DNA of 52,196 nucleotides. Origin: Candidatus Saganbacteria bacterium CG08_land_8_20_14_0_20_45_16. GTDB lineage: Bacteria; Margulisbacteria; WOR-1; O2-12-FULL-45-9. Numbering within the stretch: position 1 is the stretch's first letter; each line of letters opens with the position of its first letter. The notes under the pieces were generated by a model, which worked only from the letters and a program-made list of their open reading frames with translations, searched no databases and was not told the origin of the DNA. The stretch spans positions 1 through 52,196 of the forward strand of contig PEYM01000002.1 of assembly GCA_002774365.1 (NCBI GenBank), in the 5' to 3' direction. Made by a program: the position numbers and the translations under genes. Shown in pieces: positions 1 to 52,196 of the stretch.

Positions 1-60
1 CATTTTCACTTTGCCCAATCCGGACATTATCACGTTGCTGCTACATTAAATTTTTAAGGC

Positions 61-88
61 TTGACAAAGCAAAGCTGTGTGCTAAAAT
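61..88 (+). promoter_or_regulatory. sigma70-type promoter of the pilin gene
   Basis: TTGACA at 61-66 and TAAAAT at 83-88 are separated by 16 bp. This is close to consensus and should start transcription near 95, just before the strong ribosome-binding site AAGGAGGTGAG at 98-108. The leader is therefore about 20 nt. Confidence 0.7.
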
Positions 89-115
89 TTTGGCACAAGG
101 AGGTGAGAGATTAAC

Positions 116-490
116 ATGAAAAAAGGTTTTACTTTAATTGAGTTGGTTATGGTGATCGTTATTTTGGGCATTTTAGCTGCGACGGCTTTGCCTAGGTTTA
201 TTGATCTATCCACAAAGGCCCAAGAAAATGCGACCAAAGGCGCGCTTGGAGGGATCAGGGCAGCGATTGCGATTAAATATGCCAGTGAAGCGGCCAATGG
301 TAATGCTGCTTTTCCAGCCAGTATTTATGAATCATTGTTTGGCGACAGTAAGATCCCAGCTGAACCGTACAGTAATAATAGCGGAGTTACGGTTACTTCT
401 GGACCACCAACTGCTGATGGAACAGGTTGGTTATATGACAGTTCGACAGGGCAGGTTTGGGTAAATGACAGTGATTACGCATCTTACTAG
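116..490 (+). CDS. type IV pilin-like prepilin (class III signal peptide)
   Basis: The protein has 124 aa and begins MKKGFTLIEL, the prepilin peptidase signature: short basic leader, cleavage after Gly4, Phe1 and Glu5 of the mature chain, then a hydrophobic N-terminal helix (VMVIVILGILAATALPRF). Such proteins are exported, cleaved and N-methylated by a PilD-like peptidase and assembled into type IV pili or type II secretion pseudopili. The rest is a short globular domain ending in a WLYDSSTGQVWVN beta segment, as in minor pilins and pseudopilins. It has its own promoter, a strong ribosome-binding site and a terminator, so it is monocistronic. Major pilin, minor pilin and GspG-like pseudopilin cannot be told apart here. 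Confidence 0.85.
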   Translation: MKKGFTLIELVMVIVILGILAATALPRFIDLSTKAQENATKGALGGIRAAIAIKYASEAANGNAAFPASIYESLFGDSKIPAEPYSNNSGVTVTSGPPTADGTGWLYDSSTGQVWVNDSDYASY

Positions 491-517
491 TTACTAGTAA
501 CTTTTTTAATTGACGCA

Positions 518-554
518 GGCTCTATTCCAGGTACTTGGAATAGAGCCTTTTCTT
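518..554 (+). terminator. rho-independent terminator after the pilin gene
   Basis: A perfect 12-bp stem (GGCTCTATTCCA at 518-529 with its complement at 536-547) and a 6-nt loop are followed by TTTTCTT. A second small palindrome, AGTTACTAGTAACT at 489-502, overlaps the stop codon and runs into a T-tract, and could act as a weak first terminator. Confidence 0.8.
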
Positions 555-586
555 ATGCTAGATTCTTAAGGAGAAACGTAACGATT

Positions 587-617
587 GAGGGCAATGGCCC
601 TCACCCCAGACAAGCTA
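587..617. repeat. partial copy of a CCCTCACCCC palindromic element
   Basis: A hairpin (GAGGGC / GCCCTC, 587-602) overlaps the string CCCTCACCCCAGACAAG (598-614). The same 17 bases recur at 10531-10547, and CCTCACCCC recurs inside a gene at 35926. Only the first half of the element is present here, between the pilin terminator and the YfhO operon. Confidence 0.5.
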
Positions 618-651
618 ATGTTTTGGGATCAATGAGCGAAGGACAATTATA

Positions 652-3057
652 ATGAAAAAGACAAGTTGGAACAATCTCTTTGTTTTTTTGTTCTTTTTGG
701 GGGGTTCCTTACTCTGGTTCTATAAAGAGGCTTTTCAAGGACGTCTTTTTTGTTTTAGTGACCTGACTTTTTATTTTTACCCTTATCGCTATTTTATGGT
801 GGAGTGCCTAAAGCAGGGCGTTATCCCGCTCTGGAACCCAAATTTGCTGCTGGGCTATCCATTTTTGGCAACCTTGCAGACTGGTTTTTTTTATCCTCTC
901 TCCTTGCTCTATTTGTTGCTGCCTTTTGATTTGGCTTTTAATTGGTTTTTGCTTTTACACTATCCCTTAGCGGCATTTTTTATGTACCTCTTAGCCCGCG
1001 ACCTAAAGCGATCTCTAGCCGCGGCTAGTGCCAGTGGCCTGGTCTTTGCCTTTTGCGGTTATTCCCTGTCGGTCTTACACATGCCGACTACTTTGGCCTC
1101 AATCATTTGGGTCCCGCTGGTTTTGTTAACTTTTAGAAAATTGCTGGCTGGCCCAGCTGCAGCCCTTTGGTCAACTGGTTTAAGATTGATTTTGTTTGCC
1201 CTAACTTTAACCCTGGTCTTTCTTGGCGGCGAGCCAACCATTAGTTATTGCACGCTGCTTTTATTGCTTGGATATCTGCTTATCTTTGATCTGCCGCAAT
1301 TTTGGCGCGGCCTTGGTTACCTAATAGCTGGCTGGTGCTTGAGCGCGGCCTTGGCGGCTGTCCAGTTATTGCCTTTTTTGGAATTGCTGGCTCACTCATC
1401 TCGTCTTAGTGGTCTGACTTTTACTGAAGCTGCTTATTTTTCCCTTGAACCCAGAAAGCTGCTTGAGTTTTTGCTGCCTTATTTTTTTCATTTGACAGAG
1501 TTCCCATGGGTAGAGACAGGCTGGCTTAAGGTTCCATATTTGGGGATTGTGCCACTGACCTTGGCCTTGCTGGCCTTGCTATTTCATCAGGACAGGCGGC
1601 GTTGGTTGCTAGTTGGGGCGGCTTTGCTCTTATTGCTCGTGATTGGCGGCTCTTATTCGCCCATACCGCTTTATGCTCTTTTGTTCAAGTATGTTCCTGG
1701 CTTTGGCTTTTTTCGCTATCCGATCAAGTTTGTTTTTTTACTGGTCTTTTTACTGGCCGTAGCAGTTGGCTTTGCCCTGGACTTGCTCTGGCAGCTTGGG
1801 CCCAGACTAAAAAAAGGCCTAGAGATTATTTTGCTGGGCTGGCTGGTGTTATTTGGCCTGTCTCTTTGCTTAGCCAAGCAACCAGTGGTTTTTTGGCTTT
1901 TGCTGCAACCTCTTTTTAGTCAAGAAATTTCCCAGGGGCTAACGCCTTATCTAACTCAAATTACAGTGCCGCGCGATCTAGCTAATCTTTTGCTTAGCCA
2001 AGCCCTGGTTTTAGTTTTGCTTTTTTGGGCTTGGGTTGGGGCTGGGCGGCTGGTCCGTCGGCCTTTTTTTCTGGCTGGCTTGGTGGCGCTCATTTTTTTC
2101 GATCTTTTCTCAGCCAATGCTAACAGTAACTTAGTCGTTAACCAGTCTGAATATAAAATTGTTCCGCCGAATGTGTTGCGGCTAAAGCAGGACCAATCGC
2201 TTTTTAGATGTTTTGCTAGCCCACGCCTTTATTTCAAGGCCCGCAGCGAAACAGTGAATGATTTTTACCATTATCCGCTAGCGTTAGCCGCCTTGAGAAA
2301 TCGGCTCTGTCCTAATCAGAATATGCTCTTTGGCCTGGTCCAGGTGGATGGTTATGAGTCTATCCGCGGGGTTGACCAGGAGGAGATGATCAAAAGAATT
2401 GCTTTGCTAGACAGGCTTGACCAGACCCGCGTCCTTGATTTGCTTAACATTAAATACCTTGTGACTGCTGGCCGGCTGGCCCAGCCAGGTTATAAGCTGG
2501 TTAGTTATAACCCAAAAGATGCCAAAGGGACCCCGATTTTTCTATATGAAAATCAGCATGTTTTGCCGCGGGCTTTCTTGGTCAAACAGGCCAGAATTAT
2601 TAAGGACCGCAGGAAAATTTTAGCCTATCTTTTTAGCAACCAGTTTGAGCCTCAGCGCGAGGTGATTTTAGAAGCTGATCCGCATCAGGCTATTGACCAA
2701 GCAAAGCCCAATGGCTTATCAGATCAAGTGCTGGTCAAAGAGTACTCGCCTAATAGGGTCAGGCTTGAGGTTGTATCTTCTCAAGACCAGTTTTTGTTTT
2801 TGAGCGATTGGTATTATCCTGGCTGGCAAGCAACAGTTGCTGGCCAGCCGGTCGTGATCAGGCGGGCGAATTATATGTTCCGGGCAATTAGGGTGGGGCC
2901 AGGCAGGCAGACTGTGGAATTTGTCTATCGGCCAGCTTCTTTTATTGTTGGGGCAGCGATCTCTCTGTTGACCTGGCTGGGAATGGTGTTTTGGCTGGCC
3001 TTGGGTTGGTGGCGCCTGGCTCGTGCCAAGGAGAGTGTTATAATAAAAGGGCCATGA
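652..3057 (+). CDS. YfhO-family polytopic membrane protein (first tandem copy)
   Basis: The protein has 801 aa with roughly a dozen or more hydrophobic segments and a C-terminal soluble domain. The N-terminal loop (FSDLTFYFYPYRYF ... PLWNPNLLLGYPFLATLQTGFFYPLSLLY) and the C-terminal block (LFLSDWYYPGWQATVAG) are hallmarks of the bacterial YfhO family. These are membrane proteins of GT-C-like architecture linked to glycosylation of cell-surface polymers (in Gram-positives, YfhO decorates lipoteichoic acid). GAAGGA lies about 10 nt before the ATG. The stop overlaps the start of the next gene (ATGA), and the next protein is a paralogue. The substrate is unknown; with a GT2 gene two places downstream, a polyprenyl-phosphate-sugar donor is likely (inference). 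Confidence 0.75.
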   Translation: MKKTSWNNLFVFLFFLGGSLLWFYKEAFQGRLFCFSDLTFYFYPYRYFMVECLKQGVIPLWNPNLLLGYPFLATLQTGFFYPLSLLYLLLPFDLAFNWFLLLHYPLAAFFMYLLARDLKRSLAAASASGLVFAFCGYSLSVLHMPTTLASIIWVPLVLLTFRKLLAGPAAALWSTGLRLILFALTLTLVFLGGEPTISYCTLLLLLGYLLIFDLPQFWRGLGYLIAGWCLSAALAAVQLLPFLELLAHSSRLSGLTFTEAAYFSLEPRKLLEFLLPYFFHLTEFPWVETGWLKVPYLGIVPLTLALLALLFHQDRRRWLLVGAALLLLLVIGGSYSPIPLYALLFKYVPGFGFFRYPIKFVFLLVFLLAVAVGFALDLLWQLGPRLKKGLEIILLGWLVLFGLSLCLAKQPVVFWLLLQPLFSQEISQGLTPYLTQITVPRDLANLLLSQALVLVLLFWAWVGAGRLVRRPFFLAGLVALIFFDLFSANANSNLVVNQSEYKIVPPNVLRLKQDQSLFRCFASPRLYFKARSETVNDFYHYPLALAALRNRLCPNQNMLFGLVQVDGYESIRGVDQEEMIKRIALLDRLDQTRVLDLLNIKYLVTAGRLAQPGYKLVSYNPKDAKGTPIFLYENQHVLPRAFLVKQARIIKDRRKILAYLFSNQFEPQREVILEADPHQAIDQAKPNGLSDQVLVKEYSPNRVRLEVVSSQDQFLFLSDWYYPGWQATVAGQPVVIRRANYMFRAIRVGPGRQTVEFVYRPASFIVGAAISLLTWLGMVFWLALGWWRLARAKESVIIKGP

Positions 3058-5318
3058 TCAAACAAGAGAATATTTTTGCCTTTTTGTTCTTTCTGCTCTT
3101 AACTATTTTATTCTTTGGCCGGTTCCTTTCTGGTCAAGAGGTCTTGGCCTATAAAGACTTATCGCGTTATTTTTATCCGCTTAAATATTTGATGGTGGCC
3201 CAGGTCAAGAGCGGCCATTTCCCACTCTGGAACCCTTATATTTTTTGCGGATTTCCTTTGCTCGCTACGCTGCAAGTGGGCTGCTTTTATCCCTTGAGCT
3301 TAATTTTCTATTTATTGCCTTTTAAGCTAGCCTTTAATTATTTTACTATCTTGCATTATTTTTTGGCAGCTTCGTTTATGTATCTTTTGCTGCGCCATTA
3401 TGCGTTAGGTTTTGCCAGTGCCCTGTTTGGCGGGATTGTTTTTGCTTTCTCTGGATATTTGCTTTCGGTTTCAAACATGAACACCTCACTGGCCGCGGTC
3501 ACTTGGTTGCCATTGGTAGTGCTGTGGGCTGATCGCTTATTTGCTTGTTTTTCTTGGGGCAATTTGCTGGTTTTAGCTGTTTTGCTGGCTGTCCAGTTCT
3601 TGGGTGGTGAGCCCACGATAATTTATGTTACCCTGTTTTTCCTTGCTGTTTATGCTGCGGTGGTGGCCCGGTCAAGCCGCGCTTATATTTTAAGCCTGGG
3701 GCGTTTGGTCCTGGCTGGTCTGATTGGTTTGGGGTTAGTCGCGGTTCAGCTTTTTCCTTTTCTGGAGTTGACCCGTTATTCAGATCGTCTGGTTCGGACA
3801 GCTTTTGACCTTGTAACTTTTCGTTCTTTTCCACCACGGGAGCTTTTGACTTTTGTTTTTCCCTATTTTTTTGGCAACCTGACCCGTTTTGGCGGCTATG
3901 GTGAAACGCTTTTGGGGCAGATGAACCAGGATTGGTTGATCTCGCCGTATCTAGGCTTATTGCCCCTGCTCTTTGTTGGTTTAGCTTTTTTTAAAGCCAA
4001 GCGCAAACTTTCATTTTTCTTGTTGGGGGTTACTCTTGTTTCTCTCTTGCTGGCTTTTGGCCGCTACACCCCTTTTTACCGGCTGGTTTTTTTGCTGCCT
4101 GGGATTGCTGCGATTCGTTTTCCGGTTAAGTATCTTTTTTTAACGACTTTTTGTTTAACGCTTTTAGCGAGTTTTGGCTTTTCCGCTATGTTGGAAGCAC
4201 TTAATCAAAAGCCAGAGAAGCTGGTTGTTTTTTTGCGTTGGCTTTGGTCGGTAATTATTTTTTTGCTGCTTGTTTTTTTGGCTGCTTATCTGTTGCGCTG
4301 GCAGCTTTTTACTTTTTTGTTGGGCCGCTATCACCAGCTCCCCTTGTTTTTTGTCAATTTGCTGGGCTATCTGGTTGAGTTTAATTTAAGCAGCTTGCTT
4401 TTTGTCTTGCTTTATTTAATTGCCCTGGCCTTGCTCCTTTATTTAGTACTCAAGGGGCGCTTGAAGAAAATACTTTTCTTGGCCTTGCTATTTCTTTTGT
4501 TAATCGCTGACCTTTTTGCCAATGGTTACCCGATCCCGATCGCAGCCAAGGCCTGGGTTTTTGATCAGACCCCGACCAACTTTGCGATCTTGCAAAAAGA
4601 TCCTGGGCTGTTCCGTTTTTTCTATACGCCAGAGCTGGAAGCAGAGGGCCGCTCGATCTATGGCCATGATTACAGCCAGGCTTTGTTCAATACCAAGGAC
4701 AATTTTACTGCTAACTGGCATATTCCTTACGGCTTTTATGATTTTTATGGCTATGAATCAATTAAGCCATGGCAGTTTTTTAAATATTACCAAACTAATT
4801 TTACTAAGGAGAAATTTGCCCAAAACCTTAAGTCCTTATCTTTTTATAATGTGAAATATATTGCTTCAATAGAAAGGTTAAAGTTTTCTAGCTTGAAACT
4901 GCTTCGGCACAAAAAGGCCTATGGTCAAGACCTTTACCTTTATGAGAATACCAAAGTCCTGCCTCGGGCTTATTGCCTTGACGCTCATGGCCGCCCGCAG
5001 CTTAAAGGTGAAAAGGTGATTGTCAAAAAGTACTTACCCGGTGAGATTGAAATTCTGGCAACCCTTGATGGGCCGGGCCATCTGTTTTTGAGCGAGGCTT
5101 ATTATCCTGGCTGGCGTGCCTTGGTCAATGGGGTGGAGGCAAAGATAGAAAAAGGGAACAATTTTTTCATGGCACTGCCGCTGGGCCAAGGGACTTACTC
5201 GATTAAATTTATTTATGATCCGCTCTCCTTTAAGTTGGGCGGACTTATTAGCTTGGCCACTTTACTGATGATCTTGGTGGGCTCGGTTATGAAATACCGG
5301 GTTGGGGGTGTGCGGTGA
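3054..5318 (+). CDS. YfhO-family polytopic membrane protein (second tandem copy)
   Basis: The protein has 754 aa, taking ATG 3054, which overlaps the upstream TGA as ATGA and so implies translational coupling. A longer reading from 2991 would extend into the upstream gene and is not preferred. It shares with its neighbour the block PLWNPYIFCGFPLLATLQVGCFYPLSLIFYLLPFKLAFNYF and the C-terminal LFLSEAYYPGWRALVNG, so the two arose by tandem duplication. Many transmembrane helices are followed by a C-terminal extracytoplasmic domain. Its stop overlaps the following GT2 start (GTGA), completing a three-gene operon. The role is probably sugar transfer to a surface polymer from a lipid-linked donor; the substrate is unknown. 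Confidence 0.75.
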   Translation: MIKQENIFAFLFFLLLTILFFGRFLSGQEVLAYKDLSRYFYPLKYLMVAQVKSGHFPLWNPYIFCGFPLLATLQVGCFYPLSLIFYLLPFKLAFNYFTILHYFLAASFMYLLLRHYALGFASALFGGIVFAFSGYLLSVSNMNTSLAAVTWLPLVVLWADRLFACFSWGNLLVLAVLLAVQFLGGEPTIIYVTLFFLAVYAAVVARSSRAYILSLGRLVLAGLIGLGLVAVQLFPFLELTRYSDRLVRTAFDLVTFRSFPPRELLTFVFPYFFGNLTRFGGYGETLLGQMNQDWLISPYLGLLPLLFVGLAFFKAKRKLSFFLLGVTLVSLLLAFGRYTPFYRLVFLLPGIAAIRFPVKYLFLTTFCLTLLASFGFSAMLEALNQKPEKLVVFLRWLWSVIIFLLLVFLAAYLLRWQLFTFLLGRYHQLPLFFVNLLGYLVEFNLSSLLFVLLYLIALALLLYLVLKGRLKKILFLALLFLLLIADLFANGYPIPIAAKAWVFDQTPTNFAILQKDPGLFRFFYTPELEAEGRSIYGHDYSQALFNTKDNFTANWHIPYGFYDFYGYESIKPWQFFKYYQTNFTKEKFAQNLKSLSFYNVKYIASIERLKFSSLKLLRHKKAYGQDLYLYENTKVLPRAYCLDAHGRPQLKGEKVIVKKYLPGEIEILATLDGPGHLFLSEAYYPGWRALVNGVEAKIEKGNNFFMALPLGQGTYSIKFIYDPLSFKLGGLISLATLLMILVGSVMKYRVGGVR

Positions 5319-6010
5319 AGCTTTCTTGTTTTTTCCCAATGTATAATGAAGCGGCAAATATCAAGGCAGTGGTTGCTTCTGCTGTCTCTGTTTTGGCTAA
5401 AAGCAGCCAGGAGTTTGAGGTCATTATTGTTAATGATGGGAGTAGTGACCGCACCCAAGTGATTGCCGAGGAGCTGGCGAAAAATGACCCTAGGATCAAA
5501 GTGGTCAATCATGCGGCCAACCAAGGCTATGGCGCGGCGCTGCGCTCAGGCTTTGCTGCTTGCCAACATGAAATTATTTTTCAATGTGATGGCGATAATC
5601 AGTACCAGTTAGCAGAACTCAAACTGCTCTTGCCTTATTTAAATGATTATGATTTTGTGATTGGATATCGGCTTAAGCGGGCCGACCCTTTTTACAGGGT
5701 CCTGGAGGCGCTCTGGTACCGTTTTTTGCTTTTAGTCTTGTTTCGTTTAAATTTACGCGACACTAATTGTGCTTTTAAGCTCTTTAAAAAGAGTATTCTT
5801 GAGCAGTTAAAGCTTGAGTCTAATGGGGCAATTATTAATGGCGAAGTCTTTGTTAAAGCGAGAAAATTTGGGTTTACTAATATTAAGCAAGTGGGGGTCC
5901 ATCACTATCCCCGGCCCAAAGGGGCGCAAACAGGGGCCAAGCCTCGGGTCTTGCTTGAAGCTCTAGCTTCTATTTTGCGATTGTGGTGGCAGGGACGTAG
6001 TTGTCAATAG
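5315..6010 (+). CDS. GT2 glycosyltransferase, polyprenyl-phosphate sugar transferase type
   Basis: The protein has 231 aa and starts with GTG at 5315, overlapping the upstream stop. The GT-A fold motifs are present: FFPMYNEAANI at the N-terminus, VNDGSSDRT, NQGYGAALRSGF, and a DGD metal-binding motif in FQCDGDNQYQ. The C-terminal TNCAFKLFKKS and the FVKARKFGF region are typical of DPM1/GtrB-like enzymes that make undecaprenyl-phosphate sugars. It lacks the C-terminal transmembrane pair of GtrB. Coupled to two YfhO proteins, it plausibly makes the lipid-linked sugar they use. The 3' end overlaps the convergent gene by 41 bp. Confidence 0.8.
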   Translation: MKLSCFFPMYNEAANIKAVVASAVSVLAKSSQEFEVIIVNDGSSDRTQVIAEELAKNDPRIKVVNHAANQGYGAALRSGFAACQHEIIFQCDGDNQYQLAELKLLLPYLNDYDFVIGYRLKRADPFYRVLEALWYRFLLLVLFRLNLRDTNCAFKLFKKSILEQLKLESNGAIINGEVFVKARKFGFTNIKQVGVHHYPRPKGAQTGAKPRVLLEALASILRLWWQGRSCQ

Positions 6011-6524
6011 CTTGTTTAAGCATGGCTGGATTGTGGGCAAACCAATCTTCAAGTAAACGGGCAACGGTAAAGGCTGTCTGAATATCCTCCATTACAGTAG
6101 GGATCTCTTCTTGCTTGTCTATATCGGCCATATTTTTGCAATTTTCTGATATCAAGAAATTTAAATTGCTTTCTAAGGCAACTATTCTGTTGCTGAGATA
6201 GTCTGTTAAAGCATCAATATTTGCTAATTCTGCTACTGATGAATAACGAGGGCCGTCCTCCCCAATTCCATAAGTAGCTAAATCTTGCAACAAGGCCTCT
6301 TCTGTTTTTTGGGGATTGTTGCAATATTTGACAAATTTAGCTCCCTTGATCTCGGCTTGCAAAGTTTTTAAGATCTCAAACATGGTCTGCTTGGGCCCTT
6401 TTGTCACGAAGCTGCCTTTGTTTCTGGCTTGGTGCAAGAGGGTAAAGAGTAAGCACTGGGTTGATCTATGAAAAACTGGTGGCAAAGGAATTGTTTTAAT
6501 TCTTTGAATGTTGCTAATTGCCAT
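5970..6524 (-). CDS. hypothetical protein, 184 aa
   Basis: The family is not recognised. The protein is soluble and predicted largely helical, with a Leu/Ala/Glu-rich centre and no signal peptide or clear catalytic motif. AGGAAGGAG lies about 10 nt upstream of the ATG, which supports translation. It is convergent with the GT2 gene (41-bp overlap) and divergent from proS. No function can be assigned. Confidence 0.55.
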   Translation of the reverse strand: MAISNIQRIKTIPLPPVFHRSTQCLLFTLLHQARNKGSFVTKGPKQTMFEILKTLQAEIKGAKFVKYCNNPQKTEEALLQDLATYGIGEDGPRYSSVAELANIDALTDYLSNRIVALESNLNFLISENCKNMADIDKQEEIPTVMEDIQTAFTVARLLEDWFAHNPAMLKQAIDNYVPATTIAK

Positions 6525-6600
6525 TTGTTTTATGCTCCTTCCTACAAGCTAATATCTTCTCTTTCCTTCATAAATTTCACTTTTAATGCGGCTATTTTTG

Positions 6601-6609
6601 TGATATAAT
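6601..6609 (+). promoter_or_regulatory. extended -10 promoter upstream of proS-purF-purM
   Basis: TGATATAAT (6601-6609) is a perfect TATAAT with the TGn extension; the -35 region is poor. Unlike many promoters in this window it lies 45 nt before the start codon, leaving a leader that carries GGGGAGG at about 6634-6640. Confidence 0.6.
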
Positions 6610-6654
6610 AAAGGTTGATCGAGGCCGTATTTTGGGGAGGCAGAGCTAATTTAG

Positions 6655-7908
6655 ATGAAGTTTTCGCAATTGGTGGCGCCAACGCTTCGAGAAGACCCTG
6701 CAGAGGCCGAGATTGTATCCCACAAATTATTACTTCGCGCGGGTTTTATTCGCAAACTGGCTACCGGCGTCTACACTTACTTACCCCTTGGTTTAAAAGT
6801 CTTAAATAATGTTACCCGGGTTGTTCGCGAAGAAATGGACCGTGCTGGAGCCCAAGAAATCTTTATGCCGGTTCTGCAGCCAGCTGAGCTCTGGCAGGAG
6901 ACTGGCCGTTGGAAACAGTATGGTAAAGAACTTTTTCGGATCAAAGACCGACACGAGCGCGATTTTTGCCTGGGCCCAACGCACGAAGAGGTCATTACTG
7001 ACCTAGTTAAAAATTCAATCAATTCATACCGTAGTTTGCCGGTCACTCTTTATCAAATCCAGACCAAATTTCGTGATGAGATCCGCCCGCGTTTTGGCTT
7101 AATGCGCGGCCGTGAATTTATGATGAAGGATGCTTACAGTTTCCACCCTAATGAAGCTGATCTTGACCGTGAATATCAAAATATGCACCAGACCTATTGT
7201 CGGATTTTTGAGCGCTTGGGCCTGAAGTTTAGGGTAGTTGAAGCGGCGGCTGGTTTGATTGGCGGCGGTTATTCCCAAGAGTTTATGGTCTTGGCCGAAA
7301 CAGGCGAAGATGAGATTTTTTGCTGCCAGGCTTGTGATTACGCGGCCAGTCGCGAGTTGCTCGAGGCTAATGTTTGCCCCAAGTGTGGGAGCAGCAAATA
7401 TGAGCTGATCCGCGGGATTGAGGTTGGCCATATTTTTAAGCTCGGCACTAAGTATTCTTCAAAAATGAAGTGTGTTTATGTTGATGAGAACAATCAAGAA
7501 CAGCCAATGGTCATGGGCTGCTACGGGATTGGGGTGGCCAGAACAGCTCAAGCTGCGATTGAGCAGAACCATGATAAAGATGGCATTATTTGGCCCATGC
7601 CCCTAGCGCCTTATAAAATAGCCGTAGTTCCTGTAAACATTGAGGAAACTGAGCAGCGGGAAGTGGCGGAAAAATTGTATAGGGCGATGAGCGGTGAGGG
7701 GGGCGGGGTGAGCGTGCTTTTTGACGATCGAGACAAGCGGATTGGGGCCAAGCTCAAAGATATTGATCTGATTGGGATCCCGATCAAAGTGATTGTTGGT
7801 CCCAAAGGTTTAAAAGAGGGTAAGGTTGAGGTTAAGTGGCGCCGCGACGGCAAAACCGAGCTGGTCGCCAAGGAAAAGGTAGTGGAATGGTTAGCACAAT
7901 CCCTTTAG
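6655..7908 (+). CDS. proS: prolyl-tRNA synthetase, short form without the editing domain
   Basis: This enzyme charges tRNA-Pro with proline. Class II motifs are clear: the N-terminal [16 protein letters not shown], motif 2 around [25 protein letters not shown], motif 3 in [18 protein letters not shown], and a C-terminal anticodon-binding domain ([11 protein letters not shown]). At 417 aa it is far shorter than the usual ~570 aa bacterial enzyme. The roughly 180-residue INS editing domain between CDYAA and GIEVGHIF is replaced by about 20 residues carrying C224-X2-C227 and C241-X2-C244, a possible zinc knuckle. Mischarged Ala-tRNA-Pro would then need trans-editing. The gene overlaps purF by 22 bp. 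Confidence 0.95.
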
Positions 7909-9299
7909 ACGATAAACCCAAAGAGGCTTGCGGGGTCTACGGTATTTTTTCTTTTAATGGCGAGCCTTTGGCCAAGTTGGTTTATTACGGGCTTTATGCT
8001 TTGCAGCACCGTGGCCAAGAATCAGCTGGTATTTACACCTCAAATGGCCAACAGCTTCAAGGGAAGGTTGGCATGGGCTTGGTCAACATGATCTTTAATG
8101 AGGAAAACCTTAAAGAGCTCAAAGGCAATATTGCTTTGGGCCATGTTCGCTACTCCACTACGGGTTCTTCGATTCTAGCTAATGCTCAGCCAGTGGTGAT
8201 GACCACCAAATACGGGCCAATTGCCTTGGTTCACAATGGCAATCTTATTAATACCGCGGATTTGCGGGCAGAACTGCCTAACCATAAATGGCAGAGCACA
8301 AATGATACAGAGGTTATTGCCGCCCACATTGCGAACTCCAGCGCACCCAACCTTCAGGCAGCGATCATTGAGACATTAAACAAATGTCGAGGCGCGTTTT
8401 CGCTGGGAATTATGAGCCTAGACACGCTTTTTGCGGTGCGTGATCCGCATGGTATTAGGCCGTTATCTGTTGGCAAGCTCAAAGATGCTTATGTGATTGC
8501 CTCGGAAACCTGCGCGCTTGATGTGGTGGGCGCTGAATTTGTGCGTGATGTATCGGCCGGCGAATTGGTCATTATTAATAAAGATGGCTTGCAGTCCAAG
8601 ACTTGGGCCAGGGGCGTGGACGAGGCTTTGTGTGTTTTTGAGTTTATTTATTTTGCCAGGCCAGACAGTGTGATTAATGGCCGCAGTTTTCATGATGTTA
8701 GGGTTAACTTGGGTAAGTACCTGGCCAAAGAGCAGTCGGTTGACGCTGAAATGGTTATTGCTGTGCCTGATTCTGGCATTCCCGCAGCTATTGGCTTTGC
8801 TAAGGAATCAGGGATTCCTTTTACCGAAGGGTTGATTAAAAACCGCTACATTGGCCGGACTTTTATCCAGCCAACCCAAGCCATGAGGGAAATTGGAGTG
8901 CGTATGAAATTAAACCCGATCAGGGACTCTGTGCGCGGGAAAAAGCTGGTGCTGATCGATGATTCAATTGTCAGAGGCACGACCTCAAGGCAGATCGTCA
9001 GGCTCTTGCGGGAAAATGGGGCCAGGGAAGTCCATGTGCGGGTCTCTTCTCCGCCAATTATGTACCCTTGTTTTTACGGTATTGATACGTCGACCCGGGC
9101 AGAATTGATTGCGGCCAACTTATCGATTGAAGGGATCAGAAAATACATTGAGGCTGATAGCTTAGGTTATTTATCGCTCAGGAGCTTAGCCAAAGCTATT
9201 AACTTGCCTAGGGATCGGTTATGCATGGCGTGTCTTAATGGTGATTATCCAGTGAAGCTGCCAGAGAAATTAGAGAGCTTAAAGTTATTTTTTGAATAA
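7887..9299 (+). CDS. purF: amidophosphoribosyltransferase (Fe-S type)
   Basis: This enzyme catalyses the first committed step of purine synthesis: PRPP plus glutamine gives phosphoribosylamine. Start ATG 7887 is inside the proS end. A longer reading from 7836 would only add antisense-like sequence. The product is 470 aa. A 14-residue propeptide precedes C15 of ACGVYGIF, the Ntn-hydrolase nucleophile. [10 protein letters not shown] and HVRYSTTG form the glutaminase site. [12 protein letters not shown] is the PRPP-binding loop. Cysteines in MYPCFYG and [12 protein letters not shown] match the [4Fe-4S] ligands of the Bacillus-type enzyme. It is the first gene of a pur cluster with purM and purN. 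Confidence 0.95.
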
Positions 9300-9317
9300 G
9301 AAGGGGAGGTGAAAAAA

Positions 9318-9515
9318 ATGGAAAATTGCAGTTCTTTCCCAAAATGCACTCAATGTGACAAGGGGCAAATGTTGCCGCTGTCTGATTTTTCCAATAATTC
9401 GGTTGCGATCAGATATAAAGCGTGGGCCTGTACCAACAGGGAGTGCCGTTTCTTTGTTGTCCTTAGAGGTGGAGATGTTTATTACGGTACCGCAACGTCA
9501 GAAGCAGCCAGATAA
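9318..9515 (+). CDS. small zinc-ribbon-like protein between purF and purM
   Basis: The protein has 65 aa from ATG 9318, placed 9 nt after AGGGGAGG. A GTG at 9309 would overlap that ribosome-binding site and is rejected. Cysteines occur as NCSSFPKCTQC in the N-terminal half and CTNREC in the C-terminal half, enough for one zinc site. The rest is short beta-rich sequence (FFVVLRGGDVYYG). The family is not recognised. Tight placement between purF and purM suggests co-expression with purine synthesis, but nothing in the sequence gives a role. Confidence 0.6.
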   Translation: MENCSSFPKCTQCDKGQMLPLSDFSNNSVAIRYKAWACTNRECRFFVVLRGGDVYYGTATSEAAR

Positions 9516-9546
9516 GTTTTAAGTTTAACTAGGAGGGTTGAGAGAT

Positions 9547-10530
9547 ATGGTTACCTATAAGCAGGCTGGGGTAGATGTTGATGCGGGCAATGAGGTGGTC
9601 AAGCGGATTAAAAAATTTGCCAAGGGGATTGGCTTTTTTGGCGGCTTGTATCCGCTGGGCAAAAATTATTTAGTGGGGGCGGCCGATGGGGTGGGAACAA
9701 AACTAAAAATTGCTTTTGCCATGAACCGCCATGATACAGTTGGGATCGATCTGGTGGCTATGAATGTTGATGACGTGGTTGTTTGCGGGGCTAAGCCGCT
9801 CTTTTTTCTTGATTACATTGGGGCGCAAAAGGTCCACCCGCCGCAGATAGAAAAAATTATCAGAGGGATTGCTCTTGGCTGTAAAAAAGCCGAGTGTCAG
9901 CTGCTTGGCGGTGAGACGGCTGAGCTGCCAGACATGTACCGAGATGGTGAGTATGATCTGGCTGGTTTTTGCGTGGGCCTGGTAGAGCGGGACAAGCTGA
10001 TCATGGGAGCTAAGATCAGGAGCGGAGACAAGTTGATTGGCCTGGCCTCTTCTGGGCTGCACAGTAATGGCTATACCTTGGCCCGCAAGGTCTTGCTGGA
10101 AAAATCACGGCTTGACCTTAAGCAATATGTTGATGATCTTGATAAGACCTTGGGCGATGAACTGCTTACCCCGACCAAGATCTATACGCCAGCGATCCTT
10201 AAATTGATCAAACGTTTTAACATTAAAGGCATGGCGCATATTACTGGTGGCGGCCTGCCGGAAAACATTGCTCGGGTGCTGCCAAAAAACGTTCAAGTGG
10301 TGATTGATTTAAATTCCTGGAAACCCCAGACTATCTTTAGGTTGATCCAGCGTTTAGGCAAAGTTTCTCAAGATGAGATGTTCCGCACCTTTAATATGGG
10401 GATTGGCATGGTTGTAGTGGTGGCAGCAAAAGATGTTGATAAGGTCCTGGCTTTTCTCAAAAAACAGGGCGAAAAGGCCTTTATGATCGGTGATATTGAA
10501 CGGGGAAAGCGGGAAGTAATTATTATTTAG
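9547..10530 (+). CDS. purM: phosphoribosylformylglycinamidine cyclo-ligase (AIR synthetase)
   Basis: This enzyme catalyses ATP-dependent ring closure of FGAM to AIR, step 5 of purine synthesis. It has 327 aa from ATG 9547, after AGGAGGG with 9-nt spacing. Family signatures are YKQAGVDVDAGNEVV at the N-terminus, GADGVGTKLKIAF, the Asp-rich MNVDDVVVCGAKPLFFLDYI, GGETAELPDMY, and the C-terminal NMGIGMVVVV. Length is normal. purL, purS, purQ, purD and purE/K are not in the window, so the pathway is scattered. Confidence 0.95.
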   Translation: MVTYKQAGVDVDAGNEVVKRIKKFAKGIGFFGGLYPLGKNYLVGAADGVGTKLKIAFAMNRHDTVGIDLVAMNVDDVVVCGAKPLFFLDYIGAQKVHPPQIEKIIRGIALGCKKAECQLLGGETAELPDMYRDGEYDLAGFCVGLVERDKLIMGAKIRSGDKLIGLASSGLHSNGYTLARKVLLEKSRLDLKQYVDDLDKTLGDELLTPTKIYTPAILKLIKRFNIKGMAHITGGGLPENIARVLPKNVQVVIDLNSWKPQTIFRLIQRLGKVSQDEMFRTFNMGIGMVVVVAAKDVDKVLAFLKKQGEKAFMIGDIERGKREVIII

Positions 10531-10584
10531 CCCTCACCCCAGACAAGTTGAGTCTTTGCCCCCTCTTCTTTTGGGAGAGGGGTG
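10531..10584. repeat. CCCTCACCCC palindromic element, intergenic copy
   Basis: It begins CCCTCACCCCAGACAAG, directly after the purM stop. A small hairpin (AGAC / GTCT) follows, then a larger one (CCCCTCTTC at 10560-10568 pairing with 10574-10582, one G-U). The order of CCTCACCCC box, short hairpin and long CCCCTCT/AGAGGGG hairpin is the same as in the copy inside the gene at 35926-35980. It may also attenuate transcription between purM and purN. Confidence 0.6.
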
Positions 10585-10602
10585 ATTTGCGAAGTGTAAA
10601 TT

Positions 10603-11181
10603 ATGATAAATATCGGAGTTTTGATCTCTGGCCGTGGTTCTAACTTGCAAGCAATTATTGAGGCTTGTGAGAATGGGGATATTTCAGCCAGGGTAGCTAT
10701 TGTTATTTCTAATAAAGCAGAGGTCTATGGCCTTGAGCGGGCCAGGCAGCGCAATATCCCTACCGCGGTTTTAACTTCAGAAAAGGAAATTGTCCAAGAG
10801 CTAGAAAAATACGAAGTTGAGTTGGTTTGTTTGGCTGGCTACATGAAGATTGTTGGCGCAGCGCTCCTTAAAAAATATTTTGGTAAAATGATTAATATCC
10901 ACCCCTCACTTTTGCCTTCGTTTCCCGGTCTGCACGGTCAAAAGCAAGCGTTGGATTATGGTGTTAAAGTTTCCGGAGTGACTGTTCACTTTGTTGATGA
11001 GGGGTGCGACACTGGCCCGATAATTTTGCAAGCCACGGTTCCTGTCTTAGATGATGACACAGAAGACACTTTATCTGCTAGAATACTTGAGCAAGAACAC
11101 AAGCTTTATCCGCAAACGATTAAGCTGTTTGCACAGGGGAAGCTTCAATTGGTAGGGCGAAAGGTGTGTGTGTCTGCTTGA
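10603..11181 (+). CDS. purN: phosphoribosylglycinamide formyltransferase
   Basis: This enzyme transfers a formyl group from 10-formyl-tetrahydrofolate to GAR, step 3 of purine synthesis. The 192-aa protein has the N-terminal VLISGRGSNLQAI phosphate loop, the catalytic INIHPSLLPSFPG (Asn and His), and the catalytic Asp in DEGCDTGPIILQ. Length is normal. No good ribosome-binding site is seen before ATG 10603. The last 62 bp overlap the end of a convergent gene. Confidence 0.95.
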   Translation: MINIGVLISGRGSNLQAIIEACENGDISARVAIVISNKAEVYGLERARQRNIPTAVLTSEKEIVQELEKYEVELVCLAGYMKIVGAALLKKYFGKMINIHPSLLPSFPGLHGQKQALDYGVKVSGVTVHFVDEGCDTGPIILQATVPVLDDDTEDTLSARILEQEHKLYPQTIKLFAQGKLQLVGRKVCVSA

Positions 11182-13021
11182 AATATTCAATCAGGCTAGG
11201 GTGTTCTCCGATTATTTTTTCTAATATTAGTTTTGCTTTGGCTTGTCCTTTTGCCAGTCTAGTTTGATCTTCTTCGGTGAAGCCGTAAAAGCTCCCTTTT
11301 TTAACCCATTCTTGTAGTTCTGGATGAAAGAGAGCAGTGAGAGCAGTAGCAAATATTTTTACATCTTCCTCTCTGCTTTCTCTTTTTAAATAAACAATGG
11401 CATTTCTATTTTGTTCTTCGGCTGCCTCTAGGATTTTTAAGGTGACAATTCCTTGGAAGGGATAAGAGAGCCCAGCATCTGTGAGGGTGTTGGTGTATTC
11501 ATAGACATTTTCTAGCGACATGGTTTTGTACATCTGCTGCAAGATGCCAAATTCTGCTAGGTGGTGAGCGTAATTTGATGAGGTCTCTTCATTGCAGATT
11601 CGTTGCAATTTTCCCCCGTCTTTTTCATTAAGAGAGGCGCGCGCCCTTAAGAGATCTGCCAGGAGTACTGCTGCCTCAAGATTGTTCTCTTGAGCCAGCC
11701 GTAAAAGGCGCAAAAATAGTTGATCTGCCAAACCATTAAGATTGTTCTTATAGTAAAGATTTATTTTTCTAAAAATAGCTTTTGTCCTAATGAAATTAAT
11801 CAGATCAGCTGCTGGTAGGGCGTCAATGGCTCGCTGACGCTCGGCGACCTCTAACTGGTAGAGAAAATCAAGCTCAGTATCATTACAGATTGTGGCAATA
11901 GTTGCTTGGTCTTTTTGCTCGATTAGCTCAATCAACCTTTGTTCAACCTTTTTTTTCATCGCGCGCAGCGCCGCAAAATGTGGGGCTTGGGTAGGTTTCC
12001 TTGGCTCATAGTTGTCAATCCAGGCTTTGGTTGCAAAATCATGGAGAGAGCTAGGAAGGACAAATGTCATTGCTTTTGCCAAAAGGCCGGTCTGGGCGCA
12101 GCAGACATACTCAGTAGCTCCGGGTTTTTCAAAAATTAGCTGCCCAAGACTAGCCTGGGCTTCAAGATCACTTTCTTTGGCTAGTGTTAAAAGTCTTTGG
12201 GTGATCTGCTCATCGTGTGGAGATAGCTGCTTTGTGCTGTCAGTAAGGGTGCTAAGGTGAGCTGTTTTTGAATAGGCCAAGAAGGTCTCTTTTGATAGGA
12301 GTGGAATGATTCTTGCCCAGAGCTCTTGATCTTCGCTGGTATTGGTAAAAGGGTTGAGCTGAGAATTGGTCACTATTTCTGCTAAGGCTTCTTGGGCGAC
12401 CGCGTCACCTTCTTCAGCTAAACTTAAGAGCCTTTGGCCAACTGCTTGTTGGAGTTTAGGGATCGAAAATCTTTCCTTCCCAATACGATGTAGCGCTCCT
12501 ACCTCGAGGCTTTTGACCAGCCTAATCACAACATCTTCTGGCAGACTGCTAGCAAGGATGCTGGCCGGGGCTTCAAGCTGGCGGACATATTCTGCCAGCC
12601 CAGCCCTAACTTCACTTTGGTTGCTTTCAGCTAGCTCTAAAATAGTTTCCAAAGATGTTCTGGGCAAATCACCCCTCCCCCTCATTGACCTAATCGTTTC
12701 CATTAGAGCATTTAAAACGTTTCTGATTCCTGCGGCTGGTAGGACAGTCAGGGTATTGGCCAGCACCCCGCATCTTGATAAATGCTCAAGATACTGAATT
12801 GACCATTGTCCGGCCCTCTCGCCCAGTCGTTCCTTGACCTTGGCACTCCCTTCTTCGGCTAGTTTGACCAGGCCTAAGGTTACTAAATCAGTTGGCCAGG
12901 TCAAACTTTCGCTGCGCATTGCTAGCTCGAGCGCTTGCAATTCAGCCAACAGTTTTTTTGGTAAGATCATGGGTCTTTTGTCTTGATCTTTTGGTGGATC
13001 AGAAAGGGCAGAAAGTCTCAC
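11120..13021 (-). CDS. alpha-helical repeat (solenoid-like) protein, 633 aa
   Basis: The protein is not assigned to a family. It is built from spaced helical units with a shared core, for example RLLSLAEEGDAVAQEALAEIV, RLLTLAKESDLEAQASLGQL, RLLRLAQENNLEAAVLLADLL and ILELAESNQSEVRAGLAEYV, so a HEAT/TPR/Sel1-like superhelix is likely. There is no signal peptide or transmembrane segment. The start is GTG 13021, overlapping the upstream stop as GTGA; ATG 12970 is an alternative. The upstream ORF carries the same repeat type, so the two may be one split gene. It lies antisense in the pur cluster, overlapping purN by 62 bp. It may be a scaffold or binding protein; the partner is unknown. Confidence 0.6.
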   Translation of the reverse strand: MRLSALSDPPKDQDKRPMILPKKLLAELQALELAMRSESLTWPTDLVTLGLVKLAEEGSAKVKERLGERAGQWSIQYLEHLSRCGVLANTLTVLPAAGIRNVLNALMETIRSMRGRGDLPRTSLETILELAESNQSEVRAGLAEYVRQLEAPASILASSLPEDVVIRLVKSLEVGALHRIGKERFSIPKLQQAVGQRLLSLAEEGDAVAQEALAEIVTNSQLNPFTNTSEDQELWARIIPLLSKETFLAYSKTAHLSTLTDSTKQLSPHDEQITQRLLTLAKESDLEAQASLGQLIFEKPGATEYVCCAQTGLLAKAMTFVLPSSLHDFATKAWIDNYEPRKPTQAPHFAALRAMKKKVEQRLIELIEQKDQATIATICNDTELDFLYQLEVAERQRAIDALPAADLINFIRTKAIFRKINLYYKNNLNGLADQLFLRLLRLAQENNLEAAVLLADLLRARASLNEKDGGKLQRICNEETSSNYAHHLAEFGILQQMYKTMSLENVYEYTNTLTDAGLSYPFQGIVTLKILEAAEEQNRNAIVYLKRESREEDVKIFATALTALFHPELQEWVKKGSFYGFTEEDQTRLAKGQAKAKLILEKIIGEHPSLIEYFKQTHTPFALPIEASPVQTA

Positions 13022-13665
13022 CCTAAAAAGCCTTGATCCTGATGAGTCAAAAAAAGAGTCGAAAGTCGATCGTTTAAAAAGTTTTGCGTGGCTAGGTCAC
13101 CGTCTTCTGCTAAAGTGACCAGCTGTTCAAAAACCTCGTCCAATGAGTGTTTAAGATCATTGCCATTAAAGACAAGGTCATCACGGCTGGCTAAGGCGAA
13201 AAGAGCTTCGAGGCTAAGGAGGCTAAGGAGGCTTAGCACACTTGCTAGCTGGCCACGCTGGCAGAATGATTCCATATCCGTGGCCTTTAATTGAGGGATA
13301 CATTCATCTAGAAAGGTGCGGATTTTTTGGCTGTTGTGGGCAACTGCAATGAGCTTGTGAAAAACTTCTCTCTGCCTTTCATGAGTGGTTAAATGAGCTT
13401 GGTCGATGATCCTTGTTCGGAGTAATCTCGTTTTTAGCCATTGACGTGTTGCTTTGTTTTGCAGCAGTATTTCCAGAGCCTTGGTAGAGCCGCTCTCATA
13501 GATTTGTGCGAGAAAAAATATGCTATAATTACCGGAAATGGGAACAAAAGAAATTATAAGTAGAATTAGAAAACATCTTGCTTCCTTGAGAGAAGAATAT
13601 AATGTGGCTAAGATTGGTGTTTTTGGGTCAACGGTTAGAGGAGGGCAGACAACCAAAAGTGACAT
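13018..13665 (-). pseudogene. helical-repeat protein fragment, probably 5'-truncated
   Basis: The frame is open for 215 codons and includes QLVTLAEDGDLATQNFLNDRL, the same unit as in the downstream protein. Convincing coding similarity runs only from about 13530 down to 13018. No ATG, GTG or TTG occurs between about 13650 and 13280, and the only starts (13665, 13656) lie antisense inside mntA. The simplest reading is that the MntA/HepT module landed in or beside this gene and removed its 5' end. A 9-bp in-frame repeat at about 13210-13238 encodes LSLLSLLSL. The alternative is a real gene with a long antisense overlap. Confidence 0.45.
13521..13529 (+). promoter_or_regulatory. extended -10 promoter of mntA-hepT, leaderless
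   Basis: TGCTATAAT: a perfect TATAAT (13524-13529) with the TGn extension. It ends 8 nt before the mntA ATG, so transcription should begin within 1-3 nt of the start codon. No Shine-Dalgarno is possible in that space. Confidence 0.65.
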
Positions 13666-13834
13666 TGATATCTTAATTGATTTTTCGCGGCCAATTGGTT
13701 TTTTTAAATTTATTCAGCTCGAGAATTTATTGAGCAAAATGCTTAATAAACGCGTAGACCTAGTTTCTCGGAAAGCTCTGAAGCCCGCCATCAAAAGAGG
13801 GATCCTTAAGGAGGTTGTCTTTGTCAATGGTTAG
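13538..13834 (+). CDS. mntA: MNT-family nucleotidyltransferase antitoxin
   Basis: The protein has 98 aa. It carries the minimal nucleotidyltransferase signature GVFGSTVRGGQTTKSDIDILID, that is GS-X10-DxD. In characterised MntA-HepT systems this protein AMPylates a tyrosine on the HEPN toxin and silences it. The length is typical of MntA antitoxins. The following HEPN gene overlaps it by 8 nt. The gene has its own leaderless-type promoter and sits in the insert that separates purN from purH. The name rests on motif and partner. Confidence 0.85.
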   Translation: MGTKEIISRIRKHLASLREEYNVAKIGVFGSTVRGGQTTKSDIDILIDFSRPIGFFKFIQLENLLSKMLNKRVDLVSRKALKPAIKRGILKEVVFVNG

Positions 13835-14174
13835 GGGGACAAAGCTTTATTTTGAGGATATTTTAAGCTCGATCAAGAAAATTGAGAGATATATAAAAAA
13901 TGTTTCACTCTTGACCTTTCAAAAGGATGAAAAAACTATCGATGCGGTAGTTAGAAATCTGGAAATTATCGGAGAAGCTGCTAACAACATTCCTGAAAAA
14001 GTGAAAGCTGAGAGCAAAGATATTCCCTGGCAGCAGATTATCGGTATGCGCAATAAAGTTATCCATGAGTATTTTGGTGTTGATATTGATATGCTTTGGC
14101 AGACCTTAATTGCTGATATCCCTCAGCTTTTAAAGCAGATTAAAGCACTTAAAAAGAATAAATTGTCGTATTAA
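13827..14174 (+). CDS. hepT: HEPN-domain RNase toxin
   Basis: The protein has 115 aa from ATG 13827 (AAGGAGG at 13808-13814, about 12 nt upstream; overlap of 8 nt with mntA). A TTG at 13815 directly abuts the ribosome-binding site and is less likely. It has the RX4HXY catalytic motif as RNKVIHEYF near residue 79; Arg and His form the RNase centre, and the Tyr is the site AMPylated by MntA in the studied system. The helical N-terminus (FEDILSSIKKIERYIKN) and AVVRNLEIIGEAANNIP are classic for the family. It probably cleaves RNA or tRNA when not neutralised. Confidence 0.85.
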   Translation: MVRGTKLYFEDILSSIKKIERYIKNVSLLTFQKDEKTIDAVVRNLEIIGEAANNIPEKVKAESKDIPWQQIIGMRNKVIHEYFGVDIDMLWQTLIADIPQLLKQIKALKKNKLSY

Positions 14175-14195
14175 TTTGGAAAAGAGGTAAAGTAA

Positions 14196-15824
14196 ATGGC
14201 AAAAAAGAAAACTCAAAACTCAAAATTCAAAACTCAAAAATTAAAATCTAAAATTCAAAAATCAAAACCATACGCGCTTCTTTCGGTTTCTGATAAATCA
14301 GGGCTGGATAAGTTTGCCAAAGGGTTAAAAGAGCTTGGGTTTGAAATTGTCTCTTCTGGCGGCACAGCGGATTTTTTGACCAAAGCCAAAATTAAAGTTA
14401 CTAAGGTCCAAAAGTTGACCAAGTATCCTCACATGCTGGATGGCCGGGTCAAAACCTTGCACCCAGTGATTCATGGCGCGATTTTAGCTGATCAAACAAA
14501 CCCTAAGCACTTAAAAGAACTGGCAAAATACAAGATCAATCCTTTTCGGATTGTGGTCTGCAACCTTTATCCATTTGAAAAAGTGATCTCAAAAGCAGAT
14601 TTTACCCATGAAGAGGCCATTGAAAATATTGATATTGGTGGGCCCTGCATGGTGCGGGCCGCGGCCAAAAACCACAAGAGCGTGGCGATTATTGTTGACC
14701 CTGCTGATTACAGCTTGGTCTTAGATGAGCTGAAAAATAATCAAGGGAAAATCCCGCCAGGGATGCGAGAGAGCTTGGCTAAAAAGGCTTTTGAGTACAC
14801 TCGCTATTATGATTCCGTGATCGTTAAGTACCTCTACTCGCGCGGGGTGGCAGAAGAAACCTTGCCTGCTCAGGTTGAGCTCCAACTGGAAAAGATCCAG
14901 GACTTAAGATACGGCGAGAACCCGCATCAAAAAGCCGCGCTTTACCGCGAGGTTAAGATTGGTTCGTGGGCAATGGGCTCGCAAGTTACCCGGGCCAAAC
15001 AGCTTGGGGGCAAAGAGCTCTCTTTTAATAATTACGTGGATATGGACGCTGCCTGGTCAGCGGCTAATGCTTTTGCTGACCCTACGATTGCTATTATTAA
15101 GCATACCAATCCTTGTGGTCTGGCTAGTGATGAGAGTTTGGTCGAAGCTTATAAAAAAGCCTATGCTGGTGATCCGGTCTCAGCCTTTGGCGGCATTGTG
15201 GCAGCCAACCGCCGCATTGATGAGGAGACCGCGATTGAGATCGCAAAACTTTTTGTCGAGGTGGTTATTGCTCCTGGCTATACTCCCAAGGCGCTTATGG
15301 TCCTTAAGGGGAAGAACAATTTGCGGATTATGGAGATGGGGGAGGGCTCGATCAATAAGCCTTTTACTGGTCTAGACATAAAACGGATCAGCGGTGGGCT
15401 GCTCTTGCAAGAGCCAGACCTAGCTCAGCTTGGGCTGGGCGAGATCAAGGTGGTCACAACAAAAGAGCCGACCTTAGAGCAGATGGAAGACCTTTTCTTT
15501 GCCTGGAACGTGGCCAAGTATGTTAAATCAAATACCATTGTTATTGCTAATAACAAGCAAGCAATTGGGATTGGCGCGGGTCAAATGAGCCGGATCGAGG
15601 CGGCTGGCCTAGCGATCCAGCGTTCGCGCACCGCGGTGAAGGGTGCGGTGCTGGCCTCTGATGCTTTCTTCCCATTTCCTGATGTTGTGGAATTTGCTGG
15701 CAAGCATGGCATTAGCGCTATTATTCAACCGGGTGGCTCCAAAAAAGATCAGGACTCAATTGATAAGGCTAATGAACTGGGGATTGCCATGGTCTTTACT
15801 GGCCGTAGGCATTTTAGACATTAA
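14196..15824 (+). CDS. purH: bifunctional AICAR transformylase / IMP cyclohydrolase
   Basis: This enzyme carries out the last two steps of IMP synthesis. The 542-aa protein has an N-terminal cyclohydrolase domain (ALLSVSDKSGLDKFAKGL, SSGGTADFL, MLDGRVKTLHPVIHGAIL, CNLYPFEKV) and a C-terminal transformylase domain with the Lys-His pair in IAIIKHTNPCG and the family C-terminus (RRHFRH). A ribosome-binding site (AAGAGGT) precedes ATG 14196. Residues 5-25 are a lysine/glutamine/serine-rich leader encoded by nine degenerate heptamers and are not part of the conserved fold. It should belong with purF/M/N but is separated by 3 kb of accessory genes. Confidence 0.95.
   Translation: MAKKKTQNSKFKTQKLKSKIQKSKPYALLSVSDKSGLDKFAKGLKELGFEIVSSGGTADFLTKAKIKVTKVQKLTKYPHMLDGRVKTLHPVIHGAILADQTNPKHLKELAKYKINPFRIVVCNLYPFEKVISKADFTHEEAIENIDIGGPCMVRAAAKNHKSVAIIVDPADYSLVLDELKNNQGKIPPGMRESLAKKAFEYTRYYDSVIVKYLYSRGVAEETLPAQVELQLEKIQDLRYGENPHQKAALYREVKIGSWAMGSQVTRAKQLGGKELSFNNYVDMDAAWSAANAFADPTIAIIKHTNPCGLASDESLVEAYKKAYAGDPVSAFGGIVAANRRIDEETAIEIAKLFVEVVIAPGYTPKALMVLKGKNNLRIMEMGEGSINKPFTGLDIKRISGGLLLQEPDLAQLGLGEIKVVTTKEPTLEQMEDLFFAWNVAKYVKSNTIVIANNKQAIGIGAGQMSRIEAAGLAIQRSRTAVKGAVLASDAFFPFPDVVEFAGKHGISAIIQPGGSKKDQDSIDKANELGIAMVFTGRRHFRH
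14208..14270 (+). repeat. heptanucleotide array (9 units) inside purH
   Basis: Nine consecutive 7-mers of the type AAAACTC/AAAATTC fill exactly 63 bp, i.e. 21 codons (residues 5-25). The frame is kept because 9 x 7 is divisible by 3. Confidence 0.85.
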
Positions 15825-15829
15825 AAAAA

Positions 15830-15837
15830 GGGGGGGG
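15830..15837 (+). promoter_or_regulatory. poly-G ribosome-binding site of the barrel protein gene
   Basis: A tract of seven A then eight G (15823-15837) begins within the purH stop codon and ends 5 nt before ATG 15843. The G run is the only Shine-Dalgarno-like sequence. Length changes by slippage would alter spacing or strength. Confidence 0.5.
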
Positions 15838-15842
15838 TAATA

Positions 15843-17150
15843 ATGACAAAATTAAACAGTCCCAGGTCCTATGCTCTAGGTTCTACGTCTACTATTGCAG
15901 GTCAAAAGTGTAAACGACATCGGACATCGGACTTGGGACCTCGTACATTACTCTGTTTGACATTTTTAATTTTTAATTTGACATTGGTTTTGGGTGTTTC
16001 GGCCTTAGCCTTTGACTTTGGCAGCAGCCCCGTTATCACCACTATTGGGACTGATGCGGAAAAAAGTACAGCGCTCTCGTCCCAAATTGGCGATCTAAGC
16101 TTGGGTTTCATAAAAGTTGGCAGTAAAGAGGTGACGAATCTTTCTTGGCGTCCTAATTTTAAGTTGGGGGTCTTGGGATTGGGTCTTGATATTAATTATG
16201 CTTTGGGCGAAGAGAAGCCAAACGGTTATGAAAATATTGTTTTGCGTTATGTTGAATATGATGATGGCAGCAGGGGGTTGCGTTATGGGATTATTGAGAG
16301 TTTAACTTGGGGCCATGGGTTATTGATCAAAAATTACACCAATTGGCTGGCTGGTCTAATTTTACTTAATAATGATCAACTGGCGCTTTTGGGTTATGCA
16401 ACTTTACAAGAACGTTACGTGGTGCGTGGGCTTTGGTCGAAGACCGGGGTTATGGGCTTGCGGCTAGAAGAGAAAGTTAACCCTATGCTCAAGCTTGGTC
16501 AGACATATATTGTTGATAATGATGGGGTGATGCTCTCAGGGACAACTGAGGTGCAAAAGGTGGCTGGGGTAGGGCTCGATGCAACTGTCCCACTGCCGCT
16601 AAATTTTGAAGCCTTTGCTGAATGGGCGCAATTAGTCGGGCATGGCAGTGGTTTTAGCACAGGCCTTTCTTGGGCTTATGATTTATTGGTGGCAGACGCG
16701 TCATTTTTGGCAGCTTACCGGATGTTAGACAATGGTTTTGTGCCTGGGTACTTTGGTCAAGATTATGAGACCAACCCGATCAATTTAACTTCGGCTGAGG
16801 CGACTGGGAATATTAAAAATGGTTATGTAACTCAATTAGGGATTAATGCTCTGGGTTTGGCTGCCCTTAAAGTAGCTTATGAAAATTATAATGACAGTGA
16901 TTCTGCCTCAGTTATGGCTGATCTCTTTGCCAAACTGCCACAGGATGTTGAGGTGACAGGCTATTATAAGCAGCCTAATTTTACTAACTTTCGCTCCTTA
17001 TCTCTTGAGCAAGGGGCAATTATGGGGGGGTCGATTGCTTATCCAGTTAATCCATATACACGCGTAGTGGTCCACTATAAAAAGATTTACAACCCTGATA
17101 CAGCTTCGGTTGAAGAGTCGCAGTATTATGAGTTGAGGTTTAGTTTCTAG
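15843..17150 (+). CDS. predicted outer-membrane beta-barrel protein
   Basis: The protein has 435 aa. After an odd 40-residue front, a basic stretch and a hydrophobic core (LLCLTFLIFNLTLVLGV) lead to a probable signal-peptidase site near SALA, then mature FDFGSS. The rest alternates polar and hydrophobic residues with many short Gly/Asn turns, and the chain ends ...YYELRFSF. A terminal Phe after alternating residues is the BAM-recognised signal of outer-membrane barrels. No specific porin family is recognised. The start is ATG 15843 after a G8 tract. Residues 5-48, including most of the signal peptide, are encoded by heptamer repeats. Confidence 0.65.
   Translation: MTKLNSPRSYALGSTSTIAGQKCKRHRTSDLGPRTLLCLTFLIFNLTLVLGVSALAFDFGSSPVITTIGTDAEKSTALSSQIGDLSLGFIKVGSKEVTNLSWRPNFKLGVLGLGLDINYALGEEKPNGYENIVLRYVEYDDGSRGLRYGIIESLTWGHGLLIKNYTNWLAGLILLNNDQLALLGYATLQERYVVRGLWSKTGVMGLRLEEKVNPMLKLGQTYIVDNDGVMLSGTTEVQKVAGVGLDATVPLPLNFEAFAEWAQLVGHGSGFSTGLSWAYDLLVADASFLAAYRMLDNGFVPGYFGQDYETNPINLTSAEATGNIKNGYVTQLGINALGLAALKVAYENYNDSDSASVMADLFAKLPQDVEVTGYYKQPNFTNFRSLSLEQGAIMGGSIAYPVNPYTRVVVHYKKIYNPDTASVEESQYYELRFSF
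15857..15985 (+). repeat. heptanucleotide repeat region encoding the N-terminus of the barrel protein
   Basis: About 18 consecutive 7-mers of changing sequence: first AGGTCCT/AGGTTCT/ACGTCTA-like, then TCGGACA/TCGGACT/TGGGACC, then ATTTTTA/ATTTTTA/ATTTGAC. The first and second blocks are partly inverted copies. It is about 129 bp, or 43 codons. Confidence 0.7.
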
Positions 17151-17197
17151 GGGTTTGGGAATTTTGGGGACTGGGCGCTGGGGGCTAGGGGGGATTG
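17147..17197 (+). repeat. G-rich heptamer-like array at the end of the barrel gene
   Basis: CTAGGGG, TTTGGGA, ATTTTGG, GGACTGG, GCGCTGG and GGGCTAG follow each other with 7-bp phase, starting at the stop codon. It occupies the beginning of the 326-bp gene-poor stretch up to 17476. Confidence 0.5.
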
Positions 17198-17285
17198 CTT
17201 AAGTTTTTGTTTGTCTTCACATTGAAATTTTTCTCCCAAGGTGCTGATAAATATCTGGCTAGATTTTTTTAAGGAGGGCCAGATT

Positions 17286-17345
17286 ATGAGCAGAGTTGGG
17301 AGTCCCCGTCGTCTGGATGCAACTGCAATTTTTACAATATTTTAA
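17286..17345 (+). CDS. possible 19-aa micro-ORF with strong ribosome-binding site
   Basis: AAGGAGG (17271-17277) lies 8 nt before an ATG that opens 19 codons ending at TAA 17343. TGATAAATA at 17245-17253 could be its -10 box. The peptide resembles nothing known. It may be a real small gene, or the 5' stump of a gene that has decayed, as the next features suggest. Confidence 0.25.
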   Translation: MSRVGSPRRLDATAIFTIF

Positions 17346-17436
17346 AGTCCAGGTTAGAGCAGTCGCGTTTGAGGGGGGAGAAACAGAAGCGTTTGCCTTA
17401 GCTTTGCTCAGAGATCGGTCGCGGGGGCAGAAGTAG
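17317..17436 (+). other. short open frame with coding-like composition in the gene-poor stretch
   Basis: An ATG at 17317 opens 39 codons (containing VRAVAFEGGETEAFALALLRD) that read like protein sequence but end at TAG 17434. With the micro-ORF before it and the truncated HD-type gene after it, this suggests decayed coding sequence between 17200 and 17480. No frame joins them. Confidence 0.25.
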
Positions 17437-17476
17437 GATTTTCCCAGCTTTTCTCTTTTTGAAATGAAATTGTTTA

Positions 17477-18055
17477 ATGCGGCACGAGAGAAGCTTAGGC
17501 GGAGGTAGCTGTAAGCGCTACACGATGATTTACTTGTCTGTCAATCAACCACTCAGATTACTAAGGTCACCTGAGGCAATAACTAATCAAAAGATGAATA
17601 AAGGGCGAATTCACCCGCGGTTTTTGCGTTTGGACCATCCTTATGTTTCTGCGCAAATTTTATTGCAGTGGGGATTCCCAGAGGAGGTAGTTTTTGTAGT
17701 AGCCCATCATCATGGGAGTGCGGTTTGCCAAGATAAAATAGGAAAAAACGTTGCGGATAACTTGAATGGTTTTGACCTTCGTTATCTCGGCCAGGCTCCG
17801 CCCACCCCAATGGCGGCTTTACTTATGATTGCTGATAAGATTGAGGCTACACTTAATGGTTCACTTTATGGCAATGAATTAACCTCAACGGAGATTGAAG
17901 AGAAAATCACCCTTACCATTTCGGAGGTAATGAGGAGTTTACGTCGAGAGAAACAACTGGTTAATAGCGGACTCACTTTCCATGATCTAGAAGAGGTTGA
18001 AACAGCCTTTAAAAATGAATTGCTCCGTTTACACTCTTTACCTCGGCTGGCTTGA
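17477..18055 (+). pseudogene. PgpH/HD-domain-like C-terminal remnant
   Basis: The 192-codon frame matches the end of PgpH-type HD phosphodiesterases: HPYVSAQILLQWGFPEEVVFVVAHHHG, then LLMIADKIEATLNGS (family: MLADSVEAA), then SGLTFHDLEEVETAF. Full proteins of this family hydrolyse c-di-AMP and need the HD pair in a LLHDxGK segment. That segment and the transmembrane part are missing here, and the first 40 residues look unrelated. No ribosome-binding site fits ATG 17477; ATG 17525 or 17594 are alternatives. It is most likely a truncated remnant, less likely a small regulatory protein. Confidence 0.45.
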
Positions 18056-18084
18056 CCGGTGGTGAAATTTTCCCCATGGTATTG

Positions 18085-18093
18085 TGATAAATA
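18085..18093 (+). promoter_or_regulatory. extended -10-like box of the amidohydrolase gene
   Basis: TGATAAATA ends 6 nt before ATG 18100, leaving no room for a leader or ribosome-binding site. The match to TATAAT is only moderate, so this is one of the weaker leaderless cases. Confidence 0.4.
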
Positions 18094-18099
18094 TTTGTT

Positions 18100-18927
18100 A
18101 TGCCAATTGTTTTTAGGGAAGTAACCCTATATCAGCCGCGTTATCCAATTGTAGATGCACATTCCCACGGGTTTGAGCATGAAAAACATTTTGTTGAGAT
18201 GGCCAATCGATATGTCTCGCCCAGGGAGACCTTGCCCCTTTTTGGTGATGCTAGTGTCCAAGCCGCCAATGATACTATGGTGCGAGTGGGTATTTATTTG
18301 AGGATTCTTAAAAATCTGGCAGCTAAACCAACCTCTGTGCCAGCAGCTAATGACTTTGCCTTGAGGGTTGATTTGCAGTATCCAAACTTGGCGCCAACAG
18401 GGACCATCTATCTGGACTATGAACACAATGAAGCCGAGGTTGAGTGCCTGGCTGAGGCTGGGATCCGGGGGATTGCGTTAGATTCATGCTGGCAAGGATT
18501 TCACGTAAATGATCGAAGATTGGCTGATGTTTATCGCAAGATCTCTGCCTATCGCATGTTTGTTCTGATGCACGCCGGAGTTGATTCAAACGCCCCTCCC
18601 CGTGATGTTGAAACTTGGCCTGATCAAGTACTGGGAGCCAAGGATATGTTGCCTGACTCAATTGTAATTGCGGCCCACTTGGGGGCCAATATGAACCTTA
18701 AGCTAGCCAAAAACTATCGGGGAGTACAAGGTATCCTGCTTGACTTGGCCTGGCTGATGGAGTGCTGCCAAGGTTATGGCGTTTATTCAGTAATTACTTG
18801 GGAGGAGATTGCTGAAACTATTGACGTGGTTGGACCTGGAATGGTTATTTATTCCTCTGATTATCCGTGGGGTGACCCTGGCGCGCAGATAAGATTTTGG
18901 GAAGAGCACTTGCCAGACGAGGCTTGA
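18100..18927 (+). CDS. amidohydrolase-family (amidohydrolase-2 type) metal-dependent hydrolase
   Basis: The protein has 275 aa with a TIM-barrel metallohydrolase pattern: the HxH motif IVDAHSHG near residue 22, a strand-ending LMHAG, IAAHLGANMN, and the late Asp in YSSDYPWGDP. These match the metal ligands of the amidohydrolase-2 group (decarboxylases and lactone or amide hydrolases). The substrate cannot be read from sequence. There is no signal peptide, so it is cytoplasmic. The gene stands alone, convergent with prmC 33 bp away. Confidence 0.75.
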   Translation: MPIVFREVTLYQPRYPIVDAHSHGFEHEKHFVEMANRYVSPRETLPLFGDASVQAANDTMVRVGIYLRILKNLAAKPTSVPAANDFALRVDLQYPNLAPTGTIYLDYEHNEAEVECLAEAGIRGIALDSCWQGFHVNDRRLADVYRKISAYRMFVLMHAGVDSNAPPRDVETWPDQVLGAKDMLPDSIVIAAHLGANMNLKLAKNYRGVQGILLDLAWLMECCQGYGVYSVITWEEIAETIDVVGPGMVIYSSDYPWGDPGAQIRFWEEHLPDEA

Positions 18928-18960
18928 CGCAAAATTTCTCATGAAAATGCTAAGCAGCAA

Positions 18961-19758
18961 TTAAAACTGGCAGCTTAAAATCCGATCATGACCACTTAGG
19001 TCTTTAATTATGTTTATTCTATTGTATTTTTTTGTTCCTTCAGCTAGTTTCCTGACCGCTTCTCCTTGGTTATAGCCTATTTCTATGAGTAAGTAGTGTG
19101 GTAGTGCCGTAGTACCGTAGTACGGGGCTTGGGTGATTAGTCTTTTGATATAAGTAAGCCCATCTGGCCCGCCGTCAAGGGCAGGGTGTGGTTCAAAATC
19201 TTTAACATCAGGCTCAAGCTTTGCTATTTCAGATGTTGGGATATAGGGCGGGTTAGAGACGATCAGATCAAACTTTTTCGTTAAGCCAGTTAGCAAATCT
19301 CCTTGCTTAAATTCACAGCGATCCTGAACCTGGTGAAATTCTGCGTTCCTTTGAGAGATCTTAAGGGCTTTGGCTGAAGAATCAATTCCAATTACCTGAA
19401 CATTTGGTAAATATTTGGCTAGGCTGACTGCGATACAGCCAGAGCCAGTGCCGATATCCGCAATTCGATATTCGATATTCGATAGCCGTAATAATTTTAT
19501 TGTTGCCTCAACTAGCAGCTCTGTCTCTGGGCGGGGGATGAGGACGTTTTGGCCAATATAGAACTCTAGTCCCATAAAGGGTTGGTTCTTGACCAAGTAG
19601 GCAATTGGTTCATGGTTTAAGCGACGCTTGATCAGTTCGTTGTAATGCTTTTGTTCGCTTGGGGTTAATGCTCTTTTCGGATGACTAAAAAGTTTGGCGC
19701 GCTCGATCTTTAAAACATGGCAGAGGATGACCTCTTTTTCAAATTGGGGAACAACCAT
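18961..19758 (-). CDS. prmC: peptide chain release factor N5-glutamine methyltransferase
   Basis: This enzyme methylates the Gln of the GGQ motif of release factors. The 265-aa protein has the helical N-terminal domain (LIKRRLNHEPIAYLV), the SAM-binding IADIGTGSGCIAVSLA, and the catalytic NPPY in LIVSNPPYIP. The start codon overlaps the stop of prfA by 1 nt (TAATG), so enzyme and substrate are translationally coupled, a common arrangement. Two tandem arrays lie in the frame: three exact heptamers encode the linker before the SAM motif (residues about 92-98), and four octamers encode a loop near residues 212-222. Confidence 0.95.
   Translation of the reverse strand: MVVPQFEKEVILCHVLKIERAKLFSHPKRALTPSEQKHYNELIKRRLNHEPIAYLVKNQPFMGLEFYIGQNVLIPRPETELLVEATIKLLRLSNIEYRIADIGTGSGCIAVSLAKYLPNVQVIGIDSSAKALKISQRNAEFHQVQDRCEFKQGDLLTGLTKKFDLIVSNPPYIPTSEIAKLEPDVKDFEPHPALDGGPDGLTYIKRLITQAPYYGTTALPHYLLIEIGYNQGEAVRKLAEGTKKYNRINIIKDLSGHDRILSCQF
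19093..19124 (-). repeat. octanucleotide array (4 units) inside prmC
   Basis: On the plus strand: GTAGTGTG, GTAGTGCC, GTAGTACC, GTAGTACG, 32 bp with an 8-bp period, within the C-terminal part of the methyltransferase domain. Confidence 0.7.
19464..19484 (-). repeat. heptanucleotide array (3 exact units) inside prmC
   Basis: Three identical TTCGATA units on the plus strand, 21 bp or 7 codons (LSNIEYR region), sit in the linker just before the SAM-binding motif. Confidence 0.8.
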
Positions 19759-20816
19759 TATAATTTTTTGAGCTTGGCTGCGCGGTCAGCGTCAATTAAG
19801 GCTTCGATGGCCTCGTTAATGTCACCGTCAAGAAAATCATTTAAGCGGTAGATGGTAAAACCAATCCGATGATCAGTGATGCGGCCCTGGGGAAAATTAT
19901 AGGTCCTGATCTTTTCTGATCGGTCACCAGTGCCGACCATGATCTTGCGGGTTTCTGACCTTTCTTTCCTGGCTTTTTCTTCGGCTTGTTCTAGCAGCTT
20001 TGTCTTTAAGAGTTTCATGGCCTTGACCCTGTTTTGCAACTGGGAGCGCTCTTCTTGGCAAGCGACTACTAGCCCTGTTGGCAGGTGGGTAATTCTAATG
20101 GCCGAGCTGACCTTGTTGACGTTTTGGCCGCCTGGTCCGCCAGCCCGGTAGGTGTCAACCCGAAGGTCACTCTGATCAATTTTTACGTCAACATCTTCAG
20201 CCTCTGGCATAACCACGACTGTGGCTGCCGAAGTGTGTACCCTGCCGTTGCTTTCTGTGGCTGGGACCCGCTGGACACGGTGAGTCCCGCCTTCATATTT
20301 TAAACGGCTATAAGCGCCATGGCCGATAAGATTAAAGGTAACCTCTTTGTAGCCGCCCAGGCCAGTGGGGCTGGAGCTGATTATTTCAGTTTTCCAGCCA
20401 GAACGTTCGGCAAAGCGCAAGTACATGCGCAGGAGCTCTCCGGCAAACAAAGCTGCTTCCTCACCGCCGGTGCCAGCCCTGATCTCCATAATAATGTTTT
20501 TGTCATCAAATGGGTCTTTGGGTAAAAGCAAGATCTTTATCTTTTTGGCCAGTTGGGCTTCTTTGGCCTCTAGTTTTTCCAGCTCAATTTTGGCCATTTC
20601 TTGCATTTCTGAATCGTTTAAAAGGGCCTTTGTTTCCTTAATTTCTTGGAAAACCTTGAGGTATGCTTGGCCTTTCTCATAAATTCCCTTTAAATCACCC
20701 AGTTCTTTGGAATAGCTTTGGAATTTCTCGCGGTCTGAGATGATCACGGGGTCAGAGAGAAGTTTTTCTAGTTCCTTGTAGCGATCAATAGGCGTAGCTA
20801 GTTTTTTCTCCAGCAT
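19758..20816 (-). CDS. prfA: peptide chain release factor 1
   Basis: This factor recognises UAA and UAG and triggers peptide release. The 352-aa protein has the usual four-domain length. RAGTGGEEAALFA and the stop-codon-reading PAT tripeptide (QRVPATESNGR) distinguish it from RF2, and the GGQ motif is RAGGPGGQNVNKV. It lies between rpmE (9-bp gap) and prmC (1-nt overlap), the classical rpmE-prfA-prmC order. Confidence 0.97.
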   Translation of the reverse strand: MLEKKLATPIDRYKELEKLLSDPVIISDREKFQSYSKELGDLKGIYEKGQAYLKVFQEIKETKALLNDSEMQEMAKIELEKLEAKEAQLAKKIKILLLPKDPFDDKNIIMEIRAGTGGEEAALFAGELLRMYLRFAERSGWKTEIISSSPTGLGGYKEVTFNLIGHGAYSRLKYEGGTHRVQRVPATESNGRVHTSAATVVVMPEAEDVDVKIDQSDLRVDTYRAGGPGGQNVNKVSSAIRITHLPTGLVVACQEERSQLQNRVKAMKLLKTKLLEQAEEKARKERSETRKIMVGTGDRSEKIRTYNFPQGRITDHRIGFTIYRLNDFLDGDINEAIEALIDADRAAKLKKL

Positions 20817-20825
20817 TAAACTAGG

Positions 20826-21107
20826 CTACTTTTTGGCTTTAGCTTTGGCTTTGGTGGTTTTGGTTGCGGTTTTCTTCTTTTTAACGGTTTTCTTGGGCTT
20901 GCGCAGGGTGACATTAGCATAGCGCTTCCTGAATTTTTCAACTCGGCCTTCGCTATCGATCAATTTTTGTTTGCCGGTAAAGAGCGGGTGGCAGGCGGAA
21001 CAAATGTCAACGTGCAGTTTTTCTTTGGTTGAACCAATGTCAAAAACAGCGCCACAAGCGCAATGGGCTGTGGTGGCATAATATTTGGGATGGATCTTTT
21101 CTTTCAT
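20826..21107 (-). CDS. rpmE: 50S ribosomal protein L31, zinc type, with lysine-rich tail
   Basis: The 93-aa protein begins [19 protein letters not shown] and continues to [24 protein letters not shown], the L31 signature with the four zinc-binding cysteines (C-X-C ... C-X2-C). Common L31 is about 70 aa; the extra 25 residues form a Lys/Thr/Ala-rich C-terminal tail that probably contacts rRNA. A good extended -10 box lies 9 nt before the ATG, so the gene can be transcribed independently of the glycosyltransferase upstream. Confidence 0.95.
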
Positions 21108-21114
21108 AATGTAT

Positions 21115-21960
21115 TTATTTTAGCACAGGCCTGGGGATTTGTCCACGGGCTGTGATCATAATAATATCGGTGTAGGCGTACAATTTAGCTGGATTAAAGA
21201 CCTGGCAGGGCAGGCAAAGGATGAGGCCAAGGCAGAGGGCTAGCCGATAAAGATGAAAGGTCAATTCGCCGTAATGTTTGCGGCAAAAGTAAAGCCCGCC
21301 GCGAAAGCCTTCGATAAAAAGTTTAGGGTTGAATTTACGCTTGCTGCTGTAACCACCATAATGCACGATCTCGGCGGCTGGGACAAAATAAATTTTCCAG
21401 CCAGCCCTGCGGATCGAAAGACACCAATCTAGATCATCATTGTAGAAAAAAAGATTTTCATCCATTAGGCCGACTTGTGAGAGTACCTCTTTTCTGACCA
21501 TGAGGGCAGCGCCAATTACAAAGTCGACGCTTGTTGGTACTTTGGCTCGCCAAAACTTTTTCCCCAAAAGCCCTCCTTGATGCTGAAGCGTGCCATTGGT
21601 ATTTAAAAGCTTAGGACCGCAAGCCCCGGCAGATGGGGTTTGATCCATAAATTGGACAAGTTTGTTAAGTGCCCCAGCTTTGACAAGGGTGTCGTCGTTG
21701 AGTAGCATAATGTAGCGTCCGTGAGCGATCTTGAGCCCCAGATTGCTGGCTTTGATAAAACCCAAATTAGAATCATTCTCAATTAGTTTAACTTCGGGAA
21801 ACTCTGTTTTAATCAGGGTTTGCGAGCCATCGCTTGAAGCGTTATCTGAGACTATTATTTCAAGATTAAGCTGTTGCGGGCGATGGTAGATGGAGTGCAG
21901 ACACTCTTTGAGTAGTTTTTTGTTATTGGTGTTAACGATAATGATGGATAGGTCTTTCAT
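21115..21960 (-). CDS. GT2 glycosyltransferase, rhamnosyltransferase-like
   Basis: The protein has 281 aa. GT-A motifs: [53 protein letters not shown] (DD metal site) and [22 protein letters not shown], as in WbbL/RfbN-type rhamnosyltransferases. A hydrophobic C-terminal segment may tether it to the membrane. It follows two PMT-like genes with a 2-bp gap and ends 7 bp before rpmE. It probably extends a lipid-linked surface glycan; donor and acceptor are unknown. Confidence 0.8.
21117..21125 (-). promoter_or_regulatory. extended -10 promoter of rpmE, near-leaderless
   Basis: Minus strand TGCTAAAAT, ending 9 nt before the rpmE ATG and overlapping the end of the GT2 gene. No ribosome-binding site lies between. 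Confidence 0.55.
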
Positions 21961-21962
21961 GT

Positions 21963-23357
21963 TTAAGGATGACCTTCGTTTTCTTTATAATCATCAAACC
22001 GCAACATCTTATAGTGGCTGATATAATCTTCGATCAAATTAAGTTGATAATTAATTTCTGTCACTGTTGAAAAATGTTCTGCGGCTTGTTGCCTAATGGT
22101 TGTGTTATCTTCGCCAAAATAGAGAACGCTTTCGCCTTTTTTAAGGTCAGGGATGCCCCAAAGCTCATACTGTTTTTCTCCCCACAGCGAGCCAGGCTTC
22201 ATAAAGCCGGTCGCCAGATAAATTGGTCTTTGAGTGTAAAATTCAAGTAAAGAGGCCGCGACATTGGTCCTGGCAAAAATCTTTGTTCCTGACGGCAAGG
22301 CTTGGGCCAGCTGTTGGTTCTGATGATAAGCTGATTGGGAGCTTAAAATTGCTGGGGAGATCCAAAACAGAATGCTGATGATTAAAAGCAAAAAAACAAT
22401 GACTGCGGTAAAGAATTTTCTCAAGCGCTTTTGGCTTTCCCAGAGATAAGCAATAGTTAGTGGAATGGCGGCAATGTAGCCGACCGAGGGCCAATGTGCC
22501 CAGACCTTAATCTTAACAGCGGCTAGCAAAAAGACCAAGAGTGGCACAGCTGAAAAATAGACGAACACCCTGGTGAGCGGGCCGCGTTTTAAACCAAACC
22601 GCCAGGCGCCCCAAAGGGCAAAACAAAAGAAAGGTGTGAAATGCACCAGCTGGTCCCCAATAAAGGCTGGAAAATTTGTGCCGAGGGTGTCTGATGTGGT
22701 CTTAGCCGCGTGAAAAGCAAAAGAGGCGAATTGATGTTGGGCATTCCAGATCAAAACTGGGCTAAAAACCAAAAGCGATAGTAAAAATGCCAGGTAGGGT
22801 TGCCGGCTCTTGAACCAGGGCCTTTGCTCAGGAGTGGTAATGGTAAAAAGAAAAAGGCTTGGCCAGAAAAGCAGCATGGTGTATTTGCTAAGACAGCCCA
22901 GGCCAACGAGCAGTCCCAGTAGATACCAGAGCTGCAAGTTTTGAGATTTAATAATTTTGATAAGCACCAGCAAGCTGGCGCACCAGAAAAATGTCAAGGG
23001 CAGCTCCACAAACATGGTTAGCCAAATGATCAAGAAATGTGGAATAATCTGAAAAAAGACCGCGGACCAGAAAGCGATTTCTTTATTAAAGATCTCTTTA
23101 GCGATAAAAAAGATAAACAGACTGACAGCAGTAGCGATGAGCAGTGTGCCTAACCGTAAACCGATCAAGCTGGACGTGCCGCCGGTCAAGAGAAAACTTA
23201 AATAAGCAACCATGGGTGGATGGTCTACATAAGAGAGGGCGAGGTGTTTTGACCAGAGCCAATAATAAGACTCGTCTGCAGTAATAGGGAAGAGCAAGCT
23301 AAGCAAGAGCCGGAGCAGGGCAAAGCCAGCCAAGGTAATAATTAGTTTTTGGGTCAT
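21963..23357 (-). CDS. PMT/ArnT-like GT39 membrane glycosyltransferase (second tandem copy)
   Basis: The protein has 464 aa with about a dozen hydrophobic segments. The first external loop is diagnostic: FPITADESYYWLWSKHLALSYVDHPPMVAYL, with the acidic pair used by GT-C enzymes and the DHPP motif of the PMT_2 group. Such enzymes move a sugar from polyprenyl phosphate to lipid or protein outside the cytoplasmic membrane. A soluble C-terminal domain ends the chain. The start overlaps the stop of a paralogue by 1 nt. The sugar and acceptor are unknown. Confidence 0.8.
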   Translation of the reverse strand: MTQKLIITLAGFALLRLLLSLLFPITADESYYWLWSKHLALSYVDHPPMVAYLSFLLTGGTSSLIGLRLGTLLIATAVSLFIFFIAKEIFNKEIAFWSAVFFQIIPHFLIIWLTMFVELPLTFFWCASLLVLIKIIKSQNLQLWYLLGLLVGLGCLSKYTMLLFWPSLFLFTITTPEQRPWFKSRQPYLAFLLSLLVFSPVLIWNAQHQFASFAFHAAKTTSDTLGTNFPAFIGDQLVHFTPFFCFALWGAWRFGLKRGPLTRVFVYFSAVPLLVFLLAAVKIKVWAHWPSVGYIAAIPLTIAYLWESQKRLRKFFTAVIVFLLLIISILFWISPAILSSQSAYHQNQQLAQALPSGTKIFARTNVAASLLEFYTQRPIYLATGFMKPGSLWGEKQYELWGIPDLKKGESVLYFGEDNTTIRQQAAEHFSTVTEINYQLNLIEDYISHYKMLRFDDYKENEGHP

Positions 23358-24754
23358 TATGGCAATTCTCCTCCCTTATAGCCAAAACAGTGGTAGATTT
23401 CAGTCTTGCTGGGAATTTCCGCGTCTTTGGTGAAAATTCTTTTTTGGGGATCTTTTGTCACCTGCTGAAAAAGCAAAATAAGCTGATCATAAACTTCCTT
23501 TTCGTTAAGCGCAAAATAAAGGGCATTGTCGCCATTTTTAAGGGCTGGCTTTCCCCAGAGATCAAATTGCCTTAGCCTGCCAGGCGCCATTTGGACAGTG
23601 ACGTGACCGTGAAACGCCACTAGACCGGCTAGCCCTAAATTATTGGCTAGATAAAAAGTGTACCCATTTTTGGGCGTAGCATTTTTGATGAATTCCGGTA
23701 GTTTTTGATTGATAGTAAATTCTTGGCCAATTAGTTCTGGTGGGGTGGGGAAGAAAAACAAATAGTAGCCCAGAGCTAGGCTGTTGAGCAATAATGCAAA
23801 GAATAAGGTTAAACCGACCAGCCACGTTCGCGTTTTGCCTGACAGCTGCCCGAGCAAAAGGACTGCTGGCAGATAAGCAGCCGCAGGCCAATGCCCGCCC
23901 ACCGTCATCAGTGGAGCAAGGGCCAGAAAAACCAGCAAGACTGGCAGAGAAAAAGCAGCCAGTAAAGTTGTTCGCGGATCAAATTTCCTTAATTGCCAGA
24001 GCAGATAAAAAACCGCGCCAAAAACAATTGGCGTGTATAGGGCTGTTTCCAGAGCAATAAAAGAGAGGAGATTTTGCAGATAGTTTGGTGTGCCTCCCAT
24101 CTTGCCTGACCAGTAAAACAAAGGGACAAAGCCTTGCTTTAAGTTCCAGATAATGACTGGTGAAAAAATGGCCAAGGCGAGCAGGGCGGCCGCATAAGGT
24201 TGAAGTTTAGACAACCAAAAGCGTTGTTCTTTATTTAGGATAAGGTAGAGCCCAACTGCTGGGAAAAACAAGAGCATAACATAATCACTCAAAAGGCCAA
24301 GGCCAACAGTTGTCCCTAGGGCCAACCAGAGCCAGGGTTGGCTGGTCTTAATAAGGCGGCAAAAAAGATAAAGGCTTAGTGCCCAGTAAAAGAGAAAGGG
24401 TTGTTGGGGGACTAAGAAAAGGCTGCCGCCAAAGAAAATTGGCAGGAGATTGAAAATAACTGCTGATATTATTCCGGCTTGCTGGCTAAAAAGCTCTTGC
24501 CCGATCTTGTAGACCAGCCAGGTGGTTAGCGTGACTAAAAGAATTGCACCCAGTCTGATAGCTAGTTCTGTATTGCCGAACAATAAGGTTAAGCCTTTTA
24601 TGTAGTAAGCGATCATCGGGGGATGGTCGACATAGCTTAGATCTAAATGTTTTGACCAGAGCCAATAAAAGGCCTCGTCGCCGATCAGGGGAAGATAGCG
24701 CGCCAGACAAATCTTGAAAATATTTAGGACTATTAGAAAAACAGCAAAATGCAT
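23357..24754 (-). CDS. PMT/ArnT-like GT39 membrane glycosyltransferase (first tandem copy)
   Basis: The protein has 465 aa and has the same architecture as its neighbour; LPLIGDEAFYWLWSKHLDLSYVDHPPMIAYY is nearly superimposable, so the pair is a tandem duplication. Both C-terminal domains share a WGKPALKNGDNALYF / WGIPDLKKGESVLYF block. An extended -10 box (TGATATAAT) ends 11 nt before the ATG. It is the first gene of a minus-strand run that also includes a PMT paralogue and a GT2. Confidence 0.8.
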   Translation of the reverse strand: MHFAVFLIVLNIFKICLARYLPLIGDEAFYWLWSKHLDLSYVDHPPMIAYYIKGLTLLFGNTELAIRLGAILLVTLTTWLVYKIGQELFSQQAGIISAVIFNLLPIFFGGSLFLVPQQPFLFYWALSLYLFCRLIKTSQPWLWLALGTTVGLGLLSDYVMLLFFPAVGLYLILNKEQRFWLSKLQPYAAALLALAIFSPVIIWNLKQGFVPLFYWSGKMGGTPNYLQNLLSFIALETALYTPIVFGAVFYLLWQLRKFDPRTTLLAAFSLPVLLVFLALAPLMTVGGHWPAAAYLPAVLLLGQLSGKTRTWLVGLTLFFALLLNSLALGYYLFFFPTPPELIGQEFTINQKLPEFIKNATPKNGYTFYLANNLGLAGLVAFHGHVTVQMAPGRLRQFDLWGKPALKNGDNALYFALNEKEVYDQLILLFQQVTKDPQKRIFTKDAEIPSKTEIYHCFGYKGGELP

Positions 24755-24765
24755 ATTAATCTAAA

Positions 24766-24774
24766 ATTATATCA
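24766..24774 (-). promoter_or_regulatory. extended -10 promoter of the PMT-PMT-GT2 operon
   Basis: Minus strand TGATATAAT, a perfect extended -10, ending 11 nt before ATG 24754. The predicted leader is only about 4-5 nt and has no ribosome-binding site. Confidence 0.6.
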
Positions 24775-24922
24775 CGCAAAAAATGAAATTTTTTGTCTTT
24801 TTGTCTGATAGATCATATAGAGAGTTCCAAAAAATTTGATTTTCTTTGCTTGTCGACGAGACGTCGAGCCTGAGAGGCTTGGCTACGCGGGCAAAAGGCC
24901 AATTATTCTGAGCTTTCGTATA
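24775..24922. other. divergent intergenic region with two small hairpins
   Basis: It contains TCGAC-GAGAC-GTCGA and AGCCT-GAG-AGGCT as adjacent short stem-loops (about 24850-24885). It leads into the ribosome-binding site of the next plus-strand gene. No convincing ORF or -35 box was seen. The hairpins could form a leader structure for the gene at 24936. Confidence 0.3.
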
Positions 24923-24935
24923 GAGGAGATAAAGC

Positions 24936-25709
24936 ATGACACTAGGCGATACCAGAAACATTACCAGTTCATATCAGCAGCAAGTAGCTGGTTTAGAGCG
25001 ATTAGCCCACCAAGCTAAAGCCCTGGGAATTCTAAGACAGGCACAGGCGGTTTTAGCCCCTCCCAGTATGACTCCAATTTTTACTGGTTTTTTTTCACTC
25101 AGGATCAAAAAAGTTGACCTTGCTGGTTTTCTTACAGGGTTGGAGAGCACTAGGATTTCGCTGGCGCTAGCTGATCGGGCCTTACTGGATATAACTGAAC
25201 TGTTTAGACGTTTGAGTAATGGGCCAGATTCAAGAGATCAGATACTTGCTGAGCTTGATTTTGGCGAGTTTTTGGTCGAACTGAGTAATGGTTCTACTGT
25301 GGCCGAACTCCTGTTGCAAGATTGGCAAGTTGAGCTTAAAGCTCCTTTTTTAGGGAGACCCCTTTTGTCTTACTCGAGTGCTGAGAATGTAACCATCGAG
25401 ACATTGTTAGGTGATGATATATTAGGTTTAGACAAGAGTGATCCGGTTGCTAGGGTTGATCTATCCTGGCCATATCCTTGTTTTGTGGCCCAATATCTTA
25501 TCCCAGATGTTCTAGGGGCTAAGGCTGTTAAGCGTTATGGGCCAAACAAAGTGACTGGGCTCCAATCAGCCAGAGATGTATTTATTAGGGCTAATACTTT
25601 AGGATTATCTTTTTTTCTTGAGACTTTTGAGGTGTTCGGTCGTTTGTTAAGTGCTTTGCTGAGACAGTGCCTTGAGATAAAACTAGGTGTACCGAAAAAG
25701 AGCGTTTAG
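24936..25709 (+). CDS. hypothetical protein, 257 aa
   Basis: The family is not recognised. The protein is soluble, rich in leucine, alanine and helices, with no signal peptide, membrane span or known motif. GAGGAG lies 7 nt before ATG 24936, so translation is likely. It is flanked by glycosyltransferases on both sides. A 40-bp gap with a partial CCCTCAC repeat and a new promoter separates it from the GT9 gene. Confidence 0.55.
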   Translation: MTLGDTRNITSSYQQQVAGLERLAHQAKALGILRQAQAVLAPPSMTPIFTGFFSLRIKKVDLAGFLTGLESTRISLALADRALLDITELFRRLSNGPDSRDQILAELDFGEFLVELSNGSTVAELLLQDWQVELKAPFLGRPLLSYSSAENVTIETLLGDDILGLDKSDPVARVDLSWPYPCFVAQYLIPDVLGAKAVKRYGPNKVTGLQSARDVFIRANTLGLSFFLETFEVFGRLLSALLRQCLEIKLGVPKKSV

Positions 25710-25732
25710 CCCTCACTCTCTAACCTCAAAAG

Positions 25733-25741
25733 TGATAAAAT
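25733..25741 (+). promoter_or_regulatory. extended -10 promoter of the GT9-GT2 pair, leaderless
   Basis: TGATAAAAT ends 8 nt before ATG 25750. The same spacing is seen at both MNT genes. No ribosome-binding site fits in between. Confidence 0.6.
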
Positions 25742-25749
25742 AATTAGGC

Positions 25750-26736
25750 ATGCGGATATTAATTACTAAATTAGGGGCGATAGGGGATGTTATTAGGACG
25801 ACCTCAATTCTTAAAGGGCTGAGAGAGAAATATCAGCCAGTCGAGCTTGATTGGCTAACCTCTCTGGCGGCTAAATCAGTTCTTTTAAATAATCATTTGA
25901 TTGACCACCTTTATACTTGGGAGGAGCGGGATACCCTTTCTTCTTATGATTTGGTCATTGGCTTAGAGGATGAACTTGAGATTTGTGAATTGGTTCACAA
26001 ACTTGGGCAGGGAAAAATTCTCGGGGCTTTTGCCAAAGATGGGGAAGGCACCTACACACCTTCGGCCTGGTTTGATATGTCGGTAATCTCAAAATTTGGG
26101 CTGACGAGGGCTAATGAGCTTAAGAAGCTGAACAAGAAGACCTTTCAGCAGCATATGGGGGAGCTATTAGGGGTGAGGTGTGGGGAGTATGTTTTTGAGT
26201 TGATGGAGGAGGAACGGGAGTATGGGAGGAAGGGGATTAGGGATTTGGGCTTAGGGGCTAGGGAGAAAATTATTGGGATTAATACCGGGGCTGGAAAGCG
26301 CTGGCCACTGAAAGCGCTTACAATTGAAAAGACGATTGAGATTGTGAAACGATTCACTAATGAACTGGGGTTGGTTTCCCTGATCTTGGGTGGGGAAGAG
26401 GAACAAGAGCGCAACAAGATTATTGCCAAAGAAACAGGAATGCCTAGTGCTGGTGTCCACCCCCTGCGTTATTTTGCGGCCATTATTGATCAAACCCAAG
26501 CGCTGCTTTCATCTGATAGCCTAGCCTTGCACTTTGGCCTAGCCCTTAAAAAACCGGTCGTGGCCTTTTTTGGGCCGACCTCGTCAACTGAGATTGAACT
26601 TTATGGGTGCGGCATCAAGGTTTTGCCAAAACTTGATTGTTTGACTTGTTATCAAAAAAAGTGCAATCAAAAGAGTAATTGCCTGGATAGTTTGGCTGTT
26701 GACGAGATTGTGGAGGGGGTTAAATGCAGCATCTAG
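25750..26736 (+). CDS. GT9 heptosyltransferase-like glycosyltransferase
   Basis: The protein has 328 aa with GT-B fold. It starts MRILITKLGAIGDVIRTTSIL, the GT9 N-terminal signature, and has SSDSLALHFGLALKKPVVAFFGPTSSTE, the donor-binding region, then a cysteine cluster (LDCLTCYQKKCNQKSNC) common in this family. GT9 enzymes add heptose or related sugars to lipid-linked core oligosaccharide on the cytoplasmic side. The next gene starts inside its last codons (13-bp overlap), so both are co-transcribed. Confidence 0.85.
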   Translation: MRILITKLGAIGDVIRTTSILKGLREKYQPVELDWLTSLAAKSVLLNNHLIDHLYTWEERDTLSSYDLVIGLEDELEICELVHKLGQGKILGAFAKDGEGTYTPSAWFDMSVISKFGLTRANELKKLNKKTFQQHMGELLGVRCGEYVFELMEEEREYGRKGIRDLGLGAREKIIGINTGAGKRWPLKALTIEKTIEIVKRFTNELGLVSLILGGEEEQERNKIIAKETGMPSAGVHPLRYFAAIIDQTQALLSSDSLALHFGLALKKPVVAFFGPTSSTEIELYGCGIKVLPKLDCLTCYQKKCNQKSNCLDSLAVDEIVEGVKCSI

Positions 26737-27596
26737 GCTTAATGATGACCTGTAATGAAGAGGATTGTATTGAAGAGGTTATGAATGAGCATACCAAATA
26801 TTTTGACAAGATTTTGGTAATTGATGGTTCAACAGACAAGACCGAAAAAATAATCCGCAGCTTTGACGCGGTTAAGTTTTTCATGAAGGATAGCGAGGTC
26901 ATTGATCAAATGCCTGGGCGAGTGATTTTTGATGGTATTCGTAAGTTTATCTTAGAAAAAGCCCAGGAAATGTATGGTTATGATGGTTGGATTACCTTGC
27001 TTCATGGGGACGAGATTTTCTACGATAACCCGATTGAGATCGCTGAAAAAGCAGAAAAAGCTGGAGTAGAAAAGGTCAACTGGTATGCGATGAATTTCTT
27101 TTTGCATACTTCTGATCTGAACCGCGACCTTGAATCAATCAAATCAGTCCAAGAACGGCTCCCTTGGTATTCTCCTGGGGCGCTGGAGATCAGGCAGTAT
27201 AAGCACAAAAAAGGGATCTATTATAATTTGGGGCAGGGGGGGAAGGTTTTGGCCGAAGGGGTGGGGTGGCAGGCTTATAAATATTTTCCAATTTACAAAC
27301 ATTATCCTTACCGCTCAGCTGCGCAGATCCTCAAAAAAAAGAGGCAAAACGAACAGACTGGTTTTTCTTGCAGCTATCAACAGGTGGCTGAGGCTAAAGA
27401 TTGTTTTCATAATGTGTTGCCTGGCTTTAAGGTTGCTCGCAGGTTTGATGGCTCGTTCCATGAGTTTGAGATCAAAAATCAGGGGTCAATGTTTTGGCGT
27501 TGGCTTCGGGCCTACCGCTATCAACCAATTAAGATTGGTAATCCCTTTGATGGCTTAGGGGATCAGCTTAAACAATTGTTTGTAGCAAAAAAATAA
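26724..27596 (+). CDS. GT2-like glycosyltransferase
   Basis: The protein has 290 aa. The N-terminus LGLMMTCNEEDCIEEVM, ILVIDGSTDKTEKI and TLLHGDEIFYDNP (the GDE taking the metal-site position) fit a GT-A glycosyltransferase of the family-2 group that acts on a variable acceptor. The rest is less conserved. GGAGG lies 7 nt upstream and the start overlaps the GT9 gene. A G7 run lies inside at 27236-27242. It is convergent with the next gene, overlapping it by 29 bp. Confidence 0.7.
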   Translation: MQHLGLMMTCNEEDCIEEVMNEHTKYFDKILVIDGSTDKTEKIIRSFDAVKFFMKDSEVIDQMPGRVIFDGIRKFILEKAQEMYGYDGWITLLHGDEIFYDNPIEIAEKAEKAGVEKVNWYAMNFFLHTSDLNRDLESIKSVQERLPWYSPGALEIRQYKHKKGIYYNLGQGGKVLAEGVGWQAYKYFPIYKHYPYRSAAQILKKKRQNEQTGFSCSYQQVAEAKDCFHNVLPGFKVARRFDGSFHEFEIKNQGSMFWRWLRAYRYQPIKIGNPFDGLGDQLKQLFVAKK

Positions 27597-28464
27597 TAGT
27601 TTTGATAATCGCATAAAGCAACGCTAAGATAATCCCTGCCTGCAACACATCTAAGAACATTAAGATTGGGACTTGCCAGAAACCATAATGTTTCTTAAAG
27701 AAATAATTGCGGCTCTGGCGCCAAATGTACGCTCCCCGCAGACTTTGCCGTAATCCCTTCCATTGGCCAAACGCTTGCCCGCCATAGTGAATGATCTCTG
27801 CCTCTGGTAAAAAATAAATTTTCCAGCCAGCTTGCTTGATCCGATAACAAAGGTCAACTTCGTCGTACCAAAAAATAATTGTTTCATCAAAAGCCCCGAT
27901 CTTATCTAGTAGCTCTTTTCTCACTAATAGGGCGGCGCCCATTGGTTGGTCGACTTCTCTTAATTCATTGTGCTGCCACCACGACATCATGTATTTGCCA
28001 AAGAGTTTTGTTTTGGTAAAAATAGCATCGAGGAACAAGGTGTTATAGAGTTGGGTTTCAATGGTTGGAAAGGCTCGGCAAGAGAGTTGGAGCGAGCTGT
28101 CAGGGTTGAGCAGCCGCGGGCCCAGGCCGCCGCAATCAGCTTGTTTTTCCAGAAAAGCGATCATTTTGCTTAGAGCAGCAGGCTTGATAACTGTATCAGG
28201 GTTGAGAAAAAGGACGTATTTGCCAGTTGCTTGTTTAAAAGCTCGATTGTTTCCCTTGGTGAATCCCAGGTTGCTTTCATTTTGCAAATATTTTACTTGG
28301 GGGAATTCCGTGGTGACCATTTTAGCGGTGCCGTCGCTTGAGAGATTGTCCGAAACAAAAACTTCTAGCTCTAAATTATCTTGGTTTTGAAAGATTGAGG
28401 CTAAGCAATCCCTAAGCAGTTTTTCTACATTCCAACTGACGATAATTATTGATAGGTCAAGCAT
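27568..28464 (-). CDS. GT2 glycosyltransferase, rhamnosyltransferase-like
   Basis: The protein has 298 aa. Motifs LSIIIVSWNVEKLLRDCL, VSDNLSSDGTAK, LGFTKGNNRAFKQATGKYVLFLNPDTV and FWYDEVDLCYRIKQAGWKIYF are those of WbbL-like rhamnosyltransferases. The closest relative in the window is the GT2 at 21115-21960. A hydrophobic C-terminal helix suggests membrane association. The start overlaps the upstream GT2 gene by 8 bp. It is the last gene of a five-gene minus-strand glycan operon. Confidence 0.8.
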   Translation of the reverse strand: MLDLSIIIVSWNVEKLLRDCLASIFQNQDNLELEVFVSDNLSSDGTAKMVTTEFPQVKYLQNESNLGFTKGNNRAFKQATGKYVLFLNPDTVIKPAALSKMIAFLEKQADCGGLGPRLLNPDSSLQLSCRAFPTIETQLYNTLFLDAIFTKTKLFGKYMMSWWQHNELREVDQPMGAALLVRKELLDKIGAFDETIIFWYDEVDLCYRIKQAGWKIYFLPEAEIIHYGGQAFGQWKGLRQSLRGAYIWRQSRNYFFKKHYGFWQVPILMFLDVLQAGIILALLYAIIKTIIFLLQTIV

Positions 28465-29326
28465 TGGCTAAGGCCTCTTTTATTCCGCTTAAATAATAGT
28501 ATTGTTCCAAAATATGCCTGGCGAAGTCAGATTTTTCTGCTTTGACCTCAATAAATTTAAGCAACTTGGGTAATCTTTGAATCAAGGAATGGAGCCCCAT
28601 GGCCAGAGGGTTCATGCCGACAAAGAGCTTGATTTGCATGTTTGGATGTCGGCGATAAAAAACTGCGGCTGATTTGCCCATCTTAAACATGATAGTAAGA
28701 AAATCTTTTTTGGAGACAGGGTGGAGGTGATGGTTTAAGGCGTGAGGGAGAAAGCGAAGTTTTACCCCCATTTTGTTGAGTCGATAACCAAGCTCAATAT
28801 CTTCCCAGCCATATTCCTTGAAGCTTTCATCAAATAGGCCAGCTTTAAAAATCAGCTCTTTAGAAATCGATAAGTTGCCAGTTAGAAAATATGACCAAGG
28901 GATTTTTTGCCAAGGTTTAAATTTGGTTGGGAGCTCAGTATCAGTTAGGTCTTCACGCCGCAGGCGAATTGTTTGGCCGGCAAAAGCAGTGTTGGGATAT
29001 TTAACCTTGGCAGCCAAATGCTCAGCCAGCCAATTGGGCTCACAAGGGATATCAGCGTCAGTAAAAACAATTGTTTCGCCTTGGGCCACCCGCAGGGCGT
29101 TATTTCTGGCCTTGACTTTCCCTTTGTTTTCTTGGCGAAAATAATTGAGGTGGCAGGGGGCTTTTAGCCCGTTAACCATCTCCTTGGTCCCATCGTTTGA
29201 CAGGCTGTCAACTAAGACGATCTCAAATTGGTCAGCTGGATAGGTTTGAGCAAAGAGAGACTCCAGCGTCTTTTTGAGAAGCTCACGCTGGTTTAAGGTG
29301 CCAATTATAATGCTAGCTGTGATCAT
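28457..29326 (-). CDS. GT2 glycosyltransferase
   Basis: The protein has 289 aa. N-terminal SIIIGTLNQRELLKKTLESLF, VDSLSNDGTKEMV, NKGKVKARNNALRVAQGETIVFTDADIPCEPNWL (DAD metal site) and YGWEDIELGYRLNKMGVKLRF are typical of family 2 with a C-terminal galactosyltransferase-like segment (the WEDIELGYR box). It is fourth in the operon, 4 bp after the GT9 gene and overlapping the following GT2. Donor and acceptor are unknown. Confidence 0.8.
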   Translation of the reverse strand: MITASIIIGTLNQRELLKKTLESLFAQTYPADQFEIVLVDSLSNDGTKEMVNGLKAPCHLNYFRQENKGKVKARNNALRVAQGETIVFTDADIPCEPNWLAEHLAAKVKYPNTAFAGQTIRLRREDLTDTELPTKFKPWQKIPWSYFLTGNLSISKELIFKAGLFDESFKEYGWEDIELGYRLNKMGVKLRFLPHALNHHLHPVSKKDFLTIMFKMGKSAAVFYRRHPNMQIKLFVGMNPLAMGLHSLIQRLPKLLKFIEVKAEKSDFARHILEQYYYLSGIKEALANA

Positions 29327-29330
29327 GTTC

Positions 29331-30737
29331 TTAAAATAGTGATTGCTGAAATGTTCTGCGATAGAGCGCCAGCAAATCTTGTCCTTCTTTATAGCCTTTA
29401 ACTATTATTGTTGCATTAGTAGTGTATATGCCAGAGAGCCAGTTAGCAAGCTTGGTTGTTAGGTAAGCTTTTTGGCCTAAATGGTGCAGGATCAGAATAT
29501 TTTCAGTTTCAATGGTTTTAAGCAGCTGGTGCAGTGAGGTTTGCTTGGCATTTTGCTTGACCGCGTGATAACCTTGTTGCTTTAAATGGTTTTCTAGTGA
29601 TTCAGCTTGGGCTTGGTTTTTGTCGTCATAAATGATCAAGGTATTGAAAGATAGTTTTTGCCAATCAAGCACGCGATGGGATTCTCCAGCTTGAAGCTTT
29701 TTAGCCGCATTAACAACGTCGGCTGCAGAGATTGTTTCTGTACAATACTTTTCTTGGCACCTGCCGGCATCGCAAAAGATCGGGCACCTGGCTTGCGGGT
29801 GGGCATAGAGGATAATGTGGGGTGATTTATAGGTAGCCCAGCGCACTGGTTTGACGTTTTTAGCTAAAATTATCAAGACCACTGGAGTGCCAACTGCGCC
29901 GGCAATATGGGTGGGTCCGGTATCTGCCCCAATATAGATGTTGAGCCGTTTGATGAGGGCCATCATCTCAGGAATAGTGGTCTGGTTGATCAGGTTAAGC
30001 GGTGGGTGTTGGCAGAGCTTAATGATTTTTTGGCCAGAGGCTTGCTCCTTTGGCCCGCCGGTTAAAATGACCTTAGCGCTAAGCTGGTCAGCAAGCTGAT
30101 CAATGACTGCTGCGTATTTTTCCGCGTCCCAAGACCTTGACGAAGTGCAGCCAGGGTGGACCCCGATTAAATAATCATTATCCAAAACACCTAGGGCAGC
30201 CAATCTCTGTCTAAATTTAGTGATTGTTGCTTCAGGTACGGGCATGTTTAATTTTGGGATTTCAGCTTTTAGGCCAACGCTCTCTAAAAGATCTAAATGG
30301 AGCTCAACAATGTGCTTGGTGTAATCTTTGTACTTGATGATTTTACCGCAGTTGTAAAATAGACCGAGCAGCAATCTTGATTTGTCTCCTAAACGATAGG
30401 GGATTCTGGCTAAGTATTGCAGCAGGGTGTGTTTGATGTTAAAACTATAAAAATCAATTGAGAGGTCAAACTTTTTCGCCCTGATCTCAGCCACATATTT
30501 TAAAAAGGCAGGGAGACTCTTTGCTTGTCCACCTTTGATCTTATCGATAATAATTTCATCAATATCTGGATGGTGAGCCATGACCTCAGCGGTGTATTGT
30601 TGCAGGAGAAGGGCAATCTTTGCCGCTGGAAAGGCTTTTCTAATTGCGGCAATGGCTGGGGTGATCAAGACCAGATCGCCAATCGCGTCTGGCCTAACAA
30701 TTAATATTTTCTTAATTTTATCTTTGGGTAATTTCAT
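29331..30737 (-). CDS. GT9 heptosyltransferase-like enzyme with extra C-terminal domain
   Basis: The protein has 468 aa, well above the ~330-350 aa norm. Residues 1 to about 350 are a GT9 enzyme: KILIVRPDAIGDLVLITPAIAAI, HPGCTSSRSWDAEKYAAVI, IGADTGPTHIAGAVGTPVV, and the cysteine cluster RCPIFCDAGRCQEKYC. From about 359 a separate ~110-residue domain begins with WQKLSFNTLIIYDD and has alternating strands and helices. The same domain ends the GT9 protein at 31490-32917. It is coupled to the GT2 gene upstream (1-bp gap). Confidence 0.8.
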   Translation of the reverse strand: MKLPKDKIKKILIVRPDAIGDLVLITPAIAAIRKAFPAAKIALLLQQYTAEVMAHHPDIDEIIIDKIKGGQAKSLPAFLKYVAEIRAKKFDLSIDFYSFNIKHTLLQYLARIPYRLGDKSRLLLGLFYNCGKIIKYKDYTKHIVELHLDLLESVGLKAEIPKLNMPVPEATITKFRQRLAALGVLDNDYLIGVHPGCTSSRSWDAEKYAAVIDQLADQLSAKVILTGGPKEQASGQKIIKLCQHPPLNLINQTTIPEMMALIKRLNIYIGADTGPTHIAGAVGTPVVLIILAKNVKPVRWATYKSPHIILYAHPQARCPIFCDAGRCQEKYCTETISAADVVNAAKKLQAGESHRVLDWQKLSFNTLIIYDDKNQAQAESLENHLKQQGYHAVKQNAKQTSLHQLLKTIETENILILHHLGQKAYLTTKLANWLSGIYTTNATIIVKGYKEGQDLLALYRRTFQQSLF

Positions 30738-30738
30738 C

Positions 30739-31485
30739 TTAAAACAACTCGCTTAGCGGCCGAGATTTAACGTTGGTTTTTTTTGGGGCAAAAGTTTCAG
30801 CTGCCCCGACAGCTAACCCCCTTTTTTTAGATTCAGTTTTGAATTTTTGCCAACGATTCCCTCGGGCCAGCAGCTCGGCCTCTGATTTTAGGTTGCCCCA
30901 GTGGATCATTTTGATCTCTCTTTTAATTCTACACCATTGCCAGCCTTGATCAGTGCCAAAAAAACCAGGGTGGATAGGTTTACCTTTGTAAGCTGGCCGC
31001 TCGTGGACCTTATAAATGTAGCTGATCTCTGGCAGGTTGCGAAAAAGCCGCAGCTGCAGGTCCGCGTTAGGCTGGCCAATAAAATGGTCTGGGTCAGGAA
31101 AAAGCGCGACGCGGGGAAAACTAAAAGCAACAGTTGATTGGTCGTGAATAATCTTATCAATCACTGCTGGGCTGTTAGGGGAGAGGGTTTCATCAGCATC
31201 TAGGGCTAAGATCCAATCACCGCGGCAATGTTTCTTGGCAAGATTTCTTTGTTCGGCAAAAGAATCGCCCATTGGCTGCTCGATCAATTTAAGATTAAAG
31301 TGACTGCCATATTTATTTACAAAAGTTTTAGTTTGGTCAGTTGAACCGCCATCAACCACCACCACCTCAAAGGGGTTGTAATTTTTGAGGTGATCAAACC
31401 ATTGTTTGATTAAATTTTCCTCGTCTAAAACAATGAGCATGATCGAGAGCTTTTGAGGCGTATTTTCGTAGTGCTTAAAGAGCAT
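30739..31485 (-). CDS. GT2 glycosyltransferase, WaaE/KdtX-like
   Basis: The protein has 248 aa from ATG 31485, which lies just after the upstream stop (31490). An ATG at 31515 inside the upstream gene is possible but lacks a ribosome-binding site. Motifs LSIMLIVLDEENLIKQW, VVVVDGGSTDQTKTF, SFAEQRNLAKKHCRGDWILALDADETLSP fit the LPS-core beta-glycosyltransferase WaaE group. Its position between two GT9 genes supports work on an LPS-core-like oligosaccharide. Confidence 0.8.
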   Translation of the reverse strand: MLFKHYENTPQKLSIMLIVLDEENLIKQWFDHLKNYNPFEVVVVDGGSTDQTKTFVNKYGSHFNLKLIEQPMGDSFAEQRNLAKKHCRGDWILALDADETLSPNSPAVIDKIIHDQSTVAFSFPRVALFPDPDHFIGQPNADLQLRLFRNLPEISYIYKVHERPAYKGKPIHPGFFGTDQGWQWCRIKREIKMIHWGNLKSEAELLARGNRWQKFKTESKKRGLAVGAAETFAPKKTNVKSRPLSELF

Positions 31486-31489
31486 AGCC

Positions 31490-32917
31490 TTATTGGCCCC
31501 TGACCAAAGTTTCATAGTAGTTTATTAAATCTTGGCTCGATATTGATTTTGGTAAACCTGTGGCTATAACCAGGTCAGTTTTGTAGTATTTTTTAAGCAG
31601 GAACAACCTTAGGCGAACAAAAAGAGAGGGCTGGCCAATCAAGTGCAGGAGATTAACTTTTTCTTGGTTAAAAAGCTTGATCAAGGTAGAGAGGTGAGTG
31701 TTTTGCCGGACCAATAAAGCTTTATAGCCGTCTTGCTTTAAGCAGTTGGTAATATCTTTGGCCTCCTTGCTAGAGTTATTGTGCCAAAGGACAATTGAGT
31801 AAGATAATTTTTGCCAAGCTGCTCTGATTTCAGGCTTGTTTTTTAAACCCTGGTGATTAAGAAGTTTTTGGGCTGCGGTGTATACCTCTGCTGGTGTTAC
31901 ATCTTCCTGGCAGAGGTCAAGCTGGCAAGAGGGGGCTGAGCATCTTTTGGGGCAGGGGCTTGTCCCTCTTTTTAAAATTATTTGTTCGGTTTCCCATGGG
32001 CCCCACTGGGTGGGGAGCTGGCTTTTAGAGAGAAAGATGGCCAGGGTAGGGACCTTAAGGGCGGCTCCTAAATGCATGGGGCCACTGTCAAAGCAGATGT
32101 GGAGCTGACAGAGCCGCAAAATTGAGATCAGCTGGCCAACATCACTTTGGCCAACCAGATTGATTACTTGTTCTTTGGAAAATTGCTGACTAATGGTTTG
32201 GGCTTGGCCAGCAAATTCTTGTCCGCCTAAAAGCAGCACTCTAACTTTTGGCTCTGCCAGCAGGAGTTTAATTAATTCAATTTGCCGCTCTGGCCGCCAG
32301 TATTTATTGGCCCCGCTCGTACCCAGGGAGAAAGCAATTAAAACATCATTGGTGTTAAAGTTATGGTCTGCTGAAATTTGCTCGATAAAGGCGTGGTCCT
32401 TAAAATTTATAGTTGGCGAGATGATTGTTTCGCAATTTGGACAAACAGGCCGCAGCAATTGCAAATTAAGCTCAAGGTAATGATAGTTAAAATGATAGAA
32501 CTTTCTCTTAAGGCCAAGGTTAAATGTCCAGCCAGCGCGATAGGTCAGCTTGTCTCCAATCCGCCAGGGGATCCCTGCTAGCCAGCCCAGATAAGCGTGG
32601 GTTTCATTGCCCCAGGTCAGGACAGATAAGTCAAATTTTTTAGCTTTGATCTGGCGGGCGAAATTTAATAGCTTAAAGATGTTACTGCTTGGTTGGTTTT
32701 TCTTTTGAGCGTCAAGCTCGTCAATTATTATTTCGTCAATCAAGGGATTGCCAGCAAAGATTGGTTGGCTTAGCTGGCGGCACATGACAGTTAAATGGGC
32801 CAGGGGAAAGACTTGCTTTAGCTGGGAAATCAGTGGCAGAGCCATAACATCGTCGCCCAGGCCATGATTTCTGCCAAGTAGGATCCTTTTAATTTCTGGT
32901 CTGGGGTATTTGGTCAT
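31490..32917 (-). CDS. GT9 heptosyltransferase-like enzyme with extra C-terminal domain
   Basis: The protein has 475 aa. GT9 part: RILLGRNHGLGDDVMALPLISQL, FSLGTSGANKYWRPERQIEL, CFDSGPMHLGAALKVPTLAIFL, and cysteines in SPCPKRCSAPSCQLDLC. From about residue 366 comes a C-terminal domain starting WQKLSYSIVLWHNN, with LKQDGYKALLV and LLHLIGQPSLF, alignable by eye with the end of the GT9 protein at 29331-30737. It is the first gene of the five-gene minus-strand operon. A TGCTAAACT box lies 9 nt before the ATG. Confidence 0.8.
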   Translation of the reverse strand: MTKYPRPEIKRILLGRNHGLGDDVMALPLISQLKQVFPLAHLTVMCRQLSQPIFAGNPLIDEIIIDELDAQKKNQPSSNIFKLLNFARQIKAKKFDLSVLTWGNETHAYLGWLAGIPWRIGDKLTYRAGWTFNLGLKRKFYHFNYHYLELNLQLLRPVCPNCETIISPTINFKDHAFIEQISADHNFNTNDVLIAFSLGTSGANKYWRPERQIELIKLLLAEPKVRVLLLGGQEFAGQAQTISQQFSKEQVINLVGQSDVGQLISILRLCQLHICFDSGPMHLGAALKVPTLAIFLSKSQLPTQWGPWETEQIILKRGTSPCPKRCSAPSCQLDLCQEDVTPAEVYTAAQKLLNHQGLKNKPEIRAAWQKLSYSIVLWHNNSSKEAKDITNCLKQDGYKALLVRQNTHLSTLIKLFNQEKVNLLHLIGQPSLFVRLRLFLLKKYYKTDLVIATGLPKSISSQDLINYYETLVRGQ

Positions 32918-32926
32918 CCCAGCTTA

Positions 32927-32935
32927 AGTTTAGCA
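32927..32935 (-). promoter_or_regulatory. extended -10-like box of the five-gene glycan operon
   Basis: Minus strand TGCTAAACT, ending 9 nt before ATG 32917. It lies only 5 bp from the opposite-facing -10 box at 32941-32949, so the two divergent promoters overlap. Confidence 0.45.
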
Positions 32936-32940
32936 AAATA

Positions 32941-32949
32941 TGGTAAAAT
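32941..32949 (+). promoter_or_regulatory. extended -10 box of the plus-strand GT2 gene
   Basis: TGGTAAAAT ends 14 nt before ATG 32964, predicting a leader of about 7 nt. No ribosome-binding site is present. Confidence 0.5.
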
Positions 32950-32963
32950 AATAAACCAAAAGC

Positions 32964-33926
32964 ATGACTAAACCACTTTTAACAATTGGGATCCCAACAT
33001 ATAAACGGCCAGAGTGCCTTGGCCCACTCTTAGCCGAGATCATGCCAGCTTGTGAGGCGCGTGGGATTGAGGTTTTGGTCAGTAGCAATTCTCAGGATGC
33101 GGCCACGAAACAAATCCTCGCCAAATTTGCCGAGTACCGTTATTTTCAAGGAGTGATCAATCAGGAAAACCTTGGTTTTGACGGTAATATTCTAGCTTTG
33201 CTAAAAAAGGCCCAGGGTTCTTTTCTTTGGCTTCTAAGTGATGATGACGTCCTAGATATCTCTCGGCTTGATGCGCTCCTTAATTTAATCACGGCGCAGC
33301 CTGAGGTTGGCCTTTTCTATCTTAATTATAAATATCTTGATGGCCAGGGATATCCCGCAATCAGGGGCCAGGAGTTGAAATATTCATTAAATAGCCAGCA
33401 AAAATATCTGGACACGATCTTGCATAAAGGGACGCTGATCTCAACTAACATTGTTAATCTGAATTATTATCGGGCCATCACAATCAATCCAGATTGTCTT
33501 GGTGAGGGGTGGATCCATCTGCATATTTTTTTGAACTTAGCCAATTATTTGGCCAGCCAAGGGGTTAAGAACATTACAGTTACAGATATTCTTGTCCAGC
33601 AGCAAACTGGCAAGGCGCACCACACTATGCCAGAGTTTGCAGACTTGTTTATTACTAAATTTCTCTTAACATTAGAGCGCTCAACCCATGATAATCTTGA
33701 CCTGGAAAAATTCAAAGAGAATTTTTTTAAGTTAAACATAAAAGCCAGGTTGTTTTGTTTGGGGGAGGGGCTGGACTACGCAAGCTTCTGCCGGGTTTTT
33801 AGGCTGGTGCTACGACATTTTCCTCTCAGCCCGTTGGATAAAGTACATTTTTTCTTGGCCAATATTGGCTTGCGCGGGCTCGTTCATTTGATGTCACTCT
33901 TTGGCCGTCGCCAACAAGCAGGATAA
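32964..33926 (+). CDS. GT2 glycosyltransferase
   Basis: The protein has 320 aa. LLTIGIPTYKRPECLGPLLAEI, VSSNSQD, ENLGFDGNILALLKKAQGSFLWLLSDDDVL (DDD metal site) place it in family 2, of the type found in O-antigen and capsule clusters (abequosyltransferase-like). The C-terminal third is helical and unassigned. It is a single gene, divergent from the five-gene operon and convergent with the DUF2079 gene (2-bp gap). Confidence 0.8.
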   Translation: MTKPLLTIGIPTYKRPECLGPLLAEIMPACEARGIEVLVSSNSQDAATKQILAKFAEYRYFQGVINQENLGFDGNILALLKKAQGSFLWLLSDDDVLDISRLDALLNLITAQPEVGLFYLNYKYLDGQGYPAIRGQELKYSLNSQQKYLDTILHKGTLISTNIVNLNYYRAITINPDCLGEGWIHLHIFLNLANYLASQGVKNITVTDILVQQQTGKAHHTMPEFADLFITKFLLTLERSTHDNLDLEKFKENFFKLNIKARLFCLGEGLDYASFCRVFRLVLRHFPLSPLDKVHFFLANIGLRGLVHLMSLFGRRQQAG

Positions 33927-33928
33927 TT

Positions 33929-35449
33929 TTACTTGTTTTTTGCTCGCCGTGATTTTAAGAGCAGATAATATTTTTTTTCAGCCACCAGCTTAAAGTTTGG
34001 GTCAGCCATGACTTTATCAAACCATATTTGATATTCTTTTTGTGCAATTGGGGCGCGTGGGACCTCGCCGATAAAAGTAAATTCTAAGAGCTTGGCATAA
34101 TTCTTTTCTTTGAGCAATTGCTTGATCACAGGCGTGTAATCGCCCTCAAGCGGCCAAGTTGGGTCAAGTTTACATAAAATAAGGTAGTCTGATTGCTCAT
34201 AATTTTTGGGGAAGATCCAAATATTTTTGCGATGAGCTAGATGGGGATAGAGATTTCCTAAGGCTGAAATTGCCGCATCTTTAGGGACCAGGGGGAGTAG
34301 TGCCTGGCCGTCCCTAACAGCTGGAGTGACGGTAGTGTAGCGGAAGAAAAAGCCCAAGAAGAAGTAAAGCATTGATAGGACCAGACAAAAGATCATTGTT
34401 CGCCGGATCAGTTTTAAAATGCGTTCTTTGGCGCTTGGCTCCTGTATGGTCTGAAGCAGCTTTTCCAGCCCCAAAATAGCGGACATGAAGACAAAAGGAA
34501 TTGTGGCTGATGGGTAGCGCGTGCCGAGCTGGTACATGTCGCTGTAGGTACTTAAGAGGTTTTGGGCCAAGGCTGGAATAGCTGGGATAAGGGCCGAGGG
34601 TGCCAAGAAAGAGAGAAAGGCCACTGGCAAAAAAAGCCCCACTAGGTAAAGTATTTTGTCGGTAATAAGGATGTGCTTAAAAACAAAAAAAGGCCTAGTG
34701 AACAAGGTTTTTAAGGCTGCAGCTGTAGAAGTGCCCAGATACGCGTAGCGTTCAAAATAAGTGTAATTTGTTCCCTTAAAATAAGGAATAATTATTTGTA
34801 GGTCGATGACAAACAGTGCAAGGCCGCCGAGCAAAAGCGAGCTGCCAAGCAGTTTGGGTTTTTTCTTCAAAAGAATGTACCCGCCCAAAAAAGCTGCTAC
34901 GAGTGCTACGTCTTCTTGGCAGAACAGGGCAACCAACAGCCAGAGCAAAAAGGGCCTGTATTTATCGTTTAGCAGATAGTAAAAAGCCAGGAGCAGCGGG
35001 GTGATGGCCAGCGCAATTTGGTAAAAACCCTGAAAAGTAATGTTAACAGTTGGTATATATAGTAAATAGGCCAGCGGAAAAAGCAAGGTAAAAGGGCTGT
35101 CTTTTAGGCGTTCTTTGGCTAACCAATAAATTGGCAGTGCGCCCAGTGCGATTAATATTGTCTGGGTGATAAACAAGAACCTTGGGCCCAGGCCAAAGAA
35201 ATAAAAAGGCAAAAACAGCAGTAGGATAGGGTCTAGGTGATCACCTAAGGTGCAGTAGCCCTTGATCTCACTATAGAAGAAATTTCCCTGAAGGGTATTC
35301 CAGATCAAGTTATCATTATAGCCGTCGTCAAGCGCGTGATTATTAAAAGTGTATTGCTGCATCAGTCGGACATAGCAGAAGAAAACAGTAAAAATAATGA
35401 TAAACCAGATAACTTTTCTTAAGATTTTATCTTGGCTGAATAATTTCAT
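33929..35449 (-). CDS. DUF2079-family polytopic membrane protein
   Basis: The protein has 506 aa from ATG 35449; a TTG at 35458 is possible. Many transmembrane helices are present. The N-terminal external loop (DDGYNDNLIWNTLQGNFFYSE ... LGDHLDPILLLFLPFYFF) matches the DUF2079 pattern of predicted GT-C-like membrane proteins, which share the fold of polyprenyl-dependent sugar transferases but have no assigned activity. The C-terminus is a soluble extracytoplasmic segment. Its start lies inside the LpxB-related gene end, so it is co-expressed with that gene and the DPM1-like gene. Confidence 0.75.
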   Translation of the reverse strand: MKLFSQDKILRKVIWFIIIFTVFFCYVRLMQQYTFNNHALDDGYNDNLIWNTLQGNFFYSEIKGYCTLGDHLDPILLLFLPFYFFGLGPRFLFITQTILIALGALPIYWLAKERLKDSPFTLLFPLAYLLYIPTVNITFQGFYQIALAITPLLLAFYYLLNDKYRPFLLWLLVALFCQEDVALVAAFLGGYILLKKKPKLLGSSLLLGGLALFVIDLQIIIPYFKGTNYTYFERYAYLGTSTAAALKTLFTRPFFVFKHILITDKILYLVGLFLPVAFLSFLAPSALIPAIPALAQNLLSTYSDMYQLGTRYPSATIPFVFMSAILGLEKLLQTIQEPSAKERILKLIRRTMIFCLVLSMLYFFLGFFFRYTTVTPAVRDGQALLPLVPKDAAISALGNLYPHLAHRKNIWIFPKNYEQSDYLILCKLDPTWPLEGDYTPVIKQLLKEKNYAKLLEFTFIGEVPRAPIAQKEYQIWFDKVMADPNFKLVAEKKYYLLLKSRRAKNK

Positions 35450-36458
35450 TGAGGTCAATTCCGATCTGTTTAATGGCCCTGCCTTGTCCCATCCTGGACT
35501 GGCCGGTTTGGCTCATTTGCTCTTGTCGGTCTGGGTCCTTTACCAATTCCCACACTTGGCCTGCGATAAAGCTGGGATCAAAGTGATCGATAAGTATCAG
35601 TGCCTCCCCCAGCAGTTCTTTTTGGGCCTTGGCAAACTTTTTGTTGTATTGAGAACCGCGGCCTGGAAAGGCAATTATTGGGATCCCACAGCCAGCTGCC
35701 TGCTCATTGCCAGTGCCAGAGAGGCCAATAATCATAGTTGCTTGTTCTAAGACTTGCTCAAATGGTTTATTTTGCAGGTAAGCTGGCACGTCTTTTTCTT
35801 TAGTCGCGGTGATAAGCGCAACCTCAACTTGAGCAGGCTTTAATTTAATGATTTCTTTAGCAATGTCAGCAAAGTCTTTAAGGTTTAATTTAGCGTCAGC
35901 GCGGGTCCCAGGGAGGAAGCCGATCCTCACCCCGGCCGAGCTTTGTTCGGCCACCCCTCTCCATTTTATGGAGAGGGGAAGAAGGCAGTCCATTAGCGGA
36001 TTACCAACGTATTTAGCAAAAGTTAGGTCTTTTAAGGTTTCCTCATCGCGCACATAGGTCTTGATGGCGTATTTTTTAAGCAAAAATTTTTCCCATGGAG
36101 TGTAATTATAGCCAAACGTTTTATAATAACTTGATTTATTAACCCCGACAAAGACAAAGGGTGCGCCGGCAATGAGTGCGCCAATGATTGGGACAAGATC
36201 GCCAATGGCGATGCTTACATCTATCTTGCCTCTAAGTCTTTTGAGGGCAAGGATGTTTTTGATGGTTTGGCCGAGTAAGCCACGACGAATGTCCTGCCAC
36301 AAGAATTTAAAATTGCGCAGGGAAAAACCGCCTGATGGCAGGCTGGTATTAACTAATGGCAGCTTAGTTATCTCACAGCTTTGACCAAACTCTGCTATGA
36401 GCTTATCTGCTACTAGATCCTCGGCGTGGCCGTTGCTAATGAGGAGGATTTTTTTCAT
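35427..36458 (-). CDS. LpxB-related GT-B glycosyltransferase
   Basis: The protein has 343 aa. MKKILLISNGHAEDLVADKLI and the C-terminal IGLSGTGNEQAAGCGIPIIAFPGRGSQYNKKFA match the lipid-A-disaccharide-synthase-related family (GT19-like, as in some cyanobacteria); it is not canonical LpxB. The start overlaps the upstream DPM1-like gene as ATGA. Residues about 160-178 (CLLPLSIKWRGVAEQSSAGV region), between YVGNPLMD and RIGFLPGTRADA, are encoded by a palindromic repeat element and look inserted. The substrate is unknown; a glycolipid is likely. Confidence 0.7.
   Translation of the reverse strand: MKKILLISNGHAEDLVADKLIAEFGQSCEITKLPLVNTSLPSGGFSLRNFKFLWQDIRRGLLGQTIKNILALKRLRGKIDVSIAIGDLVPIIGALIAGAPFVFVGVNKSSYYKTFGYNYTPWEKFLLKKYAIKTYVRDEETLKDLTFAKYVGNPLMDCLLPLSIKWRGVAEQSSAGVRIGFLPGTRADAKLNLKDFADIAKEIIKLKPAQVEVALITATKEKDVPAYLQNKPFEQVLEQATMIIGLSGTGNEQAAGCGIPIIAFPGRGSQYNKKFAKAQKELLGEALILIDHFDPSFIAGQVWELVKDPDRQEQMSQTGQSRMGQGRAIKQIGIDLNEIIQPR
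35926..35980 (-). repeat. CCTCACCCC double-hairpin element inserted in frame
   Basis: Plus strand: CCTCACCCC, then hairpin GGCCGA/TCGGCC (35934-35952), then a perfect 10-bp hairpin CCCCTCTCCA/TGGAGAGGGG (35954-35978). The layout matches the intergenic copy at 10531-10584. It adds about 18 codons to the LpxB-related gene without breaking the frame. Confidence 0.7.
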
Positions 36459-37150
36459 TTGTATATCAACCTAAACTTTAATACTAACCAAAGTGTTTTG
36501 AGGAGAACGGCCAGATTAAGTTTTGTTTCTCCTCGGGTCCGGTCCTCAAAAACAATTGGGGTTTCATAAATAGAAAAGCCGTTGAGCTTTACATTATAGA
36601 GTATCTCCGAGACAATAGGCGGGCCGACCGAGATCATTTGCTCAAGCGGCAGGGCTGCTAAAACTTTTCGTCTAAAACAGCGATAGCCTGATGTTGGGTC
36701 TTTAACTTTTAGCCCCAGGACTAGTTTAATATAGGTTTGGGCAAATTTAGTGACAATTTGGCGGATAAAACTCCGGTCAATGTCTTTGCCGCCAGGGACA
36801 AAACGCGAACCTAAGACAACGTCGTGGTTTTGGATATGTTTTAAGAGGTCGGGAATATATTTGGGGTGGTGAGAAAAGTCCGCGTCCATTTCAATGATAT
36901 AGTCAGCCCCTTCTTTGAGCGCAAATTTAAAGGCTTCAATTCCAGCCCGCCCGCGACCGCGATCCTTAGTGCGGATGATTGTTTTAACCCCAGGGATTTT
37001 TTGGGCAATCTGCCCAGTGCCATCAGGGGAGTTATCATCAACAACCACTGGAACCAGGCCTTCGATTTTTAGGTTTAGGATGGCTTTTAACAGCCCCTCA
37101 ATATTCTCTGCTTCATTATAGGTTGGTATGATGACGTAGGTTCTGGGCAT
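36455..37150 (-). CDS. DPM1-like polyprenol-phosphate mannosyltransferase (GT2)
   Basis: The protein has 231 aa and is the soluble dolichol-phosphate-mannose-synthase type: VIIPTYNEAENIEGLL, VVDDNSPDGTGQIA, DRGRGRAGIEAFKFAL, IEMDADFSHHPKYIPDLL, VLGSRFVPGG, and SGYRCFRRKVL. It should make a polyprenyl-phosphate sugar on the cytoplasmic face, feeding GT-C enzymes such as the DUF2079, YfhO and PMT proteins of this window. It is the first of three coupled genes. No clear ribosome-binding site or promoter is seen. Confidence 0.85.
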   Translation of the reverse strand: MPRTYVIIPTYNEAENIEGLLKAILNLKIEGLVPVVVDDNSPDGTGQIAQKIPGVKTIIRTKDRGRGRAGIEAFKFALKEGADYIIEMDADFSHHPKYIPDLLKHIQNHDVVLGSRFVPGGKDIDRSFIRQIVTKFAQTYIKLVLGLKVKDPTSGYRCFRRKVLAALPLEQMISVGPPIVSEILYNVKLNGFSIYETPIVFEDRTRGETKLNLAVLLKTLWLVLKFRLIYK

Positions 37151-37155
37151 AGAAA

Positions 37156-37290
37156 CTAAAGCTTTGTTTTAATCGCGTCAATATGTTTAGAGATTGACTG
37201 CGGGGCGTTCTGGATAAATGCTTTGATTCTGTCCCATTTTATGTCGAGATATTGAGCGATGCTTTCCTTCTGTGCCTTATCTAGAATCAT
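37156..37290 (-). CDS. 44-aa ORF coupled to an MNT nucleotidyltransferase
   Basis: The ATG overlaps the stop of the MNT gene (ATGA) and the frame runs 44 codons: helical, charged, containing KAQKESIAQYLDIKWDRIKAF and ending DAIKTKL. The position is that of a HEPN toxin, but it is too short and lacks RX4H. It may be a small novel partner, a remnant of a longer partner, or a C-terminal continuation. It ends 5 bp before the DPM1-like gene start. Confidence 0.5.
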   Translation of the reverse strand: MILDKAQKESIAQYLDIKWDRIKAFIQNAPQSISKHIDAIKTKL

Positions 37291-37688
37291 AAGCCAGCTC
37301 CTTGTTTTCTTTGTTTTTCCCGCAATCTAAAAAGGTCAATGATAAAATCCTGCATATCTTCGGCTTCGCTTGATATTTCCAGGAGTTTTTTTAAGTAGAA
37401 AGCATAATTTTTAATAAGCAGTTTTTTTCCGCGCAGGGCAGACCAGGCAACAGTTGGCCTGGCTTCTGGAAGAAGAATTAAATCAACTTCTGTTTGCAGC
37501 AACGATTCTAACTCTTGCCAAAGATGGTTAAATTCATCTCTTGATAATTCTTTAGTCGGCCAGATGGCAATATCAAAATCTGATCTACTTGAGGCTTTAC
37601 CTTTTGCCTGGGAGCCAAAGAGAAAAGCCAAGCTGATATTTTGTTTGTTTTTGAAGAAATTTTTTAGATTTTCAAGTTGGTTGCCCAT
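37287..37688 (-). CDS. MNT-family nucleotidyltransferase
   Basis: The protein has 133 aa. The GS-X10-DxD signature is FLFGSQAKGKASSRSDFDIAIW near residue 23, followed by a third acidic strand (TEVDLILLP). The C-terminal ~40 residues are helical. It resembles MntA-type antitoxins but carries a longer tail. A near-perfect promoter reads directly onto the ATG. The only coupled gene is a 44-aa ORF, not a HEPN toxin, so it may be an orphan antitoxin or an unusual pair. Confidence 0.8.
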   Translation of the reverse strand: MGNQLENLKNFFKNKQNISLAFLFGSQAKGKASSRSDFDIAIWPTKELSRDEFNHLWQELESLLQTEVDLILLPEARPTVAWSALRGKKLLIKNYAFYLKKLLEISSEAEDMQDFIIDLFRLREKQRKQGAGL

Positions 37689-37696
37689 CTAATAAA

Positions 37697-37725
37697 AGTA
37701 TAGGAAATCAGGGGTGATTAGTCAA
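37697..37725 (-). promoter_or_regulatory. near-consensus promoter of the MNT gene, leaderless
   Basis: Minus strand TTGACT (37720-37725), 17-bp spacer, TATACT (37697-37702). It ends 8 nt before ATG 37688, the same spacing as for mntA at 13538. There is no room for a ribosome-binding site. Confidence 0.7.
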
Positions 37726-37777
37726 TATGTCCTGCGACAGACGGACGATGAAATCAAAATCCCACTTGCAAATTTCT

Positions 37778-37789
37778 GGGGGGGGGGGG
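37778..37789 (+). repeat. 12-G homopolymer upstream of a secreted-protein gene
   Basis: Twelve consecutive G in the 146-bp intergenic region, 45 nt before ATG 37835, where the core promoter is expected. TTGCAA at 37766-37771 would be a possible -35 box with the tract in the spacer, but no good -10 box follows. Candidate slippage site; also error-prone in assembly. Confidence 0.6.
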
Positions 37790-37834
37790 AAAATACAAGT
37801 GTCTTAAAACTTTATAAAATGAGGAGGTGAAATA

Positions 37835-38275
37835 ATGAAGAAACTTATCGGGTGTTTGTTAGTTTTTTTAGTTGGTGTTCTTTGCCTGGCAACTTACGCC
37901 ACGCCCTCTATCGATCGTAGCAGGATCCCAACTCTTGTGAACATCAGGGTTGTTTATAGCGATGGGCATGGAATTGTTACGGGCGCAAATAGAGAATGTT
38001 GGGTGTATGTTTGGCGGGTTGAGCGAGGGAGCCCAATGTTGACTCAAGTCACAAAGGGTAAAACAACGAACGGTACTTTTGTTGCACGTTTAGCCACTGG
38101 TAATTATATCGCGACGGTTCAAAAAACTGGGCTTGGAGAAAATATTGCTCAGGGGGCGGCTTATAGTAAAGAGCCAGAAAGTTTTGAAATAGTAATGACT
38201 CCTGTCGTGAAAATCATTACCGTTAAATTGCCTTTTTCTTTAAGAGGGGATATGGTATCTGATAGCGCGGATTAG
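37835..38275 (+). CDS. secreted protein with beta-sandwich-like domain
   Basis: The protein has 146 aa. A clear signal peptide (KKLIGCLLVFLVGVLCLATYA) has cleavage likely after the ATYA segment. The mature part has alternating strands: LVNIRVVYSDG, ECWVYVWRVERG, TTNGTFVARLATGNYIATVQKTG, ending KIITVKLPF. This resembles a carboxypeptidase-regulatory or Ig-like sandwich. The strong GAGGAGGTG is 5-6 nt before the ATG. It is a monocistronic gene with a G12 tract upstream and a terminator after. The role is unknown; secreted or periplasmic. Confidence 0.65.
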   Translation: MKKLIGCLLVFLVGVLCLATYATPSIDRSRIPTLVNIRVVYSDGHGIVTGANRECWVYVWRVERGSPMLTQVTKGKTTNGTFVARLATGNYIATVQKTGLGENIAQGAAYSKEPESFEIVMTPVVKIITVKLPFSLRGDMVSDSAD

Positions 38276-38298
38276 GATTGGAAATAGAGAAGCGAATG

Positions 38299-38338
38299 AA
38301 CCAGCTGGTTTAGATTCCCTAAGCCAGCTGGTTTGATG
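38299..38338 (+). terminator. hairpin after the secreted-protein gene
   Basis: AACCAGCTGGTTTAG (38299-38313) pairs with CTAAGCCAGCTGGTT (38319-38333), 15 bp with one G-U; the downstream T-run is weak. It separates two convergent genes and could serve both. Confidence 0.6.
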
Positions 38339-38340
38339 TT

Positions 38341-39888
38341 TTAATAGACTACGACCAAATCTCCCTTTTTATTTAAAGCCGTAGGTTTTTTTTTGAGCTT
38401 ATTATATTCTTCGATAGTTGTAAAACAATACCCCTTTTTATTCTTCAAGAATATAACCAATTCTTTTTCTGTTTCCAAATAAATTATTGGCTTGGAGTTG
38501 TAGAAAACTATCCCCGGCCTATTGCCAACGTTATAAGCGGCGATGAGCGAGGCTCCGACAACCTCGCTTACGCGTTGTGCTAATTCTTTGGTTCCTTTAT
38601 ATTCTTCAACCGCGGGGAGGGTTTGGGTAGTCAAAATAGCGGTCATGACAAAAACCATGATAGGCAGGGTGACAAAGCTTAATTGATATTTTTTGAATAT
38701 GAAAAAAAGAATAGAGACCAAACTACCGCAGGCAATGATAGTGCCCAAAAGCTGAAGCTGCGGCATTAAGGCTTCGTATGATCCAGAATATTGCCGGCCT
38801 GCGATAGCTGCGGCGATAAAGACTAGGGCAACCACGATGGCTAGTCCAATGTTTGAAATTAGCATGGCGTGGCGCTCGCTTTTCTGAAAATCAACCCAGA
38901 GCTTCCCAACCATAATAGCCAGAAAAGGATAGATTGGGAGGATGTAGTTCGGTAGTTTTGTTTTCGCGATTGAGAAAACTAGAAAAACAGGAATAATATA
39001 GCAAAGGGTCAGGATTGCTGGGTGGCTGGGTAGCTTGGTTGCTTGGGATCGGTTAGTTGCGGCTTTCCAGGTTTTAACAAGTGCATACGGAATAAAATGT
39101 GACCAAGGGAAAAAGCCTAAGAGTAGTGCGGGGAGATAGTAGTACAGGGGGCCAGGGTGGCCAGAGACAACTCCTTGGAACCTTGAAAGAAAAAGAAAAC
39201 CAAGCACAAATTGGGTAAACTTTTCACCGTGCAAAACCCACTCAGCTGCATACCACGGCCCGCCAATCGCCAAAATTATTAGAAACCCTTGAAGCAACTG
39301 GAGTTCCTTGAGTTTTTTCAGCTCTTTGGTAAAAAGCAAAAATAGAAAAATAGCAAAGCCTGGCATGGCAATGGCAATAATTCCTTTGATGAGTGTTCCT
39401 AAAGCTAACCAGAAATACATTAGCTTATATTTTCCCTGCCAAAAACAGTAAAGACCAGCCGTGATAAAAAAGACCAGCAAGACATCAAGCTCCGCGATCC
39501 TTGATTGGATTAAAAACTGGAACGCGGTCATTAGAACTATGGCGGAGAGCAAGCCGACTTTCTTATTGTAAAAGACTTTGCCCAGGAGAAAAGTGGTGAT
39601 CACAGTTAAAACCCCAAAGATCGCGGCTGGCAGGCGGATTGCCCATTCGTTAAAGTCGATTAATATGGTAAACATTCTGGCGAGCCAAAAATAGAGTGGG
39701 GGTTTGTCAAAGATGATCTGGCTGTTAAAGTGCATCGTAATCCAGTCGCTAGTCAGCATAATTTGTTTGATAAACTCGCCATAGGTTGTCTCAGCCGCGT
39801 CATAGAGAGAAAAGCTGCCGAGTTTGAAAAAAAAGAGAAGGGCAGATGTAGCTATCAATATTAAGAGTAAATTTTTTGTTTTGTTCAT
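38341..39888 (-). CDS. ArnT/PMT-like GT-C glycosyltransferase
   Basis: The protein has 515 aa with many transmembrane helices. The first loop (LYDAAETTYGEFIKQIML ... IIFDKPPLYFWLARM) with the acidic residue and the DKPPL motif is characteristic of ArnT-like enzymes that transfer a sugar (aminoarabinose in ArnT) from undecaprenyl phosphate to lipid A. It is last in an operon with LpxB-like, MsbA-like and LpxL-like genes, so decoration of a lipid A-like molecule is likely (inference). An octamer array encodes residues about 279-292 (NRSQATKLPSHP) in a loop. Confidence 0.8.
   Translation of the reverse strand: MNKTKNLLLILIATSALLFFFKLGSFSLYDAAETTYGEFIKQIMLTSDWITMHFNSQIIFDKPPLYFWLARMFTILIDFNEWAIRLPAAIFGVLTVITTFLLGKVFYNKKVGLLSAIVLMTAFQFLIQSRIAELDVLLVFFITAGLYCFWQGKYKLMYFWLALGTLIKGIIAIAMPGFAIFLFLLFTKELKKLKELQLLQGFLIILAIGGPWYAAEWVLHGEKFTQFVLGFLFLSRFQGVVSGHPGPLYYYLPALLLGFFPWSHFIPYALVKTWKAATNRSQATKLPSHPAILTLCYIIPVFLVFSIAKTKLPNYILPIYPFLAIMVGKLWVDFQKSERHAMLISNIGLAIVVALVFIAAAIAGRQYSGSYEALMPQLQLLGTIIACGSLVSILFFIFKKYQLSFVTLPIMVFVMTAILTTQTLPAVEEYKGTKELAQRVSEVVGASLIAAYNVGNRPGIVFYNSKPIIYLETEKELVIFLKNKKGYCFTTIEEYNKLKKKPTALNKKGDLVVVY
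39014..39053 (-). repeat. octanucleotide array (5 units) in the ArnT-like gene
   Basis: Plus strand ATTGCTGG, GTGGCTGG, GTAGCTTG, GTTGCTTG, GGATCGGT, 40 bp of 8-bp period. It encodes an extramembrane loop. Confidence 0.65.
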
Positions 39889-39895
39889 TATTGCT

Positions 39896-40774
39896 TTAGT
39901 AGGTGAGGGGCTTTGAGCTTACCATCCTCTTTGTTTCATACTCATTCAAAAACATCCACCAATGATCTGGGTTTTGTTTGATGAACTCTTCAAAAACAGC
40001 AGCCACCGCTTGCATGGATTCCTGACGGTTCTCCTTGTTGACTTTTATGGGCTGATGAATTTGTACTATGTTTTTTCTGCCAGTACGTTTGACTAAGAAG
40101 GGGACAACGGGGGCGCCCGAGCGTTGGGCTAGAGTGACCCAACCCGTGGCCACTGGCATGGATTTGCCTAAAAACCGGAGATATTCATGTCGGCTCTCTA
40201 AAGCGCCAGTATCAGCCATCAGATAAATGATCTCGTTGTTAGCGAGCGCCTTGAGGCTCTCTTGGTACATATTTCCTTGGAGGATATTAACAAGCTTGGC
40301 GCCGCCGGCCTGGCGGCTCTGGTTGACCAGCTCAAAAATAGGGTCGTTGGTCGCGCGCAGGATGCCGGTCACTTTATAATCATGCGTTGGTAAAAGGCTG
40401 CCGGCCGCTTCGTAATTGCCTGCGTGGATGGTCAAAAGAATGACCCCTTTTTTTTCAGCTAGGGCTTGGTCTAAATGGTCCTTACCCTCAAAGGCAAAAA
40501 CTGGAGAGGAGTGTTCCTTTTTAAAAAAGGGGAAACAGAGCAGTTCAAAAGCAGAATAACTTACATTCTTGATCAGCTTGCTGGCGATCTGCTTGGCCGG
40601 GCTTTGGGGGAGCAGCAGTTTGATGTTGTTGATCACGCTTTTTTTAAGCGGGGTCATTTTTGCTATGGCTTGCAACAGCCAGGCTGAGCTGTACATGATC
40701 GAGAGGGCAACCCTGGCCGGTAGACGGAAAACAAGTGAGAAGAAGCCCTGCAATATTTTTAGGAGTAATATCAT
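39896..40774 (-). CDS. LpxL/HtrB-like lysophospholipid (lipid A) acyltransferase
   Basis: The protein has 292 aa. An N-terminal hydrophobic helix anchors it to the membrane. The HX4(D/E) catalytic motif is ILLTIHAGNYEAAG near residue 117. LMADTGALESRHEYLRFLGKSMPVATGWVTLAQRSGAPVVPF and DHWWMFLNEYE match the late acyltransferase family that adds secondary acyl chains to lipid A. The start overlaps the MsbA-like gene stop by 4 bp. Confidence 0.85.
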   Translation of the reverse strand: MILLLKILQGFFSLVFRLPARVALSIMYSSAWLLQAIAKMTPLKKSVINNIKLLLPQSPAKQIASKLIKNVSYSAFELLCFPFFKKEHSSPVFAFEGKDHLDQALAEKKGVILLTIHAGNYEAAGSLLPTHDYKVTGILRATNDPIFELVNQSRQAGGAKLVNILQGNMYQESLKALANNEIIYLMADTGALESRHEYLRFLGKSMPVATGWVTLAQRSGAPVVPFLVKRTGRKNIVQIHQPIKVNKENRQESMQAVAAVFEEFIKQNPDHWWMFLNEYETKRMVSSKPLTY

Positions 40775-42492
40775 GCCTTGTTATTAAATTGAATTGCGTA
40801 GAGATATTTATAGAGCCCGTCTTTTTGTAGCAGTTCTTGATGCGAGCCAATCTCCAAGATTTGTTTATTATCAATGACCACAATCCGATTAGCGTGCTCT
40901 ACGGCGTAAAGCCGGTGGGCAATAATAAAAGTCGTGCGGCCTTTCATTAGTCGTTCTAAGGCATCTCGGATCAAACTTTCGGTCTCTGCGTCAAGAGAAG
41001 AAGTGGCCTCGTCTAAAATTAAAATTCTGGGATCTCTTAGAATTGCCCTAGCAATTGCAACCCGCTGTCGCTCGCCACCAGAGAGCCGACTGCCGCGCTC
41101 TGCCACCTGCGTTTCATATTTTTTTGGCAAGCTGTTAATAAAGTCGTGAATATTGGCAAACTTGGCAGCCTCGATAATCTCTGCTTCGCTTGCGTTGGGC
41201 CGGCCATAAGCGATGTTGTCTTTAATGGTACCTGAAAAAAGCGCGATTTCTTGGGGGACCACGGCAATCTGCTTTCTAAGGCTCTCAAGCTTGGCTGTCT
41301 TAATATCTTGGCCATCAACTAATATCCTGCCGCTAGTTGGGTCGTAAAATCTGAGCAACAAGCTGGTGAGCGTGCTTTTGCCAGCCCCGGTCCGGCCAAC
41401 CAAGGCAATGATTTCGCCTGGCTTAACTTTTAGATTGATGTTTTGCAAGACTTCCTCATTCTCATAAGCAAAAGAGATGTTTTCAAAATTAATCTCTCCA
41501 TTTATCCTAGGGAGTTTCTTGGCTCCAGGTAAGTCAGCAATTGAGGGCTTAACATCCAAGACCTCAAAAATTCTCTTAGTTGAAGCCATGCCTTGTTGAA
41601 TAATACTGTACGCCTTGCTCAAAGTGTTACCTGGGTCAGTCATTATTCCTAGGGCCGTGGCAAAAGAGATAAGTTGAGGCAAGGACAAGCTGCCGCTGAT
41701 GATTTCTCGGCCGCCAAACCAGACAATCCCAACCACAGCAATGGTTTGCAAGAGCGCAATAACTGGATTTTGCGTGGCCAGGATCTGGACGGCTCGCATG
41801 CTAATGTCAAAGGATTTTTCGGTTTTACCTTTGAATTTTGCCAACTCTTCTTTTTCCATGGCAAATGACTTAACCGTCTTGACCTGAGAGATGGTTTCTT
41901 GCAGGTGAGAGGTGATGTCAGCGGCTTTTTGCTGGACCCCTTCGCTGATCTCTCGGATCTCTTTGGCAAAGATGCGGATTACTTGGACAATGAGGGGGAG
42001 GGCGACCAAGGTCAAAAGCGAGAGCTGCCAGTTTAGCCAAAAAATATAGCCCATCAGGCCGAGCAAGAGGAGCGAATGTGGGATCAGGGTGACAAAACCA
42101 GTAAAGAGGGTGGCTTGCAAGGTTTGGATATCGTTCATTACTCGCGAGACCAGTTCTCCGGTGTTCCATTTAGCATAGAAATCAAGAGAGAGATCTTGCA
42201 AATGTTCGTAGACTTGATTGCGCAGGTCAACGATGATCCTTTGGGCCACAAAATAAGACAAATATTCTTGGCCATATTGGAACAAGCCTTTAAGCACGAA
42301 CAAGCCAATCATCCCCAGGGCTGAAAGATTGAGCAGGAACATGTTTTTATCTTCAATCAATTGGAAGATATAGCCGACCAAGGGGGCAATCAAGAGGGTG
42401 GTGCTTGTAACCAATGCAGTACAAATGGTCCCGCCAATGATTTGGGAATAGTAGGGTTTGATGAATTTAAGCAATCTAGCGTATAATTTCAT
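40771..42492 (-). CDS. MsbA-like ABC transporter (fused permease-ATPase)
   Basis: The protein has 573 aa. An N-terminal six-helix permease domain is followed by an ATPase with Walker A ALVGRTGAGKSTLTS, signature RLSGGERQRVAIARAIL, Walker B ILILDEATSSLD and the H-loop IIAHRL. Half-transporters of this length form homodimers; MsbA flips lipid A-core across the inner membrane. It lies between LpxB-like and LpxL-like genes, overlapping both. That context favours glycolipid export over drug efflux. Confidence 0.85.
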   Translation of the reverse strand: MKLYARLLKFIKPYYSQIIGGTICTALVTSTTLLIAPLVGYIFQLIEDKNMFLLNLSALGMIGLFVLKGLFQYGQEYLSYFVAQRIIVDLRNQVYEHLQDLSLDFYAKWNTGELVSRVMNDIQTLQATLFTGFVTLIPHSLLLLGLMGYIFWLNWQLSLLTLVALPLIVQVIRIFAKEIREISEGVQQKAADITSHLQETISQVKTVKSFAMEKEELAKFKGKTEKSFDISMRAVQILATQNPVIALLQTIAVVGIVWFGGREIISGSLSLPQLISFATALGIMTDPGNTLSKAYSIIQQGMASTKRIFEVLDVKPSIADLPGAKKLPRINGEINFENISFAYENEEVLQNINLKVKPGEIIALVGRTGAGKSTLTSLLLRFYDPTSGRILVDGQDIKTAKLESLRKQIAVVPQEIALFSGTIKDNIAYGRPNASEAEIIEAAKFANIHDFINSLPKKYETQVAERGSRLSGGERQRVAIARAILRDPRILILDEATSSLDAETESLIRDALERLMKGRTTFIIAHRLYAVEHANRIVVIDNKQILEIGSHQELLQKDGLYKYLYAIQFNNKA

Positions 42493-43573
42493 TTATTTCC
42501 TCTGTGATTTTAGCGGCTGCGCCAGCTGCTCCCATGGTGGCTAGCAGCTCAGCAGACATCTTTTCCCTCTTTGGTTTATCTTTTAACAGAGCAATAACCT
42601 TATTAGCTACCTCTTGCGGATCTATTACACCTCGTATCTCTTCAACAATCTCCTGGTCTGCCTTGATATTAGGCAAAGCAAAAAAGCGGGTTTGTTTGTT
42701 CATTATCTCGGCAAACTTCTTTTTAAGCCTGATCCCAAAATAGGGGATTTTGGAAATATAGTGGGCAATCCCCTCAAGCGGGATAACGTCTATGTTGTCC
42801 AGCGGGAAAACCACCAGCATCGGGATCCCCCTGGCGGCTAGTCTGGCAGTATTTGTGCCTGGAATAGTAATAACCAGTTCTGAATTATGCGCTTCTTCAA
42901 ACGAGATCATCTTTGCCTCTGGAATTTCTATTGCCTTCTCAAATGGCGAATCAACAATTTGACATTTGACATTTTTAATTTGACATTTGATCTCTTGAAT
43001 TATTTTGGTATAGATCGGGGTAGTGTGCTTGATTTGCCAGGCACGGCTCCCAGGCATAAAAGTGATGACGTTTTCTTCCGGCTGCCATTTGGGCATGCTT
43101 GAGACTGAATCAACCATTAAATTGCCGACAATTTCCAGTTTGTCTTTGAGTAAACTGCGGCGGTCAAGCTTTTGTTGTGACTGAATGTCCGGGCAAAAGA
43201 ACTTTTTGTAAAAACCAACCCAGCCAATGTAATCCTGGACATAGGCGTAGGCCGGATATTTTAGTTTCTTAGCGATTAGAACGGCGTGGGCCAGGTCGCC
43301 GCCCAAAAAAAGAACTGTTCCCTGGCTGGAAAAATCAATTTTCGGCTTTTGGTTCTTGAGGATCCAGCTTTTGTATTCTTTTTGGGTAATGGTTTGGGTA
43401 ATACCCTTAATGGTCCTGATATATTCCAGCTCTTTGCCGCTGGTGTATTGGCAGGGGGTAAGGACTAGAAATATCCGTCTAGTAGGGTTCTGGGCATATA
43501 TTGTTTCAGCCACAGGCTTGGCTAAGGCTGAAAGTTCTCCAGGGCTATTAACGACGATAACAATATCAGGCAT
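42476..43573 (-). CDS. LpxB-like (GT19) disaccharide synthase
   Basis: The protein has 365 aa. MPDIVIVVNSPGELSALAKPVA, VLFLGGDLAHAVLIAKKLKYPAYAY, VGNLMVDSV, ITFMPGSRAWQIKHT and ITIPGTNTARLAARGIPMLVVFPL follow the LpxB layout, though divergent (the usual E/S-GE start is here SPGELS). It is the first gene of the four-gene lipid A-like operon. TATAAT lies 7 nt before the ATG. The stretch IKCQIKNVKCQIV near residue 200 is encoded by a heptamer array inserted in a loop before the acceptor domain ends. Confidence 0.75.
   Translation of the reverse strand: MPDIVIVVNSPGELSALAKPVAETIYAQNPTRRIFLVLTPCQYTSGKELEYIRTIKGITQTITQKEYKSWILKNQKPKIDFSSQGTVLFLGGDLAHAVLIAKKLKYPAYAYVQDYIGWVGFYKKFFCPDIQSQQKLDRRSLLKDKLEIVGNLMVDSVSSMPKWQPEENVITFMPGSRAWQIKHTTPIYTKIIQEIKCQIKNVKCQIVDSPFEKAIEIPEAKMISFEEAHNSELVITIPGTNTARLAARGIPMLVVFPLDNIDVIPLEGIAHYISKIPYFGIRLKKKFAEIMNKQTRFFALPNIKADQEIVEEIRGVIDPQEVANKVIALLKDKPKREKMSAELLATMGAAGAAAKITEEINEIIR
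42958..42992 (-). repeat. heptanucleotide array in the LpxB-like gene
   Basis: Plus strand TTTGACA, TTTGACA, TTTTTAA, TTTGACA, TTTGATC; 35 bp in 7-bp phase. The same units (TTTGACA/TTTTTAA) occur in the barrel-protein gene at 15956-15985. Confidence 0.8.
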
Positions 43574-43580
43574 AGCTTTT

Positions 43581-43586
43581 ATTATA
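43581..43586 (-). promoter_or_regulatory. -10 box of the lipid A-like operon, leaderless
   Basis: Minus strand TATAAT, ending 7 nt before ATG 43573. The bases before it (CGA) lack the TG extension; no convincing -35 was seen. Confidence 0.5.
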
Positions 43587-43632
43587 TCGAAAAACTGAAA
43601 TTTTAGCCAATAGCTAACGAGATAAAGTTACA

Positions 43633-44226
43633 ATGCACAGGATAGTTAATTATAACCGACCTATTTTTGATCGAGGTTTGTCTAGTTGGCAAGCTCGTTT
43701 TAAAGGTTCTAGCAATCCACCTTTAGTGAGTTTGCGTAGGAGAAAGGCCGAGGTTGCTTCTTTTTTAAGAGCTATTCAAAACTATCGCCGAATGCCGATT
43801 GGAGCAGGAAAGTTTACTTCTGGGGTCAAGGGTGATTATAAGGTAAAAGCAAATGAACGTTTTGCGTTTATGGGGTATTTTGAATTCTTGACCGCGAAGG
43901 TTTATGCGTCTTGCCCCAAGTCCAAGCCCAATCCCATAAATGCGGAAATTAATCTTATTTTTTCCAAAGTGTTCGAGCTAATGGACGGCTTGCAAAAAAC
44001 AGTCTTTGATAAAGTCCTGCTGGATGTTTTCCTACTTGGATATGTGCTAGGAACTGACTCGACTAAACTTGATCGAGCCAGCGAGGAATACAGAGCTTTT
44101 GCTGCTAAAATGGACCCTGTTTGCCAAAAGCATAGTTGGGAGACGATCAGGGTGATGAAGCAAATTGATCACGAGCTTGACCGATTGCTTGCTTTGTTTG
44201 GTTTGACTGTTGATTCGAAGTTCTAA
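43633..44226 (+). CDS. hypothetical protein, 197 aa
   Basis: The family is not recognised. It has a basic N-terminal third (WQARFKGSSNPPLVSLRRRKAEV) and a helical remainder (FSKVFELMDGLQKTVFDKVLLDVFLLGYVLG), with no signal peptide or known motif. There is no ribosome-binding site; GATAAA 6 nt before the ATG is a weak leaderless-type box. The 3' end overlaps thrC by 4 bp, convergently. Confidence 0.5.
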   Translation: MHRIVNYNRPIFDRGLSSWQARFKGSSNPPLVSLRRRKAEVASFLRAIQNYRRMPIGAGKFTSGVKGDYKVKANERFAFMGYFEFLTAKVYASCPKSKPNPINAEINLIFSKVFELMDGLQKTVFDKVLLDVFLLGYVLGTDSTKLDRASEEYRAFAAKMDPVCQKHSWETIRVMKQIDHELDRLLALFGLTVDSKF

Positions 44227-45272
44227 TAGTCTAGTCTTTTTGCTACTTCAGCTGCCTTGCAGGGGATACGAGTTGGCTTTTCCCCATATTTAATAGCATT
44301 GTCAGGATCTTTTAAGCCGTGGCCAGTTAAAACACAAACCACAGTTGCGCCAACAGAAACTTTACCTGCTTTGACAGATTTTAGAAGTCCGGCCACAGAC
44401 GCAGCCGAGGCTGGTTCGCAGAAGATACCTTCTTTGGCGGCGATCATTTTGTATGCTTCAATAATTTCCTTGTCAGAGACCATATCAATAAAACCGCCAG
44501 AGTCTTGGGCCGCGGCTTCGGCCTGTTTCCAGCTCGCAGGATTGCCGATCCTAATCGCGGTGGCTAGTGTTTCCGGCTTTTCAATAATATGGCCGCGGAC
44601 AATTGGGGCGGCACCTTCAGCCTGAAAACCAATCATCTTGGGCAATTTATTGATCTTGCCTGCCTTTTTGTATTCAGTATAACCCTTCCAATAAGCCGTG
44701 ATGTTGCCGGCATTGCCAACTGGGATAGCGTGAAAGTCAGGCACTGCCTCAAGTTGATTGCAAATTTCAAAAGCCCCTGTTTTTTGCCCCTCAATTCTGA
44801 ATGGATTGATTGAGTTAACAATTTCAACTGGATATTTTTTCCCCATTTCACGAACAAGCTCGAGGGCTTGATCGAAATTACCATCAACCTCAAAAACCTT
44901 GGCCCCGTGCAGAATCGCTTGCGAAAGTTTGCCCAGGGCGATCTTACCCTTGGGAATAATGACAATGCAATCCATTCCAGCGCGAACAGAATAAGCCGCA
45001 GCCGAGGCCGAGGTGTTACCTGTAGAGGCGCAAATCACTGCCTTGCAACCTTTTTCCGCGGCTTTGGAAATTGCCAGGCACATCCCACGATCCTTGAATG
45101 AACCAGTTGGGTTGGCTCCTTCGTATTTAAGATAAACTTGGCAGTTAGTCAGCTTGGAAAGATGTTCAGCTGGGAGTAGTGGGGTGTTCCCCTCATAAAA
45201 AGTAACAATGGGGGTCTTTTCAGTAACAGGGAGATATTCTTGGTACTCTTTGACAACGCCTTGCCAATGCAT
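44223..45272 (-). CDS. thrC: threonine synthase
   Basis: This PLP enzyme converts O-phosphohomoserine to threonine. The 349-aa protein is of the short class. The PLP lysine is in ANPTGSFKDRGM near residue 60, with CASTGNTSASAAAYSVRAG for the phosphate loop and VGNAGNITAYWKGY. Length is typical of the short bacterial and archaeal form. It is preceded by a clean extended -10 box only 6 nt from the ATG. No other thr genes are in the window. Confidence 0.93.
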   Translation of the reverse strand: MHWQGVVKEYQEYLPVTEKTPIVTFYEGNTPLLPAEHLSKLTNCQVYLKYEGANPTGSFKDRGMCLAISKAAEKGCKAVICASTGNTSASAAAYSVRAGMDCIVIIPKGKIALGKLSQAILHGAKVFEVDGNFDQALELVREMGKKYPVEIVNSINPFRIEGQKTGAFEICNQLEAVPDFHAIPVGNAGNITAYWKGYTEYKKAGKINKLPKMIGFQAEGAAPIVRGHIIEKPETLATAIRIGNPASWKQAEAAAQDSGGFIDMVSDKEIIEAYKMIAAKEGIFCEPASAASVAGLLKSVKAGKVSVGATVVCVLTGHGLKDPDNAIKYGEKPTRIPCKAAEVAKRLDY

Positions 45273-45278
45273 GGGGCA

Positions 45279-45287
45279 ATTATAACA
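45279..45287 (-). promoter_or_regulatory. extended -10 promoter of thrC, leaderless
   Basis: Minus strand TGTTATAAT, a perfect extended -10, ending 6 nt before ATG 45272. The intervening TGCCCC is not a ribosome-binding site. Confidence 0.7.
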
Positions 45288-45301
45288 TGAGGAATAAAAC
45301 T

Positions 45302-45778
45302 CTAAAAGCGAATATCTTTAGGGATTGGGATTTGGCCGGTAGCCTTGAGCGGGGCCGTAAGACCAAGTTCTAACAATTTAATCTCCAGTGTCCCTTCGAT
45401 CTGGTAAGTAAGCTCTTTTCCGCCTTTGGCCAAGGCGGCAAGAACTCCTAAGCTGGTGCCAAACAATTTATCATAGCTGATCATTACTGGGATGGTAATA
45501 ATTTTTTTGCTGTTAGCAGGGATATTAAAGCCGGGTTTAGTTTCGCTAATAAATTCCTGGTCATTGATAAATATCTTATATTGGTATTTGGTCAGGTCTA
45601 TGGCGAGTGAGTTGGGGTTTTCAACGGAAAAAAGAAAAGACAGCTCAAGTCCTTGCCGTGTGACCTTGCTAAGGTTATAGTTAATAAAATCCACCTTGGG
45701 TGGTTGTGGCTCAAAGCAACCGATCAAAGAAAGCCCAATAAAAGCCAACAGAAAAATGAGGAGCATTTTTTTGATCAT
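45302..45778 (-). CDS. LEA14-type lipoprotein
   Basis: The protein has 158 aa from ATG 45778 (MIKKMLLIFLLAFIGLSLIGC). An ATG at 45814 would add 12 residues upstream of the signal and overlaps the promoter. The lipobox LSLIGC gives a lipid-anchored Cys20-21. The mature part FSVENPNSLAIDLTKYQYKIFINDQEF ... NIPANSKKIITIPVMISYDKLF is the LEA_2/WHy pattern of a beta-sandwich found in stress proteins. The role is probably envelope stress; inferred only from the fold. Confidence 0.8.
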   Translation of the reverse strand: MIKKMLLIFLLAFIGLSLIGCFEPQPPKVDFINYNLSKVTRQGLELSFLFSVENPNSLAIDLTKYQYKIFINDQEFISETKPGFNIPANSKKIITIPVMISYDKLFGTSLGVLAALAKGGKELTYQIEGTLEIKLLELGLTAPLKATGQIPIPKDIRF

Positions 45779-45785
45779 GCCATTG

Positions 45786-45794
45786 AATATAACA
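45786..45794 (-). promoter_or_regulatory. extended -10 promoter of the LEA14-type lipoprotein gene, leaderless
   Basis: Minus strand TGTTATATT, ending 7 nt before ATG 45778. This position also argues for the shorter start. Confidence 0.6.
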
Positions 45795-45851
45795 AATCTA
45801 GCTGGGAGATGCAAGAATAGCTAGCCTTGCCTGGAAAACCTGGGCTGCTCG

Positions 45852-45860
45852 TGATAAAAT
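45852..45860 (+). promoter_or_regulatory. extended -10 promoter of ileS, leaderless
   Basis: TGATAAAAT ends 6 nt before ATG 45867. The intervening AAAACT holds no ribosome-binding site, and no T-box leader is possible with this layout. Confidence 0.65.
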
Positions 45861-45866
45861 AAAACT

Positions 45867-48698
45867 ATGGAGTATAAAAAGACTTTAAACCTGCCGCAAA
45901 CCGACTTTCCTATCCGGGCTAAACTAGCTGAAATCGAAGCGGAAATGACAGCTTTTTGGGCCAAGCAAGATGTTTATCATCAAATGGGGAAGAGATTCGA
46001 CCTTCGAAATTCGAAAGCCGATAGTCGTTATATTCTCCATGATGGCCCACCATATCCCAACGGAGATATTCACCTGGGCCACGCGCTCAACAAAATCCTC
46101 AAAGATATAATTGTTAAGTATAAATCTATGCAAGGGTTTTATGCTCCTTATGTTCCTGGTTGGGACTGCCACGGTTTACCCATTGAAACTCAGTTGATTA
46201 AAGACTTAGGTGAGGACGAGAGAAATAAATTTCGAGAGCCTGCTCACAAAGTTGAATTTCGGAAAAGATGCAAAGAGTACGCCCTAAAATATGTTGATTT
46301 GCAAAGGACGGAATTTAAGCGCTTGGGGATTTTTGGCGAATGGGACAAGCCGTATTTAACAATTAATTATGAATATGAAGCTAAAATTATTGAGCTTTTC
46401 GGGGTCTTAGCTGAAAAGGGTTATATCTATCGCGGGTTAAAGCCAATCCATTGGTGTCCGCATTGTGAGACAGCTTTAGCCGAGGCTGAGATTGAGTATG
46501 AGGATGATAAGTCGCCGTCGATTTTTGTCAGATTTAAGGTTTCAAGGGACCAGGGTACCAAGGGATCAAAGGACTGGATGCCTCGAAACCTTGATCCCTC
46601 GATGCCTCTTTCTTTAGTGATTTGGACCACAACACCATGGACCTTGCCGGCTAATGTGGCGATTGCTGCTCATCCGGAATATGAATATGTTTTTTTAAAA
46701 TCCGAAATCCTAAATCCTAAATCCGAACAAGGAGAGGTATATATTATTGCCGAGGGGTTGGTTGAGGAGTTTGTTAAGAAATTAGAGCTTAAGGAATATA
46801 AAATTATTGGCAAGATGTCAGGAAAAAATCTTGAAGGGGTCAAATACCAGCACCCCTTTATTGAGCGCGAAGGTCAGGTGGTACTTGATACTTATGTCAC
46901 GCTAGAACAGGGGACAGGCTTGGTCCACATTGCGCCAGGACATGGGATGGAAGACTACGGGGTCGGCTTAAAATACAAGCTTCCAATTGTGATGCCGGTT
47001 AATGCCATGGGGCATTTTGACAGCTCGGTCCCAGATTTTATCCAGGGGAAATTTTATGCTGGCGCTAATAAAATCATTACTGAAAAAATGCAGCAAGATG
47101 GCTCGCTTTTAAAGCTTGAATTCATGAAGCATTCATACCCACATTGCTGGCGTTGCAAAAAACCAGTGATCTTCCGCGCGACCGAGCAGTGGTTTGTTTC
47201 AGTGGACCATAATAATATGCGTGGAGAAGCGCTCAAGGCTATTGGTCACACTAAGTGGTTTCCGGCCTGGGGGGAGAACAGAATTCGTGGGATGGTTGAA
47301 GGTCGGCCTGACTGGTGTATTTCGCGTCAGCGCAGTTGGGGGGTGCCGATCCCTGTTTTCTATTGCCAAAAATGCCAGAAACCACACATGACTGGTGAGT
47401 TTAATCAGGCAATTATTAAATTAGTTAAAGAACACGGGACTAATGGTTGGTTTGCCAAAGAGGTCAAAGATATCTTGCCGGCCAATCTTAAATGCGATTG
47501 CGGCGGCACTGAATTTACCAAAGAAACAGATATTCTTGATGTCTGGTTTGAGTCTGGTTCGTCTCATGCGGCCGTGCTGGAGCAAAGAGCCGATCTTAGC
47601 TGGCCAGCTGATCTATATCTTGAAGGCTCTGACCAACATCGTGGCTGGTTTCAAACTTCGCTCTTGCTTGGTATTGGTTATAAAGGCAAGGCCCCATTTA
47701 AGGCGGTCTTAACCCACGGGTTTACAGTTGATGATAAGGGCAAGAAAATGAGCAAGTCTTTGGGCAATGTGATTTCGCCTCAGGAAGTTGTTAAGGAGTA
47801 TGGGGCGGATATTTTGCGGCTGTGGGTTGCCTCGACTGATTTCCGCAATGATATGGCGGCCTCGCAAAATATCTTAAAACAAGTGCGCGAGGCGTATCTT
47901 AAGATTCGTAATACTTGTCGGTTTCTTTTGAGTAATTTGGGGGATTTTAATTGCGAGCCACGAGCCACGAGCCACGAGTTACTAGAGATCGACAGATGGA
48001 TCTTGTTAAAGCTTAATCGTTTGATTGAGCTGGTAACTAAGGCTTATGATAGCTTTGAATTTCATGTTGTCTATCACTCGCTCTATGATTTTTGTGTTAA
48101 TGACTTGTCAGCTTTTTATCTAGATATGTCTAAAGACAGGCTTTATTGCGATGCTAAGGATGCGGTCTCTCGCACGTCTGCGCAATTTGCCATGCGAGAA
48201 ATCCTGATGGCGTTGATTAAGTTGATGTCGCCGGTACTTTCGTTTACAGCTGAGGATATTTATAAGTATGTAACCAGTAACCAGTTACCTGTAACCAGTG
48301 TGTTTTTGCTTGATTTTCCAAAAGTTGACAAGAAGTACCTTGATGAGCAGCTAGAGGCAAAGTGGGAAAAGATTTTAAAGCTAAGGGAAGAGGTTTATCA
48401 ATTAATTGAAAAGAAGCGGGCGGCCAAGGAAATTTCTGCTTCAGTTGAGGCTTTGGTTGAAATTGGGACAGAGGGCCGAGAGTGGCTAAAAGAGGTTGAG
48501 GCATTTTTGCCTATGGTCTTGATTGTTTCTCAGGTCAAACTTGTGGCAGGCAAGCAAATTGTGGTCAAACATGCTGATGGAAAAAAATGCGTTCGCTGTT
48601 GGCTCTGGAGTGAAACAGTTGGCCAAAACTCTAGTCACCCTGAGCTGTGTCAAAGATGTGCTAAGGTGGTCATGACTAAATTCGGGGATCAAGTATAG
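45867..48698 (+). CDS. ileS: isoleucyl-tRNA synthetase
   Basis: This enzyme charges tRNA-Ile and edits Val. The 943-aa protein has MEYKKTLNLPQTDFPIRAKL at the N-terminus, the HIGH motif as HLGH at residues 69-72, the CP1 editing domain (WTTTPWTLPANVAI), KMSKS at 627-631, and a C-terminal zinc site (KCVRCW ... LCQRC). Length and order are normal. Five degenerate 7- or 8-bp arrays lie in the frame (near residues 44-55, 224-248, 277-286, 696-705 and 802-811), all in places where loops are expected. The editing and catalytic motifs are intact, so the enzyme should work. Confidence 0.97.
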   Translation: MEYKKTLNLPQTDFPIRAKLAEIEAEMTAFWAKQDVYHQMGKRFDLRNSKADSRYILHDGPPYPNGDIHLGHALNKILKDIIVKYKSMQGFYAPYVPGWDCHGLPIETQLIKDLGEDERNKFREPAHKVEFRKRCKEYALKYVDLQRTEFKRLGIFGEWDKPYLTINYEYEAKIIELFGVLAEKGYIYRGLKPIHWCPHCETALAEAEIEYEDDKSPSIFVRFKVSRDQGTKGSKDWMPRNLDPSMPLSLVIWTTTPWTLPANVAIAAHPEYEYVFLKSEILNPKSEQGEVYIIAEGLVEEFVKKLELKEYKIIGKMSGKNLEGVKYQHPFIEREGQVVLDTYVTLEQGTGLVHIAPGHGMEDYGVGLKYKLPIVMPVNAMGHFDSSVPDFIQGKFYAGANKIITEKMQQDGSLLKLEFMKHSYPHCWRCKKPVIFRATEQWFVSVDHNNMRGEALKAIGHTKWFPAWGENRIRGMVEGRPDWCISRQRSWGVPIPVFYCQKCQKPHMTGEFNQAIIKLVKEHGTNGWFAKEVKDILPANLKCDCGGTEFTKETDILDVWFESGSSHAAVLEQRADLSWPADLYLEGSDQHRGWFQTSLLLGIGYKGKAPFKAVLTHGFTVDDKGKKMSKSLGNVISPQEVVKEYGADILRLWVASTDFRNDMAASQNILKQVREAYLKIRNTCRFLLSNLGDFNCEPRATSHELLEIDRWILLKLNRLIELVTKAYDSFEFHVVYHSLYDFCVNDLSAFYLDMSKDRLYCDAKDAVSRTSAQFAMREILMALIKLMSPVLSFTAEDIYKYVTSNQLPVTSVFLLDFPKVDKKYLDEQLEAKWEKILKLREEVYQLIEKKRAAKEISASVEALVEIGTEGREWLKEVEAFLPMVLIVSQVKLVAGKQIVVKHADGKKCVRCWLWSETVGQNSSHPELCQRCAKVVMTKFGDQV
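45996..46030 (+). repeat. heptanucleotide array 1 in ileS
   Basis: TTCGACC, TTCGAAA, TTCGAAA, GCCGATA, GTCGTTA: five units, 35 bp, just before the HIGH motif (residues about 44-55). Confidence 0.75.
46538..46609 (+). repeat. octanucleotide array 2 in ileS (9 units, 24 codons)
   Basis: Nine 8-bp units (GGTTTCAA, GGGACCAG, GGTACCAA, GGGATCAA, AGGACTGG, then ATGCCTCG, AAACCTTG, ATCCCTCG, ATGCCTCT), 72 bp or exactly 24 codons, at the entry of the editing domain. The two halves are partly inverted copies and could fold as a hairpin. Confidence 0.75.
46697..46731 (+). repeat. heptanucleotide array 3 in ileS
   Basis: AAAATCC, GAAATCC, TAAATCC, TAAATCC, GAACAAG; 7-bp phase within the editing domain (SEILNPKSEQG). 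Confidence 0.75.
47954..47981 (+). repeat. heptanucleotide array 4 in ileS
   Basis: CGAGCCA three times then CGAGTTA, 28 bp, in the linker between the catalytic core and the anticodon domain (CEPRATSHELL). Confidence 0.85.
48270..48297 (+). repeat. heptanucleotide array 5 in ileS
   Basis: GTAACCA, GTAACCA, GTTACCT, GTAACCA, 28 bp, in the anticodon-domain loop (VTSNQLPVTSV). Confidence 0.85.
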
Positions 48699-50233
<1,535 letters not shown>

Positions 50234-50238
50234 GATAA

Positions 50239-50273
50239 ATGTCAAATGACAAATTACAAATGACAAATGAAGG
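50239..50273 (+). repeat. heptanucleotide array at the start of the DUF5665-like gene
   Basis: ATGTCAA, ATGACAA, ATTACAA, ATGACAA, ATGAAGG; five units in 7-bp phase that supply the annotated start codon and another in-frame ATG. Confidence 0.8.
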
Positions 50274-50619
50274 TAAACTATTAGAAGAGAGAGAGAATGT
50301 TATTCAGGAAGAAGAAGGGTTGTGGGCCAAGTTGAATGCCAGCGTGCTAAGGCTGGGGGAGCTGATGGAGAAAGCTAGAATTGACGAGTACACCTCAATG
50401 TTTACCCGTCCCTGGCGGTTCTTTTTTGTTAATTTTATTGGAGGGATATTTCGAGGTTTTGGGATCGCCGTGGGGATGACAATTGTGGCGGCGATAGTGC
50501 TTTATGTTTTTGCCAAGGTTTTAGTCCACATGGTTGATTTGCCTATCATTGGGATGTATATTGCTGAGCTGGTTAAATTTGTTAACCAGTATATTCAACA
50601 GGGGGTCACGGGGCACTGA
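50239..50619 (+). CDS. DUF5665-like small membrane protein
   Basis: The protein has 126 aa. After a charged N-terminal half (ERENVIQEEEGLWAKLNASVLRLGELMEKARIDEY) comes MFTRPWRFFFVNFIGGIFRGFGIAVGMTIVAAIVLYVF, a Gly-rich membrane segment, then DLPIIGMYIAELVKFVNQYI. This is the pattern of DUF5665 proteins; their function is unknown. The start codon and first ~10 codons are themselves heptamer repeats, and no ribosome-binding site is present, so the start is uncertain (ATG 50260 is in frame). The stop overlaps the lspA start (TGATG). Confidence 0.65.
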   Translation: MSNDKLQMTNEGKLLEERENVIQEEEGLWAKLNASVLRLGELMEKARIDEYTSMFTRPWRFFFVNFIGGIFRGFGIAVGMTIVAAIVLYVFAKVLVHMVDLPIIGMYIAELVKFVNQYIQQGVTGH

Positions 50620-51122
50620 TGTTGTTTTATCTGCTGGCGCTGGTTATCCTAGTGTTTGATCAGATTTTTAAGTACCTTGTCTATCATCTAATGTATTTTG
50701 GTCAGTCTGTTCCTTTATATTCCAATTTTCTCAAATTAACTTATGTGCGTAACACTGGCGCGGCTTTTTCTCTTTTTGTGGGTTTCTCTTCTTATCTAAT
50801 TGTGGTTGGGGTCATTGTGGTGCTGGCGGTTATCTACTTCCACCATCGCCTCTCGCCAAGAAATTATTGGATGCAAGTGGCTTTGGCTTTTGTTCTAGGT
50901 GGTAGTTTGGGTAATTTGCTGGACCGGATCTTTCGGTTTTATGTTATTGATTATATTGATATTACGATCTGGCCGGTCTTTAATTTTGCTGACATTATAA
51001 TCAATGTTGGGGTTATCATGATAGTCTTGAAATTGTTTGAAAAAGAGGCTAGTGAGGTCCATGAGATCAATGAAGAAGAGCGTTTTATTAAGGGGTTAGA
51101 GCATGTATCCGATCTTGACTAA
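50619..51122 (+). CDS. lspA: lipoprotein signal peptidase
   Basis: This aspartyl peptidase cuts the signal peptide of diacylated prolipoproteins in the membrane. The 167-aa protein has four hydrophobic segments. Conserved boxes are VFDQIFKYLV, YVRNTGAAFSLF, GGSLGNLLDRIFR (catalytic Asp) and WPVFNFADIIINVGV (second Asp). The soluble C-terminal tail is longer than usual and acidic. The start overlaps the DUF5665-like stop by 1 nt, and lgt starts 20 bp before its end. Confidence 0.95.
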   Translation: MLFYLLALVILVFDQIFKYLVYHLMYFGQSVPLYSNFLKLTYVRNTGAAFSLFVGFSSYLIVVGVIVVLAVIYFHHRLSPRNYWMQVALAFVLGGSLGNLLDRIFRFYVIDYIDITIWPVFNFADIIINVGVIMIVLKLFEKEASEVHEINEEERFIKGLEHVSDLD

Positions 51123-51852
51123 TCTTGGCCCGTTGGCAATCCATTCTTATGGTGTGATGGTGGCTTTGGGGTATTTGCTGGGAATTCTGGTTTCTTTGTT
51201 TTATGCTCGCAAAGAGGGGCTAGCCGCGGAAACAATCCTTGATCTAGCAGTCTGGGTGATTATTTCTGGGATAATTGGGGCTAGATTGTTTTATGTTATT
51301 GGCCAATGGGGTGATTATCGTCATAATCTTTTGGATATTGTTATGATCCAAAAGGGCGGGCTGGTAATTTTGGGTGGATTTTTAACTAATTTGTTAGTAG
51401 TATCGCTTTATTGCCGAGCTAAAAAAATTCTTTTGCTTAAGCTTTTTGACACCTTAGCCCCAGCTGCTGCCCTGGGCCTGGCCATTGGCCGCATTGGTTG
51501 TTTTTTGAATGGTTGCTGTTTTGGCTTGCCAACTAATTTGCCTTGGGGCTTAAAATTTCCCTTTGGTTCCTTGGCCCACTCCTACTTTCCTAATGAGGTC
51601 ATCCACCCGACCCAGCTTTATTCGAGTTTTTTACTGCTCTTAGTCTTTTTAGTGGTAACAATTATTATTTATCCGCGCAAAAAATATGATGGCCAGGTCT
51701 TTTATTGGTGGTTGATTCTTTACTCGCTCTATCGCTTTACTGTTGAGTTCTTCCGTTACAGCCCCATGCACTGGCTAACGCTCACCCCGTCGCAGTGGGT
51801 GGTGATTGGCTTGTTTGGATGTGGGGTGGTTGGTCTGCTGAAGAGACGGTAA
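51103..51852 (+). CDS. lgt: prolipoprotein diacylglyceryl transferase
   Basis: This enzyme transfers diacylglycerol to the lipobox cysteine, the first lipoprotein step; it is encoded next to lspA, which acts second. The 249-aa protein has multiple membrane spans. Motifs: LGPLAIHSYGVMVALGYLLG, the Lgt signature GLAIGRIGCFLNGCCFG, HPTQLYSSF and the C-terminal FRYSPMHWLTLTPSQWVVIGL. It shares 20 bp with lspA. The LEA14-type lipoprotein nearby is a natural substrate. Confidence 0.95.
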   Translation: MYPILTNLGPLAIHSYGVMVALGYLLGILVSLFYARKEGLAAETILDLAVWVIISGIIGARLFYVIGQWGDYRHNLLDIVMIQKGGLVILGGFLTNLLVVSLYCRAKKILLLKLFDTLAPAAALGLAIGRIGCFLNGCCFGLPTNLPWGLKFPFGSLAHSYFPNEVIHPTQLYSSFLLLLVFLVVTIIIYPRKKYDGQVFYWWLILYSLYRFTVEFFRYSPMHWLTLTPSQWVVIGLFGCGVVGLLKRR

Positions 51853-51855
51853 AAA

Positions 51856-51930
51856 GTGTGAGTGTGAGAGTGAGTGTGAGTAGTGAGTAGAAAAAATCAA
51901 GATTCAAGACACACACTTCACATTCAAGAC
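51856..51930. repeat. short-period repeat between lgt and the XRE gene
   Basis: GTGTGAG/TGTGAGA/GTGAGTG/TGAGTAG/TGAGTAG (51856-51890), then AATCAAG/ATTCAAG/ACACACA/CTTCACA-like units to 51930. The second block covers the stop codon of the XRE gene. It may act as a spacer between convergent genes. Confidence 0.6.
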
Positions 51931-52163
51931 TTTTTTAGTAGGTTTGGAGGGGTAACACCTAACGACTCTGCTAATTTTAAAAATACGGATATCGAGACAT
52001 TCCTTTTCCCATGCTCAATTGTTTGAATGTATTTTGGATGCAAGCCGCATTTATCCGCAAAGGCTTCTATTGTTAACTTGTCTTTTTTGCGCAGGGCTTT
52101 AATTTCGTTTCCGAGTGAACTCAAAAGTTTCTTGTTCGGACTGGGAAAAGAAAGGGCTTTCAT
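51924..52163 (-). CDS. XRE-family helix-turn-helix regulator
   Basis: The protein has 79 aa. The HTH_3 domain reads LGNEIKALRKKDKLTIEAFADKCGLHPKYIQTIEHGKRNVSISVFLKLAESLGV, with the recognition helix in HPKYIQTIEHGK. There is no extra domain. Small regulators of this size often control a neighbouring toxin-antitoxin, restriction or prophage gene; the neighbour lies beyond the window edge. A GATAAT box lies 6 nt before the ATG. Confidence 0.85.
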   Translation of the reverse strand: MKALSFPSPNKKLLSSLGNEIKALRKKDKLTIEAFADKCGLHPKYIQTIEHGKRNVSISVFLKLAESLGVTPPNLLKKS

Positions 52164-52169
52164 AAGGAC

Positions 52170-52175
52170 ATTATC
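52170..52175 (-). promoter_or_regulatory. -10 box of the XRE gene, leaderless
   Basis: Minus strand GATAAT, ending 6 nt before ATG 52163; the -35 region is at or past the window edge. Confidence 0.45.
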
Positions 52176-52196
52176 GTATCTCCGGGTGTATAATTA

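Follow-up and report, generated by a model that had tools for sequence, protein, structure and literature searches.

The five tandem repeat arrays in the ileS gene of a Candidatus Saganbacteria genome are best read not as five inserts but as belonging to families of heptamers, less often octamers, that occur genome-wide and were written over permissive loops and kept uniform, a reading to which we give a probability of roughly one half. Such families would recurrently overwrite, at the DNA level, the same weakly constrained loops of essential genes, and the array copies would be homogenised in place. Writing in place is favoured because arrays are found at the same positions in different genomes with differing units, a common register and a near-fixed loop length, because they show stop escapes, and because unlinked genes have units in common. 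For each of insertion, slippage and vertical drift in their simple forms, at least one test gives a poor fit.

Genomes and sampling

The host is an uncultured relative of cyanobacteria. The window, i.e. the whole stretch of 52,196 bases that was analysed, is contig C7 of its genome (G000; 1.78 Mb, 95% complete). The relatives are Candidatus Saganbacteria/WOR-1/Margulisiibacteriota MAGs that differ at the species level. The class comprises 31 genomes, every one of which was searched, and the closest pairs differ by 14–18% in IleRS. Four genes (ileS, polA, trmD and prmC), all picked for having arrays in G000, were aligned. The genome-wide sample comprised 479 kb from G000 together with stretches from 17 relatives (about 1.2 Mb). 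Outside the aligned genes, ORFs in this sample were those given automatically by a simple ORF caller.

The ileS gene and its arrays

The initial annotation of this DNA had described five arrays within a 943-codon ileS gene; their coordinates and sequences were correct on re-reading, and the gene product matches the family model (Table 1). The chance level for ileS was taken from 300 codon shuffles, in which the best lag-7 score reached 9.0 at the 99th percentile and did not exceed 10.5. A3, A4 and A5, with scores of 18.0, 18 and 13.0, respectively, are far above chance, and A1 alone (10.5) is borderline, near the chance limit. For A2, the lag-8 identity is 0.62, as compared with a codon-shuffle maximum of 0.44, and the two halves are complementary above chance (46 matches in ungapped matching versus 36 at the 99th percentile). 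The description of A2 as octamers with inverted halves thus holds for the whole tract, whereas the halves taken singly score just 7.5–8.0.

Table 1. Positions in the window of ileS, its arrays and conserved motifs, and of the prmC arrays.
Feature	Coordinates	Strand	Basis
ileS, isoleucine–tRNA ligase, 943 aa	45867..48698	+	TIGR00392, 990 bits
A1: degenerate heptamers (ATTCGAA), codons ~43–55, before HIGH	45996..46030	+	
A2: octamer tract, AAGGGATC then complement GATCCCTC, codons ~225–249	46534..46612	+	
A3: heptamers AAATCCG/AAATCCT, codons 278–287, beta hairpin tip	46698..46727	+	
A4: CGAGCCA, 3.6 perfect copies, codons 696–704	47954..47978	+	
A5: GTAACCA x4	48270..48299	+	
HLGH (HIGH motif), array-free	46071..46082	+	sequence; invariant/near-invariant columns
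KMSKS motif, array-free	47745..47759	+	sequence
C-terminal Cys cluster (C908, C911, C928, C931), array-free	48588..48659	+	invariant columns
prmC heptamer array, unit CGAATAT (coding strand), site ~residue 95	19463..19484	-	
prmC array of octamers, site ~residue 217; three relatives also have octamers here	19093..19123	-	

In an AlphaFold model (mean pLDDT 84), all five arrays lie in connections between secondary-structure elements. A2 forms the loop between strands 209–225 and 248–254, and A4 the loop between helices 667–689 and 707–728; pLDDT falls below 50 at residues 229–235 (A2) and 284–287 (A3). On comparison with the solved IleRS structure 8c9e, gaps or poor matches coincide with the array regions, and the array-encoded residues are conserved neither there nor among the relatives. 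The expected placement in loops, the lack of conservation and the location outside HIGH, KMSKS and the zinc site were hence all confirmed, the coordinates of the two motifs and of the Cys cluster being untouched by any array.

Heptamer arrays across the genome

The 479 kb of G000 contain 29 period-7 arrays, and an order-3 Markov control gave none. Further arrays were found at lag 14 (13) and lag 8 (6, versus 0 in the control), and other periods, multiples of 7 excepted, mostly gave 0–6. Tandem 7-base units are therefore over-represented relative to chance, as in repeats of the STRR/LSSR type, and they are also dispersed as recurring families. The array units are a restricted vocabulary: 99 arrays fall into 59 unit classes, as compared with 93 expected for random genomic heptamers.

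Unlike the mainly intergenic STRR/LSSR heptamers, most arrays lie in ORFs. This applies to 37 of the 40 arrays of period 7 or 8 in G000, including those in prmC, polA, trmD and purH (the last named by sequence only), and to 103 of 129 sampled arrays (80%) from 18 genomes. As 94% of the DNA is coding, a preference of arrays for coding regions was ruled out; the array density per base is ~4 times higher outside ORFs in the sampled stretches with simple ORF calls.

A long heptamer-like array (AAAACTC) at positions 14208–14267 of the window encodes a basic N-terminal tail on a PurH-like protein. At locus L099, inverted intergenic arrays of the AAATGAC/GTCATTT type at 2311–2346 and 2391–2423, ~45 bases apart, may form a hairpin. 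The class member G010 (L131–L150) is array-poor, with 7.5 arrays per Mb as compared with 60 in G000, and offers a useful contrast. A reverse-transcriptase or telomerase-like repeat generator was ruled out by the absence of an RVT_1 match in the 95% complete G000; 9 of the 31 class genomes have such a match.

Same sites with different units

The 30 Saganbacteria/Margulisbacteria IleRS genes carry 62 arrays of period 7 or 8, as compared with 1.2 expected from codon shuffles. These are located at six positions in the reference, residues ~45, ~117, ~227–238, ~282, ~699 and ~806, apart from a single outlier at 452. Elsewhere, 50 IleRS genes of other phyla have 4 arrays, versus 24 in 11 Margulisbacterial genes.

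The units at one site mostly differ between genomes. At the position of A4 (~699), where G000 has CGAGCCA, ten relatives have different heptamers, among them AGACCGA (G008), CCCTACC (G017), CCCAGTC (G010 and G014), AGACCAC (G003), AGGGTCA (G013), CGCGGGT (G011) and CGATGGA (G009). Eight further array calls in seven relatives place heptamers or octamers of other sequence at the A1 position, and many relatives have AAATCCG-type heptamers at that of A2. In the other aligned genes, differing heptamers are present at polA ~829, trmD ~82 and prmC ~95 in 11–16 sequences each, and prmC ~217 has octamers only (4 of 4). Different motifs thus occupy one site in related genomes, as in the P6b region of Nostoc trnL (see below).

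These data do not support the earlier interpretation of the ileS arrays as five independent insertions, given that arrays recur at the same positions throughout the class and their units are mostly different ones. The load of repeats in ileS, which had been considered striking, is indeed far above chance; it is not peculiar to this gene, polA, trmD and prmC being affected alike.

Units shared between loci of one genome

Of the same-genome pairs of units from different sites, 14.1% match in at least six of seven bases; for pairs from different genomes, the share is 5.1%. The same-genome excess was reached by 0 of 400 permutations, in which base composition was uncontrolled, and it leans partly on G011. 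Identical units make up 4.6% of pairs within a genome and 1.9% of pairs between genomes, as compared with 0.08% for random heptamers. Among 27 unit matches, 10 are in opposite orientation relative to the coding strand. Shared units in opposite coding orientations encode different peptides, which ruled out selection for a particular peptide.

In G011, GTCGCGG-type units are found at two sites in ileS, in trmD, in prmC and, reversed, in polA. In G000, further contigs carry the A3 unit, which is present at two sites of the valS contig C140; the A5 unit is found on contigs C16 and C54, and A2-related octamers on contigs C19 and C60. A 21-base search found the A4 unit nowhere in G000 besides ileS. 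The two AAATCCG-type arrays of C140 (1461–1488 and 2118–2145) share the contig with a valyl-tRNA synthetase-like gene, and ileS may not be the sole affected synthetase in G000.

The rewriting would proceed by templated copying, whether through slippage of a strand followed by its return, through template switching or through short-patch conversion by another array. Selection would remove events that shift the frame, alter the loop length or create stops. Tentatively, a non-insertional copying process may act genome-wide, spreading heptamers from locus to locus in both orientations and overwriting loop codons at constant length and in the local register, so that, within one genome, whole sets of unrelated proteins would have the same loops changed together. 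No donor event or intermediate of array copying was seen among the arrays compared, which come from species-level MAGs.

Register of the arrays

Neighbouring copies within one array have a lag-7 identity of 0.85–0.90. Between genomes, arrays at the same site agree at 0.38–0.74 in register and at 0.19–0.27 out of register; at ileS699, the in-register agreement is no better than the best shifted value. Over most of the range, in-register similarity is flat with respect to divergence (Spearman 0.04, p 0.59), and this lack of correlation ruled out neutral drift over time. The register is therefore fixed, through descent or through conserved codons at the flanks, whereas the unit sequence turns over. 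Since similarity is flat, a register set by flanking codons, with repeated independent origin of arrays there, is a possible case.

Stop codons and the reading frame

As 7 is not a multiple of 3, each array is read in all three frames. A stop-bearing unit is present in 22 of 93 coding arrays (0.24), as compared with 0.28 of random heptamers. All 24 would-be in-frame stops are altered, with 1.04 changed bases each on average versus 0.19 per three bases in the rest of the same arrays. For example, A5 consists of GTAACCA, GTAACCA, GTTACCT and GTAACCA; only the third unit would frame TAA, and it reads TTA. The absence of in-frame stops is forced by the open frame. What is informative is that units with a stop are nearly as frequent as in random DNA and that the remainder of the array is uniform. 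A perfect array of a stop-bearing unit could not enter an essential gene whole.

Within an essential gene, the gain or loss of one unit by a heptamer array entails a frameshift, a point that the initial annotation had missed. Single-unit slippage is excluded in essential genes, because every 7-base step shifts the frame; steps of 21 bases are possible. Phase-variable switching of copy number by single units is implausible in these genes.

Loop length with and without arrays

In G000, the net length of the A1–A5 loops over the array-free median is +5, +2, +8, 0 and +3 amino acids, respectively, the A2 loop having 37 residues versus a median of 35. Only A3 thus resembles a clean insertion of its own size. 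Loops of both 33 and 35 residues occur at polA829 with and without arrays, and the polA array of G000 aligns to Taq polymerase without gaps. Array-bearing loops mostly have 28 residues versus 29 at trmD82, mostly 36 versus 35 at ileS230, and 21–22 versus 19 at prmC217. The exception is ileS282, where loops have 25–26 residues with an array and 17 without in genomes of the window's family; arrays at ileS45 also lengthen the loop. Thus, DNA of a set length added to an empty site, as in RPE and MITE elements, was found at ileS282 and not at polA829, trmD82, ileS230 or ileS699, where lengths overlap or are equal. Most array DNA is therefore not added DNA. A constant length could also result from insertion and deletion under selection.

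Palindromes in the same loops

A palindrome of ~21 bases, CCTGCCTGCCGGCAGGCAGG, often lies within heptamer arrays, as in ileS of G001 (L167), trmD of G015 (L233), prmC of G006 (L259), G001 (L276) and G015 (L264), and others. In the cases read, palindromes of this type are clean, in frame and without target duplication. Omitting the palindrome on paper restored the array register for 9 of 24 elements, as compared with 1 of 150 random positions. Palindromic inserts of the form CTCCCCCTT...AAGGGGGAG occur in the same loops in ileS (L018, L026 and L011) and trmD (L252). At ileS ~699, two genomes of one genus have CCCAGTC heptamers (G010) and a GGAAACC...GGTTCC palindrome (G012), respectively (L012/L015).

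Alternative explanations

Ready-made arrays might have been inserted independently and en bloc, and have persisted only in the few surface loops that tolerate them, as the initial annotation supposed. The location of arrays in loops, the added residues at A3 and A1, the occurrence of common units across loci in both orientations, and the palindromic elements that share sites such as ileS699 with heptamers would all agree with such events. They are nevertheless rather unlikely as the general origin of the arrays: polA829, trmD82 and A4 of G000 show no added length, the register is common between genomes, and the stop-bearing arrays have point escapes, their perfect versions being barred from essential genes.

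Less probable is vertical inheritance of a single ancestral array at each site, the unit of which drifted under homogenisation by plain concerted evolution and with no exchange between loci. The common register and similar loop lengths would follow directly from descent, close relatives sometimes share units (0.97 for polA of G024/G026; 0.92 for G010/G012), and ileS282 heptamer arrays are confined to the window's family. However, similarity does not drop with divergence, units are often wholly swapped between fairly close genomes (0.22 for trmD of G005/G009; 0.28 for ileS699 of G003/G014), and the same units turn up in unlinked genes within a genome.

For heptamers, the literature suggests polymerase slippage in which an offset of 7 bases is preferred. 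Growth of each array in situ from flanking codons by such slippage would explain the dominance of period 7 genome-wide, the register tied to conserved edge codons (S-K/R-V in trmD; K-L-I or Q-M-I in polA) and the similarity of the prmC217 octamers to the local P-N-H-L codons. It is quite improbable for these genes, as any single 7-base step is a frameshift, unit diversity is far below that of random local heptamers (59 distinct units among 99 arrays versus 93 expected) and loci within a genome have units in common.

Chance periodicity, codon bias or assembly error, to which A1 by itself comes near, is rejected for the array set by the shuffle and Markov controls and by the recurrence of arrays, mostly with intact frames, in genomes assembled independently of one another.

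Relation to known repeats

To our knowledge, reports of a heptamer excess in bacterial genomes go back to 2007, and no mechanism has been proven. No published work on tandem repeats in Saganbacteria was found in the literature.

The nearest precedent is the P6b stem-loop of the Nostoc tRNA-Leu(UAA) intron, which has Class I or Class II heptanucleotides and for which replacement of the whole region has been inferred (PMC4476775). Both systems have seven-base motifs at a fixed structural site, one class repeatedly replacing another. However, P6b is one RNA stem-loop whose copies pair, whereas the arrays described here occupy many protein-coding loops, with a reading frame, stop escapes and near-fixed length at several sites.

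The nearest general kind is that of heptamer-rich genomes and cyanobacterial STRRs, with which the arrays share a dominant 7-base unit, dispersed families, and variation of sequence and length at the same loci. Examples are GGGAATC in Xanthomonas and GGGGA(T/C)T in Nostoc (PMC4692102) and TAACTGA in Beggiatoaceae and cyanobacteria (PMC4679880). The Nostoc GGGGACT unit belongs to the same class as the CCCAGTC arrays in G000. In those genomes, arrays were reported mainly from intergenic regions, with one or few unit types per genome (PMC4692102, PMC4679880); here, the sampled arrays lie mostly in ORFs, including essential genes, and have dozens of unit types.

Rickettsia palindromic elements, inserts of ~150 bases encoding a conserved peptide, lie in frame in unrelated ORFs (reviewed in PMC10969869). 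The present arrays are likewise tolerated in frame within unrelated genes, but consist of tandem 7–8-base units of variable sequence and add no length at several sites.

Implications

Essential genes act as a trap that keeps frame and length, so that one site can be followed through 30 genomes. This trap speaks against single-unit slippage and allows insertion, in-place rewriting and exchange between loci to be told apart. The rewriting proposed here would, from the DNA level, alter protein loops rapidly and in a coordinated way, and it calls for caution with alignments and trees built on array-bearing genes. Overwriting would thus represent a little-studied route by which repeats spread through essential genes.
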